Shown: one piece after another, positions 1-41,686 of the stretch
Numbering within the stretch: position 1 is the first letter of the stretch
Layout: each line of letters opens with the position of its first letter
Assembly: GCA_018696395.1 (NCBI GenBank)
Contig: JABHQR010000015.1
Coordinates: 1 to 41,686 of the forward strand
DNA from: an archaeon
Lineage (GTDB): Archaea; Nanobdellota; Nanobdellia; Woesearchaeales; GW2011-AR9
Direction: 5' to 3'
Length of the DNA: 41,686 nucleotides
Position numbers and translations under genes: made by a program
The notes under the pieces: generated by a model
What the model saw: only the letters and a program-made list of their open reading frames with translations
Database searches by the model: none
Told to the model about the DNA's origin: nothing

Positions 1-91
1 CTAATACATAAATTACAGCTTTGTCAGAGATATCAGAACTAGTAGGCTTACTAATTTTCTTAACAGAACGTTTTGTTTTTCGCTTAGCCAT
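1..91 (-). CDS. Unknown protein, N-terminal 30 codons only
   Basis: The window cuts this minus-strand gene; only the first 30 codons are seen. They begin MAKRKTKRSVKKISK, a strongly basic N-terminus, then a Ser/Asp/Lys stretch and the start of a hydrophobic run (AVIYVL), as expected for a small protein with a membrane span after a basic cytoplasmic tail. The start is supported by a Shine-Dalgarno sequence AGAGGTG (complement of 101-107) nine bases before the ATG and by a large inverted repeat just upstream. I do not recognise the family. Confidence 0.6.
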   Translation of the reverse strand, partial: MAKRKTKRSVKKISKPTSSDISDKAVIYVL

Positions 92-107
92 CCTTTTGTT
101 CACCTCT

Positions 108-141
108 TATATTTAAGTTAAATAATAATAACTTAAATATA
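108..141 (-). promoter_or_regulatory. 13-bp inverted repeat in leader of the first gene
   Basis: TATATTTAAGTTA (108-120) and TAACTTAAATATA (129-141) are perfect inverted repeats with an 8-base spacer, next to the Shine-Dalgarno at 101-107. A TATA-like box (CTTTTATAACT on the minus strand, about 156-166) would place the transcript start near 137, so the repeat could form a stem-loop at the 5' end of the mRNA. It could instead be a DNA operator. It is AT-rich, but 13 matched pairs are long for chance. Confidence 0.5.
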
Positions 142-202
142 GACAAACATTTTTTAGTTATAAAAGTTTCTAAAAATGAAAGAAGAAAAAGTAATTTAAT
201 AC

Positions 203-212
203 AAAAAAAAAA
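203..212 (-). terminator. Oligo-T terminator after the first lipoprotein gene
   Basis: A run of ten A on the plus strand reads as T10 on the minus strand, about 19 bases past the lipoprotein stop codon. Oligo-T tracts are the usual archaeal termination signal. No stem-loop is evident. Confidence 0.5.
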
Positions 213-230
213 GAGTGCGTTTAACTAAGA

Positions 231-1205
231 TCAAGGAGTTTCTATAATCTGAACTGACTTTTGAGTATTGTCAATATATCCATAATCTAATGTAATTAAA
301 AGAGGAGTTTCAAATGCACTTGCACCATCAATGTCAAAACTACAGATTATTTTACCCGCTTCATTGTTAAGTCTTAATTCCCAATCAGAAGGAGTACATT
401 TAATTAAACTACCACCTGTCATTTCAACATAATAATTTAAATGATCCATATCACTATATTCTAAAGTTGCTTCACCACAATTAACAATATCTGCATAAGG
501 ACTTAAAACACTTCCAGAACCATGATTATTGATAGTAATTTCAAAAATTGCAGTATCACCAGTCATTTCTACACCAACATAACTTACACCCACTGGGCCA
601 CCCTGGCCACCACCTAAAGAAACACTTTGAGGAGTACAAGATTTTTGTTCACTAGTTACTTGATATAATAAAGGATCAACACAAACTGTTGGACTAGCCA
701 CAGTTTGATAATTATAACACCAAACTAAATTTAAGTTAGGAGAATATTCATACATACCAGTAGGTAAATCAATGTTGGACGATTCATATTCAATTTGATT
801 ATATCCCCCATCAAGATTGTATACACTTTTCCCATCAATATCACCACAAGATTGAATATAATCTACACCCCTGATAATATCTGAATCAAATCCAGTAATT
901 TGTAAATAACAATCTGAAGAATCTAAATCATAAGAACCTTTATTTTCAACTTCAACTAACGCTATAAAATCATTAACATCATATATCTTCGAAGGAGGAT
1001 AGTTAGTAATAAACTTAGCTTCAACACCCTGGGTACCGGAATGTGCTTGAGTTAAAGACGCAGATGTTTCAGTTGGATTTTCTCCAGCAGGCACCATACT
1101 GCAAGAAGATAATGCAAAAATTGATATACTGATTAATGCAATTATAATAAAAATCTTACAAAAATTAAAATTATTAGTATTTCTACCCTTTTTTTCAATT
1201 AACAT
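231..1205 (-). CDS. Secreted lipoprotein with two beta-sandwich (CARDB-like) domains
   Basis: A 324-residue protein with a basic N-terminus, a hydrophobic stretch at about 17-34 and a lipobox-like LSSC with cysteine 35, so it is probably exported and membrane-anchored. The mature part looks like two beta-sandwich domains of about 130 residues with a GGGQGGPVGV linker; the second (FEITINNHGSGS) resembles CARDB-type adhesion modules. Eight or more cysteines suggest disulfides. A TATA-like GGTTTAAATAAC box near 1226-1237 lies about 27 bases before the ATG and there is no Shine-Dalgarno, so the mRNA is probably leaderless. The adjacent 304-residue lipoprotein has the same architecture and linker, so the pair looks like a diverged tandem duplication. 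Ligand unknown. Confidence 0.75.
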   Translation of the reverse strand: MLIEKKGRNTNNFNFCKIFIIIALISISIFALSSCSMVPAGENPTETSASLTQAHSGTQGVEAKFITNYPPSKIYDVNDFIALVEVENKGSYDLDSSDCYLQITGFDSDIIRGVDYIQSCGDIDGKSVYNLDGGYNQIEYESSNIDLPTGMYEYSPNLNLVWCYNYQTVASPTVCVDPLLYQVTSEQKSCTPQSVSLGGGQGGPVGVSYVGVEMTGDTAIFEITINNHGSGSVLSPYADIVNCGEATLEYSDMDHLNYYVEMTGGSLIKCTPSDWELRLNNEAGKIICSFDIDGASAFETPLLITLDYGYIDNTQKSVQIIETP

Positions 1206-1334
1206 CTATTGAAAGTAAGTAATTTTGTTATTTAAACCTTTTGCTTCACAAGAATCTAAAACTAATAATCATGAGATCATTAAAGAGCGAATATATTTTA
1301 ATTAGGGAGGAAAAAATAAATGAAAATCAAAAAA

Positions 1335-2249
1335 TCATTCTTTTATTGTGATTCTTTCTTGTTCTAAAAGATCATAAGAATAAAAGTACTCAACATATAA
1401 AGTCGTTTCATAAGAACTGGTTCCAGAAACCCTTTTACTACATTCCAGTTCAGTTGATTGTCCAGTATCCTTATCAAAATCAAATATAATTCCTTCACCC
1501 TCCCTAAACTCACAATCTAATTCATCATTACCTAACTTAGCTTGAATCAATGTAACTTTATCTGCAGTCCCTTGACCCTTGTTCTGAACTGTTAAATAAA
1601 ACTTGATTTCATTTTCACTAGGATTAGTATAAGTTTCAATTTCTGTAATTGCCAAAGGTCCACCCTGCCCATTTAATTTTTTTCTTTCATCCAATTCACA
1701 GCCAGAATCATAAACATCATAAGAGGATAAATCAACACAAACATCTTCAACAAGTTCATTTGTGTAATCATAACTTGCCTTAAGATAATATTTCATAACT
1801 TGCTTCTCAGCACCTTCTTTAATTGGATTTACATACCCAGAAAAACTTGCCCTTTCAGTTTCCCCATCTGCATTCTCTAAACTCTTACCACTTAAAAAAT
1901 AACCTTCACTTGGAAATTCTATCCCTTCTTGATCATATAAAATAACATAAGCAGAATCAAACCCTAATACTTGAACTAAACCACTTGATAAATCATAAGC
2001 ACCTTTGTTTTCCAATTTAACAACAATATTTAGGTTAGAATTATCATACATCTCGTCAGGCGGGAAATTATCTTCCACACTAATTTCTAAACCAGAATAG
2101 CCCGTTTTAAAATAATTTGCATCAAGACTTTCTATATTACTACTCACCTCTGAACCACCGCATGAAGAAAGAAAGAAAGTTGTTAACATAATTAAAATAA
2201 TAAAATTGAATAGTTTCAAAAATTTTTTAATCTTATTTAATTTATTCAT
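1335..2249 (-). CDS. Secreted lipoprotein, paralogue of the neighbouring lipoprotein
   Basis: A 304-residue protein with a hydrophobic segment at about 14-29 and a lipobox FLSSC ending at cysteine 30. The mature part repeats the neighbour's plan: a first domain opening with an F-PPDEMYD motif (the neighbour has YPPSKIYD), a GQGGPLAI linker, then a CARDB-like second domain (FYLTVQNKGQGTADKV) ending in an aromatic strand. Its start overlaps the end of the upstream 668-residue membrane protein gene by 8 bases, which implies co-transcription and perhaps translational coupling. The shared C-terminal strand pattern suggests a surface complex. No enzymatic motif is visible. Confidence 0.75.
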   Translation of the reverse strand: MNKLNKIKKFLKLFNFIILIMLTTFFLSSCGGSEVSSNIESLDANYFKTGYSGLEISVEDNFPPDEMYDNSNLNIVVKLENKGAYDLSSGLVQVLGFDSAYVILYDQEGIEFPSEGYFLSGKSLENADGETERASFSGYVNPIKEGAEKQVMKYYLKASYDYTNELVEDVCVDLSSYDVYDSGCELDERKKLNGQGGPLAITEIETYTNPSENEIKFYLTVQNKGQGTADKVTLIQAKLGNDELDCEFREGEGIIFDFDKDTGQSTELECSKRVSGTSSYETTLYVEYFYSYDLLEQERITIKE

Positions 2250-4248
2250 TATAAATTACCACTTCAATATTATTTTGAGTACTGATTAAATAACTATATA
2301 ATAAATTTGCTTTGTAAGATTGGACTACGAAATCTTGTAAATTAACCTCTTCAATAACATTAGCAGTAGGATTAATGAAACATAAAGATAATGTTTCAGT
2401 ATCGCCCTTAGAATTATCTTCAGGAATAATCACACTACCTGAATTTCCAACAATACAATTATAATCTTCAATTGTAAAATCTTCTTCAACTCCGATATAA
2501 AATGCATCCACACTGATAATTTTCCCATTACCAACATTTTCAATTGTAGAAACCAACATGATTTCACTATCAGATATATCTTCATCCTTAACTTCAATAA
2601 CTGGATTTGTTTCAGGACTTCCAAACGCAAAATTAATTCTAGCAAACTCATCTGCTGCAGAAGAATAAGAATCACTTCCTGAAAGATATGCTGCTTCAGC
2701 TTCTTCAATTATTTCACTATCTACCATTTCTTCTGAAACTAAAACCCTTGTTAGATAAGATATGGTTTCTAACCCAGACATTTCTGCTTCATAAGTTAAC
2801 TTATAAGTACCATTCATACCTTGACCATCTGGAATACTGCAAGATTTTACAATTGATTCACTATCGGATTCAACAATAATTTCAGGGTTAGATATTTCAC
2901 CTAAAAAACTTTCTTTAGTTTTAGTGTTTGTAAAATTACAAGTAAGGTAAACGTATATCAATTGTTCTTTTGGATTGTCAACTTCAAAAATAATAGGGTA
3001 TTGTAAACTACTAACAGAAGAAGGTCTAACAGTTCTTTTAGAAGGAAATGAATCCATTTCTAAATCAAAACAAGCGTCAGTATGTTCAACTAAAGAATTA
3101 TCAACAGTACCAGCCACATCTATATTTTGTTCATCTTCAGCCCTTTCTTCTTTTTCATCTTCAACACAACTTTCATAATCACTGCTACCCTCTTCAAACC
3201 CTTCCAATTTGGTACACAAAGATTTTATTTCAGAATTAAGTTGTCTCTCTTTCACACATTCATCTATATCAAATTGATTCTCATCAGTTATACTTTTTAC
3301 CATTTCAATAGTACAAACTAAATTTGAATATGCTGGATTTTCAGTATCAGGCAATTGATCCCTAATTTCTTGTTCAGCTGATTGAAATTCATCATAACTA
3401 GGGATAGAATTTTCATAACCCATTGCAGGTACAAAAGGAACCATAAATACAAATATTAAGTATAATATCCCAATTATTCTAACTATTTCAATTAAAGCAT
3501 TTGAATCTCCCTCTTCAGGAAGAGTAAATATTCCAAAAAAGAACCACCAAGGCATGAATAAAACTAAACTTGACATTAAACTAGTTGGCGTTAAACCTAA
3601 TTGAGTTATTGCAACAGAAATCCCACCAATATCTGCAAAGAAAACTGCCACTGGGATAAAACCCGACAAAAAAGGAGTTATTGATTCACCGCTAGTTAAA
3701 ACTCCCAAAGCAGAAAATATTAAAATCCACGCAATACCATAACGAATCAAAAAACTAGGATCCAATGAACCACCAAAAGCGATGTACCATACCAAAAATG
3801 CAATTATTGGAAAAACAGTAATTTTTCTTTTAACATCCATTTTATTTGCAACCGCATAAGCTGCAATAATCATTAATACAAAACCAAAATATAATGAAAA
3901 AGAATTGCCTAAACCTAATTTTAATCTTATAAGATAATGAATTATTCCTAATATAATCAAAAACATACTACTTGTTTTCAATGCACCTTTAACTTGATCA
4001 GCTGCCGCTCCAACACCTGCACTAGCCACACCACTTACTGCACCAACTCCTGCACCAACTATTGCGCCCGTTGCAGCTGAACCAACTGAACCAAAATTTT
4101 TTACTGCTGAACCTAATGATCCTGCAGCAGATTTAGCTTTATCTTTATGTTTTCCTAAGAATGAACCTACTGCATCCAATGCACCAGACGCACCACCAGC
4201 TGCTTTTGCTCCACCTACCGCTTCTGCTGCTCCTAATGCTGCGCCCAT
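2242..4248 (-). CDS. Multi-span membrane protein with glycine-zipper N-terminus and extracellular beta-rich C-terminus
   Basis: A 668-residue protein. Residues 1-90 are almost entirely Gly, Ala, Ser, Val and Lys with GxxxG-type spacing (GAIVGAGVGAVSGVASAG at about 61-78). Residues about 92-275 hold six or seven hydrophobic spans. The remaining 390 residues are acidic, cysteine-containing and probably outside the cell, with strands such as STIENVGNGKIISVDAFYI that resemble the CARDB-like domains of the two neighbouring lipoproteins; the last strand (LLYSYLISTQNNIEVVI) recalls their C-termini. The start has a Shine-Dalgarno AAGAGGTT eight bases away and a stem-loop before it. The 3' end overlaps the next lipoprotein gene. 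I infer a membrane platform for a surface structure. I do not recognise a named family. Confidence 0.7.
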   Translation of the reverse strand: MGAALGAAEAVGGAKAAGGASGALDAVGSFLGKHKDKAKSAAGSLGSAVKNFGSVGSAATGAIVGAGVGAVSGVASAGVGAAADQVKGALKTSSMFLIILGIIHYLIRLKLGLGNSFSLYFGFVLMIIAAYAVANKMDVKRKITVFPIIAFLVWYIAFGGSLDPSFLIRYGIAWILIFSALGVLTSGESITPFLSGFIPVAVFFADIGGISVAITQLGLTPTSLMSSLVLFMPWWFFFGIFTLPEEGDSNALIEIVRIIGILYLIFVFMVPFVPAMGYENSIPSYDEFQSAEQEIRDQLPDTENPAYSNLVCTIEMVKSITDENQFDIDECVKERQLNSEIKSLCTKLEGFEEGSSDYESCVEDEKEERAEDEQNIDVAGTVDNSLVEHTDACFDLEMDSFPSKRTVRPSSVSSLQYPIIFEVDNPKEQLIYVYLTCNFTNTKTKESFLGEISNPEIIVESDSESIVKSCSIPDGQGMNGTYKLTYEAEMSGLETISYLTRVLVSEEMVDSEIIEEAEAAYLSGSDSYSSAADEFARINFAFGSPETNPVIEVKDEDISDSEIMLVSTIENVGNGKIISVDAFYIGVEEDFTIEDYNCIVGNSGSVIIPEDNSKGDTETLSLCFINPTANVIEEVNLQDFVVQSYKANLLYSYLISTQNNIEVVIYNE

Positions 4249-4269
4249 CTATTTAACCTCTTATTAAAA

Positions 4270-4291
4270 GGAACTAACTTATTTAGGTTCC
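4270..4291 (-). promoter_or_regulatory. Stem-loop in the leader of the 668-residue membrane protein gene
   Basis: GGAACTAA and TTAGGTTCC pair (one bulged G) around a five-base loop, directly upstream of the Shine-Dalgarno (complement of 4256-4262). A TATA-like TTTTTATATACT lies at about 4314-4324, so the stem would sit at the 5' end of the transcript. Confidence 0.45.
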
Positions 4292-4395
4292 AAAACAATT
4301 ATATTAAAACATTAGTATATAAAAAACTTGCTGAATTACAAATATAATAAAAGATTAATAAAAAGATTAAAAATAGAAAAAAGTATAAAAAATAA

Positions 4396-5583
4396 TCAAT
4401 TCAATTCAACAATAAATTCTCTTACTTCAAGAGTTGTACTTGGAACTATTTGAATCGCATTATTTCCTTGAACAATTTCATCACCAATATCCATAACATA
4501 AGATATTTCTCGAGTGTCAAAATGTTCCTTATCACCATTGACATTAAGATATCCAGTTTTAGTAGAAGTATCATCAATAAATTCTAATGTAACTTCAACA
4601 TAATTATCTTCATCTTCTATTGCTTCAACTTCTTCATAAGAAAGATCAAAATAATAAGTTACATATTCTATTTCTTCTAATTCAGAAATAACTTTCAGAT
4701 GATACAATTCATACTCACCTTCTTGAACAAAGAAATTAATATAATTTTCTCCTTTATAGATTAGTTCTGGTGAAAACTCAATTGGAACACTGCTAAGCCC
4801 ACACTCTGGAACACCAGAATAAATTTCATAATCATTAATACTAATAACTAAATTATCCACATCATCATAATCGCATTCTGGTTGAAATTGCAATTCTAAC
4901 AATTCAACATTATTATATTCTGTTTCAGAAATTAAGAAAGTATTACTAGCTTCCTGATGACTAAAATCAGCCACATCGCCTACAACTTTCAGATTAATAA
5001 ATGAAGCATAATTAGTCCTCCAAAATGCTGCACCAGGAGAAGAAACTTCAAACAGAATATCATTTTCATCACTAATTAAATAATCTGGGATTTCAAGGAT
5101 TGGACTACTTCCACTAACCATTGGTTGATTATATAACTCTTCTTCATTTACAGTTATTTTTAAATTACCTTCAGAACAATCATCAATGTTAAAATTTAAT
5201 AAAATGTTGTTGGTATTTTCTAAATCAGATATTGAAAAGATCATTTCACCGATATCGCCAGAAAACAAACCATTATCCGCGTAAAGAGAATTTTTAGTTT
5301 TAAATTCTATACTTTCAGTTTCAGTATATACTCTTACTGATGCTAAACTATGTTCAACTTCATCCAAAGATAAGTATTCAACTTTCCCTGGATACTCTTC
5401 TAATAAGATATCTGCATCAACAGAACTATCTGAATCTTCTAAACTTGCTTCACCATTTCCATCAAGAATAGCTGCTCTTTCATCAGGAGAAACTAAAATA
5501 ACAAACATAATCATAAGACCAGCAATTATTGCAAGTAAAACTGCTGCTGCTGCAGCTTGACCTCTTTTTTCAAATTTAATCAT
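4396..5583 (-). CDS. Pilin-like (class III signal) surface protein with three beta-sandwich repeats
   Basis: A 395-residue protein. The N-terminus carries KRGQAAAAA at residues 6-14, a typical prepilin-peptidase cleavage context (after Gly8), followed by a 22-residue hydrophobic stretch and then DERAAIL. This is the archaeal type IV pilin-like layout and is common in Woesearchaeota-type genomes. The mature domain has two recognisable repeats (about 115-205 and 220-305), each with an NLxIxIN-xExY core, an SSxPxEI segment and a final LKV strand; a third diverged repeat ends the protein. Each is about 85 residues and jelly-roll-like. A TATA-like box at about 5609-5618 lies 26-30 bases before the ATG, suggesting a leaderless mRNA. 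No assembly ATPase or prepilin peptidase lies nearby. It may anchor the adjacent surface module. Confidence 0.75.
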   Translation of the reverse strand: MIKFEKRGQAAAAAVLLAIIAGLMIMFVILVSPDERAAILDGNGEASLEDSDSSVDADILLEEYPGKVEYLSLDEVEHSLASVRVYTETESIEFKTKNSLYADNGLFSGDIGEMIFSISDLENTNNILLNFNIDDCSEGNLKITVNEEELYNQPMVSGSSPILEIPDYLISDENDILFEVSSPGAAFWRTNYASFINLKVVGDVADFSHQEASNTFLISETEYNNVELLELQFQPECDYDDVDNLVISINDYEIYSGVPECGLSSVPIEFSPELIYKGENYINFFVQEGEYELYHLKVISELEEIEYVTYYFDLSYEEVEAIEDEDNYVEVTLEFIDDTSTKTGYLNVNGDKEHFDTREISYVMDIGDEIVQGNNAIQIVPSTTLEVREFIVELN

Positions 5584-5777
5584 CTTAACAATTAATTAGT
5601 CAACCCTACTATATAAATATTACTCTTAAGCTAAAATAATTTAAGTTAAATTATAATTAAAAAATTAAAAACAGATTATAAACATGTGGACAATAATTAG
5701 TTGTAGTAGAATAATTACAAAAAGTTATTAAAGTAACAACTGTTAATTAATGCGAGTATAAACGATAAATCATCAAA

Positions 5778-6833
5778 ATGGACATAATTAAACAAGATTT
5801 TAAAAAAGGAATTGTAAAGTTAAGAATTACTGATCAAGATGATTTATGGTATTTAAGTCACCTTATTGATCCAGGAGATTTTATTAGGGGTACCACTACA
5901 AGAAAAATTAAAATCGGAGAAGATGATAATGCTAGAGTTGTAAAGAAAAAAGTAACTTTAACTATTGAAGCAGAAAAAATTGAATATATTCCCGAAAATC
6001 AAATTGTTAGAATTAATGGAAAAATAACTGAAGGGCCAGAAGAATTTCCAAAAGGAAGTTACCAAAATATTTCTTTAGAGATTAGTTCAGAGTTTAGTAT
6101 TCAAAAAGTTAACTGGTTAAAATATCAAAAAGATAAATTAAGTGAAGCTTGTAAAAAGAAATATAATTATTTGATTTGTTTGTTTGATAGAGAAGAAGCA
6201 ATGTTTGCCTTATCAAAAAAATTTGGATTTGAAATTCTTGTCAGAATAAAAAGTGACATGCAAAAAAAAGGAGACCCAACCACCAATAAGGCAACTAATT
6301 ATTATAATGAGATTATAAAAGCAATTGAAACATACCAAGCAAGAAACAATACAGAAAAAGTAATTTTAGCATCACCAGCATTTTACAGAGAAGATTTACT
6401 TAATCAAATTAAAGAACAAGATTTAAAGAAAAAAATTGTTTCAGTGGTTTGCAATTCAGTTGGTGAACCAGCATTACAAGAATTAATGCGAAGGCCAGAA
6501 CTTAAAGAAGTTCTTAAAGAAAGTAGAAATAGAATTGAAAATTTGTTAGTTGAAGAGTTACTTAGCGAAATTGGAAAAGAGGGAAATTATTCTTATGGAA
6601 AAAAAGAAGTAATTGATTCAATTGAAGCTGGGGCGGTCTCTAAATTATTATTAACAGACAAGTTCATCAAAAAAGAAAGAGAGTTGGAAAATTATGCTGA
6701 ACTTGATTCAAAATTAAAAACGGTTGACAACTTAAATGGTGAAGTTCACATCTTATCTAGTGAAAATGATGCTGGAAAAAAGGTAGATGGGCTAGGTGGA
6801 ATTGCAGCATTACTAAGATATAAGATTAATTGA
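5778..6833 (+). CDS. pelA: mRNA surveillance protein pelota (Dom34)
   Basis: A 351-residue protein, normal length for archaeal pelota. It recognises stalled ribosomes and, with aEF1A and ABCE1, splits them in no-go and non-stop decay. The N-terminal Sm-like domain (1-130) has the family signature DLWYLSHLIDPGDFI and a TTRKI segment; the central eRF1-like domain 2 (about 135-255) includes ILASPAFYREDLL; the C-terminal L7Ae-like domain (about 260-350) has AGAVSKLLLTD. Domain 2 lacks the GGQ that marks true release factors, as expected for pelota. It is transcribed divergently from the pilin-like gene and stands alone. Confidence 0.95.
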   Translation: MDIIKQDFKKGIVKLRITDQDDLWYLSHLIDPGDFIRGTTTRKIKIGEDDNARVVKKKVTLTIEAEKIEYIPENQIVRINGKITEGPEEFPKGSYQNISLEISSEFSIQKVNWLKYQKDKLSEACKKKYNYLICLFDREEAMFALSKKFGFEILVRIKSDMQKKGDPTTNKATNYYNEIIKAIETYQARNNTEKVILASPAFYREDLLNQIKEQDLKKKIVSVVCNSVGEPALQELMRRPELKEVLKESRNRIENLLVEELLSEIGKEGNYSYGKKEVIDSIEAGAVSKLLLTDKFIKKERELENYAELDSKLKTVDNLNGEVHILSSENDAGKKVDGLGGIAALLRYKIN

Positions 6834-6951
6834 AGAAACATCAGACATATTAATTTGTCGACGTAGAAAAAACAAAAAAGTTCATAGGAAATAAAAAAAT
6901 AACTACTCTCCAGGTATATTTTGCATAACCACAACCTTTTAATAGTAGTTC

Positions 6952-6990
6952 TTGTTACTGATAGACTAGTAACAAAAACTTATTGTTACT
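6952..6990 (+). promoter_or_regulatory. Triple octamer, putative TrmB-family operator
   Basis: TTGTTACT (6952-6959), its reverse complement AGTAACAA (6968-6975) and TTGTTACT again (6983-6990) lie upstream of the regulator gene, 50-85 bases before its ATG and just after a TATA-like TTTTAATA near 6938. The first two copies make an inverted repeat with an 8-base spacer. Site and spacing suit a dimeric winged-helix regulator, most simply the gene product itself acting on its own promoter. Confidence 0.5.
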
Positions 6991-7014
6991 TTTTCAAAAA
7001 GATTTTTTGAAAAA
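6990..7014 (+). promoter_or_regulatory. 11-bp stem-loop upstream of the TrmB-family gene Shine-Dalgarno
   Basis: TTTTTCAAAAA (6990-7000) and TTTTTGAAAAA (7004-7014) are perfect inverted repeats with a 3-base loop, six bases before a Shine-Dalgarno GGGAGG (7021-7026). Each arm is itself nearly palindromic, so alternative folds are possible. Confidence 0.45.
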
Positions 7015-7038
7015 AAAAGAGGGAGGTTTTGGGGTAAA

Positions 7039-7839
7039 ATGATAGTAAAAGAAGACTTATTGATAGATTTAAGGAGACATTTCGATTTAAATCTATATGA
7101 AGTAAAATTATGGACAGCTTTGTTAAGTAGAGGTGTTTCCACAGCAGGTGAACTTTCTGACATTGCAGATGTTCCTAGAAGTAGAAGTTATGATGTACTT
7201 GAATCTTTAGAAAAGAAAGGTTTCGTTGTAATGAAAACTGGTAAACCAATAAAATATATTGCGATTCCACCAAGTGAAGTAATTAATAGAGTTAGGAAAA
7301 ACATGCAATTTAATGCTCAAGAAAAAGTTAAAAGATTAGAATCAGTAAAAAATTCAGAATTACTAACTGAACTAGAAACTTTACATACAAATGGTATATC
7401 TTTAGTTGATCCAACCGATATGAGTGGTTGCCTTAAAGGAAGACATAACCTGTATAACCATTTAGATTTCTTAATTAAAGGAGCTAAAAAATCAGTTAAC
7501 ATTATAACTACTGATAAAGGTTTCTTAAGAAAAGCTGAAGGATTAAAATCAACTTTGGAGAAAGCTAAGAAAAGAGGAGTTAAAGTTAGAATTGCAGCAC
7601 CTTTAGTTTCAAAAGAAAATAAAGCAGCAAAAAATAACTTGAAAGGTATTGCCGAAATTAAGCATGCAGGTAAAATGAACTCCAGATTTGTTAATGTTGA
7701 CAGCAAAGATTTAGTTTTTATGATGTTAGACGATAAAGATGTTCATCCAACTTATGATTTAGGTATTTGGGTAAAAACACCTTTCTTCGCTAGCTCAATG
7801 GACCATATGTTTGACCACGTATGGAACAACTTAAAATAA
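7039..7839 (+). CDS. TrmB-family transcriptional regulator
   Basis: A 266-residue protein. Residues about 12-80 form a winged helix: LNLYEVKLWTALLSRG, then the recognition region IADVPRSRSYDVLESLEKKG and a beta-wing (VVMKTGKPIKYIAI). This matches the TrmB family, which regulates sugar and central metabolism genes in archaea. A short helical linker (85-125) leads to a C-terminal domain (about 130-266) with PLD/TrmB-like alternating strands and helices (AKKSVNIITTDKGF; KKRGVKVRIAAPL). The regulated ligand cannot be told. GGGAGG at 7021-7026 supports the start. Three octamers upstream suggest autoregulation. Targets are unknown; the next genes downstream have their own promoter. Confidence 0.85.
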   Translation: MIVKEDLLIDLRRHFDLNLYEVKLWTALLSRGVSTAGELSDIADVPRSRSYDVLESLEKKGFVVMKTGKPIKYIAIPPSEVINRVRKNMQFNAQEKVKRLESVKNSELLTELETLHTNGISLVDPTDMSGCLKGRHNLYNHLDFLIKGAKKSVNIITTDKGFLRKAEGLKSTLEKAKKRGVKVRIAAPLVSKENKAAKNNLKGIAEIKHAGKMNSRFVNVDSKDLVFMMLDDKDVHPTYDLGIWVKTPFFASSMDHMFDHVWNNLK

Positions 7840-7951
7840 ACTATTTTTATTTTTATATTTTTTATTATTTCTGATAACTTACTTTTAATTATATAGTCAG
7901 TTATATACACCCAGTTAACTTTATATATTATCTATTATTATAATCTCTTCT

Positions 7952-9478
7952 ATGAAACATCAAAAGATTATTGCTAAACTTCATCCTTTAGAAAGGAAAA
8001 TCTTACCCATTCTTAACAAAACACAAGATTTTTTAGAAATTATCAGTAAGTCGAATCTTCAAGAAATTGAAATTATGAGAGCATTACAATGGTTAGAGAA
8101 TAAAGAAGTACTAAAATTAGTAAGTGAAAAAACAAAAGTTGTTAATCTTGATGAAAATGCATTAAAGTATCTTAAGGAAGGAATGCCAGAAAAAAGATTT
8201 TTAGAAGTTCTTTCTCATGAATTTGTTCCAATTGAATATGTTGAAAAGAAAAGTAAATTAAGTAAGGAAGAAATAAACGCATGTATCGGCCAGCTTAAAA
8301 GAAAAGTTGCAATAGAAGTTCAGAAAATAGACAATAAATTAAATTTTAAATTAGGTCCTCAAGGAAATAAATTACTCACTGAAGACAGCTTGGAAGAAAA
8401 ATTTCTAAAAAAAGAATTTCCAATTAAGTTTAAAGAGATACTAGATTTAGATAAATTTGCTTTTGATGAGCTAAAAAAAAGAAAAAAGTTTGTTAAAATT
8501 GAAGAAATTAAAAAAATAGACATTAAATTAACTAAATTGGGTAAAGAATTAGCAAAATCTAAAATTGAAAATAATGTTATCAATAGACTGACAGTAGGGA
8601 TGTTAAAAACAGGAGACTGGAAAAAGCAATCATTTAGAGCTTATGATGTTGAAATCAACGTGCCTAAAATATTGGTTGGAAAAAAGCATTTTGTGAATGA
8701 AGCAGTAGATTATATTAAAAGAATCTGGTTAGATATGGGGTTTGAAGAAATGAAAGGCAATTATGTCCAATCAGCATTTTGGGATTTAGATGCTTTATTT
8801 GTTCCTCAAGATCACCCAGCAAGAGAAATGCAAGATACTTTCTACCTTAAAGGAAAAGCCAAACTTCCAACCAAATTATATGATGGAGTAAAGCAAACCC
8901 ATGAAAATGGTGGCAATTCTGGAAGTAAAGGTTGGAGATATAAATTTTCTAAATCTGAAACTGAAAAATTATTATTAAGAACACATACAACTGTACTTAG
9001 TGCACAAACAATTGCTAACCTTAAAAAAGAAGATTTACCTGCTAAGTTCTTTGCAATAGGTAAAGTATTTAGGAATGAAACTTTGGATTGGAAACATTTA
9101 TTTGAATTCTATCAAGTTGAAGGTATTGTAATTGACCCAAATGCTAATTTAAAACATCTTAAAGGATATTTAACTGAATTTTACCAAAAAATGGGTTATG
9201 AAAAAGTTAGAATGCGACCAGCACATTTCCCCTATACTGAACCAAGTGTAGAAGTTGATGTTTATCACCCAGTTAAAAAAGAGTGGGTAGAACTTGGTGG
9301 GGCAGGAATTTTCAGGCCAGAAGTTGTTAAACCATTACTTGGATTTGAATGCCCTGTTCTTGCTTGGGGTCAAGGGATGGGAAGAATTATTTCAGAATAT
9401 TGGAAAATTTCAGACATCAGAGAATTATATAAAAATGATTTAAAACAAACTAGAGAGATGAAAGCTTGGTTAAAATAA
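7952..9478 (+). CDS. pheS: Phenylalanine-tRNA ligase alpha subunit
   Basis: A 508-residue catalytic subunit of the (alpha-beta)2 enzyme that charges tRNA-Phe. The N-terminal 200 residues are winged-helix-like tRNA-binding modules, as in archaeal/eukaryotic PheS. The class II aminoacylation core follows: motif 2 at about 365-390 (KVFRNETLDWKHLFEF), a Phe-pocket region (FPYTEPSVEVDV) and motif 3 (GGAGIFRPEV, then WGQGMGRI). A TATA-like CTTTATATATTA at about 7918-7929 lies about 27 bases before the ATG with no Shine-Dalgarno, so the mRNA is probably leaderless. It heads a tight four-gene run ending in pheT. Confidence 0.96.
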   Translation: MKHQKIIAKLHPLERKILPILNKTQDFLEIISKSNLQEIEIMRALQWLENKEVLKLVSEKTKVVNLDENALKYLKEGMPEKRFLEVLSHEFVPIEYVEKKSKLSKEEINACIGQLKRKVAIEVQKIDNKLNFKLGPQGNKLLTEDSLEEKFLKKEFPIKFKEILDLDKFAFDELKKRKKFVKIEEIKKIDIKLTKLGKELAKSKIENNVINRLTVGMLKTGDWKKQSFRAYDVEINVPKILVGKKHFVNEAVDYIKRIWLDMGFEEMKGNYVQSAFWDLDALFVPQDHPAREMQDTFYLKGKAKLPTKLYDGVKQTHENGGNSGSKGWRYKFSKSETEKLLLRTHTTVLSAQTIANLKKEDLPAKFFAIGKVFRNETLDWKHLFEFYQVEGIVIDPNANLKHLKGYLTEFYQKMGYEKVRMRPAHFPYTEPSVEVDVYHPVKKEWVELGGAGIFRPEVVKPLLGFECPVLAWGQGMGRIISEYWKISDIRELYKNDLKQTREMKAWLK

Positions 9479-9501
9479 AATCAAAAAACATACAAAAAAA
9501 G

Positions 9502-10296
9502 ATGAATTATAAAATGGTTACAGCACAAAAGATAGCAACATTTTTGGATAAAGAGCTTAATATTAAAGAATTTGAAGATACTTGTTGTAATGGTCTTCAA
9601 GTAGACAATTGTCATTCTGCAAATTCAAAAGATAAAATAGAAATTAAAAAAATTGGATTTGCAGTTGATGCAGCTTTAGAAGTTTTTGAAAAAGCTAAAG
9701 AAAAAAAATGTAATATGGTAATAACACACCATGGAATGATCTGGAATTGGATGGATTCAATTGTTGGAAGAGAATATGGTAGAATCAAATACTTGATTGA
9801 AAATAAAATTGCACTTTATTCAGCCCATTTACCTTTAGACCAAAATGAAAAATATGGGAACAATATCTGCCTAGCTAAATTTCTTAAACTTAAAAATCTT
9901 AAAGAATTTGGTAAAGTAAACAATAAAAAAATAGGATTCATAGGAGATTATAACGGAAATTTAAATTCTGTAAAAAAAATTTTGAAAGAAAAAGGAATGA
10001 GAATTAGTTCTTTAGATTTCGGACCAACAGAAATTAAAAAAATTGCAATTGTTTCTGGTGGGGGAGCTAACTCCCTTGGAGAAGCAGTTGAATGCAAATC
10101 AGATTTGTTTATTACTGGAGAATCTGCACATCACAATTACCATAATGCAAAAGAAGAGAAATTGAATATGATTTTTTCAGGACATTATGAAACTGAAATT
10201 TGGGGTGTAAAGGAACTTATGAATTTGATTAAGAAAAAATTTAATGTTGAAGTTGAATTTATTGATGTCCCAGTTAGCATCCCTGATAAAATTTAA
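9502..10296 (+). CDS. Nif3-like dinuclear metal-centre protein (DUF34)
   Basis: About 264 residues from the ATG at 9502 (or 260 from 9514). An upstream ATG at 9466 would overlap pheS by 13 bases and add a lysine-rich extension not typical of the family; the family usually begins close to the VTAQKIATFLD segment, so I prefer the inner starts. Metal-binding motifs are present: ITHHGMIWNW and SAHLPLDQN in the first half and FITGESAHHN plus FSGHYETE near the end. Nif3 proteins are conserved in all domains; GTP cyclohydrolase I-like activity has been reported for a few, but the general role is uncertain. Its place between pheS and pheT points to co-expression only. Confidence 0.88.
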   Translation: MNYKMVTAQKIATFLDKELNIKEFEDTCCNGLQVDNCHSANSKDKIEIKKIGFAVDAALEVFEKAKEKKCNMVITHHGMIWNWMDSIVGREYGRIKYLIENKIALYSAHLPLDQNEKYGNNICLAKFLKLKNLKEFGKVNNKKIGFIGDYNGNLNSVKKILKEKGMRISSLDFGPTEIKKIAIVSGGGANSLGEAVECKSDLFITGESAHHNYHNAKEEKLNMIFSGHYETEIWGVKELMNLIKKKFNVEVEFIDVPVSIPDKI

Positions 10297-10351
10297 TTTA
10301 ATGAATAATTTAAAATTTAAAAAAAATAGTTATAATAATTAAATAATAAAT

Positions 10352-10981
10352 ATGGCAAAAACAACTAATTATCCAAATAATATATCACATTTTGAATTAT
10401 GGAAAGAAATAATTATCAATCCAACCAAAACTTTTGAAAAAATTTCAAGAAAAACAAAATATAAGAATGCACTATTTTTCGCATTAAAAGTTCAAGCTAT
10501 TTCATTATTAGCCCTTTATGCTTTTTTTATGGTAGCTTTACCGTTTAATTTAATCCCATTAGCAATAAATGATAGTTTTGCAGCTACAGTATCGGGAATA
10601 AGTATGATTTTCATATTATTTTTCATGTTAATTGCTCTTCCATTCCTGTTAGTATTATCAGCATTAGGTTTATTCATTAACACATTGATAATACATCTTT
10701 TTGTAAAATTGGTTGGAGGTAAAAGGCCATATAATGAAACATTTAAAGCAATATCTTATTCTATGGCCCCAACAATTTTTGCTTTCATACCTTTTGTTAA
10801 TTGGGCAGCTTCAATTTATATGATTGTTTTACAAGTGATAGGAATCAGTAAAAGACAAAAATTATCAATCGGAAAAACTATTTTAGCCTTAATTTTACCA
10901 ATAATCCTAATTTTCATAGGGATATTTTTACTACTTTTTATAATTGCATCAATAATAATTTTAACAGGAGGGTTTTATTAA
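10352..10981 (+). CDS. Yip1-domain membrane protein
   Basis: A 209-residue membrane protein. The N-terminal part (WKEIIINPTKTFEKISRKTKYKN) is the typical Yip1-domain entry, with an amphipathic helix before the first span. Five hydrophobic spans follow, with the family's conserved loop between spans 2 and 3 (VKLVGGKRPYNETFKAISYS). Yip1 proteins in eukaryotes act in membrane traffic; the role in archaea is not known. Its stop codon directly abuts the pheT ATG, and its final codons contain the pheT Shine-Dalgarno, so the two are coupled. Confidence 0.8.
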   Translation: MAKTTNYPNNISHFELWKEIIINPTKTFEKISRKTKYKNALFFALKVQAISLLALYAFFMVALPFNLIPLAINDSFAATVSGISMIFILFFMLIALPFLLVLSALGLFINTLIIHLFVKLVGGKRPYNETFKAISYSMAPTIFAFIPFVNWAASIYMIVLQVIGISKRQKLSIGKTILALILPIILIFIGIFLLLFIIASIIILTGGFY

Positions 10982-12676
10982 ATGCCAACTATAACAGTTA
11001 ACAGGAAAGTTTTTGAAAAACTTGTAGGGAAAAAATTAAAAGAAGAAGAACTTAAAGATAGAATCAGTATGTTAGGAACTGATTTAGAATCAGTTGATAA
11101 AGATGAAATTAAAGTAGAAATTTTTCCTAACAGACCAGACTTACTTTCTGTACAAGGATTTGCTCGAGCCTTTTCTTCATTTATAGGTGTAAATAAGGGA
11201 CTTAAAGAGTATAATATTAAAAAAAGTGGCAAGAAAATCATCATTAAAAATTCTGTTAAAAAAGTTAGACCTTATACTGCTTGTGCGATTATTAAAGGAA
11301 TTAAGATTAATGATGAAAGACTTAAAGAAATAATTGATATTCAAGAAAAACTTCATGTTACATTTGGTAGAAATAGGAAAAAAATAGCCATTGGCATCTA
11401 TCCAATGGAAACAATTAAATTTCCAGTGACTTATTCTGCTGAAAAACCAAATGATATAGTTTTCAAAGCATTAGGTTTAAACCAGAGATTAACTGCAAAA
11501 CAAATATTAAGCAAACACACTGCTGGCAGAGAATATGGCCATTTACTAGAGGGATTAAATTTGTATCCAGTTTTCAGAGATGCAAAAGGAGAGGTATTAA
11601 GTTTACCCCCAGTAATTAATTCTGAAGAAACAGGTAAAGTTACAAAAGAAACTAAAGAGTTATTTGTAGAATGTTCAGGATTTGATTTCGAAATTTTAAA
11701 TAAATGTTTGAACATGATTGTAACTTCATTAGCAGACATGGGAGGAGAGATTTATTCGTTAGACTTAAATTATGATTCAGGTTACAATAAACAAAAACAA
11801 ATTACTCCTAACTTAAACCCCGTAAAGATGAAATTAGATTTAGCATATGTTAATAAGATATTAGGATTAGAACTTAAACAAAAAGATGCAAAAAAATATC
11901 TTGAAAGGATGGGTTTTGGATATGAAATTAATAAACACAAAGGAAGTGAAAATAATGAATCCGGAGAAGTATTAATCCCTGCTTATCGTACAGACATATT
12001 ACATCAAATAGATTTCTCAGAAGATATTGCTATTGCTTATGGGTATGAAAATTTTGAATCTATTATTCCAAAAGTAGCTACTATTGGAAGTGAAAATAAG
12101 TTAAATAAATTCATGAACAAAATAAGAGACATTTTAATTGGAGTTAAACTAATTGAAGTTAAAAATTATCATCTGATTAGAAAAAATCAATTAAATGAAT
12201 TGATGTTATTAGAAATACAAGGGATAGAATTAAAAAATTCATTAGGAGAACACAACACTTTAAGATCAAGTTTAATTCCAAGCTTGTTAAAAAACTTAAG
12301 TGAAAATCAACATAATGAATATCCCCAAAACATATTTGAATTAGGTAAAGTATTTTGTAAGGATAACAAATCAAAAAATGACACTGAGATTACAGAAACT
12401 GAAAATTTATCTGTAAGTTTATGCCATGAAAAAACAGATTTTACTGAAATTAAACAAATTTTAGATGCTCTAATTTTAAGTTTAGGGTTAAATTATGAAA
12501 TTAAAGAAAGTGAACATATTTCTTTTATCAAGGGGAGAATAGGAAGCATTATTATTGACAATAAAGAAATAGGAATAATTGGTGAAATTAACCCTAAAGT
12601 TTTGGAAAATTGGAATATAACAGTACCAACTTCTGTCTTTGAACTTAACTTAGAAAAAGTATTTAAAGAAATTTAA
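10982..12676 (+). CDS. pheT: Phenylalanine-tRNA ligase beta subunit
   Basis: A 564-residue beta subunit, normal for the short archaeal form without the bacterial EMAP-type and anticodon-binding extensions. It begins MPTITVNRKVFEKLVG, has an EIFPNRPDLLSVQGFARA segment early on, the B3/B4 editing-type region in the middle (GREYGHLLEG; LPPVINSEETGK), a B5-type region (KMKLDLAYVNKILG to PAYRTDILHQIDFSEDIAIAYGYENF), and a catalytic-like C-terminal fold ending in GEINPKVLENW. The start is marked by GGAGGG at 10967-10972, inside the end of the upstream gene. Confidence 0.96.
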   Translation: MPTITVNRKVFEKLVGKKLKEEELKDRISMLGTDLESVDKDEIKVEIFPNRPDLLSVQGFARAFSSFIGVNKGLKEYNIKKSGKKIIIKNSVKKVRPYTACAIIKGIKINDERLKEIIDIQEKLHVTFGRNRKKIAIGIYPMETIKFPVTYSAEKPNDIVFKALGLNQRLTAKQILSKHTAGREYGHLLEGLNLYPVFRDAKGEVLSLPPVINSEETGKVTKETKELFVECSGFDFEILNKCLNMIVTSLADMGGEIYSLDLNYDSGYNKQKQITPNLNPVKMKLDLAYVNKILGLELKQKDAKKYLERMGFGYEINKHKGSENNESGEVLIPAYRTDILHQIDFSEDIAIAYGYENFESIIPKVATIGSENKLNKFMNKIRDILIGVKLIEVKNYHLIRKNQLNELMLLEIQGIELKNSLGEHNTLRSSLIPSLLKNLSENQHNEYPQNIFELGKVFCKDNKSKNDTEITETENLSVSLCHEKTDFTEIKQILDALILSLGLNYEIKESEHISFIKGRIGSIIIDNKEIGIIGEINPKVLENWNITVPTSVFELNLEKVFKEI

Positions 12677-12732
12677 TTTTTATTTTATTCTTGTTAATGT
12701 TATTATTATTATAACTATCTGATTCAGATTAA

Positions 12733-13431
12733 CTATTTTAATTCACAAACAATTCCTAAATGATCTGAAAAACCATAATGAATTATAGCATGTTTTCCTT
12801 TTCTAAAACCTTTGTAGAATATATAATCCAATTTATCATCAATTTTTTCTGAAACATATAACTCATCATGTTCATAAGTTTTTTCTTTACAAACAAAAGG
12901 AAATTTAGTTATTTTATACATATCTTTGAAACATAAATTAAAATCTCCAGAAAGAATCACTTTATTTTCTTTTAAAATTGGTTTCTCAATTAATGAAACA
13001 TTACTTTCATTCACTAATTTAGACCCTGGTAAAGAGATATCAAAAGTATGAGTATTTACCAAATTAATTTGTTTATTATTATTTGAAAATATTATTTTCA
13101 AATATCCTTTCTTACCAATTTTCTCTTTTAAAGTGTGGTATTTAGTAAAAGGAAAATAATTAATCCCTTGACTAACAATTTTCCTACCTTTCTTCTTTTT
13201 AATTAAGGTTAAAAGACCACTTTTATTAATTACTGGGCCAGTGAAGGAATGTATTGCATAATAATGTGAAAAATTTTTCATCACATAATTTCTATCTTTA
13301 ACAAGCCATAACTCCTGAAGATTAATTATATCAAAATCTTGTTCTTTAAGAAAACTTACTAATTTTATCAATCTTAACTTCTTATCCCTAGTAAAAGGCA
13401 ACTGCCAAGTATTGTAAGTTATAATTTTCAT
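12733..13431 (-). CDS. Endonuclease/exonuclease/phosphatase (EEP) family protein
   Basis: A 232-residue protein with the full EEP metal-ion site: ITYNTWQ (Asn7), DIINLQE (Glu40), LVNTHTFD, LSGDFNLCF (Asp and Asn) and the terminal GFSDHLGI (Asp-His pair). Family members hydrolyse phosphodiesters in DNA, RNA, inositol phosphates or sphingomyelin; substrate cannot be chosen from sequence. There is no signal peptide. A TATA-like GTATTTAAACC at about 13450-13460 is about 25 bases before the ATG, suggesting a leaderless mRNA. It is the last gene of the minus-strand group and converges with pheT. Confidence 0.85.
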   Translation of the reverse strand: MKIITYNTWQLPFTRDKKLRLIKLVSFLKEQDFDIINLQELWLVKDRNYVMKNFSHYYAIHSFTGPVINKSGLLTLIKKKKGRKIVSQGINYFPFTKYHTLKEKIGKKGYLKIIFSNNNKQINLVNTHTFDISLPGSKLVNESNVSLIEKPILKENKVILSGDFNLCFKDMYKITKFPFVCKEKTYEHDELYVSEKIDDKLDYIFYKGFRKGKHAIIHYGFSDHLGIVCELK

Positions 13432-13556
13432 TAAAACAAATAAAACAAATTAGGTTTAAATACTTTTCTTAATGTTATCCCCACTTTACAAAAATCATAC
13501 CCAACTAGAGAAATTTATGAAGATGTTACTAAAAAATATTGGGGATTCAACCCATA

Positions 13557-14300
13557 TTAATGTAATAATTTTTTTATGTCTTTATCACTTAATTCTTTCC
13601 AATCACTTTCAGAAAGGTTTAAATTTCTTAATTCTAAACTGCCAATTGCTTCTCTTCTTAACGCTATTACTCGATTATCCACCACTTCTAACATTCTTCT
13701 AACTTGCCGATATTTACCTTCACTGATAGTTAATTCCATCTCGTAATCATTTAATATTTTTACTTTAGCAGGTTTGGTCAAATAATTACCAGAATAAACT
13801 TCAATAATAACTCCACTTTCTAAATATTCAATTTGTTCTTTAGTAATTTTTTCTTTAACTAAAACCCAATATCTCTTTTCAATTTTATTGTCTGGATTTA
13901 ACAATTTAGTTCCAAAATCACCATCATTAGTAATTATCAATACTCCGGTAGTTGGAATATCTAATCTACCCACCGCAAATAAAGAATTTTTAATATCTTT
14001 ATCAATATCAATTAAATCACCCACATAAGGGTACCGGTCTCCTTTTTGACAAGAATATTGACGAGGTTTATTTATTACAAAATAAAATTTAGGGATATCT
14101 TTAATAATCCGTTCTTGAGAAGTTGATTCTTCAAAATAAGTCACATTATTTTTATTTGGATTGAACTGAAATTTCAAACATTTATTTACAATACCATTTA
14201 CTTTAACAAGACCTTTATTTACAACTTTGTTTATTTCTTGTTTATCTTGGAACAATCCAGATCTTTTCAATGCTTGGTAAAGGGTTATTTTCTTTGACAT
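13557..14300 (-). CDS. RsuA/RluB/RluE/RluF-family pseudouridine synthase
   Basis: A 247-residue protein: an S4 RNA-binding domain (about 5-55; ITLYQALKRSG, KGLVKVNG) followed by a catalytic domain with the AVGRLDIPTTGVLIITNDG motif, catalytic Asp114, and the late SEGKYRQVRRML motif. In bacteria these enzymes isomerise uridines in 16S or 23S rRNA. The family is typical of bacteria and patchy in archaea, so acquisition by transfer is likely. It lies downstream of L14e, where many archaea have cbf5/truB, another pseudouridine synthase. A palindromic TATA element upstream suggests its own promoter. Confidence 0.9.
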   Translation of the reverse strand: MSKKITLYQALKRSGLFQDKQEINKVVNKGLVKVNGIVNKCLKFQFNPNKNNVTYFEESTSQERIIKDIPKFYFVINKPRQYSCQKGDRYPYVGDLIDIDKDIKNSLFAVGRLDIPTTGVLIITNDGDFGTKLLNPDNKIEKRYWVLVKEKITKEQIEYLESGVIIEVYSGNYLTKPAKVKILNDYEMELTISEGKYRQVRRMLEVVDNRVIALRREAIGSLELRNLNLSESDWKELSDKDIKKLLH

Positions 14301-14323
14301 TTTTTTATTTTTGATTTGATTAA

Positions 14324-14347
14324 ATATCTTTTTATATAAAAAGATAT
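14324..14347 (-). promoter_or_regulatory. 24-bp perfect palindrome containing a TATA box
   Basis: ATATCTTTTT-ATAT-AAAAAGATAT is perfectly palindromic over 24 bases. Its centre is a TATA box about 35 bases before the pseudouridine synthase ATG, which predicts a transcript start near 14308 with a very short leader. The palindrome could bind a repressor over the TATA box, or be a symmetric promoter. Confidence 0.5.
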
Positions 14348-14392
14348 AATTGTAATAATTAAGTTATCAGGTAAGAAAAAAATGAAATTATT

Positions 14393-14403
14393 AAAAAAAA
14401 AAA
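14393..14403 (-). terminator. Oligo-T terminator directly after L14e
   Basis: Eleven A on the plus strand (T11 on the minus strand) abut the L14e stop codon. This should end the L34e-L14e transcript before the pseudouridine synthase promoter. Confidence 0.55.
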
Positions 14404-14865
14404 CTATTCTTTCTTTTCCAAACCAGTAGGGTCAGAATTTTTATTCTGTGCCGGCTCATTTTTAGTAGCTTCTTTTATATTTTCTTTAACTTCACTTTTA
14501 GGTTCTTCCTTTTTACTTATTTTATCTTCTTTTTTCTTAGCTACTTTTTTTACTGGCTTTTTTTCAGTTTTATCTTTAACTTTCCGAACTTGTTTTGGTC
14601 TTTCAGTTGTAGGTTTTGATTTTCTATTCCAAACATTAAAACCAAGTTCAGATAAAATCTTGTCAACTTCACTATGTTCAGCATTTTCAGAGATTTCAAT
14701 AACTTTTTCAGTAGGTTCTAAATGTTTAATGTTAACATTCTTCCTTCTAGTTTCACCATCAACTAAAACTAAATTACCTTCAACATTACTTAAAACAACA
14801 CATTTTTTACCTGCATCTCGGCCAGCAATCTTAACACATACCCTTCCTATATTGTAGATACTCAT
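14404..14865 (-). CDS. rpl14e: Large-subunit ribosomal protein L14e (eL14) with long charged tail
   Basis: A 153-residue protein. Residues 1-80 are the KOW-type L14e core: IGRVCVKIAGRDAGKKCVV, then DGETRRKNVNIKHLEPTEK. Archaeal L14e is normally 75-100 residues. Here about 65 extra residues of Lys/Glu/Pro/Ala low-complexity sequence follow, resembling the tails on S3, L22 and L32e in this window. The start overlaps the L34e stop by four bases (ATGA), so the two are translationally coupled. Confidence 0.93.
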   Translation of the reverse strand: MSIYNIGRVCVKIAGRDAGKKCVVLSNVEGNLVLVDGETRRKNVNIKHLEPTEKVIEISENAEHSEVDKILSELGFNVWNRKSKPTTERPKQVRKVKDKTEKKPVKKVAKKKEDKISKKEEPKSEVKENIKEATKNEPAQNKNSDPTGLEKKE

Positions 14866-15134
14866 TCTTCTGACCTCGCTTTATCTTTCATGAACATCCT
14901 TAAACAAGTTGAACATAACATTCCACCATAAGGTCGTTCAGGCCTTTTCTTAGTTTTTGGTAAGTTTGCCATTTTTGCAGGAAGTTCACATGGTACTCCT
15001 GGCAATTTAACACCGCAACCCGCACAATGAGCTGCACTTGGTTTTCTCTTTCTATAATGTATCTTTGTCTCTGCACCAGGAGTTCTTACAAATACCCTCC
15101 TTAATGTTCTAGACTTATGTTTTCCACTTGGCAT
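14862..15134 (-). CDS. rpl34e: Large-subunit ribosomal protein L34e (eL34)
   Basis: A 90-residue zinc-binding ribosomal protein. It has two CxxC knuckles (Cys37/40 in HCAGC and Cys74/77 in CSTC) and the family's basic start PSGKHKSRTLRRV. A Shine-Dalgarno AGAGGTTAA (complement of 15141-15149) precedes the ATG; this is unusual here, because most ribosomal genes in the window lack one. It leads the L34e-L14e pair. In many archaea the order is secY, adk, DUF106, L34e, cmk, L14e, cbf5; here adk and cmk are missing from the neighbourhood. Confidence 0.95.
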   Translation of the reverse strand: MPSGKHKSRTLRRVFVRTPGAETKIHYRKRKPSAAHCAGCGVKLPGVPCELPAKMANLPKTKKRPERPYGGMLCSTCLRMFMKDKARSEE

Positions 15135-15148
15135 TTTGATTTAACCTC

Positions 15149-15171
15149 TGTCAGACATTAAATTGCTGACA
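15149..15171 (-). promoter_or_regulatory. Inverted repeat between TATA box and Shine-Dalgarno of L34e
   Basis: TGTCAG (15149-15154) and CTGACA (15166-15171) are inverted repeats around 11 bases, touching the Shine-Dalgarno. A TATA-like box (TAAATATATAAAAT on the minus strand) covers about 15171-15184. From that promoter the repeat would be only partly transcribed, so it may act as a DNA operator; from the upstream promoter near 15300 it would be an RNA hairpin. Confidence 0.35.
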
Positions 15172-15211
15172 TTTTATATATTTAGAAGAACTCAACTTGA
15201 TAATAATTCAA

Positions 15212-15241
15212 TTACTGATTAATTATGAAAATTATCAACAT
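15212..15241 (-). other. Possible nine-codon leader ORF upstream of L34e
   Basis: A short reading frame (MLIIFIINQ, then TAA) preceded by a good Shine-Dalgarno AGAGGTGA (complement of 15251-15258) and a stem-loop at 15262-15277 (TCCTTT-CCAT-AAAGGA). A TATA-like CCTTTATAAATC lies at about 15300-15311. The set has the same order as real gene leaders in this window. It may be a leader peptide for L34e-L14e or a decayed gene start. Confidence 0.3.
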
Positions 15242-15261
15242 TGGATTGAGTCACCTCTAAA

Positions 15262-15277
15262 TCCTTTCCATAAAGGA
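15262..15277 (-). promoter_or_regulatory. Stem-loop in the long leader upstream of L34e
   Basis: TCCTTT and AAAGGA pair around a four-base loop, followed on the minus strand by a Shine-Dalgarno (15251-15258). The predicted transcript start from the TATA-like box at about 15300-15311 is near 15279, placing the stem at the 5' end. Confidence 0.35.
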
Positions 15278-15350
15278 ATTAAATTATAATTATAAGACTG
15301 ATTTATAAAGGTTACTGTTAGAAAAAAAATAATTCTGAATGTAATAATTT

Positions 15351-15393
15351 AAAAAAAAAAGAAAATCCCCACCGCAAGTAACGAGGGATTTTC
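15351..15393 (-). terminator. Stem-loop plus T10 terminator after the secreted-protein gene
   Basis: GAAAATCCC (15361-15369) and GGGATTTTC (15385-15393) make a perfect 9-bp stem with a 15-base loop, beginning 10 bases after the stop codon. On the minus strand it is followed at once by ten T (15351-15360). This looks like a bacterial-type intrinsic terminator, which is noticeable in an archaeon. Confidence 0.75.
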
Positions 15394-15402
15394 TAGTTAA
15401 AT

Positions 15403-16095
15403 TTACTTAGCCTCAACTGAATACAATACAACTAAAGGAAGAGTCCCAGTTGGGGCTTCTTGAGGGATTGATGTTCTAAAAAAGATCTCCAAAGAATCAA
15501 CCCCATCATTAGGGATAAAATCATTACACAATAACCTAGCACCCCGATCATCAGTAGAATTCATCATTGTAACCCAACCACCTAATTCACCACCGATACA
15601 ACTATCTCCACTTGGTTCATTTATTCTAACTTCTAACTTAGCATAATCACTCGGACAAGTTGCACTAGAATCAGTATCACCACATAACCAATGTTCTGCA
15701 TCTTCATATCCTGAATTCTGTTGGATAGTTAAATTTACAACAGTAGAACCAGTATTGTTTAATAACATGGAATCACTAATATCATGTAATGAACCAGTTT
15801 CATTTAACCAATTTTCTTCAGGAGTAGATCCACGAGAATCTATTCTTGCAAAAGAAGTAGTTGAATTAACATAACCACTCCCAAAATCAACAGCATTATC
15901 TTCAACAACCAAACCAACATTAGCCAAAATTTCTAATGTGGTGTTACCAGTATCGGTTGCACTTGATGTTACTGCACCACTTAGAATCATCCATTGTCCA
16001 CCAACTTTACTTATTTCACTAACACTCATGATTGTTCCGGTTAAGGAAACTACAAGAGCTACTGCAAGTAAAGCAACAATAGTTTTATTATTCAT
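15403..16095 (-). CDS. Secreted sequon-rich protein, family copy 1
   Basis: A 230-residue protein with a signal-like N-terminus (MNNKTIVALLAVALVVSL, then TGTIMSVSE). The mature part has about six N-glycosylation sequons (NTT, NST, NET, NNT, NLT, NST) and four conserved cysteines in the pattern WLCG-C-SCI-LLC. It shares TTLEILANVGL, GSGYVNST and NNTGS motifs with genes at 38490 and 41066, so it belongs to a small paralogous family, probably of surface or S-layer-like glycoproteins. The ATG has a strong Shine-Dalgarno AGAGGTGAT (complement of 16101-16109), a stem-loop upstream and a strong terminator, which fits high expression. No known family was recognised. Confidence 0.75.
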   Translation of the reverse strand: MNNKTIVALLAVALVVSLTGTIMSVSEISKVGGQWMILSGAVTSSATDTGNTTLEILANVGLVVEDNAVDFGSGYVNSTTSFARIDSRGSTPEENWLNETGSLHDISDSMLLNNTGSTVVNLTIQQNSGYEDAEHWLCGDTDSSATCPSDYAKLEVRINEPSGDSCIGGELGGWVTMMNSTDDRGARLLCNDFIPNDGVDSLEIFFRTSIPQEAPTGTLPLVVLYSVEAK

Positions 16096-16110
16096 TTAAA
16101 ATCACCTCTA

Positions 16111-16135
16111 ATAATCAATGTTTTTTATTGATTAT
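16111..16135 (-). promoter_or_regulatory. 9-bp stem-loop at the 5' end of the secreted-protein mRNA
   Basis: ATAATCAAT (16111-16119) and ATTGATTAT (16127-16135) are perfect inverted repeats with a 7-base loop, just before the Shine-Dalgarno. The TATA-like TTTATATACT at about 16158-16167 predicts a start near 16135, so the mRNA would begin with this stem. Confidence 0.55.
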
Positions 16136-16228
16136 ACACAACAATGAAAAACATTTAAGTATATAAATTATTCTAAAACCATCAATTAATCCACATAGAA
16201 AAAAAAAGAAAAAAGTATTAAAAATTAT

Positions 16229-16996
16229 TTAGTACAAACCCATTAACTTTCTGATAGATAAACTAAATACTAATGAGAACAATATATAAATCCCTAACCA
16301 ACCAGGTTGCCATCCCAAAATTGAAGTTGTTCCTAATGGTTTTAATTTATTATAATTTATTTGAATACTTTCAATATCTGAATGAGTAAATAATTCAATA
16401 GAATCTTCATATTCCAGTTCAGTTGTAATTAACACTTTCTTAAGCTGAGACTCTTCTCCTAATTTGACTTCAAGAATATGTTCACCGTCTTCACTTTCCA
16501 TCATCCACATGACCTGCCCATCATCAATCTCTTGCATTGCAGCAGTTGCTTCACCCAAAATAGTTTCATTATCAACAATTAATTCTGCATCCCCAACAAT
16601 ACCTTCTGCAAAATTTGCAGTGATACTAAAAGATTCCCCAGGATATATTGGTTCATACGCTAAATTTCCAGACATCCATGCAAATATAAGTAAGATAGGA
16701 ATCATTGTAACTAAAGTTGGTTTAAATGATTGTTTCATATAATCCATATTAGTTTTCATTGCTTCTTTCTGCAAAGAGATTAACTTTTCTGGTTGATCTT
16801 TAAGTTCTTTAGTTTTATTTTGAAACTCTTTCTGCTTATCTTTCAAAGCTTTCATTTTTTCTTGATCTGTCAACCATTTGTAAGTTAAAGACATAATCAC
16901 AGAAATAAATAAAGCAATTACCAAAATCCCAAAGAAAGGACTCATATTCAGTAAAGGTTTCAATACCGGATCTAAAATTGGATCTAAAAATGCCAT
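16229..16996 (-). CDS. DUF106 (Oxa1/EMC3-superfamily) membrane insertase with extracellular insert
   Basis: A 255-residue protein. The first membrane span (about 19-41) is followed by a charged coiled coil (about 43-85, KMKALKDKQKEFQNKTKEL), a short amphipathic MDYMKQSFKPTLVT segment and a second span (92-112): the DUF106 core related to YidC/Oxa1 and EMC3. An acidic beta-rich region (113-225) lies outside, and a third span (230-250, WLGIYILFSLVFSLSI) closes the protein. The family helps insert membrane proteins and is often encoded beside secY. Here secY is 2.4 kb away, with three plus-strand genes between. GTGACTTGAT before the ATG is a weak Shine-Dalgarno at best. Confidence 0.85.
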   Translation of the reverse strand: MAFLDPILDPVLKPLLNMSPFFGILVIALFISVIMSLTYKWLTDQEKMKALKDKQKEFQNKTKELKDQPEKLISLQKEAMKTNMDYMKQSFKPTLVTMIPILLIFAWMSGNLAYEPIYPGESFSITANFAEGIVGDAELIVDNETILGEATAAMQEIDDGQVMWMMESEDGEHILEVKLGEESQLKKVLITTELEYEDSIELFTHSDIESIQINYNKLKPLGTTSILGWQPGWLGIYILFSLVFSLSIRKLMGLY

Positions 16997-17121
16997 ATCA
17001 AGTCACATTTTCATCGTAATTTTATAAACTTTGTGTATTTCAATAGTCTAATAATTTTATTAATATTCTAGTATATCTTCACATTTAGAAAAACATAAAA
17101 AGGAAATGCTTAACAATACTA

Positions 17122-17141
17122 AATGATATTAAGATATCATT
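17122..17141 (+). promoter_or_regulatory. 8-bp inverted repeat in the leader of the PRPP-synthetase-like gene
   Basis: AATGATAT (17122-17129) and ATATCATT (17134-17141) flank TAAG. A TATA-like ACATAAAAAGG near 17093-17103 would start the transcript close to 17124. A Shine-Dalgarno AGGGGT (17167-17172) follows. It may be a 5' stem-loop or an operator. Confidence 0.4.
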
Positions 17142-17180
17142 AAAAAATAAATTAATAAATTTGAATAGGGGTACTAAAAA

Positions 17181-18404
17181 ATGCAAAATCATAACACTAA
17201 ACTCTTAATTGTTTCCGGATTAAAAGATAGTAGGGAACTGTCTGAAAAAGTCTATACAATACTAAAAGAAGATTACAAGATGGGAGATGGGATTGAAATT
17301 ATTAGGGCACTTTCAAGAGATGAAGTTCCAAAAGGAATTTTAAAAGACCATAAAGCACCTTTAGTAATTGATTTTTTCCCAGATAAGGAAGTTCAATGCG
17401 ATGTTGGAAGAAATATGTTAAAAGATGCAATAAGGGGAAAACATGTAGCAATTATTCAATATTTATACAATCCAACCAATATTGGGACTGAAGAATATAG
17501 GTCTCTTAATGATAGATTTGTTAATACTGTAGGCATCTTAAGAAAATTAGATCAAAATTTGAAAAATGAATTACCTCAAACAACTTTGGTGGCACCTTAC
17601 ATCACCTATTTACGTTCACACAGTATTGAAAAATATGAAAAAGTAGGATTTTTTCAATTTGATTCATTATCTTTTATGGTTGAAACTTACGCTAAAAGTG
17701 GCCTAAATAATATGATTGGCATTGATCCACATTCTAGAAAAATTAAAGATATAGCATCCGATTTTGGGATGGAATTTGGAGACATTAATCCATTTCAATC
17801 AGGCAGATCAATTAATCCAGCTAAATTAGGATTAATCAACAAAAATGACATTGAAAAAGTTATGCCTAATTTAAGACCATATATGACTAGATTTAAACAA
17901 TTACAAGAACAAGATGAAGATAAAATCTATATTGTTTCATTGGATGATGGAACTGAAAATAGGTGTGAAAATTTCACTAACAGAGCTTATGAAAATAAAG
18001 AAAATCCTTATGAAATGCTAGTTTACATTCTAAAAGAAAGATTAAGTTATGAAAGTTCCAGAATTGCATTTAAATCATTTAGTATGATTAATGAAGATAA
18101 TATTGATAAAGAAGGAAGATATATTTTACTTGATGATATGTTTGCTAGTGGGGGGTCAGTTGATAAAGTTTCCACCATGTTAAAATCTTATGGAGCAAAA
18201 TATATTGAAGCTTGGGTAGTTCATGCAGTTACTGCCCCTTCACAGATAGAAAAAGTTAAAAGAATGAATAGTGTTGATAAAATAGTTTGTTTAGATACTG
18301 TTATTCAGGACCCAGAATTAGGTTTTGAATACATCCATGCCAGTGCAGATTTATTAGCAGCAGAACTTTACAAAGTTCATCAAAAATTTTTATCCAATAG
18401 ATAA
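17181..18404 (+). CDS. Divergent ribose-phosphate pyrophosphokinase-like protein
   Basis: A 407-residue protein with the two-domain phosphoribosyltransferase layout of PRPP synthetase. About residues 115-200 resemble the N-domain (LRKLDQNLKNELPQTTLVAPYI, then MIGIDPHSRKI, the latter like the family's VDLHS). The C-domain has a PRPP-loop-like ILLDDMFASGGSV at about 313-325. The usual flexible catalytic loop (RQDRK) appears as RSHSIEKYEKVG, and the protein is about 100 residues longer than ordinary enzymes. It may be a divergent PRPP synthetase or a related phosphoribosyltransferase with another substrate. AGGGGT at 17167-17172 supports the start. It lies between secY and DUF106, on the opposite strand. 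Confidence 0.65.
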   Translation: MQNHNTKLLIVSGLKDSRELSEKVYTILKEDYKMGDGIEIIRALSRDEVPKGILKDHKAPLVIDFFPDKEVQCDVGRNMLKDAIRGKHVAIIQYLYNPTNIGTEEYRSLNDRFVNTVGILRKLDQNLKNELPQTTLVAPYITYLRSHSIEKYEKVGFFQFDSLSFMVETYAKSGLNNMIGIDPHSRKIKDIASDFGMEFGDINPFQSGRSINPAKLGLINKNDIEKVMPNLRPYMTRFKQLQEQDEDKIYIVSLDDGTENRCENFTNRAYENKENPYEMLVYILKERLSYESSRIAFKSFSMINEDNIDKEGRYILLDDMFASGGSVDKVSTMLKSYGAKYIEAWVVHAVTAPSQIEKVKRMNSVDKIVCLDTVIQDPELGFEYIHASADLLAAELYKVHQKFLSNR

Positions 18405-18500
18405 TTAACATTTTACTTTTTATTTTGATTAATAATCTTTCACAAATTTCTTTGATTTATTATTCTAAAATATATTTACACTATCCTACCAATATTCAAG

Positions 18501-18550
18501 TTAGCATTAGATATATACTACAAAACAACTATTGACAAAGTTAATGCTAA
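18501..18550 (+). promoter_or_regulatory. 9-bp inverted repeat framing the promoter of a small gene pair
   Basis: TTAGCATTA (18501-18509) and TAATGCTAA (18542-18550) are perfect inverted repeats 32 bases apart. A TATA-like ATATATAC lies just inside the left arm (about 18511-18518), and the predicted start lies near the right arm. A dimeric repressor binding both arms would cover the promoter. The ATG follows 21 bases after the right arm. Confidence 0.45.
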
Positions 18551-18571
18551 AAGCGATTATTTAATTATTCA

Positions 18572-18934
18572 ATGAAAAGAATTGAACCTTCATTGGATAA
18601 GATTTGTCGAACTGAACATAAAGATTGGAATAATGAAAAAGTTAAAAACCAATTAAGATTATTAAAAGAAAATAATTTAGATTTTATTTCTCAACCGATT
18701 TATTTAACTAAACATCAAAATGATGATAATTATTTTGTTTATGATGGAAATACAAGAACTTTTCTTGCTGAAGAAAAAATTATTCATCCAACCAATTTTC
18801 AACTCCTAGAATCTGATGAAGATCTTCAATTTGTTAGATTAAGTATGGATGAGATTTATTGGCCTGGCCAAAACCTCAAATCAGTTTCAGGTTATCTTAA
18901 ATTTATAACTGAAAAAATGAATTATTTTAGATGA
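18572..18934 (+). CDS. Small protein, possibly ParB/sulfiredoxin-like
   Basis: A 120-residue protein. The central part (QPIYLTKHQNDDNYFVYDG, then NTRTFLAEEKI) resembles the ParB/Srx fold: a strand ending in pro-hydrophobic, then an aromatic strand leading to a DGNTR motif like DGNHR, then a helix. ParB/Srx proteins bind or hydrolyse nucleotides, or act as nucleases or DNA-binding proteins; the match is short and the call is tentative. Its last codons overlap the next ORF by four bases, so the two are translated together. No membrane span is present. Confidence 0.5.
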   Translation: MKRIEPSLDKICRTEHKDWNNEKVKNQLRLLKENNLDFISQPIYLTKHQNDDNYFVYDGNTRTFLAEEKIIHPTNFQLLESDEDLQFVRLSMDEIYWPGQNLKSVSGYLKFITEKMNYFR

Positions 18935-19350
18935 AAAAAATGACAAATAAATCAAACAATTATTTGGAAGCAGTATATTATTCAAAAAGTTATTATGGTG
19001 GAGGCAGTGGAAAGTACGATGACGAAGAAGAGGGAGTATTAATCAAAAACTACAATTTGTTGTTAATGAGCTTAACAGATGGAAGATCCAAAATTACTGA
19101 AAGACATTTATTATCCGGAGATTTAGTTAATGGAGAGTTAAGTTTTATGTTAGGTGAATCTAATTCAATGACATCTCGTTACTACGATAGTGAAACTAGA
19201 TATAATTCAATTAAAAAGATTGAATTGCCTAAACAAATTGAAAATTATGATCTTACTGATAAAATAAATTACCACACATTACAAGAGAAAAAGATCAATT
19301 TAGGTGATTTTGTCGAAGATATTATTAAAATTGCAAGAGAATTAGATTAA
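18931..19350 (+). CDS. Unknown acidic protein, partner of the preceding small gene
   Basis: A 139-residue protein with no recognisable family. It starts within the end of the preceding gene (ATGA overlap). An early Tyr/Gly/Ser-rich stretch (YYSKSYYGGGSGKYDDEEEG) gives way to strands (YNLLLMSLTDGRSKITERH) and an acidic helical C-terminus. There is no signal peptide or transmembrane span. The tight pairing and the inverted repeat at the promoter recall small self-regulated modules such as toxin-antitoxin pairs, but no toxin motif is visible. Confidence 0.55.
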   Translation: MKKMTNKSNNYLEAVYYSKSYYGGGSGKYDDEEEGVLIKNYNLLLMSLTDGRSKITERHLLSGDLVNGELSFMLGESNSMTSRYYDSETRYNSIKKIELPKQIENYDLTDKINYHTLQEKKINLGDFVEDIIKIARELD

Positions 19351-19364
19351 ATTAAAAATTATTT

Positions 19365-19374
19365 AAAAAAAAAA
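19365..19374 (-). terminator. Oligo-T terminator after secY
   Basis: Ten A on the plus strand (T10 on the minus strand) lie 16 bases past the secY stop codon, marking the likely end of the ribosomal supercluster transcript. Confidence 0.55.
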
Positions 19375-19390
19375 TACTAATATGTAAATT

Positions 19391-20779
19391 TCATCCCATA
19401 AACTTTCTCATTGCAGGATGCATGTCCATCATATGTTGTTTTGCAATTTCTTCATACAATTTATAGATAATCATTACCGCTAATAAGATACCAGTTCCAC
19501 GAGATAATGCCCCAGTTAAATCAGCTAATGCTGCCAATAAACCAACTGCAGCACCACCAACAATAGTTAATGGCCAAATATATCTACTTAATATCCTTTC
19601 TAAAACTCTTTCATCCCTTCTAAATCCAGGGATTTGTAATCCGGAAGACATAATTTGTTTTGCTTGAGATGCAGCATCCATATTTGCAGTTTGCATCCAA
19701 AAAATACTAAATACTATTGATCCACCAACCATTAAAGCAGTATAAACTATTGCTTGACCTAAATTACCTAAAGTAAAACTTCCAGTTAAAGCCAATCTTA
19801 AAATATCTGGTGAAGCAACCCAATAAACCAATCCAGAGATAGGTGTATTTCCTGAAAAAGTTCCTAAAAGAGGATATCCCCATTTTTCAAGTAATGTTGC
19901 AAATAATTGTACATTAGCTAATAATGCCGCAACTAAAATAACTGGAATATTTGAAGTATAAAAAAAGTTTAAAGGCCACCTAATCGAATGTCCCCTAATT
20001 CTTCCAAAAGACAATGGAATTTCAACTTTCAACGATTGACCATATACACAGATCATAAAAACAAGTATGGTTGAAACTACTGTAACTAATTGAAGCATTG
20101 CACTAGTAACTTCACCCATTGATAAAAATTGAAATAAAGATGGAATTGCTCCAGCTAATATTTCGGGATTTGTTGGAGATGGTAAAAAATTAAATGCTCT
20201 AATAAAAACTTGTTGAGTTACTCCTGCCGCAATGAATAAACTTACACCCGAACCAAATCCCCATTTACTAATTACTTCATCCATATACATAATTAATAAT
20301 CCCCCTAAAATCAGTTGAAATATTAACATAGCTTGAAGTTGAGGATAAACTATTGTTCCAATATAACCTGAACTTGGTGCCAAACCACCCATTAAGACAT
20401 ATATTCCTGCTTCAAAAATAATGAAACCAATAGACATTATCTTTTGAATTCCTTGAAATCTCTGCCTTCCTTGAGGAGAAGTCATGTCCATTTTAATTAT
20501 ACCAGTACCGTTAAGTAATTGTAATACAATAGATGCAGTTACAATAGGACCAATCCCTAAACTCAATATACTTCCAAAACTCGCACCCAAAATAATAGAT
20601 AAGAATTCAAATTGTTGTAATGCATTCTCCCCTAAACCAAATAAAGGAATTAAACCCATTACAAAAAATATTACTAGAATTATAAGTGTCCATTTTAATT
20701 TTTCTTTAAAAGGTAACTTCTTTTGAGTTGGACCCTTTACTTCAGGCAGGGCTGCAATTATTGTATCAAGAATGGACAT
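19391..20779 (-). CDS. secY: Preprotein translocase subunit SecY
   Basis: A 462-residue channel subunit of the SecYEG translocon, with about ten membrane spans. The N-terminus (IIAALPEVKGPTQKKLPFKEK) is the typical archaeal SecY opening and is followed by span 1; the plug region (FGLGENALQQFEF) and the late IPGFRRDERVLERILSRYI segment are family hallmarks. Nascent surface proteins encoded elsewhere in the window would pass through it. It is the last gene of the supercluster, 61 bases after L15. Confidence 0.97.
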   Translation of the reverse strand: MSILDTIIAALPEVKGPTQKKLPFKEKLKWTLIILVIFFVMGLIPLFGLGENALQQFEFLSIILGASFGSILSLGIGPIVTASIVLQLLNGTGIIKMDMTSPQGRQRFQGIQKIMSIGFIIFEAGIYVLMGGLAPSSGYIGTIVYPQLQAMLIFQLILGGLLIMYMDEVISKWGFGSGVSLFIAAGVTQQVFIRAFNFLPSPTNPEILAGAIPSLFQFLSMGEVTSAMLQLVTVVSTILVFMICVYGQSLKVEIPLSFGRIRGHSIRWPLNFFYTSNIPVILVAALLANVQLFATLLEKWGYPLLGTFSGNTPISGLVYWVASPDILRLALTGSFTLGNLGQAIVYTALMVGGSIVFSIFWMQTANMDAASQAKQIMSSGLQIPGFRRDERVLERILSRYIWPLTIVGGAAVGLLAALADLTGALSRGTGILLAVMIIYKLYEEIAKQHMMDMHPAMRKFMG

Positions 20780-20840
20780 TTTTTTAATTTACCTTGAATT
20801 TAGTAAAATTTTAAATTTTACTTTTTTAACTTTTAAATAA

Positions 20841-21323
20841 TCATTCTTCTTTACTTTCATCTTTAGAAGAATTTAAACTTGTTTCATTAAGTAATTTACC
20901 ACCGGCTTTATTAATTTTTTCTTCAGCCAATTTACTAAAAGAGGATACTGAAATTTCTAATTTAACAGTTACATTACCAGTACCTAACAATTTATTATAT
21001 CCTAATTTATTCATATCAATGAAATAAACATCACTTTTCTTTTCAATTTTTCCATTTTCAATTAAATGGTTTAATTTTTCTGGAGTAAAATATGATAAGT
21101 TTAATGATTTTATAGTTTTAATATTTCTTCTAGGAACAAATCCTTTAACTCTTCCTAATGTTTTATTTTTGATCCCAGCTTTTTTCTGTCCTGCTCTCTT
21201 ACCTGTACCAGCGTTACCTCTACCACCACGACTTCCGGCGCCTCTTCTTTTCTTTCGATGTCCACCACCATGAGTAGTATGTCCTCGGTAAGAACCAACT
21301 TTTTTAGCTTTTTTAACAACCAT
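20841..21323 (-). CDS. rpl15: Large-subunit ribosomal protein L15 (uL15)
   Basis: A 160-residue protein with the basic Gly/Arg/Lys-rich N-terminus of L15 (YRGHTTHGGGHRKKRRGAGS), which extends into rRNA, and the later KLLGTGNVTVKLEISVSSFS segment typical of the globular part. Length is normal for archaea. It lies between L30 and SecY in the conserved order. No Shine-Dalgarno is seen in the 27-base AT-rich spacer. Confidence 0.96.
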   Translation of the reverse strand: MVVKKAKKVGSYRGHTTHGGGHRKKRRGAGSRGGRGNAGTGKRAGQKKAGIKNKTLGRVKGFVPRRNIKTIKSLNLSYFTPEKLNHLIENGKIEKKSDVYFIDMNKLGYNKLLGTGNVTVKLEISVSSFSKLAEEKINKAGGKLLNETSLNSSKDESKEE

Positions 21324-21350
21324 TTTTTAACCTTTATTATTTAATTTTAA

Positions 21351-21806
21351 TTAAATCATCCTTAATATCAAATCTTTTATTTTAGAAGCCCTATAACCTA
21401 AAGCCCCTCCCATTTTATAAGGAAACTTGATACCTTTGCTTTCAAATCCTTTCTTAGGAGGATTTAATCTAAATGTTTTATGATATTTTTTACCATTAAA
21501 CTCAAAATATTTATTATAATTAATCTTTGATTTTGAATCAGTTAATCTTCCAAGATATTCTATCCCTCTTTTCTCAACTAATTCTTTTAAAATATTTTCA
21601 TCAATTTCTCCCCAAGTTAAGTAATCTTTTGCTTTTCTTAACATTCCTAAATTAACAGGAGTTGCATCTAATACTACACAATTATTAGCTGATTTTAAAT
21701 TAAGTAAATGAATAGTCTCCCTAATATCTCTCTTAACTCCAACTAAACCTCTTACTAAAACTACAACTACTTTCCCTACTAGTCCTTTATTTGATTCTAA
21801 TGCCAT
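21351..21806 (-). CDS. rpl30: Large-subunit ribosomal protein L30 (uL30)
   Basis: A 151-residue archaeal-type long L30. The core fold is seen in VVVVLVRGLVGVKRDIRETI and the RKAKDYLTWGEID segment; the C-terminal half (FRLNPPKKGFESKGIKFPYK) is the archaeal/eukaryotic L7-like extension missing in bacterial L30. It is placed between S5 and L15 as usual. Confidence 0.95.
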   Translation of the reverse strand: MALESNKGLVGKVVVVLVRGLVGVKRDIRETIHLLNLKSANNCVVLDATPVNLGMLRKAKDYLTWGEIDENILKELVEKRGIEYLGRLTDSKSKINYNKYFEFNGKKYHKTFRLNPPKKGFESKGIKFPYKMGGALGYRASKIKDLILRMI

Positions 21807-21837
21807 TTTATTTAATATAATTATTTACCCATTAATT

Positions 21838-22602
21838 TTATTCTTTTGATTTTAACTTTCCTTCTTGTATCCCTAAAGTATCATAATGTTTAGGTTGAAT
21901 TTTAACTTCACTTAATCTTGCTAAAGCATCCATACAAGCTTTAATTAAATTAACTTTAGTTTTTGTTTGACCTTTAGTTTTTGACCAAATATCTTTAACT
22001 CCTGCTGCAGATAAAATTTTAGCACATTCTTTTTCTACACATAACCCTGTTCCCTTAGGTGCAGGCATTAATGTAATCTCAGAAGAACCACATTTTCCAG
22101 TGACTGCAAATGGAATTGAATTACTATCAGGAACTCCTTCCCAAGAACCGCATCCCCTTCTAATCTTTATCATACTAAGTTTAGCTTTTCTAATGGATTT
22201 GTCTCTTGCTGGAACAGTTTCTTTACTTTTACCAAATGCAACCCCAACATAACCATTTTTGTTACCAACTAAAGCACATGTTGCAAATTTAATTCTATTA
22301 CCTTCCCTTGTTTTCTTTTGAGTTTGTCTAAATATTCTTCGCTGACCGCCACCAAACTTACCTTTAGCTTGACCAATTAATAATAAATCATTTGTTAAAT
22401 CAGGAATTAATGAATCTACAATTTCTGATTCAAGAATTCTTTCACCAGAGGAAAAGATTTGTTCAATATCTGTTATGTCACCATTTTTTACTTTTATTCC
22501 AAGTTCAGTTTTAGGTGTCCAATTTTCTAATGGATTTACTAAAACAGGCCTCCTAGAATTTCTTTCCCTTTTTCGTTTAATTCCTTCTTTTCCTTTTTTC
22601 AT
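21838..22602 (-). CDS. rps5: Small-subunit ribosomal protein S5 (uS5)
   Basis: A 254-residue protein, a little longer than typical archaeal S5 (about 210-240). The double-stranded RNA-binding-like N-domain includes CALVGNKNGYVGVAFGKSKE, and the C-domain RRGCGSWEGVPDSNSIPFAV with TLMPAPKGTGLCV is characteristic. S5 helps decoding accuracy at the mRNA entry channel. It has a basic N-terminal extension (KRKRERNSRRPVLVNP). Confidence 0.96.
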   Translation of the reverse strand: MKKGKEGIKRKRERNSRRPVLVNPLENWTPKTELGIKVKNGDITDIEQIFSSGERILESEIVDSLIPDLTNDLLLIGQAKGKFGGGQRRIFRQTQKKTREGNRIKFATCALVGNKNGYVGVAFGKSKETVPARDKSIRKAKLSMIKIRRGCGSWEGVPDSNSIPFAVTGKCGSSEITLMPAPKGTGLCVEKECAKILSAAGVKDIWSKTKGQTKTKVNLIKACMDALARLSEVKIQPKHYDTLGIQEGKLKSKE

Positions 22603-22651
22603 TTTTTTAATCCTTTAAATTTTGAATATATTATTAATTTTATCTTTTAAA

Positions 22652-23239
22652 TTATTTTAATAAATTAATTTTAATTTCTTCAAACTTAACATTCATATTA
22701 CATGGATCAGCTTTATTTTTTAAATTTAATGCAAACCTTTTTTTATATGACTCTTCATTTGACTTTTTCAATAATTTAGCATAATTTTCAATACTTTTAC
22801 CGTTTAATCTTTCTTCAATTGGATAAACATCTTCTGAACCATGCAATACATTAAGTCCACCATCCAAAACACCTTTCAAAAAAGCATAAATTTTGCCTTT
22901 TACTTGAGGCGTTCTTAATCCAGTATCTAATATGATCTCTTTGTCTGAAAATTGACTTAAAGCTTTCTTACCAAAATCTAAACCGAACAAATAAGCTGCA
23001 GGCAAACTTTTAAATGAAAAGTTCCAACCTAATTTTTTAAGTGAATTTGAATCCGAAGCAAATAAAACTTTATCTCCTTTAACATCAAACTCAATTATTT
23101 GAGCAACAATTTTAGTATTTGATAATCTTAACACCAATCTTGGTTTTTCAGAGAGTAATAACCTTAACCTTTTCTTATAATTAGTTTTACCTTCCCTTTT
23201 CCTTCGATAATTTACTGGTTTTGCTTTTTTACTTGCCAT
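22652..23239 (-). CDS. rpl18: Large-subunit ribosomal protein L18 (uL18)
   Basis: A 195-residue archaeal/eukaryotic-length L18, which binds 5S rRNA with L5. The motif YRRKREGKTNYKKRLRLLLS at the start and KPRLVLRLSNTKIVAQII are diagnostic, with the later KGVLDGGLNVLHG segment. It starts four bases after the L19e stop codon. Confidence 0.96.
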   Translation of the reverse strand: MASKKAKPVNYRRKREGKTNYKKRLRLLLSEKPRLVLRLSNTKIVAQIIEFDVKGDKVLFASDSNSLKKLGWNFSFKSLPAAYLFGLDFGKKALSQFSDKEIILDTGLRTPQVKGKIYAFLKGVLDGGLNVLHGSEDVYPIEERLNGKSIENYAKLLKKSNEESYKKRFALNLKNKADPCNMNVKFEEIKINLLK

Positions 23240-23243
23240 TTTC

Positions 23244-23690
23244 TTATTTTTTATTAATCATATTTTGTTCATTTAAATACAATTTAATATGTCTTTTATT
23301 TCTAAAATACCCGCCTTTACTTTTCCGGTATAATTGTCGATAAATTGTTGAATCAATTAAACTTCTTTCCTTAAGTTCTTTAATAAATTTCCTTTGAGTT
23401 CTAATTTTTAAAATCCAAGCAGCTTTTTTACTTAAAGTTGAATGTTTAGAACCTTTCTTTGAACCTCTTCCACTTTGTCGACCCTTACTTTTTTGAATTT
23501 TCTTTTTCCTAGCTCGGCCCCTAGATTGTTCATTAGTTCCTTTCTTAAATATTTTCTTAACTGCAATTAAACCTCTAATATCTGCCCTAGTAATCCCTTT
23601 TTTAATATCTTCTAATGCATCAGATGCAAAAGTGATCTTACTTGGAGATACTTTCAAAATTTTTGCTGCTAATCTTTTTTTGTTAATCAT
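23244..23690 (-). CDS. rpl19e: Large-subunit ribosomal protein L19e (eL19)
   Basis: A 148-residue archaeal/eukaryotic-only protein. The N-terminal helical part (KRLAAKILKVSPSKITFA) and the central GRARKKKIQKSKGRQSGRGS stretch, then LKIRTQRKFIKELKER, match the family. Normal archaeal length. It lies between L32e and L18. Confidence 0.96.
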   Translation of the reverse strand: MINKKRLAAKILKVSPSKITFASDALEDIKKGITRADIRGLIAVKKIFKKGTNEQSRGRARKKKIQKSKGRQSGRGSKKGSKHSTLSKKAAWILKIRTQRKFIKELKERSLIDSTIYRQLYRKSKGGYFRNKRHIKLYLNEQNMINKK

Positions 23691-23727
23691 TCTTCTAAAC
23701 TCACATTATTTTGACATTATTTAATTA

Positions 23728-24432
23728 TTATTTTTGATCAATATTCCCTTCTTTTTCTTTTACAATCTCTTTTACAACTTCTTTTGTGACTTCTTTAACT
23801 TCAGGTTTAATTTCTTTACTTTTTTGATCATCTTTTTTATCTAAATTATGATCTAACTCTTCTTCTAAATTTTTCTTTACTTTTCCGCCTTTACTTTCAT
23901 TTGATTCTTCTTTGTTACTTTTATCTTCTTTTTCTTTCTTTTCTGCTTTCTTTTTCCGAGATTCTAATTTCTTCTTTTTATCTTTACTTGCTTCACTTCT
24001 TTTGTTTTTCCTTTCTTCTAATTCGGATTTTATGTCTTCAACTAATTTATTTGGATTCTTAATATTAATAATCTTGAACCCTTTATCTAAAATGATTTTA
24101 ATTAAACTTAATTTTTTTCTTTTTCCAATAGTAGATGAAATTACAATTCCATCTTCTTTATTATCTAAACCATTTAAATTAGAGACATTATTTATAACAT
24201 TAAATCTAAGTCCAGATGAATGTAAATTTTTAACTTCTTTAGGAGAACCAAATCCTGGGCTTGGCATTACTGGCCTACCTCGATGCATTTGTCGTACTTT
24301 GGAATGTTTTCCCCTTGGAAATCGCCATCTACTTTTAACCCTTGCAGAAAATTTAGATTCCTTTACAACAAAATCATATTTCTGGCTTTTTCTTTCTTTT
24401 CTGACTTCCAATAATTTCTTTTTTTCTGCCAT
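23728..24432 (-). CDS. rpl32e: Large-subunit ribosomal protein L32e (eL32) with long charged tail
   Basis: A 234-residue protein. The core L32e is at about 20-140: SRWRFPRGKHSKVRQMHRGR, MPSPGFGSPKEVKNLH and GKRKKLSLIKIILDKG. About 90 residues of Lys/Glu/Ser low-complexity sequence follow, ending KPEVKEVTKEVVKEIVKEKE. The ending is similar to the end of S3 (IKEVLKEVVQEKEVIKKE). Tails of this size are not part of the usual family. Confidence 0.93.
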   Translation of the reverse strand: MAEKKKLLEVRKERKSQKYDFVVKESKFSARVKSRWRFPRGKHSKVRQMHRGRPVMPSPGFGSPKEVKNLHSSGLRFNVINNVSNLNGLDNKEDGIVISSTIGKRKKLSLIKIILDKGFKIINIKNPNKLVEDIKSELEERKNKRSEASKDKKKKLESRKKKAEKKEKEDKSNKEESNESKGGKVKKNLEEELDHNLDKKDDQKSKEIKPEVKEVTKEVVKEIVKEKEGNIDQK

Positions 24433-24480
24433 TGTTTTAATATCTCATTAATTATTAATTAGTTTATTTTTAATATATTA

Positions 24481-25026
24481 TCATTTAAAAACTATTTTAG
24501 GTTTTTCAGTGATATAAATTCCATCTTGAAAGATCCTAATATCTTTATTTTTTATGTTACATAATTTTTCAATCCTAGCTGCAGTTTGACCTGCATTTTC
24601 TTTAGAACAAGAAGTGATTAAAATCTCAGTCCCATTAATCTTAACATCTGCTCCTTCAATTAAATTTGCTTCTCTGGGACATTTTTCCCCAAGAAAATTC
24701 TTAACAATTACTTTTTTACCATTTACTGAAACATTCATAGGGAAATGGCCTGAACAAATTTTCATTTTATATACAAAAGGTTCAGTTACTCCTTTAATCA
24801 TATTATTAATGTGAGCTTCATAAGTACTAATTACTTTTTTCTCTCTTTTTGTTGATTTCATAAAACCCATAACTATTTTATTACCAACAATTTCAATTTT
24901 CAAACCAGGATATACAAAATTTCTTTTATTTTCTCCCTTCTTACCTTTAATAATTAGTATATTCCCTTCTAAAGTTGCACTTACCCCTTCTGGTAATTCC
25001 ATTTCTTTCTTGATTTCTTCTTTCAT
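24481..25026 (-). CDS. rpl6: Large-subunit ribosomal protein L6 (uL6)
   Basis: A 181-residue protein with two alpha-beta repeats. The archaeal start MKEEIKKEMELPEGVSATLE, the linker HINNMIKGVTEPFVYKMKIC and the final RIEKLCNIKNKDIRIFQDGIY identify it. It lies next to the factor-binding centre of the large subunit. Normal length and position. Confidence 0.96.
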   Translation of the reverse strand: MKEEIKKEMELPEGVSATLEGNILIIKGKKGENKRNFVYPGLKIEIVGNKIVMGFMKSTKREKKVISTYEAHINNMIKGVTEPFVYKMKICSGHFPMNVSVNGKKVIVKNFLGEKCPREANLIEGADVKINGTEILITSCSKENAGQTAARIEKLCNIKNKDIRIFQDGIYITEKPKIVFK

Positions 25027-25074
25027 TTTCTAAATCTTGAATATTTCTTGAATATTAAGTTTGTTTATATTTAT

Positions 25075-25464
25075 TTAATAACAATAAGCTAATAATTTTC
25101 CACCCATGTTTTTACTCTTTGCAATGTCATGAGTCATAATTCCTTTTGGAGTTGAAACAATAATTATCCCAAATCCCCTTGCTAGAAGATATCTTTTTTC
25201 CCATTTAGTGTATTCATTAAGTTTAGTTGAAAATCTTGGCTTAATTACATTACATTTATTGACATTTCCAATTAGGTTAATTTTTAAAGTGATTCCAGCA
25301 TCAGATTTTTCTTCTTCAAAAGACCCAATATAATTGTGTTCATTCATAATATCTAATACTCTTTTGATAAGTTTAGACACTGGTTTAATTGTTACTTCTT
25401 TCTTACCTACTCTTTCTGCATTAGATATTTTTGCTAATGCTGCTGCTAATGGATCGTTTAACAT
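25075..25464 (-). CDS. rps8: Small-subunit ribosomal protein S8 (uS8)
   Basis: A 129-residue protein binding central-domain 16S rRNA. It has the archaeal start ([20 protein letters not shown]), a middle [11 protein letters not shown] segment and the end [20 protein letters not shown]. Normal length. Sixty-eight bases of AT-rich spacer separate it from S14. Confidence 0.96.
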
Positions 25465-25532
25465 TTTTTTCTCACTTTTTATTTTTTTATTTTAATTTTA
25501 TAGTTTTAATATTATTTCGATTGAGATTTATC

Positions 25533-25763
25533 TCATGAAAATTTTTTAAACCCAATTTTAGTTGCCATATCCCTGAAACATTGCCTACATAAATGTAAAC
25601 CATATTTCTTAATATGGCCCCTGTTCCTTCCACAATTTTTACATTTAAACAAAGCAATCCCACAACTTCTTTCTCTTGGCTTGTTAAATTTAATGTATTT
25701 AGCTTTTTTAACAGGCTTCGCGTTAAGTTGTTTAAATACTTTATCATATGAACTTGTTGTCAT
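25533..25763 (-). CDS. rps14: Small-subunit ribosomal protein S14, zinc type (uS14)
   Basis: A 76-residue protein with zinc ligands Cys41, Cys44, Cys59 and Cys62 in [19 protein letters not shown]. Archaeal S14 is usually about 50-55 residues, so the first 20-25 residues ([20 protein letters not shown]) are an extension; an internal start is not obvious. It lies between L5 and S8. Confidence 0.95.
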
Positions 25764-25789
25764 TTTATTTTTCCTTTATTAGTTAATTT

Positions 25790-26326
25790 TTAAATTACTG
25801 TAACACCAAATTTTTTAGTTACAAAATTCATTGCTTCTTCTTTATTTATTAAATGATCTTTCCCAATTTTTTTAGTCAAAATCCTTCGCTTCTTGATTCT
25901 AAATCCTGGCCTTTCTAAAGTAACTGCAACTTCTAAACCCATTATTTTTAGTTCAGGATCGTATTCTAACCCTTCAATATCAATATATTCTGCAACACCA
26001 AATGAAAAATTGCCATTTGTATCAAAAGATTTTTTAGATAACTGATTTTCTTTTGCAACGAGTAATTTTTTTAATAATTCTGTTGCACCAGCCCTAATAG
26101 TAACTTTTGCTCCAATTTGTAAACCTGGTCTTAAGCCCCATGCGGGAATCCTCTTATTAGATGTTGTTTTAACTGGTTTTACAGGAGTCAGTTTAGATAA
26201 TAATTTTAATCCCTTATTTAACATAACTTCGTTCTTTCCCGCACCAATGTTAAGTGTAATTTTAGAGATTTTAATCTCTTTCATCAGATTAATTACACTT
26301 TTTTGTGCTGTTTTTTCTTCAGTCAT
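25790..26326 (-). CDS. rpl5: Large-subunit ribosomal protein L5 (uL5)
   Basis: A 178-residue 5S rRNA-binding protein. Motifs include KITLNIGAGKNEVMLNKGLK, WGLRPGLQIGAKVTIR and FSFGVAEYIDIEGLEYDPEL, all typical of archaeal L5. A short extra N-terminus (TEEKTAQKSVINLMKEI) is in keeping with archaeal forms. Confidence 0.96.
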   Translation of the reverse strand: MTEEKTAQKSVINLMKEIKISKITLNIGAGKNEVMLNKGLKLLSKLTPVKPVKTTSNKRIPAWGLRPGLQIGAKVTIRAGATELLKKLLVAKENQLSKKSFDTNGNFSFGVAEYIDIEGLEYDPELKIMGLEVAVTLERPGFRIKKRRILTKKIGKDHLINKEEAMNFVTKKFGVTVI

Positions 26327-26382
26327 TTTTAATTTGCCTTTTTTAACTTTAATTTTTTTAATTTAATAATCACTTATTTACA

Positions 26383-27045
26383 TTAATTTAACACATATAC
26401 ATATGATCTTCGAGTTAGATGTTCTTCACCTTTTTCATCAACATATTTTGCAATAACTCGGTCTATTTCTTTCAATTTACCCCTTGTTCCGGAATGTTTG
26501 CCGCCAACTAAAAGTACTTTTGTATCTTTCTTTAAAGGTAAAATTTCTTGAATTTCATTATTTCCAATATTTAATAAAACTGAGTCTCCTACTTTAATAT
26601 TTATTTTATCAGTGATTAAATTTTTTCCACCAATTAGATTTAATTGTAATTTATTCCCTTTGACAATTGATTTTCCTAAAACTCTACAAACTTTAACATT
26701 AAGATTTTTTTCATCAATATCTCTAACAATTAATCTACCTTTTAAATCTAAGTCAATAGTAATATTCTTTGATAATGAAGGGATTTTTATTACATCAAAT
26801 AAACCGACCATTTCTCTTCGGTCTTTTTTTCTTTTATTATCAACAAAAACTTCATTATTGTTTAACAATTTTTGAGCTTCCCTTAAAGTCTTACATAATT
26901 TAAGATGATCCCTAAGTAAAGTACCTAACGGCATACCTTCATCCAATTTATGTGAACCTGGATTTGGCCTTAAAGTAAATTTTTCAGATTTCCTACTTAA
27001 CATCCAAGTTCTTGGAGCCGCAATTCTTTTAAGATGATTTTTCAT
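26383..27045 (-). CDS. rps4e: Small-subunit ribosomal protein S4e (eS4)
   Basis: A 220-residue archaeal/eukaryotic-only protein. It starts KNHLKRIAAPRTWMLSRKSE, has the central S4-like RNA-binding segment (LKLCKTLREAQKLLNNNEVF), and a KOW motif region near the end (VLLVGGKHSGTRGKLKEIDR). It starts one base after the L24 ORF begins its upstream spacer, so translation coupling to L24 is likely given the near-zero gap. Confidence 0.95.
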   Translation of the reverse strand: MKNHLKRIAAPRTWMLSRKSEKFTLRPNPGSHKLDEGMPLGTLLRDHLKLCKTLREAQKLLNNNEVFVDNKRKKDRREMVGLFDVIKIPSLSKNITIDLDLKGRLIVRDIDEKNLNVKVCRVLGKSIVKGNKLQLNLIGGKNLITDKINIKVGDSVLLNIGNNEIQEILPLKKDTKVLLVGGKHSGTRGKLKEIDRVIAKYVDEKGEEHLTRRSYVYVLN

Positions 27046-27046
27046 T

Positions 27047-27433
27047 TTATTTTTTATCTCCAGATATTTTATTATCAGGTTTTAATAATTTAGCTTTCCT
27101 TTTCTTATCTGAAAGCTCTAAATTTATAATCATTAAATTTGATGGTTTAAATGGACGATTAACTTTAGACCCATCTTTTTTTACAAATTCTAATCCAGTA
27201 AGTGTTACAATTTGTCTTTTAAGATCAATTTTTTCAACAGTAACTTCTTTAGATTTAAACTGCCCTCTTAAAATTTTAATCTTATCTCCTTTCCTTAACT
27301 GAACATTTCGCTTACCATACTTATCCCTAAGTTCCTTACTTAAATGAACATGCATAAATTTTTGCATTTGATGCAAATCAGCACCATACCTTGCTTTTCT
27401 CTGCTTCCTTGCTTGAACAGTTTTTGTTTTCAT
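27047..27433 (-). CDS. rpl24: Large-subunit ribosomal protein L24 (uL24)
   Basis: A 128-residue protein with the KOW motif (KGDKIKILRGQFKSKEVTVE) and the archaeal N-terminal extension (ARKQRKARYGADLHQMQKFM). It binds early to 23S rRNA in assembly. Its stop codon is one base before the S4e ATG. Confidence 0.96.
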   Translation of the reverse strand: MKTKTVQARKQRKARYGADLHQMQKFMHVHLSKELRDKYGKRNVQLRKGDKIKILRGQFKSKEVTVEKIDLKRQIVTLTGLEFVKKDGSKVNRPFKPSNLMIINLELSDKKRKAKLLKPDNKISGDKK

Positions 27434-27481
27434 TTTTTTGTTAATCTCTTAATTTTATTTTATGATTTATATTCTAATAAC

Positions 27482-27883
27482 TTAAACAACAATTTTAGCA
27501 ATCTTTGCAATAGCTGGCCATCTTTCAACAACTTCTTTTGCAATAGGTCCTTTGATTAATGTCCCTTTAGGATTACCTTTGTCATCTTTCAATACAACTG
27601 CTGCATTATCTTCAAACTTAATTCTAGTTCCATCTGGCCGCCTATACTCTTTCTTTTGCCTTACAATTACAGCTGGAACCACAGTTTTTCTCATTTCCAA
27701 TTTTCCTTTCTTAACTGAAGCTAAAACAAAATCTCCTACTCCTGCAGAAGGCAACCTACCTTTAACTGTTTTGTGACCTTTCACAGATACTATTTTCAAT
27801 ATTTTAGCTCCCGAATTGTCACAAGTCTCAACTTTAGATTGAGTTGTTAATCCACGCGTTATATTTGATTTTATTGCTTTCAT
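27482..27883 (-). CDS. rpl14: Large-subunit ribosomal protein L14 (uL14)
   Basis: A 133-residue protein of the subunit interface. The signatures VETCDNSGAKILKIVSVKG and AVIVRQKKEYRRPDGTRIKF are family hallmarks, with the later GTLIKGPIAKEVVERWP. Normal length for archaea. Confidence 0.97.
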   Translation of the reverse strand: MKAIKSNITRGLTTQSKVETCDNSGAKILKIVSVKGHKTVKGRLPSAGVGDFVLASVKKGKLEMRKTVVPAVIVRQKKEYRRPDGTRIKFEDNAAVVLKDDKGNPKGTLIKGPIAKEVVERWPAIAKIAKIVV

Positions 27884-27908
27884 TTTTAATATGTATTATT
27901 TTCTTGAG

Positions 27909-28268
27909 TTATTTCTTAACTGCCTTTTTCAAATCTTCTGAATCTTTAAAAACTTTTAACACAACATGGTGTTTAGTTTTACTTATTGGTCTTGTTCTTA
28001 CAACTAATACTTTCTGCCCAACTTCTGCGGCGATACAAGGAGGATTATGAGCCCTCAAAGTATTAGTTTTCTTTAATTGTCTTTCATACTTCGAATTAAA
28101 GACTAACCTTTCCCATTTTAATGTTAAAGTTCCATGAGCATCTTTTTTAACAACTGTACCCACAAATGTTTCATCTTTAACATTAAGTATCCCATGAAAT
28201 GGACAGTTTTGATCATTTTCCCCTTCCTTTTTTTCAGGAGCCTTTACACCTAATATTTCTGATTTCAT
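27909..28268 (-). CDS. rps17: Small-subunit ribosomal protein S17 (uS17)
   Basis: A 119-residue OB-fold protein binding the 5' domain of 16S rRNA. NCPFHGILNVKDETFVGTVV and RTRPISKTKHHVVLKVF are diagnostic of the archaeal form. Normal length. It lies between RNase P component 1 and L14. Confidence 0.96.
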   Translation of the reverse strand: MKSEILGVKAPEKKEGENDQNCPFHGILNVKDETFVGTVVKKDAHGTLTLKWERLVFNSKYERQLKKTNTLRAHNPPCIAAEVGQKVLVVRTRPISKTKHHVVLKVFKDSEDLKKAVKK

Positions 28269-28350
28269 TTTTAACCTTTATTTAATTTATAATTTATGTT
28301 AATTTTTTTTATTTCGCTTTTAAATTTAATTTTTTTTCAGTTTATTATTT

Positions 28351-28605
28351 TTAACCCTTTAACCTTTCCTCAGGTCTTTTCTTGATGGAGTTTCCTTCAA
28401 TGATTTTGTTATTCTTCAAAATTTTGAAAGTAATAGATGATTTAAGTAAAGTTTTGATTTTACCTTCTTTGTTAATTAATTTTAAGGTATCCTTACTTTC
28501 ATCAATAATTTTCCCATTCACCCCAATTAATAAAACTTGGTTTGAATTTACAATTTCTACATTTACCCCAATGAGTTCATTAGGATAAGTTTTTTTTGAT
28601 TTCAT
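28351..28605 (-). CDS. rnp1: RNase P protein component 1 (Rpp29/Pop4 homologue)
   Basis: An 84-residue protein. NELIGVNVEIVNSNQ, GVNGKIIDESKDTLKLI and SSITFKIL follow the Sm-like beta-barrel of archaeal Rpp29, a cofactor of RNase P, which matures tRNA 5' ends. The position between aIF1 and S17 is the conserved archaeal site for this gene. It is short for the family (often 90-130), lacking extensions. The 82-base spacer before S17 is the widest inside the cluster. Confidence 0.88.
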   Translation of the reverse strand: MKSKKTYPNELIGVNVEIVNSNQVLLIGVNGKIIDESKDTLKLINKEGKIKTLLKSSITFKILKNNKIIEGNSIKKRPEERLKG

Positions 28606-28644
28606 TGAATCAATGATTGTAATTTTTACAATTTTAATAGGATT

Positions 28645-28950
28645 TTATCTAATCTCAATGGTTTCGTTAGGAAAACCCAATTCAATCAAAGCACTCCTAA
28701 TTCGAGACTTATGGTTCCCCTGAAGCTCAACCCTTCCTTCTTTGCCAGTCCCACCACAAGCAAATTTTGCTTTAAGTTTCTTAGCAAGTTCAACAATATT
28801 TACTTCTTTTTCGAATCCCCGAATAATAGTATATTTTTTGCCAAACTTTTTTTTCTCTATCACAACTTGAATTTTTTGTTGTTCTTTAACGATTACTCCA
28901 CAGACACAAAGATCTTCAGGTAACCCACATTGATTGCATACTCCAGCCAT
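28645..28950 (-). CDS. Translation initiation factor aIF1 (SUI1 family)
   Basis: A 101-residue protein. After a zinc-knuckle-like N-terminus (cysteines 5, 8, 15 and 17, CNQC and CVC), the SUI1 fold follows: KYTIIRGFEKEVNIVELAKK, then FACGGTGKEGRVELQG and IRSALIELGF. aIF1 checks start-codon choice on the small subunit. Gene order L29-aIF1-Rnp1-S17 is archaeal-typical. Confidence 0.95.
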   Translation of the reverse strand: MAGVCNQCGLPEDLCVCGVIVKEQQKIQVVIEKKKFGKKYTIIRGFEKEVNIVELAKKLKAKFACGGTGKEGRVELQGNHKSRIRSALIELGFPNETIEIR

Positions 28951-28962
28951 ATTATATCACAA

Positions 28963-29172
28963 TTATGATCTTAGGGATTTTATTTCACGTTCCCTAAATA
29001 TTGTTTTTATCCTCGCAATATTTTTCTTAGTTTGCCTAAGCTTCCCTGAACTTTCAGGATTGTTTCCAGTAGATAACTGGCTTCTAAATTTAAATAGTTC
29101 TTTCTTAAACTCTTCCAACCTGTTTTTTAATTCTTGGTCAGACAAATTTTGAAATTCTTTTGTTATTTTCAT
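28963..29172 (-). CDS. rpl29: Large-subunit ribosomal protein L29 (uL29)
   Basis: A 69-residue two-helix protein at the exit tunnel. The sequence LKNRLEEFKKELFKFRSQLS with GNNPESSGKLRQTKKNIARI matches the family. Normal length and position between S3 and aIF1. Confidence 0.95.
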   Translation of the reverse strand: MKITKEFQNLSDQELKNRLEEFKKELFKFRSQLSTGNNPESSGKLRQTKKNIARIKTIFREREIKSLRS

Positions 29173-29205
29173 TTTTTTAGTTTAATTCTTAAATATTATT
29201 TACAA

Positions 29206-30144
29206 TTATTTTTCTTCAGTTTTAGGAACTTCTTTAATTTCAGTTTTGACTTCAATTTCTTTTTTTATTACTTCTTTCTCCTGAACAACTTCCTTTAACA
29301 CTTCTTTAATTTCAGTTTTAACTTCTTCTTTTGGTGAGTCTATCTTTGGTTCAACATTAGTTTCTTCTTTCGACTCAACTTTAGGTTCTTCCAATTTCTT
29401 TTTAACAACCTTCTTTTTAGTTACTTTTTTCTGCTTAGTTGTTTCTTTTTTGTCACTGGACTTTTTAGGAGAGGTTTTTCTTTTCTTAACAGGCTTTTTT
29501 TCTTCTTCAGCAACTTCTAAATCCTTAGATTCTTCAAGTTGTTGAATTTCCTTAAAAATTTCAACATGATCAGGTAATTCTAAATTTGGAGGCATTATTC
29601 TTACTTGAATTCCAATTATTCCTGTTTTTAATAATGCTGAAGCATATGCAGTTTTTACACCGTTCATAGAGATATCACCACATTTTTTCAAATAACCTTG
29701 GTAAAATCTCCACCGTTTAGCCCTTGCACCAGGAATTTTTCCAGACATTAAAATCTCAACACCCAATGCACCAGCTTTTAATACATTGTCCATAGATTTA
29801 TGGCCAACACCCTTGAATCTTGATGAACCAAATCTTTCTAAAGATGATGCGATTCTACTAGCAACAACATTAGCATCTAAAAATAAATTTTTAACTTCAA
29901 TAATCTCAATTTGAGGATTTTCTAATTTGAATTTTTTCCTTAACTCTTTTGTTAAACTTCTGATATTAGCTCCCTTTGAACCAACAATTAAACTTGGCCT
30001 ACTAGTTGTGATAATGATTTTCTCACCTAATGGAATCTTTTTCAATTTGATGGATGAAATTTCGGCACCCCTCAATCTTGATTCTACATAATCTTTAATG
30101 TAATATTCCTTAGTTTTCTGGTTAATAAAATCACGTTCAATCAT
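29206..30144 (-). CDS. rps3: Small-subunit ribosomal protein S3 (uS3) with long charged tail
   Basis: A 312-residue protein. The core S3 with KH domain is at 1-205: KIIITTSRPSLIVGSKGANI is the KH GXXG-type element, and MSGKIPGARAKRWRFYQGYL and the PPNLELPDHVEIF segment follow. About 100 residues of Lys/Glu-rich sequence then follow (KKRKTSPKKSSDKKE to the end), with repeated EIKEV motifs similar to the L32e tail. S3 forms part of the mRNA entry helicase. The tail is unusual in length. Confidence 0.95.
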   Translation of the reverse strand: MIERDFINQKTKEYYIKDYVESRLRGAEISSIKLKKIPLGEKIIITTSRPSLIVGSKGANIRSLTKELRKKFKLENPQIEIIEVKNLFLDANVVASRIASSLERFGSSRFKGVGHKSMDNVLKAGALGVEILMSGKIPGARAKRWRFYQGYLKKCGDISMNGVKTAYASALLKTGIIGIQVRIMPPNLELPDHVEIFKEIQQLEESKDLEVAEEEKKPVKKRKTSPKKSSDKKETTKQKKVTKKKVVKKKLEEPKVESKEETNVEPKIDSPKEEVKTEIKEVLKEVVQEKEVIKKEIEVKTEIKEVPKTEEK

Positions 30145-30149
30145 TTTAA

Positions 30150-30812
30150 CTAGGCACCTTCTTTAACTTCAGTATCTTTTTTGATCTTTTCTTTTTCTTC
30201 AATTACTGAGTTTTTTATATCTTCTTTTACTTCTGGATTATTTTCTGTTTTTTTCCCTTCAACTTCATTATCTACTTTTTTGTTTTCTTTCAATTCATTA
30301 TTATCCTTAACAGGTTTAACAGATTTCACATTCCTTTTACCAGATTTTACATCTTTCTTTTTAACATCTTTTTTAACAGTAAATTCTTTAACTTCAATTT
30401 CAATATGAGTTCTTTTTGTTCCCCTTCTATGCCTTCCACCAGTCATAGGCGTGGAAGCTTTATTTGAAATTACTTTAACAATTTTTAAATTTTCAACATC
30501 TAATCCCTTTATTTGAGCATTAGCTTCAACCGATTTTATTAATTTGATAAATTCTTTAGCAGCTTTTTCAGGATATCTTCCTGAAGCCATCCCTGGTTTA
30601 TGGCCCATGTCACGATTAAACCTTCTAAATGGTATAGCTTTTTTCAATGAAGAGACTCCTTCTAAAATCTTTTTAGCTTCACTAGTACTTTTATAACGAA
30701 TATTATCACTAATTACAATGCAATGTTTAGTTGAAACAGGTAAAGATTTAGCTTTTGCATTAGCTAAGTGATCCTTGCTTACAGATTCTTTCATTGATTC
30801 TTTTTTAGCCAT
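30150..30812 (-). CDS. rpl22: Large-subunit ribosomal protein L22 (uL22) with charged tail
   Basis: A 220-residue protein. The L22 core (about 20-140) has KHCIVISDNIRYKSTSEAKK, PFRRFNRDMGHKPGMASGRY and the extended loop region near MTGGRHRRGTKRTHIEIEV. A roughly 75-residue Lys/Glu-rich tail follows (ENNPEVKEDIKNSVIEEKEK), like those on S3, L32e and L14e. The stop is 5 bases before the S3 ATG. Confidence 0.94.
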   Translation of the reverse strand: MAKKESMKESVSKDHLANAKAKSLPVSTKHCIVISDNIRYKSTSEAKKILEGVSSLKKAIPFRRFNRDMGHKPGMASGRYPEKAAKEFIKLIKSVEANAQIKGLDVENLKIVKVISNKASTPMTGGRHRRGTKRTHIEIEVKEFTVKKDVKKKDVKSGKRNVKSVKPVKDNNELKENKKVDNEVEGKKTENNPEVKEDIKNSVIEEKEKIKKDTEVKEGA

Positions 30813-30842
30813 TTTTTAATTTTATTTTTTATTTTTTTAAAT

Positions 30843-31223
30843 TTACCTTGCAGTCACAGCTTTACTAGACCTAGTTGCGCCAACACCAGCTGAACTATGA
30901 GAAACCATTTTTCTACTTGGGGCAAATTCACCCAAAGTATGAGCCATCATTTCTAAAGTGATTGTAATTTTGATATATCCCTTACCGTTATGGATTTGAA
31001 TAACATGGCCTAACATTTCTGGAAGAATAATCATACCCCTACTATGAGTTTTAATATTTTTTTCATTCTTCTTTAATTTTTTCAATAAAGCTTCTTGATC
31101 TTTAGTAAAACCTCTTTTCAAAGACCTTCTTCTTTGTGAAGGGATTAATTCTAAAAACTTATTGAAATCAAGAGATTTAACTTCTTCTTCACTCATTCCT
31201 CGCCATTTAATTTCTTTTGCCAT
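30843..31223 (-). CDS. rps19: Small-subunit ribosomal protein S19 (uS19)
   Basis: A 126-residue protein of the small-subunit head. The sequence SQRRRSLKRGFTKDQEALLK, the loop RGMIILPEMLGHVIQIHNGK and the end TLGEFAPSRKMVSHSSAGVG are characteristic of archaeal S19. Normal length. Confidence 0.96.
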   Translation of the reverse strand: MAKEIKWRGMSEEEVKSLDFNKFLELIPSQRRRSLKRGFTKDQEALLKKLKKNEKNIKTHSRGMIILPEMLGHVIQIHNGKGYIKITITLEMMAHTLGEFAPSRKMVSHSSAGVGATRSSKAVTAR

Positions 31224-31253
31224 TTTATATTATTATTTAATTAAATTTTATTT

Positions 31254-31967
31254 TTATCTTTTTTTACCAGTCCTTCTTGGCGCAATTTTACCAACTTTTC
31301 TACCAGGAGGTGCATTTCTTGGAGATTGTGTTGGCCTACCTTTCACATGCGAACTTCCACCACCAAAAGGATGGTCAACCGCGTTCATTGATACGCCACA
31401 AACTTTTGGATATAATTTATTTTTAGCCCGCATTTTATGATATTTTTTACCAGCTTTCAAGAAAGGTTTTTCTGTCCTTCCTGCACCAGCAATTACACCA
31501 ATTGAAGCCCTACACCCAGGTAAAAATTCTTTTTCCTTTTTTGAAGGTAATTTGATCCTAACTTTTCCGCCAACTTTTGCTACAACTTTAGCAAATGCAC
31601 CAGAACTTCTAACAAATTTTCCACCGTCCCCAGGCCTAGCTTCAATATTATAAATTGAAGTTCCTTCAGGGATGTCTTTTAATTGTAATACATTTCCTGC
31701 AACTACTTTAGCATTTTCAGAGTCTTTACAGATATTAATTTTGTCCCCTACTTTGATGCCATGAGCTGCAAAACTCAAACCATATTCACCACAATCATAA
31801 CTGATTGCCATTAAAGGTGCACTATGTCCTGGACAATTTATTAAATCCATAACGATCCCTTCCGAATCATAAGGGAAATGTTTAACTTCACCTTTAAATC
31901 TATGGCTAGGAGATTTGTAAGGGCCTGTGCCCCTTCCTCTTCTTTGTTGGATTATTCGTTTACCCAT
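31254..31967 (-). CDS. rpl2: Large-subunit ribosomal protein L2 (uL2)
   Basis: A 237-residue protein needed for subunit joining and peptidyl-transferase function. RGRGTGPYKSPSHRFKGEVK at the start and the C-terminal MNAVDHPFGGGSSHVKGRPT, with the conserved histidine region, identify it. Normal archaeal length. Confidence 0.97.
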   Translation of the reverse strand: MGKRIIQQRRGRGTGPYKSPSHRFKGEVKHFPYDSEGIVMDLINCPGHSAPLMAISYDCGEYGLSFAAHGIKVGDKINICKDSENAKVVAGNVLQLKDIPEGTSIYNIEARPGDGGKFVRSSGAFAKVVAKVGGKVRIKLPSKKEKEFLPGCRASIGVIAGAGRTEKPFLKAGKKYHKMRAKNKLYPKVCGVSMNAVDHPFGGGSSHVKGRPTQSPRNAPPGRKVGKIAPRRTGKKR

Positions 31968-32012
31968 TTTTTATTTTGTTTGTGAATCTTTTTGCAATAT
32001 TATATTTAAATT

Positions 32013-32327
32013 TTAAATGAACCCCAAGTCTGCACTGATATCAGATGCCATAAATTCAGGTTTTAATCTGACATAAGCTTTCTTTTTACCCTGAAATGAA
32101 TTTTGAATATTAACTGAACTTACTTTCACTTTAAACAATTCTTCAACAGCTTCTTTAACATCTCTTTTAGTTGACCTAGGATGTACAATAAAAACTAAGA
32201 TATTATCAAATTCAATCATCCTAATGCATTTTTCTGTTGCTAACGGAGATATCAAAATGTCGTAAGGATTATTTGATTCTTGTTTTTCCAAAGTTTCTTT
32301 TTGTTCAGGTTGTTTATCTTTTTTCAT
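32013..32327 (-). CDS. rpl23: Large-subunit ribosomal protein L23 (uL23)
   Basis: A 104-residue protein at the tunnel exit, docking SRP and the translocon. ISPLATEKCIRMIEFDNILV, FIVHPRSTKRDVKEAVEELF and VSSVNIQNSFQGKKKAYVRL match archaeal L23. A Lys/Glu-rich 20-residue N-terminal extension precedes the core. Confidence 0.95.
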   Translation of the reverse strand: MKKDKQPEQKETLEKQESNNPYDILISPLATEKCIRMIEFDNILVFIVHPRSTKRDVKEAVEELFKVKVSSVNIQNSFQGKKKAYVRLKPEFMASDISADLGFI

Positions 32328-32367
32328 TTTTGGTTATATTTTTAATAATGATTATTAGTCTAAATTA

Positions 32368-33174
32368 TTACATGAAAAGTTTTTTCTCTTCTAAAGTTTT
32401 TATTGCATCCTCAGTCCACAAAGTTAATCTTCCTGGCATCGAACCAGGAGCTAATAAATGGCAATTGATAGCATTCACTGGAACAACTTCAACACCCAGT
32501 ATATTATTCGCAGATTTAGATAATTTGCAATTTTCAGACACAACAATTAAGACTCCTTTCTTTCTCCGATATTTCCTACCACGAGATTTCCCTCGGCCAG
32601 CCCTAATTTTGACTTCTGATGTCCTTTCTAATTCATCCCAAAAACCCAATTTTGTTAAGGTTTCACAAACATCTTTAGTTCTTTCTAAATTTTCAAATTC
32701 TGATTTTAATATGAAGGGATATGTTTCAGGAATTTTATGGCCTCTTTCTTCAACAAGTTTTTTGTCAATTGTTGCGGCCATTGCAGACCTAATTGCTTTC
32801 CTTCTTTCTTTCCGATTAATTTTTAATTCCCAATTCTTTTCAGCCTTAGGTGCATGAGACCTTCTTCCCCCTCTTGTTTGAGGAGAAAATGTACCAACCC
32901 AAAAAAATCTTGTACCTCTTCGGGATAAAATTTTTCTATTAACCCTACTAATACCAAACCCATAACAACCACGATATTTTCTTCTTCTTTTACTTAATTT
33001 AGATGAGTGCCTCATCCCAGCATCAGGATTAGCACCATATTTTTGACGAGCAATGCTTTGTAAAGCTAAAACTGCCCGCTTAATTAAATTTGGATGATAA
33101 GATTCATTGAACTGTAAAGGCAATTCTTTATCACCATTATTCTTCAAATCCTTATCGAAAATTTTTAGTTTCAT
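32368..33174 (-). CDS. rpl4: Large-subunit ribosomal protein L4 (uL4, L1e family)
   Basis: A 268-residue protein whose long loop lines the exit tunnel. ALQSIARQKYGANPDAGMRH, the conserved basic segment GTRFFWVGTFSPQTRGGRRS and RGRKYRRKKGVLIVVSENCK are archaeal L4 features. Its ATG overlaps the L3 stop by three to four bases (ATGA), so it is translationally coupled to L3. Confidence 0.96.
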   Translation of the reverse strand: MKLKIFDKDLKNNGDKELPLQFNESYHPNLIKRAVLALQSIARQKYGANPDAGMRHSSKLSKRRRKYRGCYGFGISRVNRKILSRRGTRFFWVGTFSPQTRGGRRSHAPKAEKNWELKINRKERRKAIRSAMAATIDKKLVEERGHKIPETYPFILKSEFENLERTKDVCETLTKLGFWDELERTSEVKIRAGRGKSRGRKYRRKKGVLIVVSENCKLSKSANNILGVEVVPVNAINCHLLAPGSMPGRLTLWTEDAIKTLEEKKLFM

Positions 33175-34151
33175 TTTGAAATGTAAGTAACCTCATATGA
33201 ATCTCTACCAATCCTTTTACTTGGCCTGATAGCATCAGTAATCAATACTGTTCCCTTCTTAGGACCAGCAACCGAACCTTTCATTAACAGATAATTATTC
33301 TTAACAAACCCAAACTTGTTAATCCCACCCTTAGAATTAACATCTTCAGGATTAGTTCCAATTTTTAATACTAATTTATTGTACTCAGTTCTCAAATGAA
33401 AACCCATTTTACCACATTGAGCAATACTAAAATGAATTCTTTTAGGAGTCCATGCACCTAAATTCCCAATTTTCCGCCTAGATTTTTCAGACTTATGAGA
33501 TAATAATGAAACACCAAACTTTTTAACTACTCCTTGAAAACCTTTACCCTTAGTAACTGAATGAACATCAACTTGGGAAATTTCATTTACAACATCATCT
33601 AACTTTATTTCTTTACCAACATTAGTTTTAATATATTCTAATTGTTCTTCTTTACTCCCGCCAATTGCAATTTCAAGAATTTTTGGTTTCTTTGTACCAA
33701 TGCTAGTTAATGAAGGAACTGAAACAACTAATAATTTCAATTCTTTAAAACTATCAAGAGTTACTTCACTCACACTACCTTTCTTTTTAGATAATGTAAT
33801 TAACCTTTCAATATTTTTCTTAATATCTTTTGGGATTTCAGAAGTAAGTAAAGTATTTGATTTTTTTAACTGACCTTTAGAATCTTTATTGTAAAAAACT
33901 GCACCTAAAGCAAACATAGGTGGGCAATCAAAAATAGTAACTGGTAATGCTATTTTTTCACCCTTAGTCATAGATTTACTACCATTGTCAAGAGCCATTA
34001 TATGAGTCATACCTGCCTTATGGGCAATAAAACCTAAAGGTTTAGCTTTAGAAACTTTAGCCCAAGACCTAACCCTAACTAGAGAATGACTGGACCTTTT
34101 TCTTGGCCAAAATTGCATACTTCCCCTTCTTGGATTTCTTGCTTTTCCCAT
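33171..34151 (-). CDS. rpl3: Large-subunit ribosomal protein L3 (uL3)
   Basis: A 326-residue protein, first gene of the supercluster. The archaeal start NPRRGSMQFWPRKRSSHSLV, AHKAGMTHIMALDNGSKSMT and the extension region VHSVTKGKGFQGVVKKFGVS are diagnostic. It initiates large-subunit assembly and reaches the peptidyl-transferase centre. There is no Shine-Dalgarno. Weak TATA-like sequences lie near 34165-34195, and a better one at 34438-34448 would give a leader of about 265 bases. Confidence 0.96.
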   Translation of the reverse strand: MGKARNPRRGSMQFWPRKRSSHSLVRVRSWAKVSKAKPLGFIAHKAGMTHIMALDNGSKSMTKGEKIALPVTIFDCPPMFALGAVFYNKDSKGQLKKSNTLLTSEIPKDIKKNIERLITLSKKKGSVSEVTLDSFKELKLLVVSVPSLTSIGTKKPKILEIAIGGSKEEQLEYIKTNVGKEIKLDDVVNEISQVDVHSVTKGKGFQGVVKKFGVSLLSHKSEKSRRKIGNLGAWTPKRIHFSIAQCGKMGFHLRTEYNKLVLKIGTNPEDVNSKGGINKFGFVKNNYLLMKGSVAGPKKGTVLITDAIRPSKRIGRDSYEVTYISK

Positions 34152-34547
34152 TTTGTCTTTCTGTACTTATTTAATTAGTATAACATTTATTTTCCTAAAT
34201 CAACATCACAAAGTTGTAAATAAACTTGGCCATGATTAATTTTTGATAAATTAGTTCCCTAATTTATTTTTTAACAAGTGATAAGTTTTAACAGCCTATT
34301 TTGGGTCCACATCAAAGAAACTCTGAGATGTTTACTTTTTCAGGCCAAATCTTCTAAAACACATTTGGTTAAGTATTACCTTAAACAGTATGAATTTCAG
34401 GTTCACTTGAGCTTACTTTGGGTATGGGAAAGCCACTTATTTATAAATCTTTCTAACTTGAAGGAGATATTTTAAAATTAGAACATAACATATTAATTTA
34501 TTCACAAAAATCAACCAAGAAATTGCCTGAAGTAAAAGGTCAAAAAT
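34152..34547. other. 396-base stretch without a gene, upstream of L3
   Basis: No convincing protein gene lies here; a 65-codon frame on the plus strand has no family, Shine-Dalgarno or codon signal. The stretch holds promoter-like AT-rich sequence next to L3, then about 130 bases (34300-34435) with higher GC and several inverted repeats that may be a structured RNA, then AT-rich sequence with a 34440s TATA-like box. Confidence 0.6.
34295..34420 (-). ncRNA. Candidate structured RNA or long leader of the L3 operon
   Basis: The segment is less AT-rich than other spacers and holds three successive perfect inverted repeats: ACATC/GATGT (34309-34313 with 34327-34331), CCAAAT/ATTTGG (34345-34350 with 34363-34368) and TTAAG/CTTAA (34369-34373 with 34380-34384). 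A TATA-like TTTATAAAT on the minus strand at about 34438-34448 predicts a start near 34415, reading toward L3. It could be a separate RNA or the 5' leader of the ribosomal operon. Strand is inferred only from the TATA box. It shares two words with the region at 36317-36378. Confidence 0.35.
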
Positions 34548-34787
34548 TCATCTGCCTTTCTCAAAAACTTTTTCTTTAGTTGAACTTACTTCATCCATTC
34601 TTTTAAATAAATCACCAGGATTAAAAGATTCTAAATCTACCTTAACCCAATTATCCCTCCCACAATCACAAGACATAACAACATAATGAAGTTCCCCTTC
34701 CCAGATAGAAGATGCATTTTCTTGCTCCATTTTATTAGAACAATAATTGCATTTAAAGCAATCAAAAAAAGTTAATTCGTCAACCAT
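34548..34787 (-). CDS. Small zinc-ribbon-like protein
   Basis: A 79-residue protein with cysteines 10, 13 and 16 (CFKCNYC) and 40 and 42 (SCDCG), about 25 residues apart, like a small zinc ribbon. The rest is acidic and helical. It resembles small archaeal zinc ribbons of unknown role; no family is recognised. It is divergent from Nop5, with 55 bases between the starts. Confidence 0.65.
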   Translation of the reverse strand: MVDELTFFDCFKCNYCSNKMEQENASSIWEGELHYVVMSCDCGRDNWVKVDLESFNPGDLFKRMDEVSSTKEKVFEKGR

Positions 34788-34854
34788 TAATCATATCACA
34801 TTTTTTCAGCTGAGGGGGTAAGATTTATATAGTTTACGATTTATGGATTTAACC

Positions 34855-35796
34855 ATGAAATACATCCATTCTAACCTCATTGGAACTTTTGTATTAAATA
34901 AAGATTTCAACATATTAGATGAACATTTATTTAAAAACATCAAAGATTATGATGGTAAAGACAAAATTGAAAAGAAATTAATGAAAAAACATAAAGCAAA
35001 AGAGTTAGATAAAAAAGATGTTAAAAATTTACAAGAACAACTTAAAGACAAAAAATATTTCAGACAATTTTACCAGAACAATTTTGAACAAACAGTCCAA
35101 GATATTAAAAAATCAATTTCAAAAGATGATTTAATTAATCAAACAATTGCCAACATTAATGATATTGATAAAACTACAAACATCCTCGTGAAAAGATTAA
35201 GAGATTGGTTCAAATTATCTTTACCTGAACTTGACAAAATGATTAGTGACCATGAAACATTTACTGATTTAGTAATAAATAAAAGTAAAAAAGAATTGTT
35301 AAAAGAATTGGGAATTACTTCTGAGAATAGTATGGGCACAGAACTAAAGGAAGAAGATTTAGAAGAGATTACTGAACTTGCAAAATCAGTTGATTTATTA
35401 TACAAATTAAGAAAAAAACATGAAATTTATTTGAAAAATTTAATGGAAGAGTTCTGTCCAAATTTATTAGAATTATGTGGAATTACAATTGGGGCAAAAT
35501 TGTTTGGACATGCTAAAAGTCTTAAAAGATTAGCTTTACTCCCTGCATCAACAGTACAATTATTAGGTGCAGAAAAAGCATTATTTAGACATATAAAAAC
35601 AGGTGCACCTTCACCAAAATATGGGATTATTTTCACCCACCAACTTGTTCAAAAAGCAAGAAGAAAAGAACAAGGCATTGTTGCAAGAACCCTTGCAAAT
35701 AAAATTTCTTTAGCAGTAAGAGTCGATTTCTTTAAAGGAGAACCAATTGGTAAAAAATTAAGAAAAGAATTGGAAGATAAATTCAAAAGGAAATGA
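34855..35796 (+). CDS. nop5: Nop5 (Nop56/58 homologue), C/D box sRNP core protein
   Basis: Scaffold of the box C/D RNP that guides 2'-O-methylation of rRNA and tRNA with fibrillarin and L7Ae. The N-domain (first 110 residues) is followed by coiled-coil segments and the NOP domain: SLKRLALLPASTVQLLGAEK, then FRHIKTGAPSPKYGIIFTHQ and GIVARTLANKISLAVRVDFF. The longer frame begins at 34843, but a TATA-like TTTATATA at about 34824-34830 predicts a start near 34854, so the second ATG (34855) fits a leaderless mRNA; 313 residues result. The protein lacks the usual Lys-rich end extension and no fibrillarin gene is adjacent. Confidence 0.93.
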   Translation: MKYIHSNLIGTFVLNKDFNILDEHLFKNIKDYDGKDKIEKKLMKKHKAKELDKKDVKNLQEQLKDKKYFRQFYQNNFEQTVQDIKKSISKDDLINQTIANINDIDKTTNILVKRLRDWFKLSLPELDKMISDHETFTDLVINKSKKELLKELGITSENSMGTELKEEDLEEITELAKSVDLLYKLRKKHEIYLKNLMEEFCPNLLELCGITIGAKLFGHAKSLKRLALLPASTVQLLGAEKALFRHIKTGAPSPKYGIIFTHQLVQKARRKEQGIVARTLANKISLAVRVDFFKGEPIGKKLRKELEDKFKRK

Positions 35797-35895
35797 ATAG
35801 ATCTCCCCTTAAATATAGTTATTATTATAATCGTTCTAAAAAACTCACATTTAATGATATAAATTTATTAATAACCTTAACATTTTACTTAAGTT

Positions 35896-36306
35896 ATGAC
35901 AATGTCTTTAGAAGAAATTACTGAAAAAAAACTAATTAATTTTATCAATGAGATTTATGTTACTGATTATAAAGGTGATAAAGACAAGAAAGAGACTTAT
36001 TTTAGGTTAAGCAAAGTTAGGAATGAACTTTTAGTCCTAAAAGATTTGTTAGAAAGGACAGGGATTTTAAATAGATACAAAGAATATCCCCGATTTGGAT
36101 CACCAAGATTTGGTTTGCCTGGTTCTGAAGAAACAAGAGAGGGGAAAGGATTTTTCACATATTCAGACAGAATTAACAAAACAACATATGCTTTAGCCAT
36201 GGAAAAAGTTGAAGAACAACTTTTGGATGGGAATTCATCATTAGCACAAAGAATCAAACAAGGAGATTATTTAGTACAAATATTCTTTGGCTATGAAAAT
36301 TTATAA
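35896..36306 (+). CDS. Unknown protein
   Basis: A 136-residue soluble protein with mostly helical character: EEITEKKLINFINEIYVTDY, then RLSKVRNELLVLKDLLERTG, a Pro/Gly/Phe-rich stretch (YPRFGSPRFGLPGSEE) and a C-terminal helix ending in QIFFGYENL. I do not recognise a family and see no catalytic or metal motif. It follows Nop5 by 100 bases with its own possible promoter (TTTACTTAA near 35884). A second ATG is three codons in. Confidence 0.55.
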   Translation: MTMSLEEITEKKLINFINEIYVTDYKGDKDKKETYFRLSKVRNELLVLKDLLERTGILNRYKEYPRFGSPRFGLPGSEETREGKGFFTYSDRINKTTYALAMEKVEEQLLDGNSSLAQRIKQGDYLVQIFFGYENL

Positions 36307-36309
36307 TCT

Positions 36310-36430
36310 AAAAATTAAGAAACTCTGCCTGCTCATCAGTTACTACCGTCGGCTATAAGGAAGCCAGGGTGTTCACTTAATCATTGCAAGTTGCAGTTCT
36401 CAAGACTTCATCAAAACATAAAGTCTAAAA
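36310..36430. ncRNA. Candidate structured RNA between convergent genes
   Basis: Between the convergent ends of an unknown gene and PAN lies about 110 bases of higher-GC sequence with inverted repeats: GGCT/AGCC (36351-36354 with 36362-36365), CTGC/GCAG (36325-36328 with 36393-36396) and AGACTT/AAGTCT (36403-36408 with 36421-36426). It shares AAGAAACTCTG (36317-36327) and GTTCACTT (36371-36378) in the same order with the region upstream of L3 (34315-34325, 34401-34408). A plus-strand TATA-like TTTATAAT at 36300-36306 would start transcription near 36325. No family matched. Confidence 0.35.
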
Positions 36431-36456
36431 TCAAAATAATTCAAAATTAATAAATC

Positions 36457-37692
36457 CTAACCAAAGATATGAACCTGATCTTCTTCTTCATCTATCCTTA
36501 CTTTTTCAATAGCATCCAAAAAATCAGACTGTTTAACATATTCTCTTTCTTCCCGGATTGCAAAATATCCAGCCTCAGTACAAACCGCCCTAATCTCTGC
36601 ACCACTAAAATCATCCATTTGATGAGAGATTTCTTTTAACTTAACTCTTTTAAGATTCATTTTCCTAGTATGAACTTTAAGAATTTCTAACCTACCTTCT
36701 TCTTCAGGTAAATCAACATGTATTAACCGGTCCAACCTACCAGGCCTAATTATTGCAGGATCTAAAATATCTATCCTATTAGTTGCAGCAATAACCTTAA
36801 TATTTCCCAAAGATTCAAAACCGTCTAATTCTGCAAGTAATTGCATAAAAGTCCTACTAACTTCCCTTTCACCAGAAGTACCAGTTTCCATCCTCCTTGC
36901 CGCTAAAGAATCAATTTCATCAATAAAAATCACCGCAGGAGCTTTTCGCCTTGCTAACCTGAACATTTCCTTAACGAGTTTTGCCCCTTCGCCAATAAAT
37001 TTTTGAACCAATTCTGAACCAACAACTTCAATAAAAGTTGCATGAGTACTGTTTGCCACAGCTTTAGCTAATAAAGTTTTACCAGTCCCAGGTGGACCAT
37101 ACAACAACACACCCTTAGGGGGAGTGATGCCCACTTTTTCAAACAATTCAGGATTTAATAAAGGCATTTCAATAACTTCTTTTAACTCGTTAATTGTTTC
37201 TTTTAACCCACCCACTTCAGACCAAGTTTCAGTAGGCTTGTCAACAATGACATACTTTTCTACCTCAAAAGAATCTGTAACTTCAATTTTATCTATAATA
37301 TTTAAAGATTTTTGGTCAACTAACACAGAATCGCCAGTTGCAATATTTTTTCTAGTATCTGAATTCATATAAGAATAAAATTTATTACCATTATTTAATT
37401 TAATTATAGCATTATCGCCATGTACAGAAACGACATCAGCAATCAACAAAGAAGGTTTTTTTAATTCCTCTAATTCATTATGAGATTTATTAAACAAAGC
37501 CCTTAACACATTAGTTTCTTCTTCTAAACGTTTAACTGTTTTAAACAAAAAAATCCTTTCTTCCTCTAACTTGTTAACATACTCTTTATTTATTGCCTGT
37601 TTCTTCACTTGAGAACCCTTAGAAACTTCATTAATATTATCATCTTTAAGTAATTCTTCTACTGCACTCGATCCATTGTCTTCATTATTCAT
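36457..37692 (-). CDS. pan: Proteasome-activating nucleotidase (PAN)
   Basis: A 411-residue AAA+ ATPase that unfolds proteins for the archaeal 20S proteasome. A coiled coil (about 38-78) leads to an OB-fold (82-137). The AAA+ domain follows with Walker A GPPGTGKT (199-206), Walker B VIFIDEID (254-261), and the arginine-finger region (IIRPGRLDRLIHVDLP), then the C-domain. The C-terminus is DQVHIFG: the usual HbYX docking motif (hydrophobic-Tyr-any) appears as Ile-Phe-Gly. No proteasome subunit gene is in the window. Confidence 0.95.
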   Translation of the reverse strand: MNNEDNGSSAVEELLKDDNINEVSKGSQVKKQAINKEYVNKLEEERIFLFKTVKRLEEETNVLRALFNKSHNELEELKKPSLLIADVVSVHGDNAIIKLNNGNKFYSYMNSDTRKNIATGDSVLVDQKSLNIIDKIEVTDSFEVEKYVIVDKPTETWSEVGGLKETINELKEVIEMPLLNPELFEKVGITPPKGVLLYGPPGTGKTLLAKAVANSTHATFIEVVGSELVQKFIGEGAKLVKEMFRLARRKAPAVIFIDEIDSLAARRMETGTSGEREVSRTFMQLLAELDGFESLGNIKVIAATNRIDILDPAIIRPGRLDRLIHVDLPEEEGRLEILKVHTRKMNLKRVKLKEISHQMDDFSGAEIRAVCTEAGYFAIREEREYVKQSDFLDAIEKVRIDEEEDQVHIFG

Positions 37693-37869
37693 TTTAATTA
37701 ATACCTAATTTATTAAATTAAGTTTATTACTTTAAAAAACTATCTAAATACAAGGTTAAAATCTAATTTAACAAAAAACCAAAAAAACTAATGATTTTTA
37801 TATACTGATTTTAAGATATAGAAAATAAATACATAATTGTTAATAAATACCCTAACATACCAGCCAACT

Positions 37870-38163
37870 ATGACACAATATTCTAAAAAAATCGAAAATC
37901 AAAAGATAGATCATTTACCAATATTGACAGTAGAACAATGTAAATATTTTAATCAACAAAATCCAAAAGAATTATCAGATATAGCATTGGTCACATTTAA
38001 AGGAATTGAACGAGAGATTTATGTTAAGGGACTAACTTACCAAATAAACAGTTCAGGCCAAGAATTAAGTTTAGTTTACAAAGATAAAGATAGTAAAATG
38101 ATTTTTCCAAGTATTACGTTCTACAAAAGTTTTGAAAATTATGTTAGTTTAAATGAAAATTAA
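37870..38163 (+). CDS. Unknown small protein
   Basis: About 97 residues from the ATG at 37870 (108 from an upstream ATG at 37837). A mainly beta-strand protein: QKIDHLPILTVEQCKYFNQQ, then VTFKGIEREIYVKGLTYQI and KDSKMIFPSITFYKSFENYV. I recognise no family. It is divergent from PAN. A TATA-like TTTATATACTG near 37798-37806 is far from either ATG, so a leader is possible, but no Shine-Dalgarno is seen. Confidence 0.5.
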   Translation: MTQYSKKIENQKIDHLPILTVEQCKYFNQQNPKELSDIALVTFKGIEREIYVKGLTYQINSSGQELSLVYKDKDSKMIFPSITFYKSFENYVSLNEN

Positions 38164-38207
38164 ACAGATTCTAGAAATTTTAAATTAGAAATAAACAACA
38201 TATTAAT

Positions 38208-38402
38208 TTAAAATACTAATTTAACAACATCAATTAATAAATCAAAAGGAGAGATTGGAGATATTAAAGAAAATACTATTGCCATAACTATTAAAATCAC
38301 AATAACAGCAATTGTCATCCTAAACACAAATGATAAAAACTTAAATGAGACAATAAGTAAAACTATTGAAATTGCCAACATTATTAATAGTTTTAAAACC
38401 AT
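38208..38402 (-). CDS. Small membrane protein with two spans
   Basis: A 64-residue, almost wholly hydrophobic protein. Two likely spans, LLIMLAISIVLLIVSFKFLS and a second of IAVIVILIVMAIVFSLI, are separated by an Arg-containing turn. Similar small proteins are common in DPANN-type genomes; no function can be assigned. It lies upstream of the secreted family copy 2 on the same strand. Confidence 0.55.
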   Translation of the reverse strand: MVLKLLIMLAISIVLLIVSFKFLSFVFRMTIAVIVILIVMAIVFSLISPISPFDLLIDVVKLVF

Positions 38403-38489
38403 AACTTACTAAAACAGATAGAATTATTTAATTCTTTCTAATATTTTAAAATAGGAAATACATCTAATTATTATTATGAAAATAGTAAA

Positions 38490-39116
38490 TTAAACAATTC
38501 CAGTCACAGTATAAGTAAATGATGCTTCTTTAGTCCCAGTTAGTGATTCCATTGGAACTTGCAATTTATAATATACGTCAAAAACATTAATACCAGCAGT
38601 TGATAAAAAAATATCACACAACAAGATAGTGGATTTATCTGAATGATTAGCTAAAACAGTATAATTTGTTTGCCCCCCATTGATACAAGAATCACCATCA
38701 TTTTCTTCAATCTTTACTTCAACCCTAGCATTATCCCCAAGACAAGTTGAACCACTTGCACCGCAGATCCAATCTTCTGCATCAATATAATCGTTCATAG
38801 AAACAGTTACATTAACATTCGTGTCGCCAGTATTATTCAAAGTATGTTTATCATTAATAACAATTAAATTGCCAGTTTCATTTAACCAATGACTAGTTTC
38901 AATACCGCTCGTATCAATTGTTGCAAAATATTGAGTACTGTTAACATAACCACTACCTAGATTAATATTATAATCATCTACATTAAGACCAACTACTGAT
39001 AAAATTTCAAGAGTAGTATTATCTCCCGAATTGTTAATTGCTAACACCTCATTAGACCAGATTAAAGAAAAAATAAGCATTACTATAAGTAAAGCAAAAA
39101 TAGTTTTATTTTTCAG
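38490..39116 (-). CDS. Secreted sequon-rich protein, family copy 2, CTG start
   Basis: About 208 residues. Homologous to the gene at 15403: shared TTLEILSVVGL, GSGYVNST, NETGN and NNTGD motifs, four matching cysteines (WICG, C, SCI, LLC) and eight or so N-glycosylation sequons. The first ATG lies at 39080, but that would remove half the signal peptide. Aligned to copy 1, the Shine-Dalgarno AGGGGTGATT (complement of 39121-39130) and KNKTIFALLIV fit a start at 39116, where the ATG of copy 1 is replaced by CTG. Translation from CTG, or a start-codon mutation, are the options. Confidence 0.7.
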   Translation of the reverse strand: MKNKTIFALLIVMLIFSLIWSNEVLAINNSGDNTTLEILSVVGLNVDDYNINLGSGYVNSTQYFATIDTSGIETSHWLNETGNLIVINDKHTLNNTGDTNVNVTVSMNDYIDAEDWICGASGSTCLGDNARVEVKIEENDGDSCINGGQTNYTVLANHSDKSTILLCDIFLSTAGINVFDVYYKLQVPMESLTGTKEASFTYTVTGIV

Positions 39117-39149
39117 ATAAAATCACCCCTAATAGTTAATTATAAAACA

Positions 39150-39165
39150 TTAATGACAACATTAA
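39150..39165 (-). promoter_or_regulatory. Stem-loop in the leader of secreted family copy 2
   Basis: TTAATG (39150-39155) and CATTAA (39160-39165) pair around ACAA, between a TATA-like TTTTATATACT (about 39177-39187) and the Shine-Dalgarno. The spacing of TATA box to start is close to that of copy 1. Confidence 0.4.
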
Positions 39166-39231
39166 AAAAGTAATTGAGTATATAAAACTAACTTTAAAAA
39201 ATTTAAAAATAAAGAAAAAAGAAAAACAAAC

Positions 39232-40314
39232 TTACTTGCTTTTCTTAACAAATACTGTTTGTGTAGGAAATGGAATTCCAATTTTTGCTTTATTAAGTGT
39301 TTTATATACTAAGTCTGTAGCTTCTAACTTTTTTGAATAAGCATCTTTCCAATTTTTTACCCAAAAATATAATTTAAAGTTAAGAGCAGAATCACCCATA
39401 GATACAAATTGAACCGCTGGAACTGGATCATCCAAAACTTTTTCAACATTCTTTAAAGCAGTTAAGATTATTTTTTTAACTTTATCTGGATTAGTACCAT
39501 ACTCCACACCAAAATCAACATACACCCTCATTTTAGGGTTTGGTTGGGTATAATTCTGAACCCTAGTATTTGCCAAATAACCATTAGGAATTGTTAAAAT
39601 TTCATTGTCATAAGTCCGCATCTTAGTACTTCTTAATCCAACATCAAACACTTCACCAACTTCACCACTTTCTAATTTAATCTTATCACCAATCTTTAAA
39701 GAATCATCTAATATTAATGATACTCCGCCGATTATATTTTTCAATGAATCTTGTAAAGCAAGACCGATTACAATCCCACTAATCCCAACCCCTGCAAGAT
39801 AAGGTGTTATATTAACATTCCAAATGTTTAATACCCACATTAAAGCAACTACAATAAAAATCACTTTTGAAAATTTATGAAATAAAGGTAAAAGAACTTC
39901 ATCCAATTTAGTTTCGGTTTTAGCTGCGAAGGTATGTCCCCAAACATCAATGATAACATCAACAATTCTGGACAATATAAAAACAAACACTAACGCCATT
40001 AAAGTGTTTACTAAACTAGTGAGGTATTGATTATTAAACTGCAAATTGAATAACGCCAATTTTAATCCCTGCGCCAAAATAAGATAAAAAAAAGGTCTTT
40101 TAACCCTTTCTAAAATTAAATCATCCAATTCTGTTTCAGTTTTAGCTGCAAATCGCTCTAAATAATTTTTAAATATAAAAATTAACAACAAAGCCAATAA
40201 AGCTGATCCAAGCAATATCAATACTGAAACCACATACTCATTCCCGAGATAAGAGATAATGGGAAATTTTGAAACTAAAATTTCAAAATTATAATTAATT
40301 ATTTCGTTTAACAT
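39232..40314 (-). CDS. mscS: Small-conductance mechanosensitive channel (MscS family)
   Basis: A 360-residue membrane protein. Four or so spans occupy residues 1-185: an extra N-terminal pair, then the pore helix region GISGIVIGLALQDSLKNIIG, followed by the cytosolic beta domain (KIGDKIKLESGEVGEVFDVG, TIPNGYLANTRVQNYTQPNP) and the alpha-beta C-domain. The family opens on membrane tension and protects against osmotic downshock. A repeated KTETELDDLILER-like segment between spans suggests a duplicated linker. A TATA-like box near 40336-40346 suggests a short or absent leader. Confidence 0.92.
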   Translation of the reverse strand: MLNEIINYNFEILVSKFPIISYLGNEYVVSVLILLGSALLALLLIFIFKNYLERFAAKTETELDDLILERVKRPFFYLILAQGLKLALFNLQFNNQYLTSLVNTLMALVFVFILSRIVDVIIDVWGHTFAAKTETKLDEVLLPLFHKFSKVIFIVVALMWVLNIWNVNITPYLAGVGISGIVIGLALQDSLKNIIGGVSLILDDSLKIGDKIKLESGEVGEVFDVGLRSTKMRTYDNEILTIPNGYLANTRVQNYTQPNPKMRVYVDFGVEYGTNPDKVKKIILTALKNVEKVLDDPVPAVQFVSMGDSALNFKLYFWVKNWKDAYSKKLEATDLVYKTLNKAKIGIPFPTQTVFVKKSK

Positions 40315-40426
40315 AAATTTCTCAATAAAGCACTAATTTATAAGTTTTGCTAGAAAATGAGAACTATATAAAACAAACCATCAAAATTACAAAATAATTT
40401 TAAACTGAACAGATTATTTATTTACT

Positions 40427-41062
40427 ATGGCGGGTACTTACACAAAGAAAGAAGTCAATACTTTAAAACAATCTGTTAGGAAAAAAAGTAGAGACTGGAT
40501 ATTCATTAAAAGAGAACTTAAACATTACAAAAAACCAATTAGTATTGCTGAATTAGGTTGTGGTACTGGTGCCATAGCAATATTATCAAAAACCTTGCCA
40601 AATATAAAACAATATCATGCTATTGATGGTAGTAAAGAAGTTTTGAAATTTGTAGAAATCGAAAAGATACCTTACGTAAAAACAAAATTGTTAGATTTAG
40701 AAACCGCTAAATTACCAAAAGTAGACATTTCCATTGCAAAATATTTGTTTCATCACATAAAGAATAAGAACCATTTAATTGATGAATTATACAAACAACT
40801 TCCAATTAAGGGAAAAGTGATAATAATTGACAAATTTCCAAGATGGAAATGTTCTATTTTGATTGAGAAATTATTCCATATTCTTCAGATAAAAATAGTC
40901 CTAGGAGAACATTTTTATTCAACAGAAAAAGAATTTGAAAAATTAATGCTAACGAAAAAGTTTAAAATTATTAAAAAACAAGTAAAGTTTGGAAAGAAAT
41001 TTAAAAATTTTTTTATGAAAATCAATTATTATGTTTTTATTAAAAAAAAAAAAAGGCACTAA
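40427..41062 (+). CDS. SAM-dependent methyltransferase, class I
   Basis: A 211-residue Rossmann-type methyltransferase. Motif I is AELGCGTGAIAIL (about 44-56); YHAIDGSKEVLKF gives the acidic residue contacting the ribose; ISIAKYLFHHIKN is the post-motif strand region; KGKVIIIDKFPRWK follows. The substrate is not evident; the pattern FHHIKNKNHLIDELYKQLP is like small-molecule or lipid methyltransferases. The C-terminus is very basic and ends in a lysine run encoded by an A12 tract. A TTTTAAAC box near 40398-40405 suggests a leaderless mRNA. Confidence 0.85.
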   Translation: MAGTYTKKEVNTLKQSVRKKSRDWIFIKRELKHYKKPISIAELGCGTGAIAILSKTLPNIKQYHAIDGSKEVLKFVEIEKIPYVKTKLLDLETAKLPKVDISIAKYLFHHIKNKNHLIDELYKQLPIKGKVIIIDKFPRWKCSILIEKLFHILQIKIVLGEHFYSTEKEFEKLMLTKKFKIIKKQVKFGKKFKNFFMKINYYVFIKKKKRH

Positions 41063-41065
41063 ACC

Positions 41066-41686
41066 CTAAATTGCTTCTACTGTATATGTGAATACTGCAG
41101 TCACAGTACCAGTTGGAGCTTCCTGAGGGAGAGTTAATTGATAAAGTGTTTCAAGAGTATCTGACCCATCAGTTGGTTTAAAATTAGTACACAATAATAC
41201 AGTCGATTTACTGTCATAATCTGCAACTTCAGTATAAGTATTTACCTCACCATCAATACAAGCAGATGTAGTATCAAGTGCTTTAACTTGAACCATAGCA
41301 TTGTCACCTGGACATGTTGCGCCACTTTGACCACATAACCAATGTTCTGCATTATCCTTATCCATAGAAACAGTAACATTTACTGGAGTTGAACCAGTAT
41401 TATTTAATCTATGACTAGTATCTGCAAAGTTAGTGAAAGGACTACCTGTACTATTTAACCAATCAGTGATATTAGTACCAGATGAATCAAGTATAGCTAC
41501 AGCTTGAGTTGAATTCACATAACCACTTAAAAAATCAATAGTCGTATCATCCACATTCAAACCTACGTTAGCCAAAATTTCTAATGTGGTGTTACCTGTA
41601 TCAGTTGCACTTGATGTTACTGCACCACTTATTACCATCCATTGTCCGCCGACTTTACTGATCTCACTAACACTCATAATGGTTCC
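41066..41686 (-). CDS. Secreted sequon-rich protein, family copy 3 (start outside window)
   Basis: A partial gene of the same family as 15403. The frame is open to the window end; the last codons read GTI-M, matching copy 1 (TGTIMSVSEISKVGG), so the true start and signal peptide lie beyond the edge and the first ATG in the window is internal. The visible part has TTLEILANVGLNVDD, SGYVNST, NNTGS, and about six sequons, with the four cysteines (WLCG, C, CI, LLC). The first 122 bases match copy 1 at about 90%, while the rest is more divergent. Confidence 0.75.
   Translation of the reverse strand, partial: GTIMSVSEISKVGGQWMVISGAVTSSATDTGNTTLEILANVGLNVDDTTIDFLSGYVNSTQAVAILDSSGTNITDWLNSTGSPFTNFADTSHRLNNTGSTPVNVTVSMDKDNAEHWLCGQSGATCPGDNAMVQVKALDTTSACIDGEVNTYTEVADYDSKSTVLLCTNFKPTDGSDTLETLYQLTLPQEAPTGTVTAVFTYTVEAI

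Follow-up and report, generated by a model that had tools for sequence, protein, structure and literature searches.

A conserved operon for predicted surface proteins in a woesearchaeote and its possible role in cell contact

What do four neighbouring genes for predicted surface proteins do in a woesearchaeote, and do they belong together at all? The window, that is, the whole stretch of DNA analyzed (41,686 nucleotides), is a complete contig (G000:C14) of a 1.38 Mb woesearchaeote genome that is 98.9% complete; in the labels used below G stands for genome (G000 being that of the window), C for contig and L for locus. A first-pass annotation, made from the nucleotides alone, had suggested an unrecognised surface or attachment complex formed by two related lipoproteins, a multi-span membrane protein and a pilin-like protein.

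Layout and conservation of the operon

The genes of interest and their surroundings are the following.

4396..5583, minus strand: P4, pilin-like surface protein of 395 aa, encoded by the operon's first gene (ORF)
2242..4248, minus strand: P3, membrane scaffold protein, 668 aa (ORF)
1335..2249, minus strand: P2, lipoprotein 1, 304 aa, with a CARDB domain (ORF; Pfam CARDB)
231..1205, minus strand: P1, lipoprotein 2, 324 aa, paralogue of P2 (ORF; hhalign)
203..212 (about), minus strand: T-run beyond P1, where transcription of the operon probably stops (sequence)
5778..6833, plus strand: aRF1 (archaeal release factor), divergent neighbour outside the module (Pfam eRF1_1/2/3)

As the first-pass annotation had it, the four ORFs lie together on one strand, in the order P4 > P3 > P2 > P1; the P3 and P2 genes overlap by 8 bases, while gaps of 147 bp and 129 bp separate P4 from P3 and P2 from P1, respectively. 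The idea of a four-gene module stood only in part: the genes are real, but the set has five components. A third lipoprotein, expected beyond P1 at the contig end, is absent there and a different gene begins at position 91; given this gene and the T-run after P1, the operon probably ends at P1. That gene (window 1-91, minus strand) encodes an unrelated basic protein (MAKRKTKRSVKK...), of which only the start is present before the contig ends. The third lipoprotein of this genome was found on contig 22, adjoining a gene which resembles the RFC small subunit, and in one genome of the same family a lipoprotein pair has been displaced to the corresponding position. Ancestrally the set has five components (P4-P3-Lp-Lp-Lp), and the four genes of the window are its local copy. 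Near the displaced lipoprotein lies a gene for a transglutaminase-like surface protein (L252:9846-11906, G000 contig 22; E 7e-29).

Within the family, P3 was present in 45 of 48 genomes, nearly always as one copy, and the order P4 > P3 > P2, divergent from aRF1-TrmB-PheS, was nearly invariant. The gene downstream of P2 varied (a P1-like lipoprotein or a cupredoxin-like protein), often with GpsA as well. Two kinds of neighbour were recorded besides: a small predicted cupredoxin-like protein straight after P2 in genomes without P1 at that place (L058:10352-10858 and 10 similar loci), and a GH3 glycosidase a few genes downstream of the module (L052:5021-6118 and 12 similar same-family loci; Pfam GH3, E 2e-28), which displays an N-terminal hydrophobic stretch and, by eye, the NagZ-like motif KHYPG.

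The set extends well beyond the family. In the class the P4 profile matched 186 of 281 genomes (135 of the 158 of high quality), and P4 was found in 184 of 207 high-quality genomes drawn phylum-wide; it was absent or almost absent from families f78 and f80. In f80, two genomes consist of one contig each (about 0.6 and 0.7 Mb), and we take these sizes to be reminiscent of cultivated Nanoarchaeota living on archaeal hosts. Elsewhere in the order three lipoprotein genes follow P3 (P4 > P3 > Lp > Lp > Lp), and in more distant families two (P4 > P3 > Lp > Lp). Among 74 loci outside the window's family P3 adjoined P4 in 62 and aRF1 lay near P4 in 41, while 25 retained the set without the aRF1 neighbour; the commonest P3-Lp spacing at these loci was a 4-base overlap. 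The 62 P3-position proteins (41 from the order and 21 from outside it) were compared with P3 using iterated profiles, which recognised 59 as homologues; the last rounds were trained partly on those very proteins, and the first round alone found 20. Outside the order, presence of P4 and of the lipoproteins was associated (odds ratio 12, p 8e-15), although the p-values given here are optimistic, as the genomes are related to one another.

Since the set is kept across dozens of families, we see more than chance adjacency; slow genome rearrangement is rejected as well, given the 25 loci without aRF1 and the co-occurrence of P4 with the lipoproteins. The earlier proposal was to fall if homologues proved scattered in related genomes or if one gene clearly belonged to a known unrelated system. 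Neither happened: in dozens of families of the class the genes remain neighbours amid changing flanks, and the only family match is a generic one to CARDB. That the module is a conserved operon we regard as virtually certain.

Predicted architecture of the proteins

Pfam searches with the module proteins returned only CARDB (PF07705) on P2 (E 7.4e-5, 23.3 bits against a cut-off of 22.7), and NCBIfam gave nothing useful for them. The following features were assigned to the lipoproteins.

2160-2162, minus strand: P2 lipobox LSSC, Cys30 (pattern in all 43 orthologues)
1101-1103, minus strand: P1 lipobox LSSC, Cys35 (sequence)

By hhalign, P1 and P2 proved to be homologues (E 4e-40), as their description as two related lipoproteins implied. 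CARDB-like modules had been ascribed to both of them and to P3; the domain exceeds the Pfam cut-off in P2, and the last domain of P3 matches that of P2 (E 1.3e-5), but P1 and P3 remain below the cut-off, as does P4. The similar C-terminal strands noticed earlier agree with the P3-P2 match, and an Ig-like C-terminal domain is common to P3 and the lipoproteins.

For P3 the AF2 model (pLDDT 80.5) comprises membrane helices, a four-Cys helical segment and two beta domains.

3433..3972, minus strand: polytopic membrane region, residues 93-272 (AF2 helices)
3127..3336, minus strand: helical collar in which four Cys (C312, C331, C345 and C361) are invariant or nearly so (conservation; AF2)
2254..3111, minus strand: ectodomain of two Ig-like beta domains, residues 380-505 and 529-665 (AF2, Foldseek, P2 homology, domain order)

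The modelled helices agree with a multi-span protein. The glycine-zipper N-terminus suggested as a working part did not survive, the glycine-rich end being unstructured in the model and not conserved. In homologues from outside the order one TM helix mostly replaces the polytopic region. Foldseek returned only generic Ig-like matches for P3 and none for its membrane region.

P4, which shares 37-46% identity with its orthologues, was modelled with higher confidence (pLDDT 87.7) as an N-terminal helix followed by three consecutive beta domains of similar strand order.

5557..5568, minus strand: KRGQ class-III-type signal motif, residues 6-9, followed by a TM helix, residues 10-30 (motif count)
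4966..5412, minus strand: beta domain 1, residues 58-206 (AF2 strands; hhalign of domain 1 against 2)
4672..4962, minus strand: beta domain 2, residues 208-304 (AF2; hhalign)
4399..4671, minus strand: beta domain 3, residues 305-395 (AF2; strands ordered as in domain 2)

Three jelly-roll-like repeats had been proposed for P4: three beta domains are indeed modelled, and domains 1 and 2 are homologous by sequence (hhalign E 3e-11), but the similarity of domain 3 is not significant (E 0.04). Foldseek matched the P4 model to the jelly rolls of GH35 beta-galactosidase, BcsB, reelin and PNGase F with a probability of about 1; global TM-scores were low (about 0.1-0.23), as expected for flexible multidomain chains, and these jelly rolls serve many functions. 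From the model we read the P4 domains as sugar-binding-type jelly rolls, which is not proof of binding; glycan binding is inferred. A PDB sequence search with the P4 and P2 profiles gave nothing convincing. P4 is usually single copy, with some genomes showing 2-4 P4-like matches. In some families P4 is ~560 aa long, with ~165 extra residues and no Pfam match; these variations were noted at L173, L174, L177, L220, L226, L237, L239, L245 and L247.

Peptidoglycan-hydrolase domains on P3 homologues

Thirteen of the 41 P3 homologues from the order's other families, each from a different GTDB family, bear an extra C-terminal peptidoglycan-hydrolase domain, always after the P3 core. These domains are of five unrelated kinds.

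SLT (eight): L167, L199, L211, L212, L216 (slightly below the Pfam cut-off), L221, L222, L241
Glucosaminidase (two): L171, L168
Peptidase M23: L177
M15: L225
NlpC/P60: L236

By inspection, catalytic residues (Glu, HxxxD/HxH or H..D/H) were visible in 11 of the 13, the exceptions being L221, without the catalytic Glu, and L236, without a visible catalytic Cys. At L238 P3 has no hydrolase and the first lipoprotein carries an SLT domain instead, its catalytic residues visible. SLT is enriched on P3 at roughly p ~ 1e-16, a value that assumes independence and a guessed gene count.

Pfam detected no hydrolase domain in any of 43 same-family P3s, that of the window included, nor in the window's P2 or P1, and there was none in the 21 P3 homologues outside the order; wall-cutting is therefore not the core function of the module. 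We rejected a link between module and SLT enzymes at the level of whole genomes, since SLT presence per genome did not go with P4 presence outside the order (odds ratio 0.97, p 1). The class also has SLT enzymes in genomes that lack the module (e.g. family f78) and on giant unrelated proteins; four archaeal controls had none, and in the genome of the window a single ORF with an SLT domain lies on contig 1. Taking the SLT enzymes without the module together with the nil association, we see the hydrolases as an optional tool repeatedly placed on the P3 scaffold.

The penicillin-binding transpeptidase domain PF00905 was absent from 108 of 111 relatives, including the window's genome, so that the natural substrate of the hydrolases is probably foreign and the archaeon's own peptidoglycan was rejected as the target. 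The three relatives with a transpeptidase-family protein are G058 (C1:1062871), G002 (C22:13344) and G096 (C263:5644); the G002 contig concerned also has an SLT match, and both transfer and a binning error are possible.

Interpretation and comparison with known systems

We hold it to be highly likely that the module proteins form a surface complex, their localisation resting on signal motifs and TM prediction and the formation of the complex being inferred. Because homologues of P3 carry wall-cutting enzyme domains, the set may help these archaea to touch or attack other cells. Our best reading, to which we give an even chance, is an envelope complex found through most of the phylum, in contact with the wall of another cell and optionally equipped with a wall-cutting tip. 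The data themselves show the gene order, the co-conservation, the domain composition and the fusion of varied peptidoglycan-hydrolase domains to P3 in other families; the picture that follows is inferred. P4 would sit in the membrane through its N-terminal helix and present three sugar-binding-type beta domains; P3, with a collar stapled by its Cys residues and a pair of Ig-like domains, would be the membrane scaffold; all three Ig-like lipoproteins would pack around both, and the assembly would touch a surface polymer of another cell. In roughly one in three P3 homologues sampled from the order, an enzyme at the tip would locally cut peptidoglycan, a polymer which these archaea appear not to make, and in the window's family, which lacks the tip, the complex would only bind or would use a hydrolase made elsewhere. 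Whether it contacts a foreign cell wall or glycan coat stands evenly balanced, the target being inferred, and that bacteria are the main partner is a tentative suggestion. Similarly tentative is the broader proposal of an undescribed phylum-wide cell-contact apparatus of Woesearchaeota/Pacearchaeota-type archaea, made up of a jelly-roll protein with a pilin-type anchor, a membrane scaffold and three Ig-like lipoproteins, docking on partner walls, with interchangeable peptidoglycan-cutting tips suited to bacterial hosts or prey. Of the original suggestion, the "unrecognised" part is supported by the lack of any known family beyond generic CARDB and by the genes being kept together, while attachment stays an inference.

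The module could instead be part of the archaeon's own envelope, anchoring or organising an S-layer or surface glycans, with the hydrolase tips as later add-ons for nutrition or defence. The near-universal P4, a P3 in essentially one copy in the family, vertical inheritance beside aRF1, the majority of members without hydrolase and beta-rich repeats typical of envelope proteins all fit such a role; it leaves unexplained why five unrelated hydrolase kinds sit on one protein, and entire families (f78, f80) in which P4 was not found must have an envelope all the same. We consider it somewhat unlikely. A transport or secretion complex, with the P3 membrane region as channel and the ectodomains as receptor set, would draw on the polytopic P3 of the order; a receptor role is common among lipoproteins, and conjugation machines include membrane proteins that bear hydrolase domains. 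This is improbable to us, given that outside the order most P3 homologues have only one TM helix, that the operon has no ATPase and that neither P3 nor its homologues had a Pfam match to the VirB6/TrbL family or to transporters.

The remaining alternative is a type IV pilus-like appendage, in which P4 would be cut by prepilin peptidase and assembled by T2SSE, with the lipoproteins as accessory proteins or tip adhesins. P4 does share with archaeal type IV pilins a class-III-like signal motif and a hydrophobic helix, [KR][GA]Q preceding the TM segment in 74 of 109 P4 sequences, and the genome encodes an A24 prepilin peptidase and a T2SSE ATPase. Both are unlinked to the operon, no T2SSF platform was matched in the genome, and the operon holds neither assembly ATPase nor platform gene, as the first-pass annotation had stated. 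Its pilin-like label for P4 is right about motif and helix, but Glu at +5 is missing in 73 of the 74 motif-bearing sequences (present in only one). Moreover, 395 aa with an all-beta three-domain head, usually in single copy, and a conserved Pro/Arg segment directly after the helix are unlike pilins. We rejected the pilus reading on the missing Glu5 and T2SSF platform, and hold it to be very unlikely; judging from sequence, P4 may be processed like a pilin, without evidence of filament formation. Elsewhere in the genome, a T2SSE ATPase (769 aa) lies near three short, mutually similar membrane proteins (L251:5036-11385, G000 contig 24); together they may be a pilus-like system in which no T2SSF platform can be recognised.

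Read as a wall-contacting envelope complex, the module bears on two questions: how most DPANN hold their partners, and whether archaeal or bacterial cells are what Woesearchaeota live on. It gives a nearly universal five-protein target and names the component and the lineages with wall-cutting enzymes, and both questions are approachable with recombinant proteins despite the organisms being uncultured.

The component folds themselves are ordinary; none of the known systems tested as a home for the module fits, each lacking a defining feature. BcsB of cellulose synthase has a C-terminal anchor and BcsA as partner; P4 is likewise membrane-anchored with tandem sugar-binding-type jelly rolls (Foldseek), but its anchor is N-terminal and the PDB sequence search gave no BcsB match, leaving a fold-level hint only. 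Murein transglycosylases in Woesearchaeota and Pacearchaeota are already known (PMC8204110, PMC9723730), whereas the operon appears undescribed, no published description having been found in a search with incomplete literature coverage that left supplementary tables out. Castelle et al. 2021 (PMC8204110) defined, in the portion of the paper available, DPANN module 98 of 51 Woesearchaeota/Pacearchaeota-specific families, many of unknown function; one, fam00969, has a murein transglycosylase domain and is proposed to attach to bacterial walls. It resembles the SLT tips of P3 in enzyme and lineage but reaches up to 3,000 aa, against 400-1,400 aa for P3 homologues, which bear other hydrolase kinds too, and no operon is described for module 98 in that portion. 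Vigneron et al. 2022 (PMC9723730) read GH23/SLT enzymes of "vampiristic" Woesearchaeota as an attack on bacteria; in the accessible text these are isolated genes, without a tie to a conserved surface operon. Finally, archaeal peptidoglycan hydrolases which kill bacteria are prominent in Nanoarchaeota (PMC12352652); as far as the accessible part of that work goes, they are modular hydrolases treated as single proteins, whereas the module reported here would place such enzymes on a multi-protein envelope complex.
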